From: Tubulanus polymorphus
Taxonomy: Eukaryota > Nemertea > Palaeonemertea > Tubulaniformes > Tubulanidae
Reading direction: 5' to 3'
Assembly: GCF_964204645.1 (NCBI RefSeq)
Contig: NC_134030.1
Coordinates: 3,325,855 to 3,389,854, forward strand
DNA: 64,000 nucleotides
Below are positions 1 to 64,000 of this stretch, in pieces. The notes under the pieces were generated by a model. It was given only the letters and a program-made list of their open reading frames with translations, had not been told where the DNA came from and did no database searches. Every line of letters starts with the position of its first letter. Within the stretch, counting starts at the first letter, position 1. Position numbers and translations under genes: made by a program.

Positions 1-162
1 AGTGTTCATTTCATTCATGTATCATGCAAGAAATGAGAAATAGCTAGTAGGGACTTAGATATGAAGGTAACATTCTATAATGAGTACACTTGTAGCAACC
101 TAAATACAAGCTTAGCAAGATACATAGATATCAAATATTCAGGGAATGAGAAATGCTCTTAC

Positions 163-3100
163 CTTCATCATTGTTTTCCTCAATTGTAGGTAAATTGTCA
201 AAACCATCTGTTAATATAAAAATAAGAAATTCTTACACTATCACAATTTGAAATCGTTATCATTATCATTTTCATGAATTGAAAAATTTTGAGATAAGAG
301 TTTAGGGTAGTGAAAGATATTTGTAGAATGCTTGGAATGTCACAATAATGAAATATCTTGTCAGTTACACACAGATTGGTCGATGTTTACCACTGGATAA
401 ATATTGAAAATTCAGCTTTAATTTTAACTCATCTTCTGAAACTCTTAAACAGATTTTTCAGCAACTGACCCCTGGTATAGAACTACCTTTTCTTATTAAC
501 CATGTTGTCATACACCTTGGATAGCAAAACATTACTCCCAATCCAGCTAGTTTCAACCAACACTTGAAACTTCTTTTGCATTTTACACATTCATGAATTA
601 CTTTGAGTATTTTCTGCGGCAAACATTTTGACATGCAGCAAATGAATCTTAAGGTGCGAGAGTATGGTCCACTTTTAGGTTCAGCAACTACAGAAATATA
701 GGAAAAATGTGCCAGCACAGTAACTGTCTACGCAAGCAAGATCGAAGTTTTTGAAGAAATGTTCTATCAAAGCTTTTTTTGTGCTCTCGCAATTTTCGAA
801 GTTACAAATGTGAGAATAATTATAACATGCATCCGGCATTTAACAATGCAGTATTTGAAATGTCTAAAATAAACTGGAGAAATTCATCTATTTATGAATC
901 CCAAAAACAAACTATGGACATACAGCAGACTGCACTTGCCTTGGATCTTGCGGGACCAGGCAAGGAAGCAAGCAAATTTGGGGGCAGTCGGAGTGGCGAA
1001 GGTTGTCAGTCATCTGATCACAAATTGGAGCAGGAAAATTTCAAAAATTTTATCCAGCAGGGCATGTGATAATCGAAGGCAGTATTTAACTGTATGATCA
1101 TATTTTGTGACTGGGTCAATCCGAATAAAACACTGGATCCGGTTCCATAGTTGTGGCTTAGAGTTAACTCGGAGTTAAGATTAGTTCATTTTCAATGTTT
1201 TAACTCGGGGTCAAATCTTAACTCACGACTGTGGAACCGGGCCCTGTTGTATCAACTGTTATATATTATAACTCACCCGTGGTGACAAGAGCCTTGCGTT
1301 TAACGTAACAACGAGGGTGACAGAATAATGTTTTCATGCCAGTTCGTTTCAGCCAACACGGGAACCAGTAACGACACCTCTTGAAATAGTGAATCATTTG
1401 TATCTTCGGTCGTCCTAAACACTTCGCCATACACTTAATGAATTTATATTTACGAAGGGCACTATCATCGGTGATCGCTTCTAATTCATTGGAAGACTCT
1501 TCTAAAATCATAAATTGAAAGAAGTGAAATCATAGAAGATATACACATTGTAGTTGAAACAAAGTGTGCAAAATATCATGGGAACAAGTACCAACTGCTT
1601 CAAACTGTAATCAATTGGGATAAGCGATTTCAGTTAGATACCCCAGTAATGTAAATTCAATAGATATTCCATTGCAAAGGCTCAAAGATTTGCATTTTGT
1701 AACTGTTAAGAAGACTGGTAGTACATTGCAGGTCAAATTGATGACAAAAAATACACGCTTTCGTTACTAGTGCATAGTAGCTTCATCAGGTAAGACATTT
1801 GTACTTTTGAGTGAAGTACTTTTATAATGGATTCAAGTTGAAACCCTTGGAATTTGATTTCTTTTCTCTGATCAGGACTATGGGCTCTTTATTTTATGGT
1901 TTTAAACACTATAGAAGGGGAGCCAAGACATTAGTTTGACTGGGTATTTAGAAGTGCTACCTGGTGTCTGCGCATCAGTGATTTCTAAAACAGAGTCATC
2001 CATAGCAGAAATGCGACGAATTTTGATACAACCTCCTAAACAGTTCAACGTCATTTTAGTCAGAGCTTTAAACCAACATAGCACCCTGCGTCTGCATATC
2101 TGGAAAACAGAAACACTCAGTTCAGGTACATTCTGTAACACATCTATATTCAAAATCATCAGAACATCGAAATTGTAGTTTAATCGAAAGAACTAGAAAT
2201 TATTCTGATTTTGAGAGTATTTCGATATTTTTGGGAGAAGTTGAGCTCTTCAAAAGAGTAGAAACTACTCTCAAATAGTAGTCGTATTCAGGTCTGTGTA
2301 TGATGTAATTAATCACAAGTGTCTTAAAGAGCAATCTGTATTTATTCTGAATAAGGCACTGTATATGGAAAATGATAAAGATAACTGACCTTGACTGCGT
2401 GACGAGCGACGATCATTGATCTGACACCGCATCTCACCAAACAACGCAGATATCCATTCATAGCAACTTGATTACTGAATGCTTCATCTAATATCAGCGA
2501 TAGAGCCTTCTCATCATCGGACATCACCATTAATTCCTCCTGATTATCGGGCTGCTCCTGATCATCCTCTGTGCTGTCAGGTTGCTCCTGATTGTCCTCT
2601 GTGTTGTCAGGTTGCTCCTGATTGTCCTCCATGTTGTCAGGTTGCTCTGGATTCTCTGCATTATTGGGCTGCTCCTGGTTGCCCTCTGTGACATCAGGTT
2701 GCTCCTGATTTTCAATTTCAGTTGCTGCGTCTATGAAAATACCAACAAAACAAATTTTACACACCCAACATTTTCTCAGAATTGCAGAACAAACAAAATC
2801 AAAAATCGATATTCATGAACTTTAGGATAGCGAGCAATTCTAATAAAGGGGATCAAAAACCATCAGAGAATTAGAAATGATTTTAATCAAATTAATCTGT
2901 ACCTGTTTTGTCGACAGCATTCTCAATATCACGAGGGGTCTGTTCAGGAATGTTGTTCGCTTCTGAAGAAATTTGTTCATCTTTCGACAATCCTATACAT
3001 GAACACAGAAATAGATAATAAAAATACAAGTCTCAAGACTCTGTGTAGATAAATGAAAAAGAGTCAAAATCTTTATGAGATAGAATCCATTAAATTGAAA

Positions 3101-4368
3101 CGAAGATTTGGCACTTGACAAATACAGCCATCATCAAATGGAATGATGGTCAATAACCAACTCATTGTGGTTTCATTTTGATAAATCTTACATGTAACAC
3201 ACGTTAGCACATTATTAGAATTCAATTGTGGCACTTTCGCAAGGCTACAGGGCATGTCTCAACCATAACACTATTCTTTCATAACACTAGCATCACACGG
3301 TGGAAAGGTGACCCAAACATGAGTAAAAAAAATCACTTTGTTATGTAAAACTTAGTTTAAAATAGAAGCCCCAAAACGTCAGACTCCAGCTCTCGTCGTC
3401 AAGCAACGATCATCGACGGAACAATGGCTTCTGCTTACCTGTTCCAGCTTGAGGAGGTAATTCGGCCTGTCCATCGATAGCAGGACCAGGAATATAGATC
3501 AAAGTCTCTTCGTGAATGTCTTCCTCGACAAGGGGTTCATTTTTATCGTTTTCTGGAAGATTGAAAAGTTTCAATTAATAAAAATTGAATCGAATTTAGT
3601 GCCGGTGCCATTTATTTCCGCATCCACTCGACCTTGAGTTTGCTGAACTAGAACACTGGAATAGGGCCCGGACCACCAGCTTCCGGGTTGTCCAATCACC
3701 GCATTCGTTAATTTTTTTCCTATAAAATGAGCGTTATTTTATTCTGATAGGAAAAAACAAATATGCTCTCCGGGTACGGTGACGCCCAAAAATTATCTAA
3801 AACAATGCAAAATCTACCAAAAACAAAATATGATTGTAGAAATCGAGGACTCAATTCAGTACTCTGAGTCTGAGTCAAATCTTTGACTCAGGAACTGCGT
3901 GCACCTCAAATAAGAACTCGGGGCCTGAGACTGACGTGCCGGAAATAAGAAATAATCACATCGTGGTAAAAATGCGTCATTTTTGCCATACACTATATTT
4001 TAATTATAGAAACAGGCCCCAACGACCACGACTGACGAAGGCTTTTACGATTTGACAGAAAATTCTATTTCAGTTCATGCAGAAAGATGATACATAAACG
4101 AATCGTTTAAAAGTTAAAAATTATTAAAACACTACAATTCACGTTGTACAAAGTGCCGAAAAAAATCATGAGTAAGTCTAAAGAATTATTGTTCATGTAT
4201 ATTCTGTCATTAAAACCCCGGCACGAGGATTGTGCCCTCCAAAAACAAAGAAAAAAAAACTAAAAACAGAAATCATCATTATGAGTGAAATAAAATCTAC
4301 GGCTTACCTGCCGAGTGACCCCCTGTGACCAGGAAGAACCCCAACACAAGAACGTAAAGTACGTTCAT
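163..4368 (-). CDS. Secreted tandem six-cysteine-domain protein (3' end outside window)
   Basis: I rebuilt eight exons, all with matching phases: 4368-4308, 3552-3439, 2992-2903, 2730-2390, 2099-1961, 1501-1277, 687-487 and 207-163, about 405 residues so far. Exon 1 is a signal peptide starting MNVLYVLVLGFFLV. Exons 2 and 3 and the start of exon 4 are acidic. Then come three basic domains with identical cysteine spacing, C-x3-C-x14-C-x5-C-x11-C-x3-C, for example CMAKC...CRYWFPC...CHPRC. Short acidic linkers separate them. Domain 1 is split by a phase-0 intron (exons 4/5); domains 2 and 3 each lie in one exon. Most introns are phase 1. The exon 7 donor (487) was chosen for phase; GTCAGT at 469 is an alternative. 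I do not recognise the family. Paired CxxxC motifs recall helical hairpins, and cationic domains with anionic spacers recall multi-peptide precursors such as antimicrobial ones; both are inference. Confidence 0.82.
1131..1245. repeat. Foldback element, family R1
   Basis: The ends are inverted copies of each other (GGTTCCATAGTTGTG on the left, the complement of CACGACTGTGGAACC on the right), with inner inverted blocks around GAGTTAACTC and a short AT-rich centre. Closely similar elements occur near 29.7, 37.9 and 61.9 kb. It lies in an intron of the six-cysteine gene. Confidence 0.8.
1759..1789 (-). ncRNA. Hammerhead-like core (isolated, weak)
   Basis: On the minus strand: CTGATGA, then a hairpin able to pair six of seven positions, then CGAAAG. 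This matches the C-U-G-A-N-G-A ... G-A-A-A core of hammerhead ribozymes, but I see no convincing stem I and no GTC cleavage triplet. It may be a decayed copy of the retroelement family seen at 43.8 kb. Confidence 0.3.
2535..2712 (-). repeat. In-frame 30-bp repeat coding an acidic EQPDN-type decapeptide
   Basis: Within exon 4 of the six-cysteine gene, about six imperfect 30-bp units encode decapeptides such as EQPDNTEDNQ and EQPDSTEDDQ. The tract is rich in Glu, Asp, Gln and Pro, probably disordered, and lies just before the first basic six-Cys domain. Unit number is likely variable between individuals (inference). Confidence 0.85.
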
Positions 4369-6001
4369 TCTGCCAGGGTAGGAAGGTGTGGCTTCTTAGA
4401 TTCAAACAAGGTCTTCACTGCGACAATTATGCGGTGCTGATCATCTATCCGGGCAATCACAACTGCCGGCAAATGCGACCGCTACAGACCCGGGCATCGC
4501 TTTTTATTTGCGATGTAACTTCCTTGTTCAGTCATGTGACTGCTTCTCCGTACCAATCAGGGTTACGGAATATATTCTATGAGCCTAGCCCCGGATAATG
4601 AGACACGCCTTGCGCCGCGCTAGTTCGTGACAATCGATACATTTCGCGGCCGTGGAGAAAGGAAAGAATTGACTACCCGAATTTCTACAGTTCCATATTT
4701 TGTACAGTGCCCTACGACAAGAAGATGTGTAGCTTTTTGTTGGTTTAAAGATCCAATTTGGTCTTTGATAGATATACTACACAATTTTCCCGAATGTTCT
4801 TGTGTATATTTTTCTATCATATGGAATCCTAGAATTAGAAATAGCGATTCAGGAATTACACGAAACTACGAATCTATTCTATAATAGCGGCTAATGTCTC
4901 AAACGTTTGGTTTTACCATTGGCTCTATACTAATTGCTATCGCTCAGAGGTTATGTTCATCTCATTTCAACTCACGTTTATTGAGCGAATAAACGACATG
5001 ATCAACATAGAGCACCAGTCTCTAGAACTCCGTTACCCGGGTTCGCTGCGCGATAAAAGAAACCTTTTTTATTTGATAGACTACATTATCATCTATCAAT
5101 CTCATAATCTTATTTCACAGTTTTCTTTATTTTCCACATACCTCACGGGACGGACCGGGTATAGACAAGAAGAAATACAATTCATTTTCGATGATTTTCT
5201 TGCGGGGGGAAATAATCATAATCACAAGCAGATTATCATCTCGGGGTCACGAGTGAAATACAAATCACTATGATTACATCTATTTGAATTCTATCTATAC
5301 ACGAACAATACCTTATCCCCATCCCTAAACGCTTTGCTTTCAATTTCCTCGTAAATATAATTAGCTGGAATAGAATTTGACAAAAAGGCGATGCGGAAAT
5401 ACTTCGTATAGGAGGACAGGGAAATTTCAAATAATTGTTGACTGCTTTGTGCCGATAACATGGTGGTACATTGATGCGAAAATTGTCGAAAATTAAGCGT
5501 TTTATTTGTACAACTCTTTTTAATCGTTGAACGCGGAAGTGTAGATATTCAAATTGAACCTGCATTTTATAATTAACGATCTAGAAATATATGTTTTTGA
5601 TGATGTTCTGTGTGCATGACTTTTTCGAATGAATGGCTTTGATTAAAAGTATCCGGTTGAAACCCGGTCGTGTCAATTCCGTACGAGCAAATAATATATA
5701 TTTATGGACATGTATTTTGATTATTGTCCAAAAAGCAACATTGGAAAACGGGCTATAAATTGGGCGAATTGTCGGCAAACCGTGAAACTGCAGCGGTATG
5801 CCCATAATACCGAACGGTCGGTTGTGAGGCCACAAAACCTTGTCATTTTTTATGGTTTTATTTTTAATAACGGTGTGAAATCGTACACGAGATCATCAAA
5901 TAATGTACAGTAAATCATTCGATTACTTCAGTACCGATACATTATCGTCATTCAATGTTATTATAAAGATATGTATTTTTACGGATAGACAGTTATTAAG
6001 G
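4369..6001. other. Divergent intergenic region
   Basis: The stretch lies between two divergently transcribed genes for secreted cysteine-rich proteins. It has only short open frames without splice-compatible neighbours or recognisable motifs. It should hold both promoters. An A/T-rich TATA-like stretch on the minus strand near 4497-4512 could serve the left gene. Confidence 0.6.
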
Positions 6002-6008
6002 TATAAAA
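6002..6008 (+). promoter_or_regulatory. TATA box of the small cysteine-rich peptide gene
   Basis: TATAAAA lies 47 bases before the ATG at 6055, which places the expected start of transcription near 6030 with a short leader. Confidence 0.65.
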
Positions 6009-6054
6009 ACCTACGCCGTTTCCCACACTTCAGGTTCTCGTCAATCCAATCAAA

Positions 6055-6927
6055 ATGCGTCCAGTTCTCCGTGCAATTTTAGGTAAGCACACATCGGTAT
6101 TTGTGGTAAAGTGACGATTTTAATTCCTTAATTATACACACGTCGATCTAGTCGATCGTTTCTAGCTCTGAAAGGAAGGACAGGGCCCGGTTTCACGAAA
6201 AAGTGTAAAAATTAAATTTGGTGTAAACCTTAATTCGGTTAAAAATGTTTTAAACCGAATTAGTTAATTTTTGGTGTAAATCAAGTTTCACCAAAAAGTG
6301 TAACAAGTGAATTAACTAAACTGGTTTAGTGACGTCACCGCATATAATTAGTGTAATCAGCATTAATTAAAATGGCGTCACTTCTAAGTTCAGCAAACTG
6401 GGCCCAGCAGAATATCCTCGGTAGAAAGTTTAGATATTTGGATATTCATAAAAGAACGAACATTTCTATCTGTATCATATTCGACGGAATAGAGCGATAC
6501 GAAAAATGATAATGTTTTTCTTTGATGATAGTAAAAGCACAAGGAACCTGTTCCATTGATGGAAGGCATATTTATGGATTTGTCTATTTTTTACCATTAC
6601 CACTGGCGTAACTGGTTCCCTGCTGGTGTTTAGTGTCTCTGCTCCAAAGAATTTTTGATGTAACGGGTATTTTTGTTTACAGTGTTATTATCGGTGGTGG
6701 CTTGTGTTTACGGCTATACTTGGCCCGGTGAAGCAGAAGTCGAACAGTCGTGTAAAATCTACGTTTGTGGTGAAGATATTACCTGTATGAGGGATTGTCT
6801 GTATGCCGTACGAACGCATGTCGAATGTCAGGGTAAAAACACTACTAACGGCGTCGTCCAATGCACTGGATTTCTGTTCGCTTCAAAACTGAAAAAAGTT
6901 AGAGAAAATCTTACGAAGAAGCAATAA
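6055..6927 (+). CDS. Small secreted cysteine-rich peptide, 90 aa
   Basis: Two exons, 6055-6082 and 6683-6927, are joined in phase 1 (donor GTAAGC, acceptor TTTACAG). The first exon and the start of the second encode a hydrophobic signal peptide (MRPVLRAILVLLSVVACVYG). The mature part of about 70 residues has six cysteines spaced C-x4-C-x5-C-x3-C-x9-C-x11-C and a lysine-rich C-terminus. The stop codon overlaps an AATAAA. I do not recognise the family; the spacing differs from the neighbouring six-cysteine domains, so common origin is not shown. The single intron carries a foldback repeat. A secreted effector or structural peptide is likely. Confidence 0.8.
6183..6408. repeat. Foldback-like element in intron 1 (GGGCCCGGTTTCACGAA ends)
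   Basis: The left end GGGCCCGGTTTCACGAAA and the right end, which reads on the other strand CTGGGCCCAGTTTGCTGAA, are related inverted sequences. The interior contains inverted pieces around AACCGAATTA and GGTGTAAA. It resembles the R1 family in having GGGCCC-type ends. Confidence 0.5.
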
Positions 6928-7528
6928 ATATTTCTCATGGAAATTAGTGTTAGTATTTTTGTTTTTGATACAGGACAGATGAGGTGTTCATCCAGTCTGG
7001 CTTCTGTGGGTTGGTTTAGTTTGTGTGCTGATGAAAAAAAAAACCCACTGAATAGAAATTAGAACTAATAGAGGATTTTGAGAGGTTCGAGACAAATTCT
7101 GTGACGCCACAAGTTTCACTTCGGTGATGTGATGCGTGGACAGAGTCATAGGGTATACGTTTGTGGTTCCTTTTCGATTTTGATATGTATTTTTATCTGA
7201 AAATAGTTTGATCAATTATGGGTTTCTTGAAATGTTTTAATGAACGAACAAAGTTGAACCCGGCGCGGCAGAGATGCTGAAGACACCGGGGAAAATAGAG
7301 TGTCCCAGGTTTGAACCCGGTTCGTGCTTGCGGTGGCAGGACCGTACAGTCGCAAAGCCGACTGCGTGAAATTATAAATATAGCACTGGTCCGAGTGCAG
7401 AAAGTCAAATAGTCAACACAGTAATTTTCACTTTTGAAAACAGTGTGTCCGTTTCACTGTATGGTGCTGCCACCAAACTCTAAAGCTTGTAATTGAACCC
7501 CTTCATTACCGGGTTGCGAAATACCAAG
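6928..7528. other. Intergenic region with a possible SINE
   Basis: No convincing gene is present. A segment at about 7240-7420 has, on the minus strand, GGGTTCAAACCT, which resembles a polymerase III B box, preceded by a GC-rich region that could hold an A box. A tRNA-derived SINE is possible but I could not identify its 3' tail. Confidence 0.4.
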
Positions 7529-10500
7529 ATGGCGACTGACGGTGTACACAAATTGAATTTAATTCTTATGCACGGTAAAAAAAACTGATGGACAAAATGA
7601 TTGTTTTAGAAAAATAATTCATCGCAATGCTACCCATGGAAGTAGATTAAATGGTTGTTTATTTGTGATCTATTGACATCGTTGAGAACAGTTTGAAACC
7701 AGTAGATTCTATAGTCGAGTGATGCTGTCGTCGACTTCGACACGGCACCACTCATCTTGACCACTCAGTACACTGTTGACTTCTGCTCTGTCTGAGACCA
7801 CACGACTGTCTCTTGAGTCCTGACAGGTCCACCGGAGCTGTTTTTCCTTTCTCGACGGTGTCGTTGGTGTAAGTTCTTCACGCTGTCCTGTGTGTATGTA
7901 TTTCAGGTCAACAGAAACACAATATTCATCTGGAACTTCCCGGTGACGACGAAGCCGGTAATGCTATAACAGTGGAACATTTAGCGAAAGAAGCTGAAAG
8001 GGTAACGACTGTACCGATTAAATCACAACGACTCATCTTTAAAGGTAATCTGTCAACAGTAGCTCCAGACAGTAAACACCTACAATGCCTTGTCACAGCT
8101 TTTTCTTTTTTTCTAAATTCAATATTTATTTCATGAAGAAAAAGATTTTTACAAATATTATATGTGTTTTATGCAGACATTATAGCAAGATATTTAAAAG
8201 ATGTAAAAGCTTATCCAGGATCCAGTTCCATAGATAAGATTTCACCATGAGTTAATTCACTCAATAAGTTTATGATTTCAGGTGTATTACTATTGTATGA
8301 TTCTCTTATAGGCCTAGTATAGCGCTATATAAACAGATGAATTATTGATAAATTATTATTATTATTACTGGTATTATTATTATTAATATTGAAGATAAAC
8401 TAGGCCTACAAAGTTCAACTCCGAGATAATTGAGAATTAATTAGAATCCTTAAGTAGAGCTCAATGTGATGAGAATGAACCCCTGTAGTGTGTATGAAAT
8501 TATTGAATCAGTTCATGATGAAACCTAGAACAGTAGCAGTTGATATATTTCTATTAAGTTTCAATGTGAATATTCTGTTATAGGTAAATCACTAACAGCA
8601 ATGGATAGTCGACTATCTCAATTAGGTTTGAAAGATGCTAGCAAAGTGATGCTTATCGGAAAAAAGGTACTAACAATTTAAAAAGTATATGGCCTGTGCT
8701 ATTGGTACAATTTTTTCCTCATAATTTGATGATTTATGAGATGATTATATTTTTGGTTTAAGGCAAATGCCGAAGACGATGCAAATATTCAAAAATTGAA
8801 AACAATAGAATCAGATGTTAGTAAAAATGCGAAAAAACTAGATGATATATCATATGAATTGGTTAGTGCGGAACGGGTAAGTTTTAACCCTTTCAATTGC
8901 AGATAATTGTGCACACAGATGTAGTTACAGGGTATGATCTAAGCACTTTTTGTCTCAAAGCTTTTTTCCCAATCGATACAACAGTTGGAGTGCTTGTGTA
9001 GGGCAAGTAGATTTTTGAGGGGGCCAAGTAAAATTTCAGATATGATAGCCCCCGAGCAAGTGGTATATATTCCTTAGATCGGACCCTGTAGTTAGCTTAT
9101 TTTAATGACGCATGTATATGTGGTGACACCTATACAGCTGCATATGAACTACATTTGTGTACATGTATAATGAAAGAAGTCTTCTGCCAATCAAAAAACA
9201 CCTATGTACCACGCAGTAGTTAAGTATGCTGCACACTTTTACAGGTCATAGTTCATTTTCCATTGACGTTGATCTTCTGTCTCCAATCCAAAAATTAGAC
9301 AAATCACATGGCTAGACTAATTGATTAATCTTTAGACTTCATGTGTGGCATGATTTTTTCGAATGTTATATGCAGATTTTTAGAAATTGTCATACGAATT
9401 AGCATTTCATTACAGTGGAACCTCGTTATAACGAACTCGGGATACAACGATTCATCGGATATAACAAAAACAACATTGTGTCCCACGTTTGACAATTTGA
9501 TTAATTTCATACTGGATACAACAAAATATCGGTTATAACGAACCTATTTTCTGGTCCCCAGAAGTTCGTTGTAACGAGGTTCCACTGTAGCAGAGCACTC
9601 GTAAATCTGAGGTTATGCACTCTACTGTAAAAATGAATTCAGAAATGATCTATATACAGCTATGTCATATATTGTATTGTAGGGTTACGTGCAAGATAAT
9701 CTGAAAAAAGATGTTTTGACGAAACTGAGTAAAAGACTGGCGGCCGTCATAGAGCAATTCATGAAATTTCTAGAAAAAGTTGATGGTATACAATTTAGTG
9801 AAAACAATTCGTCTCAAGGAAGACGTCTTCGTAGAGATCTCGTCGATAGAATTCAGGTACGACAATAAAAGTAGCGTAACTCGTAGATATCGCTGACACG
9901 ATTGAATCTATGTATGATAAAGTCAAACCCGGTTAATCTATCACTGGTTTAACCGTATTAGTTCTTATTCCTGCTTCTAATGGACTGTTGCATTCACTTT
10001 TCGTCTGTTCATCCAACTATCGACTGAAACACCTGTAAAATGGATACAAAGAACCTAACTCTGACACAGCTAACTCAAATTATTACTAATTCGGTCGGTT
10101 TGTTCTAGTTAAGCGAGGTATACTCTGTACGGATATCCATAACTCACTTATGCAGCTATCGGTGTGAATCCTGTCCCCATATCTCACTGATAGATGCTCT
10201 TTAGAAGCCAAAAACCTGACCGATTCCTGAATGAAGTTTAGAAAAAACATCGGATTCCCGACGAGCATGATAAAATGGGCTGCTGTAGATGTGTCTAATG
10301 TCTGTTGTTTGTCATTTTCGAAAACGTCGAAGCTGTGGTGAATTAAATACTACTTCGGGAAGGATGGACTCTGTCATCTAAGTGAAATTGTTGATATGAC
10401 TGTTAGAGACTGATATTAATCTCAGTATTTCGGAGTGAATGAGCAGAACCCACTGTTCATGATATAATGAGTTTATTCTGACAGTTTCAAAGTTTTGACT

Positions 10501-10592
10501 ATACAAGACTTTTGGTTTATATTTTACAGGAATTATTAAACCGTTGCGATGATTTGGCGCACTCGCTGAATGAGATGTTAACTCCATCCTGA
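7529..10592 (+). CDS. BAG1: BAG family molecular chaperone regulator 1
   Basis: Six exons, 7529-7574, 7907-8044, 8584-8666, 8763-8876, 9683-9856 and 10530-10592, give 205 residues. Residues about 7-80 form a ubiquitin-like domain (ITVEHLAKEAERV, QRLIFKGKSL, LGLKDASKVMLIGKK). Residues about 85-200 are the helical BAG domain (SVAKNAKKLDD-like start, DLVDRIQELLNRCDDLAHSL end). BAG1 binds the ATPase domain of Hsc70/Hsp70 as a nucleotide exchange factor and links it to the proteasome through the ubiquitin-like domain. The start lies in ACCAAGATGG, a good context. The protein is short, like the short vertebrate isoform, without the N-terminal acidic repeats. Intron 4 carries a MITE and the 3' UTR a 152-bp triplication. 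Confidence 0.95.
8300..8395 (+). repeat. Probable LINE/SINE 3' end with (ATT)n tail
   Basis: GCGCTATATAAACAGATGAATTATTGATAAA is followed by an imperfect ATT microsatellite, an arrangement typical of 3' ends of RTE/CR1-type retroelements. It lies in BAG1 intron 2. Family assignment is inference. Confidence 0.4.
9411..9589. mobile_element. Pogo/mariner-type MITE with TA target site
   Basis: Inverted ends read CAGTGGAACCTCGTTATAAC on both strands (right copy GTTGTAACGAGGTTCCACTG), flanked by TA on each side. The length is about 175 bp and there is no coding capacity. It lies in BAG1 intron 4. Such ends are known for Tc1/mariner/pogo superfamily non-autonomous elements. Confidence 0.85.
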
Positions 10593-10690
10593 TGATGACT
10601 GCTTAAATTTATTTCAGTGCCGCTAGTTCCCTTTGACCAGCTGGTATCTGCTTGCCTACATGAACTGCCTGCCTCGTTTATCTCTAAAAG

Positions 10691-11130
10691 TTTTACGGAG
10701 AAGATAAAAACCATGAGACGAACTAAGTCACGATCCTGTGTCCTTAGGTAAAAGAAAAGATTCATTGTTTTTTGAATAGTTGAAGTATGAAATGATGTAC
10801 TTTTTTGTTTTTGTTGAATTAATCTCTCAGTCTATCTCAGAGTTTTATAGAGAAAATGAAAACCATGGGACGAACTAAGTCACGATCCTGTGTCCTTAGG
10901 TAAAAGAAAAGATTCATTGTTTTTTGAATAGTTGAAGTATGAAATGATGTACTTTTTGGTTTTTGTTGAATTAATCTCTCAGTCTATCTCAGAGTTTTAT
11001 AGAGAAAATAAAAACCATGGGACGAACAAAGTCACGATCCGTGTCAGGAAAAGGAAAGATTCATTGTTATTCGAATAGTTGAATTATGAAATGATATAAA
11101 ACGTTTTTATTTTTGAATAAATCAATCTTT
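10691..11130 (+). repeat. 152-bp tandem repeat, three copies, in the BAG1 3' UTR
   Basis: Copies lie at 10691-10842, 10843-10994 and 10995 to about 11130 (the last diverged and shorter). Each has ACCATG followed by a short open frame of about a dozen codons starting MGRTKSRS or MRRTKSRS; in copies 2 and 3 the context is the strong ACCATGG. Copies 1 and 2 also keep TTAG before GTAAAAG, a possible splice donor. Confidence 0.9.
11106..11121. terminator. Back-to-back polyadenylation signals
   Basis: AATAAA on the plus strand (11116-11121) would end BAG1. TTTATT at 11106-11111 is AATAAA on the minus strand and could serve the convergent ABC transporter gene, whose stop codon is at 11519. Only four bases separate the two signals. 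Confidence 0.55.
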
Positions 11131-11518
11131 TGTTAATGATTGAATCAGTATTTTGATAGGTTTAATATGAAGGAGGACTGATGATTTTATTCAATGTGTC
11201 TGGTTTTGTCAGGAGCTGCTATATCTCGTATCGCCACACTGCTATCATTTGTTTGGATCTTGTTCTCGGTGGTTTGGACATCTGTTACCTTCAATATGCA
11301 TTGACAAACAACAAACAGAGATAGAAGACTTCAACGTGCAAAGGAGCGAATATTTCAAAGAACTCGTAGTATTTCTTTCGTGGTGTATAAAAAATCTAAT
11401 TTAATTTGACAAAGAAAAATTGGGTTTAACAAGTAAACGACACCGGAATATCAACAATTTTCAGTGTGCGAACAAAGATTATACAAAAAGAAAAAAAATT
11501 ATCTTCATTAAGTAAAGC

Positions 11519-14500
11519 TTAGATAATTCGTAGTTTGATGATGAGCACGGAAAGAGCCATTAGACCCCAGCCCCAACCGATAGCTACTAGGAATCCACGC
11601 CACACATGCATATACGATAGACCCCAACCTGAAATATTAACAAAGTCATTGTTTATTACCCGAAAAAGACGGAAAGCCTGAAAAACATCCTCAAGAGAGT
11701 TTCTGTTGACATTTTTTATCGAATGTATTTATTTGTATCTATTTTAGGAATAAACGATAATCAGCATACATAGTGTCAGAGAATTTCGAAGATTCATTAA
11801 ATCTTCGATAAATAACTGGACAAATATATAATAATTCATCATAATAGTTACCTCTTCCGAGAATACATCTCATAGCTTCAGCGGGGAATGTAATTGGTAG
11901 ACCATAACTGATGTATCTAAGCCATGTCGGTATTGCTTCTATCGGCCATATTATACCTGCAACAAATTTCCAAAAGCATTTTTAAATCCTATCAATTGAT
12001 GATAATTGTGGATGAAGGAGAACTCGTTTCACACTCTTACTTACCGCTGATCAGAAGACTCGGATAAAGCGAACCCAAAGAAAGCTGTATTGCATTTACT
12101 TCATTTGTGCTGATTGAAGATATCAGCAGTCCTGAAATCAACAGAAAATAATGGAAAACTCGATTCATTCCAAGAGTTTTACTTTTCCCCACAAATGGGA
12201 AGAGATGCTCGTCGACTTGTTTTAATTAGAACAGCGGTAACATAACAGAATTTATATCGCACATTATTAAAGCGCAATTTGGTGATTTGTAACATCTTTA
12301 CCTAATGCCATTCCATCAAGTCCCGAAAACAACGTCATTAGAATCTCTAAGATAATCGGACCCTTAATTGGCACCTGGAAAATAAATTGAACTGTAAAGA
12401 GGCTTTTTTCATTAAAAAAAACAACTGAGAGTTGTTAGGCAAAACACGAAACCAGAGATCCATTAGCATTTGAGCTTGAACAAAACTTACCGAAAACACT
12501 AAATGTGTAACTATAAGGAGTACTGCGATCTGCACGACTAAAACTACAGTCTGAGCGATTATATGAGCCGCCATTATTTCAAACGCGCTAATAGCTGTCA
12601 AAACAATAAGGAAAATCATTCCGATATACATAAAGAAGTAAGCATTTTCGAGGCCGTAGGTACAAGACGCGGTTCTGTTCTACACGGGTGGATCTACGAA
12701 GAAAACCCTGCTTTCTTGTTGACGTCATCCTCTCGAAGATTGCATTATTCAGATACATTTTCTTCAAAAACATCTTCTAACCCATCATTTTCTTTTCACC
12801 CCTGTCATCATCCATATTTTGTATAAGCGTTACTGGAGACGAGTAATTTCATCACGCAGTAATTGATAAGTAAAGTGATTACCTGCTACTAGGCTTCGAT
12901 CCAATAAACCTTCTTTCTTCTCTAGCACAAACGACAAAGCGGTCAAACCGGTCGCCATGAAGTATGTGATGCTATGAATTAAGAAAACTGCAATTTACCC
13001 CAGAGTCAAACGAATCTTTGGTCTCAGAATCTCAAATTCTATCCAACAACTACGTCGTTTTCATTCATATATTTTCTTCGGGTGAAATTGCTCTAGTGGA
13101 CATCGTTATCATCACTAGACCTACCTTAGAATAATTCCGGGTGCCATGAAGTTTGTGAATTTAGGGTGTAGATCTCCGTAAACGGGGTTTTCGATGATGA
13201 TAGGAAGTCTGGCTATAGCAGGATTCATGTGTAGACTTAACGTTACATTTCTGGCAAATTCTTCGAACGCTTCCATCGTTTTCTGTTGAATCGACGTTGA
13301 AATAAGATAATCTAGAAATTCGGAAAGAATTTACCAGCACTATTTACAGAAATGTGGCCAGATGTTCAGAGAAAGAGAGCGTTTGATGTCAACGATAGTG
13401 GTTATTACACATTACATTAACGTTAGAACATCCAGGAAATTGATACATGCACAGGCAAGACATATCATTGTCACTAAAAAATGACATTCACATCTTGAAC
13501 AAGTATAACCAGGAAGCAATTCGTACAATTCTTATTTATACACGCTATGAAATATACGTAATGTAACGCATGGTTAGATTCATGAATAGCCTTTCAGAGA
13601 CAAATCAATACAAACTTACTTGTCATGTCTAAATAAAGGTGAATTGAACCTCCTGATATTGTTGCATTGTCTATCGGTTGATTTCCAAATCTTTCAGAAG
13701 ATAAAAACGAAATCTAAATTTTGAAGGGATTTTTCATCGAAATAAACTACGATTTCTCAGAGTACATCAAAATCTATAGGTTACCTGAGGATGAGATCTT
13801 GTGTGAAGTTTTTACCAATTTCAATCACTCCCCAACTGAAACCTGATTGTACTGAAGAATAGGCCGCATTGTGATCATTACCAAAATCATGCTACAAAAA
13901 GACACCGAATGTACAATAACGTGGGACTGGTTTCATAAACCGTAACAGAGTAGAATCAGAACCAGGTGGTCTTGTGCGACTTGTTAAGACCCTCAATTCT
14001 TTGCCCTTTTCTGAATGATCTGTTAACGTTTTTCTGCTTTATCATATGGAATCTTTTCAAATATTGCATAATTAATGGGAAGATAATGAACAGTTTTTTA
14101 ACTTGTAAATGCTGTAAAATGTATCAAACCCATCCACGAATTTTTGAATGCGACGCCTTTCTAATGTGCCTACAATTACACCTTTTAACGATGATGCGTC
14201 ACAAGACCTTCAAAAGTATATACCTTGTATCCACACCGCGATGGCGACTAGAAAATTATCAAAATCAAAACATATTTATTCATTTATATACATCAATCTA
14301 GTACAACTTACCAGCGATAAGACATTGTCATCAATAAACCCTAAATATAATGCGCCGAATGCTGGTGCTGTTTCGTTATTCACGACGGCCATTGGTAAAT
14401 CCTTAGGATCTCCTCCGATACACAGACAAAATAGTAAAATCTGGAATGCCGGTAACAAGAACTGGAACAATAGAAATCTGAAATATACGATGGAAAACGT

Positions 14501-17500
14501 GAGGAACATAGTTCACTGAATCTGGATAAGATTCGACGATCATGCTTTATTCGATTACTCGGAGTACGGAAAATAAATTGAAAGGTGATGGGAAAAATGA
14601 GAAAATAATTTTCTATAACAGGCGTCTTGAAATCGTAGGGACCAGGGAAAAAATGAAAATAATATCATTTTTTGTTGTTCCATGTATTTTCCGCTCAAAG
14701 TCTTGTGGAGTTGAATTCAAATGAAGAAAACTATTTTTTGCAAAACGAAATTAGATCGAAAATTGGCGGAAATATCAAGAAAAACGTCTTTTTAGATAAT
14801 TATGATGAAAACACGGCGGCGGACTAAAAAATAAGTTATTTTTCTAACATGATGTTTCGGTGGAATTGCTGGTGGCGGATCCGCGCTCTGATCTATACCT
14901 ACCCGATATTACGTCTAAGCATAATGAGGCTTTTTATCACGATCGCCAGGATGTTTCGCGGTTTCGGCGGGGAACAAAATTTCGATGCTTTTTCACGGAT
15001 ACTTTCTACTACTGAAATAAAAAACAAAGTGATTAGAGAAGCCACTTCGCCCCATTTACAAATTCCCGGAGTTTACCAAGTTTGTTTGCAAATACATGTA
15101 TGTCAAATCCCTTGAGTTTTCCCCGATTCTTTCTAGAATTTTCCGATTGCATTTTTTCTGGTCAGATTATACGTTTACTCGCGGGATTAAGATTAACAAG
15201 AATACAAAACAATCGACTGAAGATAGATAGGGGATTATACACCTTACCTTCATATGGCCAGTTAGTTAATCTATAGGCCTATCGTTTATTTTCTTAAATC
15301 TTACTGTTCATAAACTTTCGTTTAGATTGATTCGATTAATGATTTCGCTTTAAGAATTACGGTATTTTCTTTTTTACCAGATTGTGTAAATCGAGTAGAT
15401 GTTGCTGGTGTAAGTAAAAGTTCTTGTTCTTCTGTTGTTCCTTCACTTCTACGAACACTATCAACCTGTATACAAAACATTTCCACGCGTTCAAACTGCT
15501 TCTATCTATTTTCAAAGATTGCAATATTAGATGCTAATTACCTTGCTCTTACCGACTGTCAACCCTTCTTCATCTTCGATATCATTATTCGCTTGATCGT
15601 ATTGGCACAAATAGAGGAAACAGTCTTCTAAAGTCTAAAAATAAAATCTTCGGAAAATATAGCCCTCTCAGAATGCTTTATCGTGTCAACTTATTACTCG
15701 TCATTTGAAAACTACCGAATTTTCTGTTTCATGTTATGAACTTGCCAGCGATAAATGATAATATATCTGGTGAAACAATATATAAATGTAGAATGCAACG
15801 ATGTGATGAAAAATTAAAACTTCATTAGAATATTAGAAATATTTCGTTCGAGTGGTTCCTTCATTGTAGACTGTAGAAAGGTGGTATAGGAACAACCCGA
15901 AATAAATATCCTAAATCTTTTCTGTTTTTCATCAGTTGTAAGATTTCACATTAATATTGTAAATACCTCCATATCGTAAAGCCTAATCAGCTCATCGGGT
16001 GATGATTCAGCCAATAGGCGACCGTTTCTCATCAAGCCGACTTTATTCGCCTGTCGGGCTTCCTCGATATAGTGAGTAGTTATAACTATAGTCGTGCGAC
16101 TCGTCTGCGATATCTCTAATAAATGATCCCATATCCTTTAGAATAAAGTGGAGGTACGCAAATGGAAACGAAGTAAAAACTATTCAAGAATGATCGATAA
16201 TTTTTTTCAATCGAAGAAAGAATGTTTGAAAATTACTATCTATGTAATTATCGTTCGTTTGATCGTGACGTAACAACAAAGTATTGATACGGTAGACCTG
16301 ATTTAGAATCTACGCCGGGGTCTGTCATGTAAATCACGTGTTAGGCCATGGACTCTAAAACGAAATGAGAGTCCATAGTTCAACTACCGATATGGTGTCG
16401 TCAATGTTTGTATTTGTATTTTTGTTAAGTGTTTAATTCTTTTCTTCTCGATCCTTTGTTTGTTTTTTCCTAAGGGTACGCGCGTTACGCAGACTTCGAG
16501 ATTTGTGCGGTTTGCTGGGCTTGCATATAACATTAGATGCAGATATGTTAGTAAAATCCGATGCGAAAATATAGTCTAGACTATTGTCGTGTGATAAAAA
16601 AAACAAGTGGCTTTATATACACGTTTGCCCAGCGATTTTATTAAGTACCTTTGTCTTAGAAGAGGGTCAACTCCGACTGTTGGTTCATCCAGTATTACTA
16701 ACGGCGGTTCTTGTAGTAACGCAATAGCAAATGATACCCGTCTTTTCTGACCACCACTATATATACCAAAAATATCAATTTAACTGCTTAAATGATATAT
16801 CAAAAGGATCAAACCGACTATCGATGCATTAAATGCAATGGGTAGGCATCGTTGAATACTAGATCGATTACTTCGTGATATTTATGTTTTTTTGCGAAAC
16901 CCTCAATTCGTGCCAGGACGTGTTGCACAGCGCCGGTGTCCAGGGATGATTCTAATAAGAATTTTCTGAATACGATCCAACATCTTGTAACCAATATTCA
17001 TACATTCGATATTCTTTGACGAAAATGAATAAGTTTCGCAATAGAATTTCATAAGAAAAAGTGAAAAATGAAAGCAAAACATTTTGGTTGTTGAGTATCA
17101 GTCCACCTGAGTCGAAACGCCGTGGTCTCATTTTAATAGATTTTATCGTATGAAATTCTATTGCGAGAATTATTCATATATCTACACAATTTACACGGAT
17201 TCGACGTATTGCTATTTGATATTTTTACCTGAGGTTTTCGATCACTCTAGTTTCCTCTGGTAGTTTTAGAAAACAAATCAAGAACGCGATACGTTGATTC
17301 ATAGTTGTCTTGGACATTCCGTGAAGTCTCCCGAAATATTTCAATGTTTCTTCTATCGATAATTTCTCATATAGCGCCAATTCCTATAAAAATTCAGAAA
17401 AACAACGATTAAAGGCGCGCGTAAATCGACTTACTACGTGATATTTAAAAATACAAATCGAATCAGTTCCGTAAAAACAAGGGTTATCGATCTGATTAGA

Positions 17501-18553
17501 TCAAATTAGAAAACACGTCTTCAAGGAATCACCGAATATAATCGAATTCTATCATTATTAACGCACTTCAGCCTGGACTTTAAAAGTCTGTTTTAGAGTC
17601 CATTTGTTAAGCGGGTCAAGTGCTTTAACGAAGTATTTTATAGAGGCCATATGGTTTTAGGTAATTCACTACTTCGGTCTCAAGGGAGGCAGAAAAACCA
17701 TAGCTTTTTGTTCAACTTGAAGGCAATGTTTTTATTAAATCTGAATACTAAACATGAGAATACTAAATATGAATAAATTAGGCCTACAGTCATTCTACGC
17801 CTTTATTTCTCTACCTGTGGCATATATCCGACAAGTGGACCGGGAATACCGTGATTTATGGCGCCGGGGATTTTGCCCAAAACCGTCAACGATCCCGAAT
17901 CTGCCTTTAACCTGCCTACGACACATCTGAGGAATGAAGTTTTTCCGCAACCGCTCGGGCCCAACAGACCATATCTATCGTAGAAAACATTGGCAATAAA
18001 TAAAACTGTGATTTTCAGGTATAATTTTTTAGATTCAGTTCGATTGACGGAAATTATGTTTTAACGCGGTTCTGTAAAATGTTTGCCTAGTTGGTTTTTG
18101 GCTCCAATGTAAGAAACACGATAAAACAATGTCAATCCAGCGGGAAATGATTACCGGATATTGTATAAACATTCCTCGAATGTTAACTATTTATTAGTGT
18201 TTCATTAAAAAGGAATACAAATAATGATGAATTATTGGATGAATGCAGACGGTCTCAGATCCGCTGCCGCTGCTGCTACTACACAGTCAGCGGTACTGCA
18301 ATATTATCGATTTACGCGTTACTCATTTCAGAACACTAACACATCAGCACACAGACTCTCCACTCTCCTCAACAAACGTCAATTTTATCTATTATACATA
18401 AACCTAGGACTATCATCACTCTCATACTCACACTCCTCCTTTCGGTACATTTACATTAAGCTCGTCTAAAGCAATCTGTTTCGTTTGCGAACTGTGATAG
18501 GATTTACTCAGATTGTTAGCCACGATTGCCATACCACCGAACGCGTCCATCAT
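11519..18553 (-). CDS. ABC half-transporter, ABCH / ABCG20-like (NBD-TMD), 700 aa
   Basis: Eighteen exons join in phase: 18553-18432, 17974-17815, 17383-17229, 16756-16649, 16135-15967, 15634-15542, 15465-15378, 15011-14903, 14477-14312, 13891-13785, 13690-13620, 13311-13125, 12971-12883, 12594-12491, 12374-12302, 12131-12045, 11956-11852, 11628-11519. Walker A is GPSGCGKT (46-53), the signature SGGQKRR (146-152), Walker B LVILDEP (165-171), and the H-loop His is residue 203 in TTHYIEEA. Residues about 345-700 form the ABC-2 type membrane domain, with a large extracellular loop ([22 protein letters not shown]). NBD before TMD and these motifs match the ABCH/ABCG20-23-like group of animals, half-transporters that dimerise; in insects members move lipids to the surface. 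The substrate here is unknown. All catalytic motifs are intact. The start is the first of two ATGs. Confidence 0.93.
16818..16965 (-). other. Exon-like open frame inside intron 3 of the ABC transporter
   Basis: A good acceptor (TTCAG at 16966) is followed by 48 codons open in the phase left by exon 3, then a TAG. The peptide looks coding (for example [20 protein letters not shown]) but is absent from the expected ABCH sequence, where exon 3 joins directly to the SGGQ signature. If used, it would end the protein before the signature. It could instead be a retained fragment of another gene. Confidence 0.35.
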
Positions 18554-19666
18554 CTGGATCAACAAGGTGTGGGCTCCTGGCTGCAAATGAGCTCAAAACG
18601 GGGCCTCACGAATATTTCCAATTATTATCCTAGTGTCACTGATACAAGTCTCGTGTCTGTTATGACAGTTCTATGTGCTTGTACACTGTGTGTGGGTGAC
18701 AAACTGTGCCAGTTCAATATAATACGAGTACTACAGTACTGCGAGTCAAATAGTTCTTAGATAAACCGCTTGGTGGTGAGTGTAACGACGTTTTGTCCAG
18801 GAATGTGTGAAATTTTTGCTTTCGATATAATAAACTTAATGGTCTGAGAAATAACTTCACAATAACAAAACACCATTAAAATATCACTTTAAAACTGTAC
18901 GTACTTTATTGCTGGTTTTTAATTTGTTTTGCAATAAATGTAGATTTCATTAAATATTTACGAACTTGGATCAAACACTTTCTCCATATTCAAACGTAGC
19001 TGACTCAAGTACATGAAATGTGATTTCAACAATTGTGAATTGTTGATGTTTAATCCACAGGGGCTCATTCGTCAATTGAACTTCACGATCCCCAATAACT
19101 TGATATAACGAGTTTTTTTTAATTCGGCTCATTCGTCAATTGAACTTCACGATCCCCAATAACTTGATATGACGAGTTTTCTTTTAATTCTTTTTCTCAA
19201 ATGATCAGTAGCTTAGATCTTGATAGGATATAGCGGAGTTTATACGCGCACTTTTCAACGCGTCGTGTACCTGCCTGCGATCCGCTTGTAAATATTGTGA
19301 CTGAGGTTGATTGAAATTAGTCTCTCGTTAACAGCAAAGTCAATACTCGGCTAAACTAAACTCACACAGGGCCGTATCGAACTGATGGATTGAAGTGTAG
19401 GGCCTACCTGTTCATCGTCAACGAGAAAAAAGTCTCTGCTCGAATTTCCATGAACCGGTAATTATTTCTTGGTGAACGTGTACATAACGGTTTTCTGTCA
19501 TTCAAACTGGCGCCTGCTGCGCACACTGCCGCGTGATGCTGTTTGCGTGATTGATTATGTTTAACATGACCTAAGATATTGAAGAACTGAAATGACAAGT
19601 CGAATTTTCTCATGCTGTCCGAACTATACTTTCTCTAAATGGACAGGCGATTGATAAGCCATCAAG
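18554..19666. other. Divergent intergenic region with a 64-bp tandem duplication
   Basis: The stretch lies between the ABC transporter and the lectin gene, which are divergent. It contains a direct duplication of about 64 bp (19062-19125 and 19126-19190, starting GGCTCATTCGTCAATTGAAC), nearly identical between copies. No other gene is supported. Confidence 0.7.
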
Positions 19667-21433
19667 ATGACCGGATGTCACGTGATAGCGGCTATTTTCG
19701 TCGCCTGTCATTCTTTCTTCACTGTGACCGGAAGTGCTACCAATTTTCGGCGGGTTTTTGTAGATACATCAGTTTCCGGATCAGACTATAAACTGATCGA
19801 ATATGAAAACGTGAACAGACTGAAATGTGCGGCAGATTGTGTTTCAAATTCCGAATGTAAAGGATTTAATTACGGGAGAAATATAGTGAATTCGTCAACT
19901 GGGTCACAAGATGGTGGTGAGATTTTATCTTTGAAATTTTGTCGCTTGTTGAAGTCATTAAAACAACCTCATGTATCGCAACAAGGGATGCATTTATACG
20001 TAAAAGGTAAAGAACATTGTTAATTATTAATATGCAGGTAATTTAATCAACTGCCTGGCCTTACCAATTTCAGACTGGTGCCCGCATATACGATGAATTT
20101 TGAAATCTCTAAAAAGTCAAAACATTCTCCAAATGACACGTTTATCAGTTCTTTGATATTTGATCTTAATCGCCACATCTTGAATATCAATGGCTTTTAA
20201 GAGATCGCTTAGAGGTTTTCATCACAACTCTTTGTTCGAAATAGACGTATATACCATCAGTACCGTTACATTTTGCCTACGGTCTTTTTAAGAGCTGGGC
20301 CGTATATGCCACCGACGTCATTTTCTTTCGATTTCTATTTTAGAAGCACACGATATTCCAAATAATTACGGCTACAAGGAACTTTCTGACTATAAAGGAA
20401 TATGTTACTATTTCGAATGGAAAACATTGACGAATTGGACGACTGCGAAACAGCGTTGTTTCGATTTGGATGGTCGTCTGGCAGAACCGAGGAATATTCA
20501 ACAAACTGAAGCCGTACGAAGTTACATTGTGACTAACTACATGGCTGGTAGGTTTTCAGGGCTTATCTCACAATACATGCCAACGGCCGTGACACTGAAG
20601 GCACTCTAAAAATCCGAAATGCCGTTTTTGAATAATAGTAGGAAAAAGCCAAAACTGCCTTGAAAATTTTTGCCAATGTTTTATGAGGCAAAATAGTAAA
20701 TTTCCAATTCTTAGGTCCATTACACTCTCAAAGATTTCTTGGGCGGACTTGCCACTCAGCGGTCACCAGTCTATGTATGAAGCCAACCAGATGGGTTGTT
20801 TTTTTACGGAAAAGGTTTTTCGTAGTTTTTCACCAGCAGGTTCGCTCTATCAATACCATGCATTTGATGGCGGCGAGTATATGAGCTTCGGCGGGAGACA
20901 ATCAAACCTTGGCATGCGAGGATGATCGACTGGCGACTGTTTGTGACGCGATGAATTGCCTTTCTTGAAGAAAGGTTGAAAAAATTCAAAAAGTCGTTTT
21001 GAAAATTTTTGAAATGTTTTATGAGACAAAAATCCGACGAGTTTTTGTGTGTGGTTGGTGAGGGCGTGCCTACAAAATTAAATAGGCATTAAAATATAGT
21101 GCCGTTACATTTAGGACTTAAAATACAGTGTCCATTGCATCTCTGATATTTGATATCATTAAATACAATTTATTCTTTATTTACATAGCGAAATTCTGGA
21201 TTGGTCTTCACGCTAACAACGTTATTATGAACGATTGGCGATGGATTTCGGACGATACAACATGGATGACGTTCGGTGGCTTTTCCAATCAGATCTGGTG
21301 TTGGGATTATCCGACACAGAACGCCGCTGCACGTTGCGTGACGATACTCTGTTCAAATTTCTTGCTACGAAACGTATTGTCCAACGTGCCGTGCGACGAA
21401 AGTCGCGGATACTTATGCGAAAAGGTGTGTTAG
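19667..21433 (+). CDS. Secreted PAN/apple plus C-type-lectin-domain protein, 262 aa
   Basis: Three exons, 19667-20006, 20344-20547 and 21189-21433, are joined in phase 1. Residues 1-23 are a signal peptide. Residues about 27-113 form a PAN/apple-like module (LKCAADCVSNSECKGFNYG). Residues about 125-262 form a C-type lectin fold (AKQRCFDLDGRLAEPRN, FWIGLHANN, NDWRWISDDT, PCDESRGYLCEK). C-type lectins bind sugars or proteins outside the cell, often in innate immunity. Here the usual calcium-site motifs EPN/QPD and WND are not seen, so canonical calcium-dependent sugar binding is doubtful. The stop comes four residues after LCE, normal for a terminal lectin domain. An AATAAA follows at 21563. 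It converges with the protease gene. Confidence 0.85.
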
Positions 21434-21787
21434 ACGAAAAAGAAAAAAAAACGACTTCTTCGATTAGAATCTAATTGTATTTTAAACGCAAAACGTCTTT
21501 GCTGATGGCTTTACACATTTTCTTCGTGATCGCATAGTTTTAAATACGGAGTTCTATTCGAAAATAAATATCAGGCTTGGAGTTAGTCTCAACCGTAGAA
21601 TCAGGCGCCAGTTGCACAGTCACGTTGGAACAAATGATTTTGAGATTGTTTTTTTTTGTGGGCTGGGAATCTACGAACGTAGCATATAAAACTGGTCATA
21701 CGGTGTTAGGCTTTCTTAGACTGCGCGTATTAACAACTGCACCGCCTTGGCCCTTGAGAATCGTTTGAGAAATATAGTGACTCGTAT
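21434..21787. other. Spacer between convergent genes
   Basis: The 3' flanks of the lectin gene and the protease gene meet here. AATAAA at 21563-21568 fits the lectin mRNA. I see no further gene. Confidence 0.6.
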
Positions 21788-24700
21788 CTAATTGGAAGCG
21801 ATAGTCTGTCGAATCCATTCGATATAGCTGGATACTCGAGTAAAAACTCCCGGATGTTTACCGGGGGTTTTACTAGTAAATGAGGCTATACCCACTTGAA
21901 TCCATTTATCGGTGACGGTGCCGTGTTGTGTCGAGTTTTTGCAAACCAATGACCCTCCGCTGTCACCCTGCAAATTGGACATACGTATTTGAATGTTACA
22001 TCACAGCGTGAAGAGAACGATTACGGTTAGCATTGAGTAGTATTCAGTAAATTGATTCAATGCAATTAACAGCGACAGAAATAAGCGCGAATAGAGGCCG
22101 CAGCTACGTACACGCATATCAAGTGTTACATTATAAACTTGCTTATTGGTCGGAAATCATTTCGAGCACCATTTTTGCTTTTTTTAGTGAATAGCAAACT
22201 AAACAATACGAATATTATACAACTCCTACATCTATGGTGGTTATGGCATTGTAAAAGAATATGGAATATCCGAGGATATATGGAGGATCCGTAGGAGGAT
22301 GTTGTCTAGATGGCTATACGCGCCAAATATTGGTATATTAACTGAAACACGATCGCAAAAACCTTGAAATTTGTTTTCAAACAGTCAGCCGAAGCTTGAA
22401 CGGAAAACAGAACTTTGAATTTTGCTTTAATTGCGTTAATACATTTTCTAACGTACTTGACAGATTCCTTTATCAGCGTTGAAATAGCCGGCACACAGAC
22501 GATTCGTGACGTCAACGCCGTACGTGAATTTACATTTCAAATCTGGTATTTTTGGCAGGCGAATTTCCATCGCGTAGTCGGACACTGATTCACCTAACAG
22601 AAGGAAAAACAAGAAAATTGTCAAATTCATAGTTTTCATTTGATTGTTCGAACTGTTCGGATTAGAGGATTCAATTCTTTAAAAAAGTTGTCGAACAGAA
22701 CATCACAGGACGTGCATAACACATCACTCCTTTTCAGGAATGAGAACCACCGTGATTTTGTGTATTAGAATTTGATTCGAATTTGATTCGGTTAAACGTT
22801 CAATGCAAAGGTTAATCTTTGGGAACTAAGATCCGAACGACGTAAAGCAAAAACAAACAAACTCTGAGATCAATTCTAACCAACTGCTTTGGGAATGACC
22901 CTTGGAGGTTGTTGGCAATCCAAAACCAAAGATATAGCTCTATAAGATCAAGAAGCAATATCGAGGAGATGAAATTACTTTAAGCCTAAAATTGTTGGTC
23001 TAAAATGTTCATTATTTTTACCTTTATGCTGGCATCCCCAGCCAGTCATCACACATATTTGGTTGTCAGTAGGGAAACTGGAATCCCCGGCTGCGGGTAG
23101 GTCTATTTGTTCAGCTGTATGTAAATTCTGCAGTGGAATGTCTTTAACTAATTTCACCAATGCTATATCATTCAACCATCGTTCTGAAAAAAGGAATATT
23201 TTTCCCAATTGAAACGTTTTTGTTTTCATGAAACCATAACTAAGAAAGCCTCTCCATTTCCTGTGAACTTATTCTGTGGTTTTTGAGACAATATTTCTTC
23301 AACGATTCAGTGTCTGAACAATGTAAGTTCCTTGTATAGCAAAATTTAAGAATAAACCAGTTTTTGCCTCAGATGACATAATCTTACTGATGTATGAATC
23401 GTGGTACTGAGGATGTAGAATAATTTTCGATGCTTTCATGTTCCACTGCTGCCAACTTTCCAGTTTTACAGCTTTACCGACTAAATGTTTCATCCAATCC
23501 TTAAAACTCGGCTGAAAATTTAGAACAAGAAGATCAGGGCGTACGATCAGGGAGATGAGAACTCCCGGCACGAGTGACTTAAAGACTGCAGGGGAACTGA
23601 AAGTCTACAAACGACTAGTAGAATAGATAAGACCTGACTATTTGGATAATGGTCGAAACGTTGAATAGAAAATCAGTTCAAGAAAACCTTTCGGACCAGG
23701 TTTTTCTTTTATATTCTAAGACTTCATCTTCATATTCTCGTTACAAGATGGACAGGGGTTTTCACCACGGTTTTAAGTATGTGTAGCAATGTATTCATAT
23801 CCTACCTCGAGTTTGACTGCATTAAGTCTAGCTTTCCAATATTGCGGGTTCATTCCTTTCTTACTGAAAATGTTGTGAGATAATAGAACTACTTAAACAA
23901 CATGGGCCTTGTTTTATACACTAGTGTTATCTATAACCTGGAGGCTAACTCGATTGAAAATGTATTAAGTTAGTCCCCGGGTTAACGTTAATACCAGTCT
24001 ATAAAACCGGGCCCTGGGATTCTGAATAATAACGTGTTTGGTGATCGCGGCGGACATGGAAACTTACTTGGCAGTAAAGCAATGAGCAGCGGTAAGAATC
24101 CATCTTCTATTTATCACAGATCCACCGCAATATAATAGAGTTTTAGTTAATGCAAATCCGAATATTTGAAGTTTAGGAATTTCTGCCTGTAAACTGACCA
24201 TCCACGGCCACTTACTGCTGTCTACAATCCGTTCACCTCCGATTATTCTCTTCATCACTGTTTCATCATTCTTTTTATCTTCATCCGCTGTTTCGCGAAC
24301 AGATTCTTAACATGTAAGGACATTATTTTTAGAAATCGTTAATTAAATACGAAAGACTCACCCGTTTCTGAACGACACAAATATGATGCAATACGTGGTA
24401 CATTCATAAGGACATAGTAACATTTCATGATACATGCGGACATAATGTACATAACGTAACTTGAACATAATGTCTTCATTGGATATCTGTCTTCGAATCT
24501 GTCCCAGGTTATTATTGCGATGATGCTAAGAAATCCTTCATTGCGCCTGTTCTTTGAACTAGAGAATTATCTACACATTGAAAGATCTATATTTGATTTA
24601 AAAAAAGCTACGACGAGAAATCCTGCATCCTTCAGCATTTCATTCTTCAGTCAAAGTACGTAGCCAATGGCAAACATGACGTTATACATGGTTTATTCAC

Positions 24701-24900
24701 TGAATATGAGTTAGATTGAGAAAATGTATTCAAAGATGTCGGCGTTAAGCGAGCAGTGGCATTAAAATGATGGCATTAAAACAAACCTTGACTGTATACT
24801 TATCAAGTAACTTACCCGCGTTCACGGATAATAAGAGAACAGAAACACTGTAGAAAATCAGTAAAGCAAATCTCAAACACTCTGCAGCTGAAGCCATCAT
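21788..24900 (-). CDS. Secreted chymotrypsin-fold serine protease, 327 aa
   Basis: Seven exons in phase: 24900-24816, 24305-24068, 23863-23806, 23511-23388, 23183-23022, 22593-22457, 21967-21788. A signal peptide (residues 1-28) and an acidic propeptide precede the activation site KR/IIGG (Ile49). The catalytic triad is intact: His103 in TAAHC, Asp174 in NDIALVKL, Ser271 in GDSGGS. Several disulphide cysteines are present (CGG...AAHC, MTGWGC, DLKC...RLCAGY). The pocket is unusual: the position equal to Asp189 of trypsin is Gly (KGICQGDSGG), the 214-216 SWG is SFT, and the cysteine that normally pairs with Cys191 near position 220 is absent. It is therefore unlikely to have trypsin specificity. 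An insert of lysine- and tryptophan-rich sequence follows the His exon. Its role could be digestive or immune. Confidence 0.88.
23904..24017. repeat. Foldback element in a protease intron
   Basis: GGGCCTTGTTTTATACAC on the left and TCTATAAAACCGGGCCC on the right are inverted relatives, with an inner inverted pair around GGCTAACTC/TTAGTCC. It belongs to the GGGCCC-ended foldback group seen elsewhere in the window. Confidence 0.5.
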
Positions 24901-25714
24901 TTTCTCTCTCTTTATAGTATATATACATACACTATAGTAATTAATGCTTCGAAATCACCAGTGCCGCCTGTCCTGATGAGTGCTAATTAACAGCCTCATT
25001 ATACCGAGGCTAATTAAGTAGTGTAGTAGATCCAACTCAATGGCGTTTCACTACTTACCATTAAATGTTCTTCTTTCGCCTCTCATCGGGTCATCATACA
25101 TATATATTTTCATTCTGCGTTATAAATTAGTTATTTTTTGTATCGTAATGTACTGAAAGCTCGAATCATTAACCTTGAATTTACCGGTGAAATTATAAAG
25201 TTGAATACAGTTTACGTGGTATCGTGTATATAGGGATTTATAAGTTTCACACGTTGGCGACTGGCAGTAGTTTTAGACGCGCTCAGGTCGCCGCAACTGG
25301 CAAAAAACCAGTCGATGACGTTCGCTGCCAGTTGCTCGAATCAGTCGCTTCTATAGTTGCAGTCGCAGTTGTAAGGGCGACCTGAGTGCTCCTTCGACAT
25401 ACCACTCCAATCGTCTCCAAAATAAAGATACAGAAGTATTCTGCCCGATACATTCAAAATAACGAACTCGCTCTGCTCATGATTGCGGGTTTTCAGTTCA
25501 GGGGACTCGACGAATTGTGTAAAAACTACAATATGGAAATAAACGAACGATATTCTTAATTTTGTCGTTGAATGTCGTCCTTGTTTAAACGAAACAAACT
25601 AATAAATTTTGTTTGATTATTACATTAATATTACATCATAGTGATTAGATGATATATATAATGATATATATAATTTCCTTGTTCGTACGCTGAATTCTAC
25701 AGAGGAGTGGTCAT
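24901..25714. other. Intergenic region with an imperfect inverted repeat
   Basis: This is the region upstream of the protease gene. At 25280-25400 GCGCTCAGGTCGCCGCAACTG is mirrored by CAGTTGTAAGGGCGACCTGAGTGC, forming a foldback of about 120 bp with internal GACTGG/CCAGTC pieces. No gene is supported. Confidence 0.5.
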
Positions 25715-26003
25715 CTAATCGTTCGACGTTTCTCGATCCAACATTTCAAAGAAGCGCGTAATCTTGAAGGGTTCCTGATAAAGAATAAACGTCAGAATAT
25801 ACGGGCGTACGATATAGAATGTATTTCTTCAAATTTCTTACGTATTTTTCTACGCACCGTCATTGTCTTGAACTGTTGTTGCGGTTCGTCACAGAATGGT
25901 TTTATCGAGCGGATTCTATCAATGATGGAAGGCAACGAAACCGCTTCTCCTCTAAATAGTGTTTCCGTTACCTTTGTTTTCTTCTCTGCTGGTAAATACA
26001 ACA
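25715..26003 (-). CDS. Candidate terminal exons of an unidentified gene
   Basis: An open segment ending near 25860 runs from an acceptor (CCAGCAG at about 25994) through EKKTKVTETLFRGEAVSLPS and IKPFCDEPQQQFKTMT to a donor ATGACG/GTGCGT. A second exon at 25774-25715 (acceptor TTTATCAG) would add EPFKITRFFEMLDRETSND and a stop in phase. A weak upstream exon may lie near 26270-26335. Composition and phase suggest coding sequence, but I recognise no domain and find no start. The donor choice is uncertain, because ATAC/GTAAGA slightly downstream is an alternative. Confidence 0.3.
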
Positions 26004-26059
26004 ATCTTTATTTGATGAAGTGCTGACAACGATTATTGAGAGATTGACACAGACGAAGA

Positions 26060-26152
26060 GAGAATACAGAGTTGAAGGAACTCGGAGAGAGAGAAAGGCG
26101 GAGAGTAGAGGGAAGATGAGTGGAAGAGAGAAGAGAGAGATAGACAACAGTG
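26060..26152 (+). repeat. Purine-rich (GA) tract
   Basis: About 90 bases are almost entirely A and G on the plus strand (GAGAGAGAGAAAGGCGGAGA and similar). Confidence 0.7.
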
Positions 26153-27385
26153 AAATAATGAGACCAATTGGAAGTGATAGAAGAATGGTGATAGTGACTG
26201 GGTTTGATAGTGACTAAATTCTAATAGTTCGTTCTTTTATTTAAAGAAACTTAAAATGATCGTTACCGGGTACGTATAGAGTGGATTTGGGGGCTGGAAC
26301 CGCTCGATGAAAAATTAGTTCCACCCAAGCTAACAACGTAGTTGTCCTTTCATTTACTAACTTACTAGACACCATTATAATCTATGTTTAAACGTCCATG
26401 GTTATCAACAGAAAGTATACAGAGGTTTTATGAGCATCCAATTTCCAATTTTTTGCCCAGACCCAGTTCCAACTTAGTTAAAAACGAACCCATCTACACA
26501 TTCCTCACAATACGAGCCGGCGGTTGCTCAAAACTTGGTTGGAGTTAACCAGTGGATAAATTGCATTGTCACCATCGTATTTGTTCCAACAGCTCTAACG
26601 AATTTTTCAGCGAACGGCCCCTGATGGTTACAAGAGTTCGTATAACAACATTTTCAGCACAAAGTTTTACCTGCTGGAAAAATTTTTGAAAAATCTGGTC
26701 CCAGACGTTTAATCGTAAAACTACTGAATCTGCAACATTTTCCGAATGTAACATTCATATCCATGAACGGAAAGGGGTTATACCGATACGTGGCTGATGC
26801 TATTTGCTGTTCTGTCGAGATGAAGTTTTTTTTCGTCATCTTCTGTCCTATTTACATGATATACATTTTATATATACAGATGATTTTGATCACTATAGAT
26901 TCAGAGCGAAAACCAAGAGTCGCGTAAAGACCCCTACGTACGCAAGAAACATCGTGCACGGTCAGTGATCTTCCATTCCAGTGATTCGTCCAACTTAATG
27001 TTTTGACATTTTCCACCGGGTTGGCCCTTGTATTGCATTTGCAAAACATGCTATCAAAATTAAACAAAAAGCAATGATGATTTAACGATCTAATTCATTT
27101 AAAGAAGAGTTTTTGAATGAGAAATCTTTACCGAATCTAGATTTGCATATACGTCAAGTAGAATGTGTTTTCGATAATCCCTTGTTCGTCTGGGCGAAAT
27201 TGTGCCAAGATCAACTCGGTAGTGATTTCTATATGTATCAATGAACAGCCTGAAAAATTAACGTCTAATTTTGACGAAACCTTTAATTACAAAGTCCAAT
27301 AATATTCAACGAGCACACAAAAATATGGATGAATCTTTACGGCTCAATTTCTATGAAAGATTGTCTGCTAAAATGGCTCAATAAT

Positions 27386-27600
27386 CAGAGTGGTCACTTT
27401 TATATGGCTTGCTTTTTTCTCCTGACATGTACATTATATTTCCTGACTTGATCCGCTAAGAATCCAATCCAACACAGTCAAATACGTAAGACATAGACAG
27501 TAACGGTACGCGCGATCTTTCTAGCAATCTCAACAAACTTACCTGTATACTTCCTGACATCGTTAAAGAAAAGAAAATTCCACCTTCCCAGGCCACCCTA
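27386..27600. mobile_element. CAGGGTGGCC-type MITE (degenerate copy)
   Basis: It shares ends and interior with the copy at 49685-49897: CAGAGTGGTCAC on the left, GGCCACCCT on the right, and inside CCTGACTTGATCCGCTAAGA and ATCCAATCCAACACAGTCAA. CAGGG-type ends are known for hAT elements, but I could not confirm an 8-bp duplication. Confidence 0.6.
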
Positions 27601-27942
27601 ATTATTGAATATACCAGTTCTACAGTTTGACATCCTGAGTAGTTCATTTCCGAATATGTGGCTATAAATTTCTAACAATAAGTTTCTAATTTTGCTGGTT
27701 ATTCATTACCTTCCGTAGAGTTTGATTTCTGGGTTCTTTGCTTTAAGCAAGTTCTTGAATGTGACTTCATAAAGTACGATCATCGATTTCGGAAAGCAGC
27801 CGCATTGTGAGTCCACAAACCGCAGTTTACTGGTAACAAAATCGTTGATCGGCGAAACTTCCACCGGTTTTGTTTGATTAATTGTGGCTGAATTCGGGGC
27901 TATAAACCCCATCAATGAAACTACCAGTAACAAACGATTCAT
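27598..27942 (-). pseudogene. Small secreted-protein gene ending inside a MITE
   Basis: Exon 1 (27942-27710) encodes a signal peptide (MNRLLLVVSLMGFIAPNSA) and a segment with SQCGCFPKSMIVLYEV, ending in phase 2 at GTAATG. Exon 2 (from 27661) continues in phase with HIFGNELLRMSNCRTGIFNN and then meets TAG at 27600-27598. That stop is formed by the terminal CTA of a MITE whose sequence fills the rest of the apparent exon. A further open stretch follows a good acceptor at 27249 in the matching phase (CSLIHIEITTELI). The plain reading is a gene truncated by the insertion. The CxC near the start recalls TIMP/netrin-like modules, but the match is too weak to name. Confidence 0.35.
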
Positions 27943-29287
27943 TCTGGAATCTAAATTCGTAAAATACCTTAGAAAAATAAAGCATGTTGAAATGGGTACT
28001 TGGCATCTATCACTTGTGAAATCATGCAAAAAATTGAAATTATTTGAAATAACAGGTTTTGGCTTCATTGACTAGCTTATCTTGAACCCAAAGGCCCAAC
28101 GTTGTTCAAAGTCAAGGCTTACATTTAAGTACAGTCTTATGTATCATTATTTAACGAATAACAGTCTTAGCAATAGAGCAATGAAGATCAGTCCTTATAG
28201 ACTATTTTCGACTTCATTCTCGACGGTGCAACAGAACTCAAAGGACTAACGGAATTAACAGTATTGCGAATTGAGCGCCACCTTAAAATCAAAATTAGAA
28301 CAACCATTAAAACATAAACAGGAATCTGAATATCCAATCATGTACTTCTATTTAAACAAAATATTCTATGAATTCGACCGCTGATCACACTATCTGTGAT
28401 TTCCGACTTCAAAATCAAATCCCCTGTTTCGCTCCCAGCAAATCAGAACAAATCAGACCAAATCCTCCAACCAAATGAATAACAGGGACAATCCCTATGT
28501 TAAGACAAAACACTAGCCCACCCCCTTAACTTGTAGCCGTGTAGCCCCATTATCCTGATACATTTTTTTTCGTCTAATCATACTTATTATATCGTTCAAT
28601 AATGTAACATCGTAATGAAAATAAATTTCAATTTCAATTTCAAAAACTTCAGACATGACCAGAAGAAGCCAATCTGAATAAACTCATCAAACCACAAACC
28701 TACCTCTAACGTGTTCTGTTGTAAACTATTGATGCTCTGAATACTGGACCTGTTTTTTTTTGTTATTGACATTTCTATTATATATCATATCGTTCGCTAA
28801 ATAATGTTATATAATGCCTAGCAAACTAGAGCATAATCATTGTAAACGTGTAAACCAGGGTAATATGTCTGGAAATAACATTTCTGCGTTACGGAAAACA
28901 TCACGACCAAAATTGATAATTATTTAATGAATTTATTACGCACCACACAATGATGAAGGGAGAGGGAGATGGCTTTGGTGATATCGCTTTATTCATCGTT
29001 GGTATCGAAAATGCATTGAAATTTTATATACGAAATCACAATCAAGGCGCTGCCTCGGCATCCCAATATTTATTTCACTAAAACCAAATCTTGGTATTCG
29101 AGGATATAACATTAAGCGATTACAATAGTTAGTAAAAATTGTGGAGAAAGTGTTAACAAATTTGTATACATAATATTTACAGATATAAGAATTGAAAAGA
29201 GAAAAACAAAATTGCAGCGCGAACGAAACAATGCTCATTTGAGCATATAAGACCAGTTCGCAACGACAGATCTACAGATCTGAGTGC

Positions 29288-29450
29288 ACTTTTGCCGTCA
29301 AGTGCTGCCTCTATACATATAGACGGCGGTGAAAAGGTGAACTAACTTATTTCTCGCGTGCCCCAGTAGGAATAACGCGATGTCTAGTTAGTTCACATTT
29401 TTACCGCCAATGTTATACATAGCGGCAGCACCTGACGGTCAAATCTGACA
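29288..29450. repeat. Foldback element
   Basis: The two arms of about 58 bp (left containing AAAAGGTGAACTAACT, right containing AGTTAGTTCACATTTTTA) are inverted copies around a GC-rich centre with CGCGTGCCCC. Confidence 0.75.
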
Positions 29451-29695
29451 CGGCAAATTGAAACTGCCGAAACATCTAACTTTTGATGGTAAGCTAGAGT
29501 CCGATATCCGTTTATCCTAACATAGAAACAAGGCTCTAGAATAAATCATGGGGTTTGTATTTCGCTACATTACACAGAATACATGTACAGTACTTTTATT
29601 TCATGAGAAACAAAGCAATAGAATCAGTCGTGGAGTTCGTGTTTGGATTTCAAAACTTCTAACTTCACATATTTTCCTTAAGGGGGGAAAACATC

Positions 29696-29808
29696 AGGGT
29701 CCAGTTCCACAGTTCTGAGTTAAGATTTGACTCTGGGTTAAAACATTGAAAATGAAATAACTTTAACTCAAGAGTTAACTCTGACTCACAACTGTGGAAC
29801 TGGGTCCA
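29696..29808. repeat. Foldback element, family R1
   Basis: GGGTCCAGTTCCACAGTTCT on the left and AACTGTGGAACTGGGTCC on the right are near-perfect inverted ends, with inner TTAACTC/GAGTTAA pairs. Confidence 0.85.
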
Positions 29809-31363
29809 AGGAAAAAAATTCAAACAAACCAAAAATATTTATAATATCCTTAATAACTTTATTATGCAACGTAAAAATGGCGTCACTTAAAATTCTTCAA
29901 AGTTATGAATTCTATTTCAAAAACAAATTAAATTCATCTGGGATTAAGATATAATTTCTGCTTATTTCTAAAATCTGAATAATTTCACTCTGGTTTTCGT
30001 AAAGAAATCTATGAACATTTCAACGCTACCTAATTTCTAATTTCAATGAAAAAATTCTTAACTATTTCCCGTTGCTTTTTATCACTAGTATTTATCAAAA
30101 TACAGCAGCAGTTGATATATCATTGAGGCGCTGTGCTGTGTGTACTATGTTTTTTCTCATCAAAACGAATAAACAAGATTTAAAAAATAGCGGGAAATAA
30201 TACAGTAATTACGCAATCAATGATAATCATATCTTCAAACCGATGCAAATAGCATTGACCGAGTAAAAAGAGTTGATGAATTGTAGGTTAAGTTGTGTTG
30301 ATACTAGACGTTGTTGTCTGAATCATACCATAAGAGTATTCAGTTAGTCTAGTTCTATGAAATGATTAAATCACATTTTTGAAGGGAAACCGACCACAAA
30401 AACCGAAACTCTCAACCGTAAAACATTCGAAGAAGGTAACTGGAACAAAGACCTTTCTTCATTGTGACTGATTCCTTCAATAATCTCCAGTTTCAAACGT
30501 TTCCCATAAAATTATCTATTCATCTTTTTACGATGATAAACTAAACCACCATTCTCAATACTCAGTTCACAGTTACAGACAGAAACAGAGAGCTGAAGTC
30601 ACTTCTATCGAGTGAAATTCCAATCAACAACTGTGGAACATATAAACATGAAACTGATACATACATAGAATATCAAGTTAGAAGAACTTCGCTTTTGTTG
30701 TATAAATAAATAAAATAAATATTTAAAACTATATCCCCATTTCCAAAATAAAATATAATTAAATGTATACGTACTACTAATAATCACCTTGTTAAAGTAC
30801 ATTTTTTAATAACCTCACGTTTTTTAGATTAAACTAAATTCATGTTTTAACATATTCAAATGTAAAAGCAATAAATATTTACACAATATAAACCAAATTA
30901 CAAACATCAGATAGTTACTTTTTTACTTTTTGAGTCGAGAAATAAAGCATATTCTTACAAACTCTAGAATTTTTTGATTACATGTATTATCAAATTGAGG
31001 TATAAAAGTTCACACAAACCTAACGCAATAACAATTTATTGAAACTTTGAGGAGCAGGGAAAAGGTTAACACCTGAACTACGATAAAAACATTTGTTTTC
31101 TATTTCGAGAATTCTCAACTTTCATAATACAAGCAGTAGAGGTATAATCTGCATCAATACTGAGAGAATTCAACTCTGTTTAAAGTTTGAGCTTAATCGT
31201 TAAATATGATGAATATAGTGATATGTGTTTCTAATGTGAGTCGCAGATGTAGTCCTGTGAGTCTCAGCGTACAGTACAGCGTCACATGAGTCCAGCAGTG
31301 TATAGTCGCGAGAGTCGTAGCTGTGAGTCCCAATGATGTACAGTCGACTCTTAGTTGATATGT

Positions 31364-34300
31364 CTAAACAGACGATTCCAATGACGTTGAATTGTGATCT
31401 TGTTCGGGTTCGAGATCAAACCTATAAATAAATATCTTGAATTAGTCATACACCAATAGGATATACTGAAAATCAGCAACAGGTGGCCACAGTGAAAATG
31501 TCAAATTTGCAGCTTGTCCATACAGCTTTTATTTGACTTGCTCTATCCCTGACTAGAAAGTAGTTTTCCCTGGCTCGAACAGCAAAGAATCCAATTAAGT
31601 AATACAGTTACATTCATACGACATACCGGGACGCGCAATCTAGCGATCCCATCAAATTTCATATTTTTTTTTACAAAATTCCCTTTTTTTCTAAGAAATT
31701 AAATTCCCTGACTTTTCGGTGATGTCTATCTAGGTAAGTGGCGCCACCCTGTGAGGGTAATAATACTAACCATTCAGTAAGAGCTTTAGTTAAATCAGTA
31801 GTGCCGAGATTAATCAGAATCTGTCCCATTTCATGTCGCGCCATTGAGAATACACTGACCGAGTTCTTCACGGCTATATCCAGTTGACACGATTTCAAAT
31901 CAGTTTCATTAACGGGAAACTCAAATCTATCGATAAATAATCAAATAATCATCACAATCTAAAACAGGTAGAAATTGTTGTAATGTGTTGCGAATAAAGA
32001 CCTGGAGCATCAAACACACAATGGAAGAATTGAGATATTTAGAACATTAAAAATTTTGAAATTTAACTTTGACCACAGTTCACTACCTTACATTTTCGTA
32101 TATGGAATATGAACATTACAAGCTTAACACGCATGTATATCTACAAAGGGTTGACTTGTGAACCAATCAGAGTTTACTATAGGGGGGGGGGGTAAGAAAC
32201 CTTTAAATTCAATTCTTTGAGGTAATTTTCTAATTTCTTACATCTTAAAACTGAAGTTAAAAATTCATAAATTTTAAAATGGCTTACGTTTCATCAAACA
32301 CCGGGTTCAACGTGTTCTTTTTAGTTTGAGTTTTCTTTTTTCCGATCGTATTTTTCTCAGGAAGCAGATAAATTCGGACGTACGGGTCGGCGAGTCGATC
32401 GTCATCGCAAGGAACCAAATTACTAGAAATAGAAACATGTATTAATAAATAGAGTTGATAAACCCAAAACTAGGGACTAAACTGATCAATCATCAATAAG
32501 AATGAGTGAGGAGAATGTGTTGATACGTACATGCATTTATGTATAACAACCACTAAACGATTTCTCTGTTGGCTGTATCTAAGTGTTAGCTGTATACGCC
32601 CGAGACCATTTGAGCCTGCCGTCTGTTCGCTTGTGCTGAAAATAACACATACACATCAGTTAACAAACATTTACACATTTTCTGTCGTTTCAACAAAAGT
32701 GAAATGTTCTGAAGAACTTGTTCTCAATGAAGATATTCTCTAAATTCAACGATCATCAAAGATGTTCAACTTCACGGAATATTTTCTGATTTTTCACTCT
32801 GTCACAAGAGGCGCCAGTTTTAGTTATTCCTACCAATCATTACATAGGAAATAGTCTGGGAAAAATTCAGCAACATTTCATAGAGTTACCTTCGAAAACA
32901 GAACAAAAATTATTCATTTTCACAAACACCAAAACCACCTATACAATCAAACCCGGTTAAGTCATCATCAGATAAGTCGTCACATTGTAAGTTGAGAAGA
33001 TACACGATATCTATGTAAGATGAATACATGAGAAATCGCACAATAATTCGGCCAAAGATGTCAAGTTCTTGAGTAAAAGATGGTCCATCTACGCCATCAC
33101 TACACAAGTTTCAGCCATCATCATCATCATCAGGGGTAGACTACAACGGTGTACTGATGATGCCTTCAAGTTATACAAATATATATCCCTTTTACTCAAG
33201 TACTTTACATCTTTGGCTGAATAATTGTGGGATTTCTCTTGCAAGTTGTCACATTATTCAAGTCATCACAACTTTTTCGTGTAGGCCTAATTCAATTCAC
33301 TGAGTGTAAGTCATTATTTGGATAAGTCATCGGCATAGTGACTGTCCCAGCTTGACAACTTAAACGAGATCGACTGTACGATTGTTCAGTAATTCTAGAG
33401 ATTTTTCAGCACAATCATCTCACTGAATATTGATCGTTAAATTGGACAATCATTTCGTGAAATCAATTCCGTAAGTGTTTCATTGATTATAATTGGTTTT
33501 AACTGGAAGAAAAATGTGCTACGAATTAAGTTGAAGGGAAAGGAACCCACGAAACCTAACATTGCTCTTACCCCTTCCGTCTTCGCGAGAATCCTCGTAA
33601 AACTTTTCGTCTTTTTACAGATATTAAATATCATACAATACGTACAAATCTTTAAGCATCAAGCATCGAAACAATTCATTTATTTATCAGTTACAAAGAT
33701 TGATTGATTGATTTTATCGAAATCAGATATTGAAATCACGATGAAGTCTCTAACCACGCGCGGTCATCACGTGTAAAATAAGAGTTTAAGTTTCTGCGAA
33801 GAAGAACGGAAAGACAGTGGTCCATTCGCGATTTGGAATCTTACTGTTTAGAGAACCACCTAAAGAATAAACAGAGTTCTCTTCAGTGAAGATGCCGCAA
33901 CCGAGTTACTTAAACTTGTAACAAAATAAATTGCCCATGGGCAAAGTGTGGTTTACCTTGAAAGCTAGAGGTTGTTTGGAGTAAGGGCATTGCTTGAAAA
34001 ATCTTTTTAATTCGTGACTTCAAAGATCCACAGTTTATATTGTATTTTATCTTTCCTAAAGAATTATTTTGTAGTCAAATAAGACCAAAGATATACATTT
34101 GTTTGCGGTCCACGTCTAAAAGTTTGTAGGGTACAGGTAGGCACGGCAGGGAAACTATTTTATATTTTCAAAAAAATATGTTTAATATAATATGAAAAAA
34201 TATTCAAATAAGGCCATCCCAAAATAATTGTCTGTTTGCTGCAACACCGACTCAACTTTTCAGGATGAGTTGGTAGGTAGGTAGAATTTTTTTTTTGCAA

Positions 34301-35103
34301 AATTTTTGGGCAAAAAAAAAACAAATTTTTCACCTTTGGGCTTTTTTACATGGAAACAATATCGCAAAAAATCATCTACGTTGTGCACAGGAAATTTGTC
34401 TAATAGCGTAGATTTCAAGAATTATTCTAAAATTATAACTTCGTCCAGAGCGTCATCTCTGTCTTAAAAATGAAACGGTACATTGAATATGTGCGCGCTT
34501 TCACGTTACCAGCTATTCAGTCACTTTAGTCACTATTAGAATGAATGGCAGCTTATTGGAACACTGCCAGTTTCCTGGAAACTTAAACTAGGCCACATGT
34601 CAAGGCATGTTTTCACACCATGCACACTAGAATTCAAACATACGTAGCTCATAGTCGGTCGGCTGTTTTTATCAAAAATAAAATTTATTTCAATGAATCC
34701 TAGAAAAAAGTTTTCACTCGGTACCTCTGAAGTCAGGTTGGTCGGGTTACGGCAAACAGACCATTATTTTGGGATGGCCTAAAATTCATCACATATCAGA
34801 GGGTGGCTGAATATTGGGTCTTGGAAACCTCTTCCAATGTTGGCCACGGAAGCTAAAATATGGGTGGTACAGAAGAAATCGGCTATTAGATCGTTTTAAG
34901 TCCTGGAATTTACCACTACAATATTCAGACCTCGACAGACCTTTTAGTTTGCTGCTTAGTATTTTCAGGTCACAAGAAATTACAATTTATTACAAATTCT
35001 ATCGAACAGAAAACACAGCGCTCATCTTCTGCTATGATTATTCAGCCTATTTTCATATCAAACGTTCACGCGTTACAGCATCACCGTAGTGTACTGTACG
35101 AGC

Positions 35104-35139
<36 letters not shown>

Positions 35140-38100
35140 TGTAGCACTCCGCGTGCATGTGGAGGCCTCGTGTAAGTGAATATTCGCTTACACCTCAATG
35201 TCAATCAAAACAATCACCGGGTATTAAAATGAAACAATACCTATGGCAGATGAGTGAAATAATTACATCCTCACCAGCAATGAGCATTTGAAATCGGCAC
35301 GTATACGGCACCTAGTCCAATGAAACGTACACCATTCTATGGCTTTCCCATAATTTTAGTAGCGCCGGAATTCCCCGTATATCCAAAAAACAATCCCATT
35401 TGTTCGTAGAGACAACGCCCCCCCAATCGAGGTCATTGCAATTTTATACGCGAGAGCTAAGAATTTTCCCGCCAAAAACAGTTTTTCGTAGAATTTTAAC
35501 TCAGTTGACCATGTCATCGACGGAGGTTCGCCATGTCTTCAATCGCATCGATTATACGTCTTTTAAGCCGAGAACCAATGAAACAAATGCTCACATAAAA
35601 AAACGTACCGCGATTTTACATGAATTGGCTCAATGCCAACATCATATCGCTGACAAAGGTAAACCAAAAACATGCAAAGCATTTGAGAATGGTGCAAACC
35701 AGAGAGATTTACTCCCACCTCATGCAGTACCAACCCCTTCCTCCTTACAGCCCCCTTCCTCACATCCCCTCTTCACAGGCTTAGAAATATTTTCGATTCT
35801 AACCTACAGATACGCGCTATAGTGCTTATTTGACTCTCTGATCTATCAACAAAAACAGCCTGTAATCTTAATCGTGCCATCATCAAAAATCTGATTACAA
35901 GTCGTGAAATGAGTGGAGCAGAATTTCAGACTCTATTTCATGTACAAGTTTACCAGTTCAATCGAGGAAAAATCCACAATTAGGAGGTAAAACTAAGAGT
36001 GGTGATGTTTTGACTCAATTCTATGAGCTATTTCCAAAACTAAGAGAGTAGTGACGTTTAGACTCAATTCTGTGAGCCATTTTCAAAACTGCTCAGAGAA
36101 TTCTGTTGAAACGTCTGTTGATATAGTAGGTTTTTTCTTCTATTCGGTAGTTTATTTGCAAGACATTGTACAAAGAGTACCCAGACCATATTAAAACTTA
36201 TAAGTCACGGTATATATTCTTTCACTTGATTCTGAAAATAAAAACATGTTCTATCTCCGAGACTATCTAATAAATCTATTCAGTCACTTGTCTATGGAAA
36301 CCAACAACTAGCTTTGTGAAACCAGCCTCAGATTATTGATGAATATAAACAATTCAATCTTGATGATGAATCTTTATCGAGATGTTGTTGAGTTTTACCT
36401 GTTGAAACTAGATTTACGGTTGATACTGCGTTGTCGAAGCTCCGTTGGTTCATTCTCAGTTTTACCGGCTTCAGTCGATTTGACGACCTCTTCTTCGATA
36501 TTTCCGTTTATCTCGTCAGTTTGCGGCGGCGGAGCGTCTTTAGTCGTCGGGCTGCTGGAAGGAGTCGATGTCGGGGAAGATGTTTTGATTAAGTCTTCGT
36601 TCGTTTCTTCACTGTTTTCTTCATATGGTTTTTCAGCCGTCAATATCTACATATATCAGAATGTTTATTAGCGAGTGTAGTAAAACAGGGGCGGATCTAT
36701 AGGAGATCTTGAAGGTCGAGGTCCGGAAGGAAAGAAATAGCATTTTTCAGATGAAGCAGCCACGTCAGAGCGGGGCGCCACTCTCCGTATTAGATATTTC
36801 ATAAGAAATACATTGGAAAATATGAAATTTCCGAAATCATGAGTGTCAACAACCAGACGCCTGAGACCACCCCTAAATCTGCCCCTGTAATGAGGACTGT
36901 GTATATACCGTATTTGTGGTTTCAAACTTCAGAAACGACTACTAAGAGTCTGCAGTGAAGAGTGGGAATTTTGACACATAGAGGGCGAGGTAGGCAGTGA
37001 GATGGGGAAGGAGGGAGGTCGTGACAAGGAGCAGGAGAGGGGAGGGAGACAAGGGGGGGCAGATGGAGTGGGAGAGGGAGCAGGAAAGGGAGTCAGGGAG
37101 ATGGAGAGAGGGAACAGAAGAGGGAGAGGGATAGATACATACCCTCATACACAATCTCATAGTGACTGTGCTATTAGCTCCCGAATCTCTGAGTACGAAC
37201 GGCTGTTCTTGTGTCATATTGGGTTCAGTTAGCAGTAGTTTCAGAGGAACGTACATCTTCCCCAATGATTCGCCGCTTTTCTTATCCTTTATCTAAAACA
37301 AAACAAACAGAAATAAGCAAAAATAGTCGAATCACGATTCATTGATGAATGATGGTAATTCTGAATACCGACCTCTACGTCGAGGTTTTGAATATTGGGA
37401 TCATTGACGAGGAATTTGAAATGTTCGTCCCATGTCGGATCCGGTGTATTCAATTTCACGGCGCTTTCGGCTTCTTTATTTCCGGTAACGGATAACACGG
37501 CGTACGGACTCGGTTCACCGGTCTTACGAGAAATCTAACGGCAAAAAATAATCAACAAACAGAAAAATATCAGTTCCACGAATCCGTCAAGAAATACAAA
37601 TAATATTTCAGTTTCGATAAGAAGAAATGATTCATACAGACTTAAGAATCGCAAACAAAAGAGAGAAATTTGATTAATTCTAGGGCAATATATCACGTAA
37701 TGAATTAAATCATTTTACTGCAAAGAATGAGATTCATTCAAAATAAACTAATCAAACTGAATAATGATACATAAAATTAAGATTAAAAGACAAATCTTGA
37801 TTTCACACATGAGACTAATGTTGTACGGCATTGTTGAGAACATAAGGATTTGTGACAATGATTATGTATGGATTCCATGATCAGTAGAACTATCCCTGCA
37901 CCTAGTTGTGCAGTTCTGTGTTAAGATTTAACTCAAGATTCATCGAAAATGAACTAATCTTATTTCAGAGGTAACTCTAACACGAAACTGTGGAACTAGG
38001 TCCTGTATATACAAGATAATGTTATTCTTTATATCCTGGGATAGCGGTACCAATTATTGGACTCATACATTATCAATTGTCACAAATATCATAAATATTT

Positions 38101-41100
38101 CATGTATATCTAGATAGATAAACATCATTTTCAAATGTTGAAAAGAGAACAAACAAACATGCAATGTGTAAATATGAATTGAGTCTATAAAAGCGTCGAT
38201 GATACGTATACAGTTTTATAGATGATTGCCGTACACTGTGTGTGTTTTTTCATGCAGTATTTGAGATCATTTCAAAAAGTTTCATGATATAAAAATATCC
38301 CGATTGGGTGAAAAGAGGCCTCATTTCACAAAACAGGTCAAACAATGTTTTTTCATTATTGGCTACTTTCGATAAGCAAAAGAATCCCAAACTGAATTTT
38401 TTTGTGAAACTGGACTCTGGGTCTGGTTTCATTTTCGATTTTTCATATAGAGCTTAAACATAGCAGGCTTCATGTGTTTTATTCAGCTATCTGGCTAACT
38501 CCATATTTCTAATAAGCTCAACAATGAATTTATTCATAAAACCAGGCCTCAATTCATTCTTAATTTTTTGAATATACATAATACATTCTGACATATCATA
38601 AAAACATTCATTGTATATAATAGATGTGAGATATTCTGAAATACAACAAGTTTTTACAAAATATCCCCAATTCTGAAAAAATTAAGTCAAGACACACATT
38701 GAAAGCTTTAAACGAATGGATGAAATTTTCTAATTTTTCTTATTTAGTCTTTCAGCGGAAAACATATATATCTGATGAAGCGACTAGGACTAGGTTTATC
38801 GATAGCCACAGGTCCGTCTTAGAGGAAGCAATGCAGTCCTTCAATATTGGTTTGTGAAACATTGTTCTGAGTTTGCTGCAGATGCTGTAGTTTTTACTAA
38901 ATGATTAGCCCTTTTTTGAAATAAGAATCGTCCTTGAAAACAGCTGGTAATGGGCTCAAATACGAACCTCTTGTATTTACGACTGATTAATGAATGGATC
39001 ATTTGACAATCAGTCACTATATCTGCCTGGTCAACATGTGACTGGTGATCGACAGCAAATGACAGGTCACCACGCTGACGAGGGCCTGTGGCTATGGGCC
39101 TGTAACATTAACCTAATACTAGATTTCTGAGCCTTGTTTCATAGTGAATCCAATGGACCATTTTAAAAGGTGTCTCGGTTAGAGCCATCAAAATATACGT
39201 AGATCTAAGATTGCTGTCGTTGAAAACGAATCTTCATTAGTTTTTGTTCACAATGAAAAAACACTTTCACCAAGAAATCAAAAACCTCAATCTACGATCA
39301 GTTTGTATATCATAGATAGATACGATAGTTCAAACAATCATCGCTATATTCTGAAGAGAAGCTACTCAGCCAACAGATAATATATATATAACACGATCTA
39401 TAATTATCAGTTCAGTTTGAAAACTGAGTTAAAATTCGTACGTTTCCAATGCTTAAACTACAGATACGTAAAGAATCGCGCGATAATAACGAAAAATAAT
39501 ATAAAGTCCGAAAATGTTTCCTTAACCCTTTCAGTGCTGACTAATTAATACCCTATAGTGCTGGAGAAAATTTGAAAATTCTAAAAAATTCCACCCTAGT
39601 GTGTTGAACAATGGGAATACCACTATAGTGCGTCTACACCGCAGTGCGGTGTATCATTAGTTACTAGTATTTCACTATGTTTGACACTTTCTGCCATTTT
39701 TCAATAGAGATAATTACAAATTACTAATTACATCAATACACCGCAGTGCAGTGTGCTAGCAAAATCCATCACTGATTTATACACCGCACTGCGGTGTAGA
39801 CGCACTGAGAGGGGTTAACCAAATAGTTTATTCAGTATTCCTGAAATGACTATTAGAATAAAGTCGAAATACCAAATAAACTTCTAGCTCAAGGAAACAT
39901 TTTCAGACTAAGTATTAGGCCAAAAAAAATTGATACCTTGTTTCTCCGCTCTGCTGAGCTTGAACGTTGACCCGGCCAGCCGCCTATCTACCCTATACAT
40001 TACTTTTTTTTAAATCGTGATCAATTTCACCATAACAGACCCGGCCGCTATGGAAATGAACTGTTTATGAATTTAATCATATTTTACAAAAATGACCCGG
40101 CCGCTGCGGAGAAACAAAGTATCATTTTTGCTTAGCCTTATTTGTTGTTATTATCGTCATATTATCGTCACAACACGGATCTAGTGTTTTATCAATGGTT
40201 ATTTAACTCAAACTAAGTCAAACTCTAACTGAGAACTTTAGAACCGAAAACCTGAAAATCCACGGAACTTTTTCTACTTAAATTCAGCTATTTCTGAGGC
40301 AAACTATACAATAGTAGATCTGAAAGCGCGGCTGAGACAGAGAAATAGGAGGGACGTGTATGTGCTTGTATAAACATCGAAGACCGGTGGGTTTGAAACA
40401 TTCCGGTCACCTGTGAATGACGTTGAGTAGTTTTCGCCGCTGTCGACAGATTGATGACGCTACGTCGCGGTTTCGTAGGTTTTTCCGCAAGAAGACGCTT
40501 CTATTTTTTCGGTAGGATTAAAGAACGAAAATAAAATATAAAATAGACACGGAGAAAAAGTAACCTTAAGAAAGCGGATTCGAAACTAAATTTACGAAAG
40601 CTTTTTATCTACGGATGAAAAAACAAATCCGGCCCAACCAGGCAGGCGTGGTACATAGGACTGAAATAAAAACGGTAAGGTAGAAAAAACAGAAATATAG
40701 ATAGTATTTCTATGAAACCATGCCCAAAAACTTGATACATTTAAACATTATAAGCGTTTTAAGGAACAAAATTTTCATCGCAGCAGCCAAACATTATTTA
40801 ACTACAAAATAACTCGGTTTAAACTTGACTTGACTCAGAGCTCAGCTAGAATCAAGTATGAAAATCTCTAGAAATGATTCGAAGAAGTAACTTCATGGAT
40901 CTGCAGGTATTGTACTTCATGAATGACTACTGAAGAACTTTCTTTACTATAGAGCCATAAATCACTCACTTGACTCATGGACCTATAAGTCCATGCTTGA
41001 CTGTAATAATGTTTGACTGGGGCAACGATCAAATCTACACTATGAAATATCTATATTGTACAATGCGATGAAATAGAAAGACTGCTGCGATCTACGTCAT

Positions 41101-44100
41101 CGCACTCGGCTGAGAGAAGAATGATAAATCTCTAAATGGACGACACAATAGTTAAATAGTATAAGCAGCAGCATTCAGGATTCGTTTGACTGTGGCAGCT
41201 TTCACCTCATATATAATTTACCTGAATTATGTGGCCTCGAACGTCTTGTATTGGAACTGAATATGATATCGGCTATAGCAGTAATATATATGATTATTGT
41301 TATCATTGATTAATTCAGATTAGAATACAAGAAATAGAGAGGAAGAGAGAGAAGAAGAGAGAGAGGAAGAGGGGGCGCAATCGAAATAGCTTTAAATCTC
41401 ATGAAAAGCTTTGAACATTCTGAGTAAAACGTTGCAAGTTGAAGCTTCTTAGAACATTCGTTATTCATATTGACTGAGTTCGTATTTCATTATGCAAAGT
41501 AGTGGAGGTTTATGGGTGAATTTTTGAAAACATTGGCAAAAAGACGAACAATGCAGAGAGAATCTTCGAACTAAGACTGTGCCACTGGACCCTGGGGTCA
41601 GTTGCGCACTCATGGCTTAGATCTAGTCTTAGTTCTATAAACAATCTTAAGATCTAAGACTAATATCGGACTTACATCACTGTACAACTGGGCCCAGTAT
41701 TTTAGCATCTTTACATGTAGGTAATGACAGTAGAAATGCATTCATAATATGTATTTGAAGAGAAGATATATTTTCAGACATTCTATGAATGATACGTTGG
41801 GCTGCATGTTCTAGTTACCTTTATTCTCGAATTGTACTGAAGAAATAAACCAAATTTAAAAAAAAAAAAACTAAAACGAAAAAAAACATCGTTCGCAAAC
41901 TGGTGTCGGTATTTTTTTCGATTGAACGATTAAATTAAAATCTCGAAAACAAAAATAACGGTTATAAAAAGTTTGAACGAAACAACGAAATAGAAAACGG
42001 GAACATTTTGTAAGGAATTACTCGTAATACGTACAATTAGATATTTACGTGAAATAACTCCTCGATTCTAATTAAAATATTACCATAAAAAAACTGTTAG
42101 AGAAAATAGCACGATCCAGTTACATCAGCTCAGTTCGACTATATAAAGTTAGGGCCTTTCTTTGATCGCTTATTTTTTAGTCTTCCTTCGAGTTTTCATC
42201 TCAATTTTTCAATAGCAAATTTTTTTTGTTATGTCCGTTTTGATTTTCAATTTAGCAACTTGTAAAGTTGTGTTCATCTAAAATCTCGTGGTTTGCAAAA
42301 AAAGTTTTTTTTTCCCATTTTTCCCCATCATAAGAATCAAATTACTACAATTTTCACTCCTATTTTTATTCTTTTTTCTGCAGTCCGTCAGAGGGTTTTA
42401 TGCAGAAAATACTAAAAATAATAATAAAATGATTATTATTTTCTTATTCTGTTCCCTTTTAAAATGCCTATTATAAATTTTTTTTTCAATTTCAATTTTT
42501 CTCTCTTCGCCCTCCCATTTCCCTTAGATTTTAAAATGCCTATTATAAATCTTTTTTAAATTTCAATTTTTTTCTCTTCCCCCTCCCATTTCTATCCGTC
42601 ATACTCCAAGTGATTAGAAAAAAAGCCTAAGAGTATTTCATTTCCAATATTCTAGGCCATAACTCAAATCAGAGCTGTGGAACTGGATCCGGCATTTCAG
42701 ATTGCATTGTGTGAGAGAATGAGAAGTGAGTGTGGCACCAAATTCATTATAAATATCAAACCCTGATTCCAACATGCCGATAAACAAGAGTTGCCAACTC
42801 TATACTACGAGAGAACAATCCCTCTGGATCCGGACCGGATAATGAGAGGAAATCAGTCTTTTCCAGACAATTCCATTTCATGATTTATAATAAAGCTGTT
42901 TAAAAACATTCAAAGAAAACTAGAAGAGAAAATTATTATGGACGATGCAGAGAATAGAGAACTGTTTCCAGATCTTGAATATATAATATATATATATATA
43001 TGTATCTATGGAAGCTAGATTGATAATACGGCGCTGTCCCTGGCAAGCTGGGATGGTTGGCAACTCTGAATGATAAGTTAAAATACATGCAGTCGACAGT
43101 ATTTATTCGTTTATTGATCTCAATAGTGTATTTATTATTATTGATTCATGTGCAGTCAGACAATTACCATACGATTGGGTATGCAAGCTCGAAAAGACAA
43201 TCTCTGCAAAAAATTCAATCAATTCAAATATTGATGATGACTTGCTCGACCGACCCACCGTCCATCTCTGTCACCGTTATCATTCTTAAGTTTTATTCAT
43301 CATCGCGAAATATCGAAATCAAACTCAGGGAATTTAGACATAAACCAAAAAATTAATCATTCTAGTGTTTATTTTTCTTATTCAGTGCTTTGATGCGATT
43401 ATGAAAGTGAAAATCAGTACGATTTATAACGACGAATCAAAGAATATCTAATAATCATAATCTAAAGAAACCGGTGTCAACTAGAAGCAAATCATTTCTA
43501 CGATAAATCAGTGTGTTAATTAGAGCGAGCCGTTGATTAATTAAATTTCACTACATACTCACCGGTAAAGATTTAGCGTTGTCTAATTTCACCATGAGAA
43601 TAGCGGCGGAAAGTTGATGATGTTGAGTTTCGACACCGGTCTGACGAATATTAAACAACGTCTAAAAAACAATCAGAAAAATACGCTTTTAATTCATTTC
43701 ATCAATTCAGATAGTTTCAGACGCAGACAGTGAAATCAATTAGAATTCATACAATGAATAGTTAAACTATGTGAATTACGTACATGAAATATCACCAATA
43801 TTACGAGAGAAATCCCACAATAACGAAGCCAAGATTGAAAAATTTTATATCGGAATGATTATATTTGAGGAGCGACGTTTCGGGTAACAACTGTTAGCCA
43901 TCATCAGGCGTACTCAAATACAATCATTCTGATATAGAATTTTTCAATCTTGGCTTCGTTATTGTGGGATTTCTCTCGTCATCATCATACACGGATATTG
44001 TGTATCTTCTCGTCTAATGACCAATATTCACTCTATTTCACTTCGATTTGTTACTTACTTCAATTTGAAATATCAAAACTCATAAAATTAATACCGCTAT

Positions 44101-47100
44101 TCATGAATATAGATTACGGAGAGGTGGTTGAGGGTAAAGCAGATTGTGAACACGTGTTCTTGTGATTTATGGAGCTGAATTAAAACTCAGTATATCGATA
44201 GCTGATTTAGTTAAGCTGAAAACTAAATGAAATGAATGAATATTTGAAACGTCCAAATACAGTAACCCTCACCTAACTCAGACGAAACTAAATTCTTTTC
44301 TGATTCTGTCTTTTTTTCCAATCCTTAACTTGGAATATTCTTACCTCCACCAATTTTCATGGTGTGCCTGAATTAGGTGAGGTTTACTGTATGATCCACC
44401 ATAAATTGATCTGATTTGATTTGAACATCCAATTATTTGAATACAGTTCTTCATTTGTGAGTAGTTGAAACTAGAATATAACGAACTACGTATTGAAAAT
44501 GAACTGATTTTGACTCCAGGGAAAAGTTGAACTCACAAATGTGAAGCTGAATTGATCGTTACAATATTGCAGATTACTAAAATCTTAAGTGTTTTAAAAA
44601 TTCTTCATATGATTTCATATTACACCTCTGGATATACCGGGTAGGTACCCGAATCTGGTACCGGGTAGGTGCCCTGACCTGGAACCGTGTAGGTACCCCG
44701 AACTGGAATCAAATAACTTTTGAATCATTAATACGAAAAAAGCAACAAAATTTTCAACAATGAATTGAACAGCCACGGATGATTCTGCGCTTTACGGCAA
44801 AAATTATATAACTTTGATTTTGAGTTAGGCGACAAAATATTCAAGATAAAAAAAAAACGATGAACATTGTAATTAATAATGAACGAGGGAATCCGGGGGT
44901 TTGGAGTAAACACCGCTTCAAACTTACCACAAATAACAGCAGAGAGTTATTGAATACAACATGCACGCGAGCGTACGTTTCAATAAATATGAAAAATAAC
45001 AATATTTTCATAGAAATATCAAAAAGAAATATCTTTAAAAACACGGTCAAGATGGACATTAATGTCACTTACAATTCATCCATCAATCTTACAATTAATT
45101 ACCACTGTAGTCCACTGTGGCAATTGAGGATTCTACAATTCATGATTTTCTCAAATTCAAGAAATGACAGTACCGTATCTGAACCATTAAGAACCTTGAG
45201 AGTTTGATTTGTTTAATACTTCACATGGGAGGTTCCAAATCTAGATGAAAGTTGATTAAAATTATCTAAATTTAGATTGACTACTGTGTCCTACTGTAAG
45301 GCACGCCATCTAGTGGCCTAGCTGTTGCAGCGCGGGCTCCTTATCTAAATGCAGGATGAAATGATGAATGATACAACTATAGTTATTAGTAGTAAGGTAA
45401 CTATGCAGTAATGCAGCACAGTGCGGTCTAGAGAGAGAGCACTTTAGCTTGAATTCACGCAATATTGTTATAGAACTATGTTATGTGCTAGAGCCCAATA
45501 ATTGCATCGATCCCTTTTACCTTCTGTGCTCCCTTAACTGAAATCTAATATGGAATCGAAAAAAATAAAACCAATAAACTAGGGGTCCGGGGACACCATG
45601 CCCACCTGGTGCACCATGCTTGACAACTGACAGTTTCAATATTCAACGCCCCAGACAAACTATTCAGAACGCACAGTTTTCAAAATTCAGGCAAAAAATG
45701 ACCTTTTTGGGGCTTGGATCTTGTTACATGTATCCGATTGACCCAATTTTTCTTACGGTGATGGCCCCTGGGAGATACATATGCATATGAAACATCAAGA
45801 TAGTTGATCAAAGCATTTTCAAAATTTCCCTCGAAAACTTCAAAAATGTATAAAAATTGCTAATTTTGGCGAACAACAATGGCTGCCAGTCGGCCATTTT
45901 GATTCTGATCAGGCCAATTTTTGGGTTGAAGGTGTATCTTGGGTAGATACATGTATAAAGCAAATATGAAGAGAAATCCAGAGAAGCATCTTCAAAACTT
46001 CCCAAAATAACTGGACTCCATCTACGGACCGAAGGATGGGCGGATGACAGGCGAAAAGTAAACACAACAGCCTGTTGGGACTAAATTTCCAAATGGGCTA
46101 AAAAGGGCATCGATTCCTCAAAATACTGAAAAGCAAAATATGAATAACGTAAACCTCTAATATATGATATGTATATATACATATATACAGGTAGATAGCA
46201 GGTCTGCCAACATTGAAATCCACTTAACTACATCATTGAGTATTAGATAGAGACCAGCTAAAGTGTGGGTTTGATCTGAATTCATATTTCAAATATGGAT
46301 TTCTCTTAAACCCGATGACTTTCATCGATACCGAAGGCAACATCCGTCTCTCGTTACTTCAACTAACATTTCGTTTTAAATAGAAAATCATTAGGCAGAC
46401 CTGTTGATAAAATGAATTCTGACACCCCCCATCTAGTAACCATTGTAGTGTTCCATGCAGCCAATAGAGCTGGTTGCTGTATATAAAATCACCAGCTCTC
46501 GTGGTGTGTTTGTTTGTGTGTTACATACTGAACGAAGAGCCATTGAAACTGAATTGCTGCTTGCAGGTGATTTTTTCTTGTTGATCTGTTCGAGTTTGTT
46601 GAGGAACTGATTATATTTTGTGATATGCTGCAAGTTAATTTTAACCGTCAGAACATGAATTTAACATCTACTAAACACTTTAAATATCATATTCAGTTTA
46701 AAATCCTAATCCTAACATTCAAATCCCTCAGTGGTCTTACACCAAAGTATATACAGTTACTTGTACGATACAAATCATTTACTGGAATTTAAGATCCCAG
46801 CTAGTTGACTCCCGTGTCTATCCAGTCTCAGTCGGGTATAGAGCCTTCTCGCACTCGACCCCAGTACCCATTAACACTTAAAGAGTATAAGACCACTGAT
46901 CATTACAAATATGAATAAGACAGAAAAACTACATGAAATACATACATCATCAAGTTGCGAAACATCGGGACTCAAGTGTAACCACGTTAACTGAAGACGA
47001 ACGCTGCCTGATTTCACTTCTTCCAGATACAGCCACTAGACACATAAAATAATACAGCATGTTAGACACGTCAGAATTTACAGAGTAGAATGTAGCATTC

Positions 47101-50100
47101 ACTGAGATAGGCTCGGAAATTCACACTGTAAGCAGCAGGACTCGGCACTGACATCGTTATTGCGATGGAATGTGACCAAATCGGATAATGGATACTTTAT
47201 CACATCCAAAAACAGACATGCTAATCGTCACTTTTCTAGCGATTAAAATTCGTAAACCTTAAGCTAATTGAGACGTTTCAAAGTTTTACGGCTCCAGGTA
47301 TTTTCATTATAAATAATAATTCTATACTTACAGTGCTCATTTTACCTTTATCAGCAACAGCTTCAATATCAACAGTACCCCTGAAACATACGTTTACACA
47401 TAAACATTGAATAACTAATAACAGGCTGTACTGATCGTGATGACGATATTCAGATGTTTACCTGCCCAAGAAATCATCCTTATTTCCGGGATCTTCGTCG
47501 AAAACTTCCAATTCCAACATTTGTCCGCTTCGCTGGTCGACGATGGCCTAAAACAACAAACGCTGAAACTACAGTTCATGAAAGTTGAATTCATAAATTT
47601 CGCTTATCCACACAAAAAATATACAAACCATACCTCAAAATATTCCTCCCAAACTGGATCTAGAGAATTGTTGACCGTTTTAGTCTTGAAAGTTTGGGCT
47701 CCAACTGTCGAATGAAACATAGATAAATAGAGATAAAAACGTAGGTAAATAGTAATAAATTCAACCCGTGACTCGTACGGAGACAAGGCGTTTAGTTAGA
47801 ACTCGTACCGTGTAAAACTACGTAAGGATCAGATTTTCCTTTACCGACCAACGCGATATCAGCTTTTATCAAGTCCTTCGCTTTATCAACATTTATACGT
47901 AAAACTCCCTGAAAATATCGGTTAAAGACACTGAAGTTAAAACAGGATTTAAACAGTGACAGGATTTCAACAGTGAGCTCCCTCCCTGTATGACAAACAG
48001 ATCTGTGACAAATGACACAATCAACAAATCAGAAGAGACTGCTCCCTGAAAAACAGAGCTTCAGAAGAATGACTGAGCTACTTTTCAAATTCCCTCGACT
48101 TCAAAGAAGAGTCAGTATTCCCTGAATTTCCTGGGAGGGAAAAATAAATCTGGATTTCCGTGGAACTGTAAGAAGCCTGGTACGCGAAATAATGATTGGC
48201 ATCAGGTCGAATTGAGACAGGAGTTATAGAGATGTACGGACAGATGCACGTCGTACCTGCGGTTGAGGGTGCTGCAGTCTGCTTAAATCGATGTTATCAC
48301 AAAGAGAAACCGGTATCGAGTTTGGAAGAACGAGGAAATTAGCGATCTGTTCACAGATGACACCTCTGAGAATATCGCTGAGTCCGGGAACGTCTAACGC
48401 ATCGGCTAGATTCGTCAGATTGAAATTAACATACTGAAATATATACATAAATCATTACTAATTAGGCTATTTACAATTCAACAACTGATTTCTGAGCACT
48501 ATCATGTTCAGGGTTGGGTCCGAAGTATTGATTAACAGTAATAGATGTTGAGAAGAGCGATATTTCTTATTCCCTCGATGTAGGAATGAGAGGGTTTGGG
48601 GTTGTGACATATCTGATGCATGATGAGGGATTTGGGCTTCAATGATTAGTGGATCAATGAGTTGAAAATGCTTTATCTCGGTAGTTTTGAAGGGCACAAG
48701 ATAATCTGTAGCATTGCCCGATAATAAAGTCAGTCCGATCCGACATTGACGTTCTTGTGCTAAAACACTAAACTTCCCTCCGCCTGGGAACTATCGGGAC
48801 ACCCGGTCGCATGCGGACTGAAATGGCTGATGTACTCACGGGATTTGTTAAAAAGAAAACACGAAGTCCACCGATCAGAGGAGATACCGGAATCAATGGT
48901 TTAAATTCCACTCGTAATTTACCACGAATCTGAAATTAGAAATAATTCCGATCAATCATAGAAAGAACGAGCATCGTACGACTAGTAACATCTGGTCACG
49001 TGAGATTAATCCATGACCCGTAACGTATTTACATCTACGATGATAAAACCCACTATAGGTATACAAAATTTTTTAAGAGACACAACGTTTAGGAATGTCT
49101 CTAGAGCCCATCGTCAAAATAAACTCAAATAAACTCTGAAGATGGGTGGAAGGATTCTGCTCGAAGCATAAGAATATCATGGGTCTATAAAAGATATGTC
49201 CCTAAACAGAATACGAAACGTTGTGTCTTTTGATTTCAATTTTTGATAAATAAAATTTTTTATATTTTTCAAAAATTTTGTATATAGGCCTCGACTTATT
49301 ATCTATTCTCCATGTCAGAGTGTACTCTACGCTCTAAGACGATATTTACCTGAATGTCCTTAATTCCTGCCTGTAAACCTCGAATAGATACCTTTATATC
49401 TGCATCACTCATGTATCTGAAATAATCGATATCATCTTTTATTCCTCTGGCTGCTGCCAATTGAGAGAACGAGTCAGTTTTCTTCAACAGTTTCCTCGTC
49501 GGTCTCTAGAGCTGACATACGTAAGTAGAAAACCGAGTCCGAGCGTAAACTTACATTAAATCAACATCGAGAATTATTTCATCACGTTTCACGTTGTCAA
49601 TAAAACATTTCACTCCTCCAATACGAGGTGGCTGCAAATATATCATCACAAACAATTATTTCATACTGGAAATCTAAAATTGATCAGGGTGGCCATTTCT
49701 ATTGATTGGACTTATCACTTTTCCCCTGACTTTTCCCTGACAATGAACGTTGTTTTCCCTGACTTAATCAGCTAAGAATCCAATCAATTAACACAGTCAA
49801 ATATGAAAGACATAGACGGAAACTGTTTGATTTTAAAACAAATTTCCCTGATTTTCAGGTTTTTATAAAATTCCCTGATTTTCTCAAGGCCACCCTGTTC
49901 GATCTAGCGATAAAACATTGGAAAAGTAGGGGCTGCTTAACTTCACCAAGAACTGTGGAATTGGGCCCTGGAATATTCGTATCTTACATTCGATCGAACT
50001 GGATCATGTAGACTGTATTCAATTCAACCGTGCTTAATTACAATTCGTTTATTTTACTTTTAACAATTGAATATTGATGTAAACTGTAGGGTTTATAATG

Positions 50101-53100
50101 ATTGAAATATAAGCCGAGCACCAGCTGTGTTTCACAATACAACACATATTGCTTCCTAATGAGGAGAGGATTTATAAACACGGGTGAAATTACTATCGAG
50201 TCTGATAAGTACAATGGATGCCGGGGTACCAGCTGAGGGGTGCAGGATCCAGGCTGAGGGGTGTAGGATCCAGGCTGAGGGGTATAGGATCCGGGTTAAG
50301 GGGTGCAGGGTACCCGCTGAAGGGTGCAGGATCCTGGCTGAGGGGTCTAGGGTCCTGGCTACGCTTTGACATTGCTTTTATAAAGAATTAATGATGAGTT
50401 TCAGTAATTACTCATGGGACTGAACAAAAATCAAGCACTTGTTTACTGATATAAAACTATCATTATCATATACGGACAACGTTTCAATTACTCAGTTATC
50501 GGTCGTGTTCTAGATAAAATCATTGTTAACACATTCAGATAAGAGCACCAGCTACCTTAACATTTTTCCTAGTTCTATGTATTCTGGATTTTTACCCGTT
50601 ATTGATTAAAATAATAGGCCTTGCAGCCGAACGACAGGAACTAAACTGTACTATTGAACCAGGCAAAATTTATACCTCGCTTTAAAAACGGCTTAAACGC
50701 TATCATCTGTTTATTTCACTAATGTATTATTTGTATATATCCTTAAATATATGAGTTTACGCGGGTTTGGTGTACGGGATCAGTTGTTGACAGATGGCAC
50801 CAGAATGTGAATTTTCAGAACCGGATCCAGGGTAGAGATTAGAGAATCCCGCACTACTAAAGATGAAGTCTGAAAAGTTTCCTCTATTAAGCTATTGATT
50901 CAACACTTTGACTATAACATATTAGTCCTCTTTAGGAATCACTAGACAGTATTTTTTACCCCCATGAGAGCAGAAATAGTTCTTGAAAGAATCTCTGTCC
51001 TTGACAAGGAGAGTACCAGAGACTCAATACAATGATACATGGGAGAGGCCTGCCACTGATATTTTCAATGTCTAAGTCATATTTGTTGTATTAAGAGGGT
51101 CTTCGGATTTACTGATTAACTGTGGATTGAATTGAAAATCGAGTTCTGTAATTACCACAAAAATAGTCTGGATCCAGCACATCATATCTCGAACAGAACT
51201 GATGAAAGTCTACAAATTTGATGAAATTTTTAATGCATTTACTTACGATGTCACCCAGATCGATTTTGGAAAACTTGAATGATTTCAGATATCCGGGCAT
51301 ACTTTCTACAATCTTAGGTTCGACAGTTTTAATCAATATCTCGGTGGTCATTTCTCCGATATACGGCCACATCTTAGAAATCATCTACAACAAAATAACA
51401 TAACATAATCAACATTCAATCCTTTGATACTACACTTTACAAGACTGATTCAGTTCCAAGGAAAAGTTGAATGGTTGTCCTCATTAATAGCACAACCCAC
51501 AGCAACTACTGGAAACCACAATTTGAGTTGAGCTAGTTCATGAAACTGGAACTATACCCAGACGGAGGCAGATCCAGGATTTTTTTCGAAAGGGGGGTGC
51601 TCTGCTGGTTATTCAGATGCTACGAGCACAGAAGGGTAAAAGCAATGTATACGTGTTTTAGGAGAACTCCTATGGATCCATGCCTGTCAAAGCTTAGTGG
51701 CACAGTTAGGCCTAGGAAGTGGAAGAATGGTCCCACTTAGTTAGATTATTTACCTTGTTAACCCATTCTGCTCGTTCAATATCAGGAAAATAAACCTATA
51801 AAAAAAGTAACAATTCCATTTATTCATCTTGAGAACAGACTGAATACCACAGACACAGACCAAGAGGAAAGACCCAAATGCTGTTTATTTTATAGAGAAA
51901 ATATTATCTTATATTGGCATTACATTATATGGACCAATGAATGATTAAGTCTGGATTTTGGTAATTGGCAACTCAGTTCATTCATATTTTGTTAAATCAT
52001 TTGTAAGGAATGGTTTTATTTGGATATTTTCTTGGAAGAAAAAAATGTATGTCGTTTAGACTGGAATAACAAAGACTGGCCTTGAAAATTCCCGGTGCTA
52101 GGCCAATTTACAACTGTTGTATTCATTGGATGATATATGGTATTGTTAGTGAACAGCCTAGAGACATTCTACAGCCAGTTGCCACACCTGACTGGTCAGG
52201 TCACCAGAACTAAATTGGTCGCACCGCATTGAACACCGGTCTCATACAAGGCAAACTTTCGAACTCATCAGTTATCAGAGCTCTTTGATTTAGTGTTTAG
52301 GGTAGAGGCATAGAATTCTTTTTTAACTCACAATTTTATATAGGTCCCTAGGTAGACATATCATATTGAATTATATTTAATACCTTTGCATATCCAAATA
52401 GCATTTCTTTAATACTTTTCAGTTTTAATACAGTGGCGTTGGAAGTGAGCGACAACAGCAGCGAAAGCCGAAGCAATAATTTACTGAATTGCATTTTTTT
52501 CCGTTGAATATCATGTTTTTGACGAAATTGAAATATATTCGCCGTGGCTATATATAAGGACTTGTCAAAAATCTGCGATCTAAAAATTGCACCTATCTGA
52601 AGGTTATGGTTGTGTTAGGGGTACGAATTTATAAACTAGTAGTATGTTTATTGGACCATGTTTACCTTAATGTCAATGTTTTACCCAAAAATCTGTTTCT
52701 AACAAATTAATCTTATTTTCATGAATACAATAATTAGGTATAAGTGCTGATCCGCACCTCTCCGCGTAAACGGTTCAATCAATTACATTAGATATCATTG
52801 TTTCAGATTCAAAATTCAGCAATTCAGTACATTGCCATTGGTTAATTCTACGATATCTTCACTAGAAAGATTTTAGCCTGGATTCTGTCTTCAGCAGATT
52901 GCGTCAATCACGAGAGGTGCGGATCTGCACTTTTACCCAATAATGATGATGATGATGATGATGATGAAGATAATAATGACGGCAATGACATACCCAGGAT
53001 GGTAAATCCTCGACCCGAGCGAGAATCGATTTTTTCTCATCACGAGCGAGTTCATGCGCGATCTCAATCTGTAACTGACGCTTACGTTTATACCTCTCGT

Positions 53101-53311
53101 TGAAAATATAAACGAACAATCCTATCATCACCCAACTAGCGCTGAATCCGAAATATCCCAACAACCAAACAGCTAATAAGAGAACCACCAAGCGAAAATA
53201 GAGAATTAACAAGTTTAGTAATAGCGTATTCTGTTGAGTTTGACGACCATCAACGGGCGCTGCTCCAGCAGCAGCAGCTCCTGCAGACTCCGCTTCTCCC
53301 GCTGCAGGCAT
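31364..53311 (-). CDS. ESYT2: Extended synaptotagmin (ESYT2-like), 838 aa
   Basis: Twenty-one exons in phase: 53311-52994, 51795-51754, 51384-51247, 49631-49555, 49416-49350, 48929-48840, 48433-48257, 47908-47809, 47704-47634, 47547-47462, 47380-47332, 47035-46946, 46627-46529, 43661-43563, 37534-37373, 37292-37143, 36646-36399, 32635-32531, 32422-32288, 31926-31771, 31421-31364. Residues about 28-65 form an ER membrane hairpin. About 105-300 are the SMP lipid-transfer domain (DIERAEWVNKMI, LADALDVPGLSDIL). C2A (304-435) keeps calcium aspartates (KGKSDPY, FDEDPGNKDD). C2B (about 485-605) looks poor in them. A Ser/Pro/acidic linker (606-688) leads to C2C (about 700-820; DDDRLADPYVRIYLLP). E-Syts tether ER to plasma membrane and move lipids. 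The longest intron (about 6 kb) and others hold many MITEs. Confidence 0.95.
31483..31751. mobile_element. CAGGGTGGCC-type MITE
   Basis: The left end CAGGTGGCCACAG and right end GGCGCCACCCTG are inverted. The inside shares AAGAATCCAATTAA and AAATTCCCTGACTTTTC with the copy at 49.7 kb. Its right end is only some 20 bases from the donor of ESYT2 exon 20 (31771). Confidence 0.6.
32944..33376. mobile_element. Mariner-type MITE carrying a nested palindromic retroelement
   Basis: Between flanking TA dinucleotides, the left end CAATCAAACCCGGTTAAGTC and the right end (read on the other strand) CAGTCGATCTCGTTTAAGTT are related inverted repeats. Its middle is interrupted by the palindromic element at 32995-33240. 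Confidence 0.6.
32987..33248. mobile_element. Palindromic hammerhead-type retroelement, nested, with tail and target duplication
   Basis: The arms (left GAGAAATCGCACAATAATTC, right GAATAATTGTGGGATTTCTC read as complement) span about 33030-33239. A left tail of 35 nt (AGAAGATACACGATATC...) separates the palindrome from GTAAGTTG (32987-32994), repeated after the right arm as GCAAGTTG (33241-33248). The loop holds a decayed core with CTGATGATGATGATGGCTGAAAC on the minus strand. The tail is clearly related to the tail of the 43.8-kb element. Confidence 0.65.
34211..34780. mobile_element. DNA-transposon remnant or MITE with long inverted ends
   Basis: AGGCCATCCCAAAATAATTG and its inverted copy (one mismatch) bound 570 bp, and the match continues through GTCTGTTTGC. 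No transposase frame is seen. I could not decide the target duplication, so the superfamily is open. It lies in an ESYT2 intron. Confidence 0.75.
35103..35139 (+). repeat. (TG)n microsatellite
   Basis: About eighteen TG units in an ESYT2 intron. Confidence 0.9.
35464..35479. promoter_or_regulatory. E2F-type site
   Basis: TTTTCCCGCCAAAAA is a textbook match to the E2F consensus (TTTSSCGC) and lies some 35-45 bases before the ATG at 35511 of the nested gene. It suggests cell-cycle control (inference). Confidence 0.5.
35511..35983 (+). CDS. Small nested gene, 90-aa protein of unknown family
   Basis: Two exons, 35511-35658 and 35859-35983, are joined in phase 1 (AAAG/GTAAAC; acceptor AAACAG). 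The protein begins MSSTEVRHVFNRIDYTSFK and continues with KKRTAILHELAQCQHHIADK, then CNLNRAIIKNLITSREMSG and a stop; it looks mainly helical, with no signal or membrane segment. It lies on the opposite strand inside the ESYT2 intron between exons 17 and 18. An E2F-type site precedes it and AATAAA follows at about 36237. I do not recognise the family. The 200-bp intron and the phase match support a real gene over a chance frame; an upstream in-frame ATG at 35400 exists but the promoter site favours 35511. Confidence 0.5.
36000..36125. repeat. Short duplicated repeat related to the hammerhead palindromes
   Basis: AACTAAGAG followed by a GACTCAATTCT-TGAGC unit occurs twice in tandem. GACGTTT...GAAACGTC form inverted pieces. 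The unit GACTCAATTCTATGAGCC also occurs in the palindrome near 63.9 kb. Confidence 0.5.
36970..37131 (+). repeat. Polypurine tract beside ESYT2 exon 16
   Basis: About 160 bases are G/A-rich on the plus strand (GGAGAGGGGAGGGAGACAAG and similar), so the ESYT2 pre-mRNA is C/U-rich directly after the donor of exon 16 (37143). Confidence 0.8.
37897..38006. repeat. Foldback element, family R1
   Basis: CACCTAGTTGTGCAGTTCTG on the left and ACTGTGGAACTAGGTCCTG on the right are inverted relatives, with inner TTAACTC/GAGGTAA. It lies in the 6-kb ESYT2 intron. Confidence 0.65.
39522..39818. mobile_element. PiggyBac-like MITE flanked by TTAA
   Basis: TTAA at 39522-39525 and 39815-39818 flanks a 289-bp element. 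Its ends are CCCTTTCAGTGCTGAC and, on the other strand, CCCCTCTCAGTGCGTCTACA. Three copies of a palindrome like ACACCGCAGTGCGGTGTA lie inside. TTAA duplication with CCC-ends is the hallmark of the piggyBac superfamily. Confidence 0.8.
39917..40139. repeat. Foldback with GACCCGGCCGCTGCG motif
   Basis: Left ATACCTTGTTTCTCCGCTC and right GCGGAGAAACAAAGTATCAT are inverted, and GACCCGGCC occurs three times between them. A separate fragment of the right arm lies at about 53672-53722. Confidence 0.65.
41588..41699. repeat. Foldback element (GGCCCAGT-type ends)
   Basis: The inner arms (GGCTTAGATCTAGTCTTAGT and ACTAATATCGGAC with TTAAGATCTAAG) and the outer GTTGCGCA/TGTACAAC pair fold back. It ends in CTGGGCCCAG. 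Confidence 0.5.
42962..43005. repeat. (AT)n microsatellite
   Basis: An alternating AT run, slightly imperfect, in the 6-kb ESYT2 intron. Confidence 0.8.
43794..44028. mobile_element. Palindromic hammerhead-bearing retroelement with 9-bp target duplication
   Basis: ACCAATATT occurs at 43794-43802 and again at 44020-44028. Between them lies a palindrome (43804-43978, arms of about 65 bp starting CGAGAGAAATCCCACAATAA) followed by a one-sided tail of 41 nt (43979-44019) with CACGGATATTGTGTATCTTC. The reverse complement of that tail matches the left tail of the 33-kb element. The loop holds the hammerhead-like core described separately. It sits in an ESYT2 intron. Confidence 0.8.
43874..43907 (-). 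ncRNA. Hammerhead-ribozyme-like motif lacking stem III
   Basis: On the minus strand: CTGATGA, a stem II hairpin GGCTAAC/GTTACCC (six of seven pairs), then GAAACGTC. The flanking arms (ATTTGAG ... CTCAAAT) supply a stem I with an internal loop. The core bases C-U-G-A-N-G-A and G-A-A-A are intact. Stem-III-less hammerheads that act as dimers are known from Penelope-like retroelements. Activity is not shown. Confidence 0.6.
44258..44391. mobile_element. Mariner-type MITE with TA target site
   Basis: CAGTAACCCTCACCTAACTC and its inverted counterpart GAATTAGGTGAGGTTTACTG are flanked by TA on both sides; it is about 130 bp long. Confidence 0.75.
44630..44708 (+). repeat. Short minisatellite, about 25-bp unit, three copies
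   Basis: The unit resembles ACCGGGTAGGTACCCGAATC, with small variations. Confidence 0.75.
45570..46085. repeat. Dispersed repeat (GACCGAAGGATGGGCGGATG tail)
   Basis: The segment from GGTCCGGGGACACCATGCCC to GGACCGAAGGATGGGCGGAT has no supported coding role. It has the look of a common invertebrate interspersed repeat with GGACGGACG-like runs. Identification is tentative. Confidence 0.4.
49053..49289. mobile_element. Degenerate palindromic element of the hammerhead group
   Basis: Outer arms (CCTATATACAAAATTTT as complement of the right end, CTATAGGTATACAAAATTTT on the left) and inner arms (GACACAACGTTT ... GAAACGTTGTGTC) fold back, and the left end carries AAAACCCACTAT as in related elements. 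Core-like pieces (GACGATGGGCTC...TAAACGTTG on the minus strand) are decayed. Confidence 0.5.
49685..49897. mobile_element. CAGGGTGGCC-type MITE, best copy
   Basis: Perfect 10-bp ends CAGGGTGGCC ... GGCCACCCTG enclose 213 bp with repeated TTTCCCTGACTTTTCC-like runs on the left and AAATTCCCTGATTTTC on the right. There is no transposase. The ends suggest hAT, but no clear 8-bp duplication is seen. Confidence 0.75.
50220..50362 (+). repeat. Minisatellite, about 24-bp unit, six copies
   Basis: The unit resembles GGATCCAGGCTGAGGGGTGC. It stays open in one plus frame, giving AEGCRIQ-like repeats, but lies in an ESYT2 intron and is probably not coding. Confidence 0.85.
52384..52494 (-). CDS. ESYT2: Alternative first coding exon of the ESYT2-like gene
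   Basis: An ATG at 52494 opens 37 codons, MQFSKLLLRLSLLLSLTSNA followed by a short basic stretch, ending in phase 0 at AAG/GTATTA. This is the phase needed to join the second ESYT2 exon (51795, starting VYFPDIERAEW). A TATATATA box lies about 55 bases upstream. The isoform would replace the 106-residue N-terminus with its ER hairpin by a signal-peptide-like or single hydrophobic segment, keeping the SMP and C2 domains. The exon, TATA box and phase are visible; use of the promoter is inference. Confidence 0.6.
52549..52556 (-). promoter_or_regulatory. TATA box of the alternative ESYT2 first exon
   Basis: TATATATA on the minus strand lies about 55 bases before the ATG at 52494, giving an expected short 5' leader of some 25 bases. 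Confidence 0.5.
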
Positions 53312-54093
53312 TCTACTAGTTACAACGAAATGAAAACTATTTCTAAAAGTTCAGAACGAAAATCACTAAATCATTTTAGACTTTACGAAAATTTTGACAG
53401 CTATCACCGGAAGAGAGTCAATCTTAAGAATCAACAGAACATGGCGTCACAGGCCCCGGGGCTTGTCACGCCATATCCGACATTGCGTCACAAGCCACGA
53501 GTAAAATACAGACTGTATTAACTACAAGCGAAACGAAGATATATGTTTGCGTCGATCGAACCACGTTTTAGAGTCCATCCTGGATACACGACGTGTAAAA
53601 CCTGGATGACCTGGAGATTATATAATTCTAGTATTCCAATGGGAAATTAATTTCTATTCTATTCTTACCAAAATGACCCGGCCGCTGCGAAGAAACAAAG
53701 TATCATTTTGTTTAGCCTTGAACTTGGAATTATGTATGTCACCACTGTCTTCGGGGAAGCTATGCATTTATGAGAAATAAAGTTAGAGGTTTTCATCAAT
53801 GAATGTTAACGTTTTATTTCTTCGATTTCAATAAATTATTCTATAATTTAAGAAAGAAAAAAACAGGCGGCGGCTAAATTAGGAGGGTAGCTGTTGGGAA
53901 TCAAGCAATTTATTTTTATGGCCTTAAGTTCCACGATTGTTCAGCTGGCTACTGGCGCGTGTTCAACGCGGCAGTCGAGCCTAAGGTAACTCCATTCAAC
54001 AATAAAGAGACACAATTGCGGTTTTTCAGAGTTTGTTGATATCATTAACACGCGCTATTGATCACAATTGTAATACGTCACCGGCTGACCACG
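53312..54093. other. Divergent promoter region between ESYT2 and the 54-kb unit
   Basis: No gene is present. A near-perfect GC-rich palindrome at 53442-53478 (ATGGCGTCACAGGCCCCGG mirrored) holds GCGTCAC/GTCACGC half-sites of CRE type and lies about 130-165 bases before the ESYT2 start. A fragment of the 39.9-kb foldback lies at 53672-53722. Confidence 0.5.
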
Positions 54094-54094
54094 G

Positions 54095-54100
54095 TGTATA
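54095..54100 (+). promoter_or_regulatory. TATA-like box
   Basis: TATAAG lies 52 bases before the ATG at 54147 and about 30 before TCACACTGTGCAG, a plausible start of transcription. Confidence 0.45.
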
Positions 54101-54146
54101 AGCATAGGCGAGCTCATTCACCTCCGCTCTCTCACACTGTGCAGAC

Positions 54147-54533
54147 ATGCATCCGTGGATTCTCCTGGCGATCATGATCCTTGCGATCTTCGCTGCGCTC
54201 CTGTTCCTGCTTCCTGAGGAACGACGTCTTTATGTTTTATGTGTTACTGTTCGTCTCCGTACTGTCCTGTACTGTTCCGTGTTAATTAATCCGTTCTATT
54301 TTTCAGGGTCTAATCCGTTTTATTTTTCAGGGCCGATTTCTCTGTCGAATTTAAATGTTTGCTGGAACAAAACTAATGTGCGAAAGCGCCAGCTCTCCAT
54401 CGCCGGTCACTTGTCGAGGATGACAGACAAAAAGTCGATCAGGAAATGGCTGCCCTCTACATGCCCTCATATGGAACACGAAAACCAGGATGATGAGGCC
54501 TCACTGCCCCCGCCTATCTACAAAGTGTGCTGA
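54147..54533 (+). CDS. Open frame with N-terminal membrane segment running into a LINE remnant
   Basis: The first 25 residues (MHPWILLAIMILAIFAALLF...) form a hydrophobic helix behind a TATA-like box, so a small membrane peptide may start here. Beyond residue about 75 the frame reads into sequence like the C-terminal end of LINE reverse transcriptases (KRQLSIAGHLSRM), found again inverted at 55.1 kb. The two halves may not belong to one protein. No clean donor is visible after the membrane exon, so the structure is uncertain. Confidence 0.3.
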   Translation: MHPWILLAIMILAIFAALLFLLPEERRLYVLCVTVRLRTVLYCSVLINPFYFSGSNPFYFSGPISLSNLNVCWNKTNVRKRQLSIAGHLSRMTDKKSIRKWLPSTCPHMEHENQDDEASLPPPIYKVC

Positions 54534-55143
54534 GTGATGTTAATGATGGGCATATCTGCAGGATTGCGCGGGATACAAATGGAGCGGTTATACTGGATTG
54601 TCACGCTACTAGCATTCATTGGTCCTTGTGACCGCCCGGATGAGGGATGATTCTACTGTCACGCTCTTTGTTTCTGGTATTCTGAGTCGGCTGAGGGATG
54701 ATTCTACTGTCACGCTCTTTGATTTCTAGTTTGAGTGCTAGTTTTCATTGTGTCCTTGTGACAACCTCGGTCAGTGGATGAAGTCTCTTGTCGGCTTGTG
54801 AGTGCTAGTTTCATTGAGTCCTTGTGACTACCTCGGTCAGTGGATGAAGTCTCTTGTCACGCTTTTGAGTGCTAGTTGAGATCCTGAATCTCAACCCGGT
54901 CAAGCTGGTTGTACTGCGCTATTTGTGTTTCGAGCAATTTTACAGGTGTGTCAGTTACTGACGTCGCCCAGTACATCATGCAGTTAGATGGGGAATGTGA
55001 GGCGTTGTCATTCTGGTTTTCGTGTTCTGTGTGAGGGCGTGTAGAGGGCAGTATATTCCTGGCTGGCTCATTGTCTGGTGTTCTCGGCAAGTGACCGGCG
55101 ACGGAGAGCTGAAAAGCTTTCGAACATTAGTTTTGTTCCGTAC
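54361..55143. repeat. Inverted pair of LINE 3' coding remnants around tandem repeats
   Basis: The left arm (54361-54540) and right arm (about 54960-55143) are inverted copies. Each encodes an RQLS-AGHLSRM / LPSTRPHTEHEN-like peptide on its own strand, resembling the end of RTE-type reverse transcriptases. Between them (54600-54880) are imperfect tandem units with TGATTCTACTGTCACGCTC and GTCCTTGTGAC...CTCGGTCAGTGGATG. Confidence 0.65.
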
Positions 55144-55159
55144 CAGGTTTTCATCGCTC

Positions 55160-57400
55160 TACTCTTTTTTTTTCATTTCAGGACTCCAGAGAAGTTGAAG
55201 AAGAAGATGCTAGAAGGCGACTACAGAAGATGCCGAAAAAAATACTGAACTCGGCAATCTTGAAAGTTAAGTTGATACCCATGTAAATTAGGATTAATGA
55301 TGAAGAAATGTGTGACTACAAAATGTTTTTCTTTTTCTCAATTTCAGCTTCGACGAAACCCAAGAAGACAAAGAAGTACTTCGATTCCGAAAAAAATGAT
55401 GTAAAAATCTACCGAAAATCACACAACTATATCTGTACTTCGATTTCGAAAAAAAAAAAATTAGACAAAATTATCTCCAACCTTGTAAACTTTTGGACTG
55501 CATGAAAAAAAAGACAAAATATTGTAAAATTATTGAAAAAAATTATGTAAAATCGACCGACGATCACACAACTATATCTGTACATAGCTTCCCGCCTGTT
55601 TCGCTCCTGGCAGGTGTGTCACGATCGTAAGGGACACCAACTCAAAAAGTCGAACGAGAGCTCATCAACTAAGATCTGCCGATTAGAGAACAGTGCACAG
55701 AAGGCACCAATTTGGATGAAACTCAACCAACCAACTTAGGAGATCCTCCGATAATGAACCCAGCCATCGTAAAAGGTAATTTGATATTTGATACGAACTT
55801 AGAACCTTTTAACCGATACTGAACCCAGCAAACTTGAAATGTAAGTTGATTTTTGGGGAATCGTAGGTTTGCCTATGCAAATGGTCTGGAGAAGCAGTTT
55901 CATTGAAAATGAATAGAGTACCGGTGTGTCAACAAGGCACAAACATTGGCTGTTGAACCAATAGTGTTGATTTTTGGTCTTGGTTTGGCTTATGATGAGT
56001 TCTCGAGCCCACAAAAATTTCATAGTGATCAAGTTATTTTTAGGGGACTTATTCTTGAAAAACACGTAAAAACCCTGCTTTTTAGCGCTAAGTAATGGCA
56101 CGTTTTCATATATGAGAATTTGCATACTTTGAATTGAAATATATAAAAGTTCAATCCTTCGTGGAAGTGTTGCCGTTTTTTGTGCGACTCATCTCGATGT
56201 ACTTTTCGACCTACGGGTTCTCACTTTATAAACCCTCTAAATTTTCTCGCTTCTATTTATCTGAGTTGACCTCATCACCTGAGCTACATTGAATGTGATT
56301 GGCTGTTTGTTGGATATTCCGGGAACTTCTGATGTAATTGGGAAAGCCCATTGGGAAAACCCAATGTGGAACCCAAAACAAAATGGCGAGCATTTCATTC
56401 GACTAGGTATTGTATGTTCGCTTATAATTTGTTCGGTGTTACGAATATAACCGAGTAGGCTATTCTAGGTTTATTATTTATGGAAATTATTATGATATAT
56501 TCTAAATGAAATATTTTGTCATTACAGGATATCTTCTTTTAATCATTGCAGCTAAATTTCAACTATAAGAAAAAAACCCAGCTTGAGATCGACTACTCGT
56601 CCAAAATTGACCAACTGGAACAGTGCACAGATGAGGCCAACTAGAATCCAACTTATTAACCAACAAACTTAAGATGATCCACGCCGATAAACACCCAAGC
56701 AATCATAAAAGGTAACTTGATATACATGAAATTATTTCGATTAATTCTAAATGAAATATTTTGTCATTACAGGATATCTTCTAATCATTGCAGCTAAATT
56801 TCAACTATAAGAAAAAACCCAGCTTGAGATCAACTACTCGTCCAAAATCGACCAACTGGAACAGTGCACAGATGAGGCCAACTAACTAACAAACTAATAG
56901 GATAATCGCCGATAACCAAGCAAAGGTAACTTGATATACATGAAATTATTTCGATAAATTCTAAATGAAATATTTTTTCATTACAGGATATCTTTGTTCA
57001 TTTCAGCTAAATCCTATCTATATGAAACTGCCCAGCTTTAAATCAATGACTCATCAAATATCTACAGATAAGCTCCGCCCACTGACCAATCCAAGCTTGA
57101 ATCAAATGCATCAACCAATCGCATCAACCAATTGTTCTAACCGATACTGAACCCAGCAAACTTGAAATGTAAGTTGATTTTTTATAGAAATTATTATGAT
57201 AAATTCTAAATGAAATATTTTGTCATTACAGGATATCTTCTTTTAATCATTGCAGCTGAATTTTAACTATAAGAAAGAGCCTAGCTTGAGATCAACTACT
57301 CGTCCAAAATCTACAAACTGGAATGGTGCACAGAAAAGGCCAGAACTGAACCCAGCAATCTTTAAAGGTAAGTTGATATAGGCCTACATGAAATTACCTG
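55160..57400 (+). repeat. Tandem array of exon-like cassettes
   Basis: At least four related units of about 200-240 bp (about 56507-56745, 56746-56950, 56951-57190, 57191-57400) share an acceptor (CATTGCAG or TTTCAG before CTAAATTTCAACT), a middle (AGATCAACTACTCGTCCAAA, GAACAGTGCACAGATGAGGCC) and an end ACCCAGCAATC...AAAG followed by a donor GTAACTTGAT or GTAAGTTGAT. Further copies of the end piece occur at about 55215-55275, 55740-55790 and 55805-55855. Conserved frames are lacking, so a spliced non-coding RNA with duplicated exons is the simplest reading. A last exon may start at 57671 (TTTGTTTCAG), with AATAAA near 58167. Confidence 0.6.
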
Positions 57401-58199
57401 TATATAGAAATTCCAGTCCTCATATGAATATCATTTCATAAGGCTATCATCAAAATCTTTTTAACGGTCACATGGCTGAACTTTTATCTTCACTAGTCTT
57501 AAACAATGATGAACTAGTCCCTACTACTGCAATTAATTATTGGGGTTTAAATCAGCAATTGACGTCAATGAATTTTACTTTGTGAAAAACAGGGTGGCTT
57601 GTAATTTGAAATGACATGTAAATTATGATAAATCTGTCTGAAATGTTTTGCGGTCGTCACTTTGTTTCAGCCAAACTACATCTCGGAAAAATTGGCCTGA
57701 AGAAGACACTCACAAGTAGATGAATACTGATCGACCCATTTGCTGATGAAAACTGCAGAAGCCCAGATGAAAAGTTGAGGAACCAGCAACGGATTCATCA
57801 CTCAATGATGGATTCTTCTACAATAGGCGGTTGATTTCTATAAAACACTAAATATCAGGTGCAGCAGAGACAATAGTGAATCTTATAAACACTGATTCAA
57901 GCGACAAAGCTAATGGATTATCTCATAAACACTGATTCAGGATAAACACTGTTTTAAAAGCAGCAAAGACAATAGTGTATATTATTAGGAGCAGCATAGA
58001 TAATAGTGCATGTTATTAACACTGAAATCCAGGAGCGGCGAAGACAATAGCGGACTTCTGTAGTAAAGTATTGATTCTTTGCTTGTCACCTTTTTCAAAC
58101 CAGTCTGATTGATGATATAGTGTTTTCGAGGAAACTATTTGATAATGTTTATGCAATGTGAGAGTCAAATAAAAGCTAAGCTCCATTAATTCAAGATAT

Positions 58200-60019
58200 T
58201 GGTCTTCGATCCATGGTTGATAGATAAGTCAAGTTGAGTTAGTCACTAGGGGTAAATGGACGTTTTGAGTGCCTAGTTTTGACTCGTAGGTCGGTTGAGT
58301 TAACTCCTAAACTGAGATATGTTTTCAACATGAATTGTGAGTTTAATCTTCCAACTTACCATAGTTAAACATAGTCAACTGTGGCTATTTGTCAGTGTAG
58401 ATATCACATACTTAGGAACATAATGTTTAGTTAGACCAGTGTTGATGTACAAATATTAACTATTGAATTTGCTGAATTGTAGATGTACTAAGTCCTTTCA
58501 ACTAGCCGCGCTCAATCACTGCTGTGACTGTTAATTGTTATACTGTCTAAAATCTGGTAAATTGATTAGTTACCGATTTTACGTTGATCTTTTCAAAGCT
58601 GGAAGAAAAAACGTCAGAATACTTAGTTTGTAATGTCAAGGTGTATGGAAATCTTGTTGTACATTTTCATCATTCATGTTGAAACTTTTCAGTTGTTAGG
58701 TTTTAAAGCAACAATTTCACTTTGGTGCTTTTCAGTGGTTCATGAAATACTGATTTAATTAAGGGCCTGTCGAAAATAGCAGCAGTTTCTTGATAGCTTT
58801 AGGATACAATGCTAATCGGTCAATTGTCTTAGCTTTGTTTTGATTATCGGTTTAACCACATCTGTGTGGTCCCTCATCTGGACTCGGAAGAATTTCTGAT
58901 CTTTATATAGAGTTGTATTTATATCAAGTTGCATAATATAATTAAGATGTTACTGTAGCTTTGTCAGTTAAACCATATTTGTTTAAAGATACTCGATTTA
59001 TCTTGAATTGTCACAAGAAAAACCTTTATAATAGTTTGTCGGGTTTGATCTAAGGAATAAATGCCACTTGACCGTGGGGCAAGCATATATGTAGTATCAC
59101 TTGACCCTCAAAAATCAACCTGTCCTACATGAACAGTGTGATTGTGACACATTCATCCCTACATAGAGTGGACAACTTTTTCACTGTGGTGCTTTTCGAT
59201 CAGTGGTTCATAAAATACTATTTTTTTATTAAGGTCCTTATGGAAAATAGAGGAGCAGTCTCCTGATAAATGAGGATATATGAAGTGTTAATAAGTAGAT
59301 GGTGCCAGCTGTATTCAAATTGACAGGTGAACAATTTTATCTTGTTGATTGCATACAAGAGGATACCTCCAAAATACTTTGTATTAAATGTAACATGTGA
59401 GAAAATAACCAATTTGATCATGTCTGAGCAAAGGTGGCAAAACTCTAGTTATCTTGTAAAATAAAGTTGATGAAAATTAAATCAAAGAATGTTTAGTTAA
59501 TCATAAGCTTTCCAGTTTGAATTTGTGTTTTTATATATTATATTGGAGACTTTTTTTGCACTTCCTCGAGTACATAAATACCTGTCATTTAGGTATAATT
59601 ATTGTTGTGGGGATAAAACGACGTGTTCATGTCAATCGTTCATAAAACACTATAAAGGCCCTAATCGAATATAGTTGAGCTTTTTCTTGATAATTAAATG
59701 TCATTTGAAAAGTTGACATGATAGGTTCATATTTCATAAAATATAACAAAGTGTCGGTTATATTGACCTCATGAATTGTCAAATTTACCAAGTGATTATT
59801 TCACCAAGAACCTTAGTGTCTGATGTACCACAGTTGATTACACTAGGATCGAAGAGCGACGGAGATCACAGGTGGAGACAACCACTGCCAGTGCTGGGTG
59901 AAGTGATTATATGATTCAATGGCAAAACCAATACAACTTTGCACATTACACCGGGCCCGTTGACAGTTGTTGACGGAAAAAGTCGCACGATTCGAAATAA
60001 TCTATTAAAAACAAACCAC
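58200..60019. other. Gene-free region
   Basis: The sequence is AT-rich, with no supported exon. A piece at about 59040-59150 (GCAAGCATATATG...CTCAAAAATCAACCTG) is an inverted relative of BAG1 intron sequence at about 8935-9090, marking an unnamed dispersed repeat. Confidence 0.5.
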
Positions 60020-60020
60020 A

Positions 60021-60468
60021 ACGTTTCGACTGTTGACTAACGGTCATCATCGGGTGGAATGACAAGAAAACGGAAGTTACGTAGCATATAAACTGACAGG
60101 ACATAAACAAAAGCAGTGTCCAGAATAAATGTTAACAGAAGTGACAAATGAAAACAACCATGGGTACCGGTACCGTAGAAACCACAAAATATGAACAGTT
60201 CAGGATGAATACAAATTATGTAATGGGGGGGGGGGGAGTAGAAGAGGAAGGAGAAAGCAGTGTGACACAGTGACATTAACCAATATCTAGTAGAGATCGT
60301 GTTGATGATATCTCTAGATAATAATTGATTATGTGGCCGGAGATGGTAGATAAGTTGGATTTCGAAAGATTTACAAACAAGAGCTGATTCTTGTGTCTTA
60401 TGGATGTCTTTACTCCACCCGGACTTGGGGTCATTTAAAACTAATGGTTCAAAGGAAAGTGGCTCCAA
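60021..60468 (-). mobile_element. Retroelement remnant with a hammerhead-like end
   Basis: A 143-codon frame (60468-60037) ends within a hammerhead-like core on the same strand (60054-60021): CCGATGA, a hairpin of six of seven pairs, then GAAACGTTG. The core has C in place of the invariant second base, so it is probably inactive. The early part of the frame (SGWSKDIHKTQESALVCKSF) may be the end of a retroelement protein; the later part looks non-coding. Assignment to Penelope-like elements is inference. A run of about 16 G lies at 60223-60238. Confidence 0.4.
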
Positions 60469-60597
60469 TGTACGTGATCATGGATCCTTAGGTCTGGGGT
60501 CCTTGACAAGTCAATTGAATGACAGAAAACAACAGGCCCTTCAGAAAACTACCACACACTGGCCTATGATATATCTAAAATAACTCCGGGACTGAAA

Positions 60598-60710
60598 CGT
60601 GTAATTCGTAAGTCGTATAACGTAAGTCGTAAATCGTAAGTCGCAATGTATTGAAGGAAATGTAATTCGTAAAACGTAACTCGTAAATCGTAACTCGTAC
60701 GTCGTATGAG
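60598..60710 (+). repeat. CGTAA-type minisatellite before TUT1
   Basis: Imperfect repeats of GTAAGTCGTA/GTAAATCGTA in two blocks lie 170-280 bases upstream of the TUT1 start. Confidence 0.8.
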
Positions 60711-60875
60711 GAATTTCATCTTTGATATGTGTTATCCTACTTTTGGTCAGCAATAGACTCTTAGACGGTTTTGGTCGATATTTAGAGCAACCGAGGGCAG
60801 CACCTCTCGGTAACCCGGAAATGCGGAACTGATTCCTACCTAATAATATATCCCGCCAGTACGGAATCTGAAATC

Positions 60876-63760
60876 ATGGATTTTTACTGTGATTTGTGTA
60901 ACATAACTGTTAACTCTGGTAGGTCAGATTGTGGGTCTTTATTTATTCTATACTTAAAATGATCATTCTATAGGCCTATTCGATAAAACTCAATCTCACA
61001 CGGTAGAGTCACTCGGGTCGTACTAAACACCGTCAGGAACCGTCAGACACCTTGTCTAACCATTCGATTCATTGCTATAGTTGCGAAAAACGGTTTTGAT
61101 CGAGTAGATTTTTAGATTCTTCTTGAACTTTCTGCCAACTCGGAAAATCTGGCGTCTTGAAAAAATTTGTTCTCAAGGCAAATGAATTTCCACAGGTTTT
61201 TTGCCCAATTACTGAGTCGAATTTGCGCAGTAGTGTTCAGTAGTGTTGATTGTACAATAGGCCTAAAATATTGTAGGCCTAATTCATTTCCTGATGGTGT
61301 TATTAGTATAACCCGTGAGTTCCTGACAGGGTCTGACGGTTCCTGACAGGTCCTGATGGTGTTAATAGTATGACCGCTCGCGTGGACAGAGTCTCAAATT
61401 CAATTCATTCAAAATCAAAATTACTTCATTACACCTTATAGCATATCACGGTGTACACCGTAATAATAAAGACTTCGGTCTACTCTACAAAAATCCTCAT
61501 AATCATCTTTTGTCTTTTTTTTTTAATCAGAAGCGATTATGGAGACTCATATTCGTGGAAAGAAACATCAGAAAAATGTCGAACGTTCGATACAAACAGC
61601 AGAACGTTCCGTGTACGTCAGGGGTTTCCCGAAAGGTCACAACGCCGATATCATTCTGGAGCGTTATTTCGAGAAATTCGGAACAATCGAAGAAATCGTC
61701 GTCGAGGCAACGAATCAGGTAAAATATACGCAATGGTTTCAGGGGGTACGAGTCGAGCGGGGTACAGGTTCCAAGCTAAAGGGTCCAGGGTGAAGGATTG
61801 ACGGGTACAGAGTCAATTGATCTTTACCGGCATAAACTGACTTTTAAACTGTAATCATCAGGACCCAGTTCCACAGTTGTGAGTTAGAGTTAACTCTGAG
61901 TTAAACTTAGTTCATTTTCAATGAGTTAACTTTAGAAATAAGATAAAAACCCACTATCTACGGATTAAAAGAATTTAAAAAACAAGAATTTATTTATTCA
62001 ATCTAAAACATAGAATACACGACGTTTTGATCTCACCCTAGAGATCATCGTCAGGTGTATGTAACGTCGTGTATTCTATATATTTTAGATTGAATAAATA
62101 AATTCTTGTTTTTAAATTCTTTTAATCTATAGATAGTCGGTTTTTATCTTGTTATCCGTTCACCGTGTTTGAGTGTGGTTATCGTTCTATTAACTTTAGA
62201 GTTGAATCTTAACTCGGAACTGTGGAAATGGACCCAGGTTTTTTTTCTATTTTCAGAATTTTGCTCTAGTTCAGTATAAGAATCTCGGATCAGCGTGCAC
62301 GGCTCTGCAGCAGAAACGACATTACATCGGCAATCATCAGCTGGTGCTCATGCCGAAAAAATCGACATCGTCGCACGTAGATCGACTCGGTCTGACGAAA
62401 AACCCTTCACATTCGGAAGCGAAACAAAAACCGCAGATTGAAGATACAACGTTGAACAGTAGATTGATTAACGCGGATAGTGTAGGTTTTTTTCCATATG
62501 GTATGACCCCTTGTATACCAGGAACCTGAATCAGACCCTGTTTTAACTGTTACAGTTAAATAAAGGGATGGACAGCTTGGCATCTTAGCCCAGTTGTTTA
62601 GTGCACAAGTATTGCAGGTATCTCAGCGTCTATATAGGTTATAATCAGTTTTTAGGCCCCCAGTAGGTAGATGGTTCCAACAGTGAAGCAACCGTATAAG
62701 CAAATAGTGCATTTATTAATCGGTAAAAAACGGGGCTTGAATTTGGGCGAATCTGACCCACAGCAATACTATCATAGATTACATACAGGGACTCTTTTGA
62801 AACCTACAACATTTTTTGATTTAAAATTTGCTGCAGGAAATTATCAATTCCGCATCAAATCGAGATTCAAATTATCATCAAAATTTTTATGAAACGGATT
62901 GATTATGTATTTTGTAGGTGAACGATCAGTTCGGAATACTGGTGTCGGAGTTGGCGTTACCGGCTGATAATTTAGAACTACGACAGATTGTTGTCGATAT
63001 GTTACAGGGATTGTTCGTTCAGTATTTTCCCGGTTGTCAGGTTGTCTCGTACGGTTCCACGGCGACCGGTCTCGGTTTCGTCGGATGCGACATGGACGTA
63101 TTCCTCGATCTGAAACTCTATAAAGCCGTACGCATTGAAGAGGTACCGTAAACGTTCTAAAAATTTACGGGAGTTATCCCACAATAATTCAGTCAAAAAT
63201 GTAAAGTTCTCGAGTAAAAGGTTTGAGCAACCTTTCAGATGTAGACTTAATTGAGAATGAAGTAGTTCACAATCAGAAGCAGCTTTTTTATTCCCAGAGC
63301 ACAAATATCAAACAGTGAATAAGAGGGATCAGCTGCGAGATATCTCTTAGTGACAATGATGGCTGAACTGGAACTATAATGAGATAACTTGTAATGAAAC
63401 AAACAGATGGCAGAGCATCTCACAGTTCATAGACACTAGAATTGATAATGGGTTTGTAGTTGAAAACGGATAATTCTGAGTTGCGGTTTTAACTGTTATT
63501 TTTCAGGCAGCTCAAATCCCGATAAACTTCCCGTATATGAAACACATTCCGGCGTTTCGAGATATGAAACGAGGTTATATGACTCGCGAAGAGCTGGCAA
63601 ATATTTCACGTATCGATCAAGCGAGATTGATCAGTAAAATACTAGTGACCGTTGGTAAAGGAATCACCGACGTATTGACGATACCGAGCGTTCGCTGTCC
63701 TATTGTCAGATTCGTTCATCAACCGACTTCGCAGAGAATCGATCTATCATTTAAAAGCAG
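60876..63760 (+). CDS. TUT1: Speckle-targeted poly(A) polymerase / U6 TUTase, N-terminal part
   Basis: Five exons in phase, 60876-60918, 61531-61718, 62257-62481, 62918-63142 and 63507-63760, give 311 residues; the gene runs off the right edge. Residues 1-30 form a U1-type C2H2 zinc finger (YCDLC ... HIRGKKH). Residues about 42-100 form an RRM (RSVYVRGFPKGH, NFALVQYKN). The nucleotidyltransferase core follows, with YGSTATGLGF and the catalytic pair in CDMDVFLDL; the third Asp is in RIDLSF. TUT1 adds uridines to U6 snRNA and polyadenylates selected mRNAs in the nucleus. All catalytic residues seen are intact. The last visible donor (GTTAGT) lies eight bases from a retroelement insertion. Confidence 0.93.
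61861..62236. repeat. R1 foldback split by a palindromic retroelement
   Basis: The left half, GACCCAGTTCCACAGTTGTG..., and the right half, ...AACTGTGGAAATGGACCC, are the two arms of an R1 foldback, separated by the insertion at 61937-62189. It lies in TUT1 intron 2, ending some 20 bases before the exon 3 acceptor. Confidence 0.8.
61926..62200. mobile_element. Palindromic hammerhead-type retroelement with 11-bp target duplication
   Basis: TTAACTTTAGA occurs at 61926-61936 and 62190-62200. Between them is a palindrome (about 61940-62150; arms AAGATAAAAACCCACTATCT...) and a right tail of about 39 nt. The loop core on the minus strand is CTGACGA, a perfect seven-pair stem II, then AAAACGTC, with a six-pair stem I (ATACAC/GTGTAT). 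The G before the AAA is replaced by A, so self-cleavage is doubtful. Confidence 0.78.
63169..63225 (+). repeat. Single arm of the palindromic element family
   Basis: GGGAGTTATCCCACAATAAT and AAAGTTCTCGAGTAAAAGG match one arm of the 33-kb element (AAATCGCACAATAATTC, CAAGTTCTTGAGTAAAAG). No second arm is seen. Confidence 0.6.
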
Positions 63761-63767
63761 GTTAGTC

Positions 63768-63954
63768 ATGAGTCCCTATTGGTTTCCATAGACAAGTGGC
63801 TGTCCAATATCAATAGTAGACAAAAACCCACAATAAAAAGAAAAACTATCTGGTAGCTTAACGTTTCAACTCAATTCTATGAGCCATTTTCAAAAACAGT
63901 TTTTGAAAATGGCTCATAGAACCTGCCGGGTTTTTGTCTACTATGAGTCCCTAT
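63768..63954. mobile_element. Palindromic element with 12-bp target duplication in TUT1
   Basis: ATGAGTCCCTAT occurs at 63768-63779 and 63943-63954. Between them are a left tail of about 34 nt and a palindrome with arms ATAGTAGACAAAAACCC and an inner hairpin around GGCTCATAG. The loop has GAATTGAGTTGAAACG on the minus strand, the second half of a hammerhead-like core whose first half is lost. It lies eight bases after the TUT1 exon 5 donor. Confidence 0.7.
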
Positions 63955-64000
63955 GACTCCTTGATTCCTTAAAAACCCCCGCTAGATGGAATATGTTTTC

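What the first reader, a model, noticed from the sequence alone, without database searches (positions are those of the whole stretch)
43794..44028. Hammerhead-bearing palindromic retroelement with tail and target duplication
The window holds several palindromes whose loops look like hammerhead ribozymes lacking stem III. This one is the cleanest: intact CTGATGA and GAAACGTC, a paired stem II, a stem I from the arms, a 41-nt one-sided tail and a 9-bp duplication (ACCAATATT). Target duplications show it moved as a unit. Stem-III-less hammerheads and one-sided tails of some 35-40 nt are known for Penelope-like elements; a small, purely palindromic, non-autonomous form may be little described.
Basis: partly seen in the sequence, partly recalled or inferred. 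Interest (0 to 1): 0.85.

Follow-up and report, generated by a model that had tools for sequence, protein, structure and literature searches.

The report
Penelope retroelement end, copied twice
The 'ribozyme palindrome' is one of hundreds of short scraps left by a Penelope-like jumping gene that seems to copy the start of its RNA twice, once from each side of a cut chromosome; the strict pattern of these scraps gives a rare view of how this poorly understood class of jumping genes inserts itself.

Summary
43794-44028 is a real insertion: 9-bp target duplication, inverted arms, hammerhead-type motif on the minus strand, one-sided 35-40-nt tail. Related copies are numerous (484 tails, 1287 arm ends in the 268-Mb assembly). 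The reading as a palindrome that 'moved as a unit' does not hold. All parts are the terminal repeat of Penelope-like elements (RT + GIY-YIG ORFs, several intact) in the same genome. Each palindrome is two cDNAs of that repeat joined head to head: the tail half starts at the outer side of a conserved hairpin, the other half 35 nt further in.

Of 76 dissected copies, 54 have target duplications of 8 nt or more and none has a second tail. Scored junctions all differ (L001/L002 look alike by eye). Inner ends pile up at one position, just downstream of a TATA/Inr-like promoter, i.e. at the probable RNA 5' end, and not at the ribozyme cleavage site. The halves share private variants, so they come from one source RNA.

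Best model: both cut target strands prime reverse transcription on one RNA at two adjacent start sites, and the cDNA ends are joined. This agrees with published in vitro work and sharpens it.

The parts
43794..43802 (.). left target-site duplication ACCAATATT
   Evidence: read directly; detected automatically
43803..43914 (-). tail-less half: inverted copy of the PLE terminal repeat, from the inner RT start (ACGAGAG) to position -41 of the repeat
43803..43823 (-). outer end of the tail-less half (ACGAGAGAAATCCCACAATAA), fixed in nearly all copies; 1287 matches with up to 2 mismatches in the assembly
43874..43907 (-). hammerhead-type core CTGATGA-T-GGCTAAC.AGTT.GTTACCC-GAAACGTC without stem III; predicted cleavage after 43874 on the minus strand; stem II has one C.C mismatch in this copy
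43915..44014 (+). tail-bearing half: direct copy of the terminal repeat, truncated at +6 relative to the hammerhead site, so without hammerhead or promoter
43959..43979 (+). TTATTGTGGGATTTCTCTCGT, same sequence as the end of the other half, here followed by the tail
43980..44014 (+). one-sided 35-nt tail CATCATCATACACGGATATTGTGTATCTTCTCGTC; 484 matches to its core in the assembly
43987..44005 (+). hairpin ATACACGGATATTGTGTAT inside the tail; position matches the published RT initiation stem-loop of PLEs
   Evidence: PMC11167929
44020..44028 (.). right target-site duplication ACCAATATT
32994..33241 (-). older, related one-tailed palindrome of another subfamily (tail 32994-33025, arms 33027-33079 / 33189-33241, decayed hammerhead motif 33108-33133 on minus)
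63162..63215 (-). fragment of a related terminal repeat (75% to the arm of the given copy)

Best explanation
It is an insertion product of an endonuclease-bearing Penelope-like element (PLE). Transcription of tandem PLE copies starts at a TATA/Inr promoter just upstream of the terminal repeat, so the RNA begins ~43 nt before the hammerhead cleavage site. The PLE protein cuts both target strands with an 8-16-nt stagger. Each cut end primes reverse transcription inside the RNA, at one of two start sites flanking a small hairpin at the end of the repeat. One strand starts outside the hairpin and gives the tail; the other starts 35-40 nt further in and gives the tail-less half. Both cDNAs are copied from the same RNA towards its 5' end, like a strong-stop product, and their ends are joined with short deletions, microhomology or filler. 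The result is a palindrome with one tail and a target duplication. Shown from sequence: the PLE origin, fixed outer ends, one tail, TSDs, differing junctions, pile-up of inner ends at the promoter-proximal position, shared private variants of the halves. Inferred: that this position is the transcription start, one RNA copied twice, the double cut, end joining. The hammerhead is carried along; the copied RNAs appear uncleaved.
For: PLE parent: 817-aa ORF with RVT_1 (4e-12) and GIY-YIG (5.5e-6) between direct repeats TATAAATAT-N20-CTCAGTAC-hammerhead-arm-lead-hairpin tail; a subfamily-B palindrome carries a 151-nt unit 100% identical to this repeat. TSDs of 8 nt or more in 54/76 copies; 7 nt or more in only 0.16% of 5700 cross-paired flanks. 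Exactly one tail: 0/76 have a second, 24/24 in the BLAST sample, 7/7 copies chosen by their arm ends without asking for a tail. Inner ends at -44..-40: 33/69 tail-less halves (expected 3.1, p 3e-26), 18/68 tail halves (p 7e-10); near the hammerhead site 1 and 1 (expected 3 and 3). Scored junctions unique in 76/76. Left-left, right-right and left-right distances equal (0.060, 0.059, 0.059), own partner closer (0.035; 0.024 in subfamily B). Private variants shared by both halves 39 vs 9.9 expected, and 15 vs 5.8. No decisive A/B chimera. Long copies end at nearly the same body position in both halves (L110, L131, L134, L135, L137). Published in vitro: both strands cut and extended, two start sites bounding the tail, hammerhead not needed (PMC11167929).
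Against: No RNA or biochemical data. Tail-less halves are longer more often than tail halves (46 vs 25, p 0.017; 31 vs 10 in the tail-sampled set), which needs an extra assumption (leading and trailing RT). Intra-palindrome gene conversion could also make halves alike. L001, L002 and L004 share one join by eye; L130 has the same join in the mirror arrangement, which suggests a microhomology hotspot but does not exclude a few copies moving as palindromes. In vitro, no difference in start site between strands was seen (PMC11167929), while here the asymmetry is complete.
Confidence: 0.72

Rival explanations
1. Self-priming (fold-back): one cDNA is made from the tail, its 3' end folds back and copies itself, giving the inverted tail-less half; synthesis stops before the tail.
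For: Suggested for Adineta PLEs from palindromes at inverted junctions (PMC3846280). Explains identical halves and near-equal inner ends, e.g. the almost loop-free palindromes L135 and L137.
Against: A fold-back copy cannot extend beyond its template, but the tail-less half extends further in 46 of 87 copies, by 170-340 nt in L054, L042 and L064. It gives no reason for the sharp stop at ACGAGAG, where a published second RT start site would lie.
Confidence: 0.17
2. A small palindromic non-autonomous retroelement that is transcribed and moves as a unit.
For: Shared outer ends and TSDs; L001, L002 and L004 share the same join; L001 and L004 also share arm variants.
Against: Scored junctions unique in 76/76 overall and 53/53 in the tail-sampled set; no left or right arm lineages; no promoter in the small copies; few exact matches to the shared joins (4 and 1), one of them in the mirror arrangement.
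Confidence: 0.05
3. Each half is copied from a different RNA molecule packaged together, perhaps held by hammerhead dimerisation through the self-complementary ACGU.
For: Hammerheads with short or missing stem III are thought to act as dimers (PMC7229834 for amphibian retrozymes; own knowledge for PLEs); both halves often reach the same 5' end.
Against: No decisive A/B chimeras although both subfamilies are common; private variants are shared by both halves, so two RNAs would have to come from one locus.
Confidence: 0.2
4. Ordinary genomic palindrome or foldback DNA transposon; hammerhead and tail by chance.
For: Inverted arms with TSD.
Against: Outer ends are not symmetric, the sequence is the terminal repeat of RT-encoding elements, and simple 5'-truncated copies with TSD exist (L112, L115).
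Confidence: 0.01

Closest known systems
Endonuclease-bearing Penelope-like elements (Penelope/Poseidon type), e.g. Adineta vaga Pen2a (PMC3846280)
   Different: Here the commonest insertions are palindromes of the terminal repeat alone; the one-tail rule, the differing junctions and the 5'-end pile-up are quantified; fold-back origin is disfavoured
PAc, Poseidon of Anolis carolinensis, in vitro system (PMC11167929)
   Same: Stem-III-less hammerhead with the same extra U after CUGANGA and the same GAAACGUC; RT starts internally at two sites bounding the tail; both target strands cut and extended; uncleaved RNA used
   Different: In vitro no strand bias in start site; here each insertion uses one of each. 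PAc start sites lie inside the ORF; here the tail lies just before the presumed start codon
Metazoan retrozymes (PMC7229834)
   Same: Small, non-autonomous, hammerhead-bearing, low G+C
   Different: Retrozymes are tandem repeats with canonical type I hammerheads and circular RNAs; these are head-to-head and show no sign of cleaved template ends
Minimal PLE hammerheads (Cervera and de la Pena 2014, own knowledge; such variants are mentioned in PMC7229834)
   Same: Location in the PLE repeat, no stem III
   Different: None established here; activity not tested

Membership tests
Penelope-like elements (EN+) | ORF with reverse transcriptase and C-terminal GIY-YIG endonuclease | tested here: met
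   L062:5313-7766:-, RVT_1 4e-12, GIY-YIG 5.5e-6; 4 intact near-identical copies and >10 mostly intact copies of a ~67% subfamily
Penelope-like elements (EN+) | terminal repeats (pLTR), tandem and inverted arrangements | tested here: met
Penelope-like elements (EN+) | optional 30-40-nt tail at one end | tested here: met
Penelope-like elements (EN+) | variable-length TSD | tested here: met
   8-16 nt in 54/76 copies
Penelope-like elements (EN+) | telomerase-like RT phylogeny | not tested
   no tree built; domain order and pLTR anatomy taken as sufficient
Hammerhead ribozyme (PLE minimal type) | CUGANGA and GAAA-NUH core with stem II | tested here: met
   563 motifs; stem II covariation 0.262 vs 0.104 in shuffles, 23 double changes vs 9.0
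Hammerhead ribozyme (PLE minimal type) | self-cleavage | not testable with these tools
   no Rfam hammerhead match at gathering score or with a lax cut-off; cDNA ends show no cleaved templates
Retrozyme | tandem units with canonical hammerhead processed into circular RNA | tested here: not met
   units are head-to-head, no stem III, no pile-up of ends at the cleavage site; circular RNA not testable
Self-mobile palindromic non-autonomous element | copies share one internal junction | tested here: not met
   76/76 scored junctions unique; exception of 3-4 copies noted

The most novel reading that the evidence does not exclude
Integration of this PLE family requires a protein dimer that loads both cut target ends on a single RNA, one at each of two neighbouring start sites, so that every inverted insertion is a head-to-head double cDNA of one molecule with one tail, from 120-nt scraps up to an 8-kb dimer with an intact ORF in each half; the abundant small palindromes are double strong-stop products that record the RNA 5' end.
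Probability: 0.5. Interest if true: 0.75.

Novelty: new variant of a known kind. Interest (0 to 1): 0.6.

Why it matters
How Penelope-like elements insert, and why they carry inverted repeats and a one-sided tail, is an open question; the only purified system (PMC11167929) leaves the later steps to be validated. The small palindromes are natural end products in large number. Their rules (one tail always, inner ends at the presumed RNA 5' end, halves from one source, junctions made anew) separate fold-back, two-RNA and one-RNA models, and they argue that hammerhead-cleaved RNA is not the template. They also show that such palindromes should not be annotated as an independent element family.

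Tried and rejected
Rfam search: no hammerhead match at gathering score or with a lax cut-off; the MIR847 hit (53 bits, gathering 184) is a long-hairpin artefact. Hammerhead cleavage as the source of template 5' ends: rejected, ends are not enriched there. Palindrome moving as a unit: rejected for the family. Simple fold-back priming: disfavoured by longer tail-less halves. The L062 array as an example of a clean left end: set aside because the locus carries a large inverted duplication.

Full report
What is there. The window lies on contig C6 of an unnamed 267.8-Mb eukaryotic assembly. A search with this unit gave 91 BLAST matches, 24 of which were aligned as separate copies; the outer ends are shared, the flanks unrelated, and the centre differs from copy to copy. 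The tail core occurs 484 times and the arm end 1287 times with up to two mismatches, against none for the reversed controls.

Parent element. Tails spaced about 3 kb apart led to tandem copies of an element with an 817-aa frame holding RVT_1 and GIY-YIG domains. Four near-identical intact copies and more than ten mostly intact copies of a 67%-identical subfamily are in the assembly. The frame lies between direct repeats of about 151 nt: CTCAGTACGCC, hammerhead CTGATGATGGCT..AGCCGAAACGTY, an arm, TTATTGTGGGATTTCTCTYGT, then a hairpin tail ATACACGGATATTGTGTATCTTCTCGTC, directly followed by the presumed start codon. TATAAATAT lies about 30 nt upstream of CTCAG; this TATA-CTCAG-hammerhead arrangement occurs at 84 places, with matched lengths of 44-47 nt and mostly 45, although the spacer sequence differs between subfamilies. 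This is the anatomy of an endonuclease-bearing Penelope-like element.

How the palindromes are built. I sampled 111 tail loci; 78 had the inverted arm end within 900 nt. After removing two redundant entries, 76 copies were dissected against two reference repeats, subfamilies A and B (the A reference joins a 35-nt stub of L112 to the repeat of L030 only to extend the coordinate). (1) The tail half ends at the tail, the other half at ACGAGAG, 38-39 nt further in, in nearly all copies. (2) None of 76 has a second tail; 24/24 copies from the BLAST sample and 7/7 copies chosen by arm ends alone have exactly one. (3) Target duplications of 8 nt or more occur in 54/76 copies; among 5700 mismatched flank pairs only 0.16% reach 7 nt. 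(4) The inner ends of both halves pile up at -44..-40 from the hammerhead site: 33/69 (expected 3.1, p 3e-26) and 18/68 (expected 3.0, p 7e-10). At the hammerhead site there is no excess (1 and 1). The A of CTCAG, a fitting Inr, is at -41, so I read the pile-up as the RNA 5' end. (5) By score, all 76 junctions differ, with 0-nt joins in 16 and fillers in the rest. By eye L001 and L002 share a join, as does L004; L130 has the same join in mirror arrangement, which points to recurrent microhomology.

Anew, not as a unit. If palindromes were transmitted, tail-side arms would resemble tail-side arms more than the others. Distances in subfamily A are 0.060, 0.059 and 0.059 for left-left, right-right and left-right; the own partner is closer, 0.035 (A) and 0.024 (B). 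Variants shared by both halves of a copy number 39 against 9.9 with shuffled partners (A), and 15 against 5.8 (B). No copy is a decisive A/B chimera. Thus both halves stem from one source RNA, although gene conversion within palindromes could contribute.

Long copies. In L110, L082, L131, L133, L134 and L135 both halves run past the promoter into the body and stop within 0-27 nt of each other; L042, L054, L064 and L081 have a long tail-less and a short tail half. On C5, two intact 817-aa frames face away from each other in a head-to-head dimer of about 8 kb. Its outer ends show no tail on the left, a tail on the right and the shared flank TGATTCGTGACATA (L136, L138), and its halves meet at the same body position, with 2 differences in 989 nt (L137). 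L131-L135 and this dimer were picked from head-to-head promoter pairs or paired frames, so they illustrate and do not estimate frequency.

Mechanism. The published PAc system cuts and extends both target strands, starts internally at two adjacent sites that bound the tail, and uses uncleaved RNA. The genome copies fit this and add that each insertion uses one start of each kind. The simplest account is one RNA engaged by both cut ends: the cDNA from the inner start runs ahead, the one from the outer start follows. The tail-less half is longer in 46 and the tail half in 25 of 87 copies (p 0.017; 31 against 10 in the tail-sampled set, p 0.0015), as expected if the follower is impeded. Fold-back self-priming, proposed in 2013, cannot make a tail-less half longer than its template and is disfavoured, unless later deletions in the tail half are common.

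Hammerhead. The core is conserved and stem II covaries across variants (23 double changes against 9.0 in shuffles; four of the seven pairs were fixed by the search pattern and carry no information). It has an extra U after CTGATGA, as does the protein-assisted PAc ribozyme printed in PMC11167929. Of the 76 copies, 66 keep the whole span in at least one half. Activity is untested. In the given copy the ribozyme lies in the tail-less half, so it reads opposite to the tail.

Novelty. PLEs with hammerheads, inverted repeats, tails and TSDs are known. A search for palindromic non-autonomous PLE forms found no paper on them in the held library, and no quantitative account of the one-tail rule was found. 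I rate it a new variant of a known kind, with its main value in mechanism.

Noticed in passing
L057 (C1:31405584), L058 (C1:31726301), L118 (C4:26583302): The centre of these palindromes holds arrays of a ~23-nt unit from the 5' half of the hammerhead (GTACGCCTGATGATGGCTAACAG-NN) of some 200-400 nt. Either later slippage or repeated copying of the RNA 5' end by a telomerase-like RT.
   Followed up: partly
C1:15218500-15231900 (L062, L121): A palindrome with flanks recurs as an inverted duplicate about 9 kb away on the other side of a PLE tandem array; real rearrangement or assembly artefact.
   Followed up: partly
window 32994-33241: Older one-tailed palindrome of another PLE subfamily with a decayed hammerhead motif; weak target duplication (AAGTT).
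   Followed up: partly
genome: A third hammerhead subfamily (GGCTGTTAGTCAACAGCC) also occurs as close head-to-head pairs, e.g. C1:7856487-7856572 and C2:4468544-4468630.
   Followed up: no
C5:7312900-7321180: Head-to-head dimer with an intact 817-aa PLE frame in each half, one tail, shared 14-nt flank.
   Followed up: yes
window 10683-11123: Three tandem copies of a 152-nt repeat, unrelated to this finding.
   Followed up: no
window 43805-43977: Rfam MIR847 scores 53 bits on the hairpin, far below its gathering score of 184; an artefact of any long perfect hairpin.
   Followed up: yes
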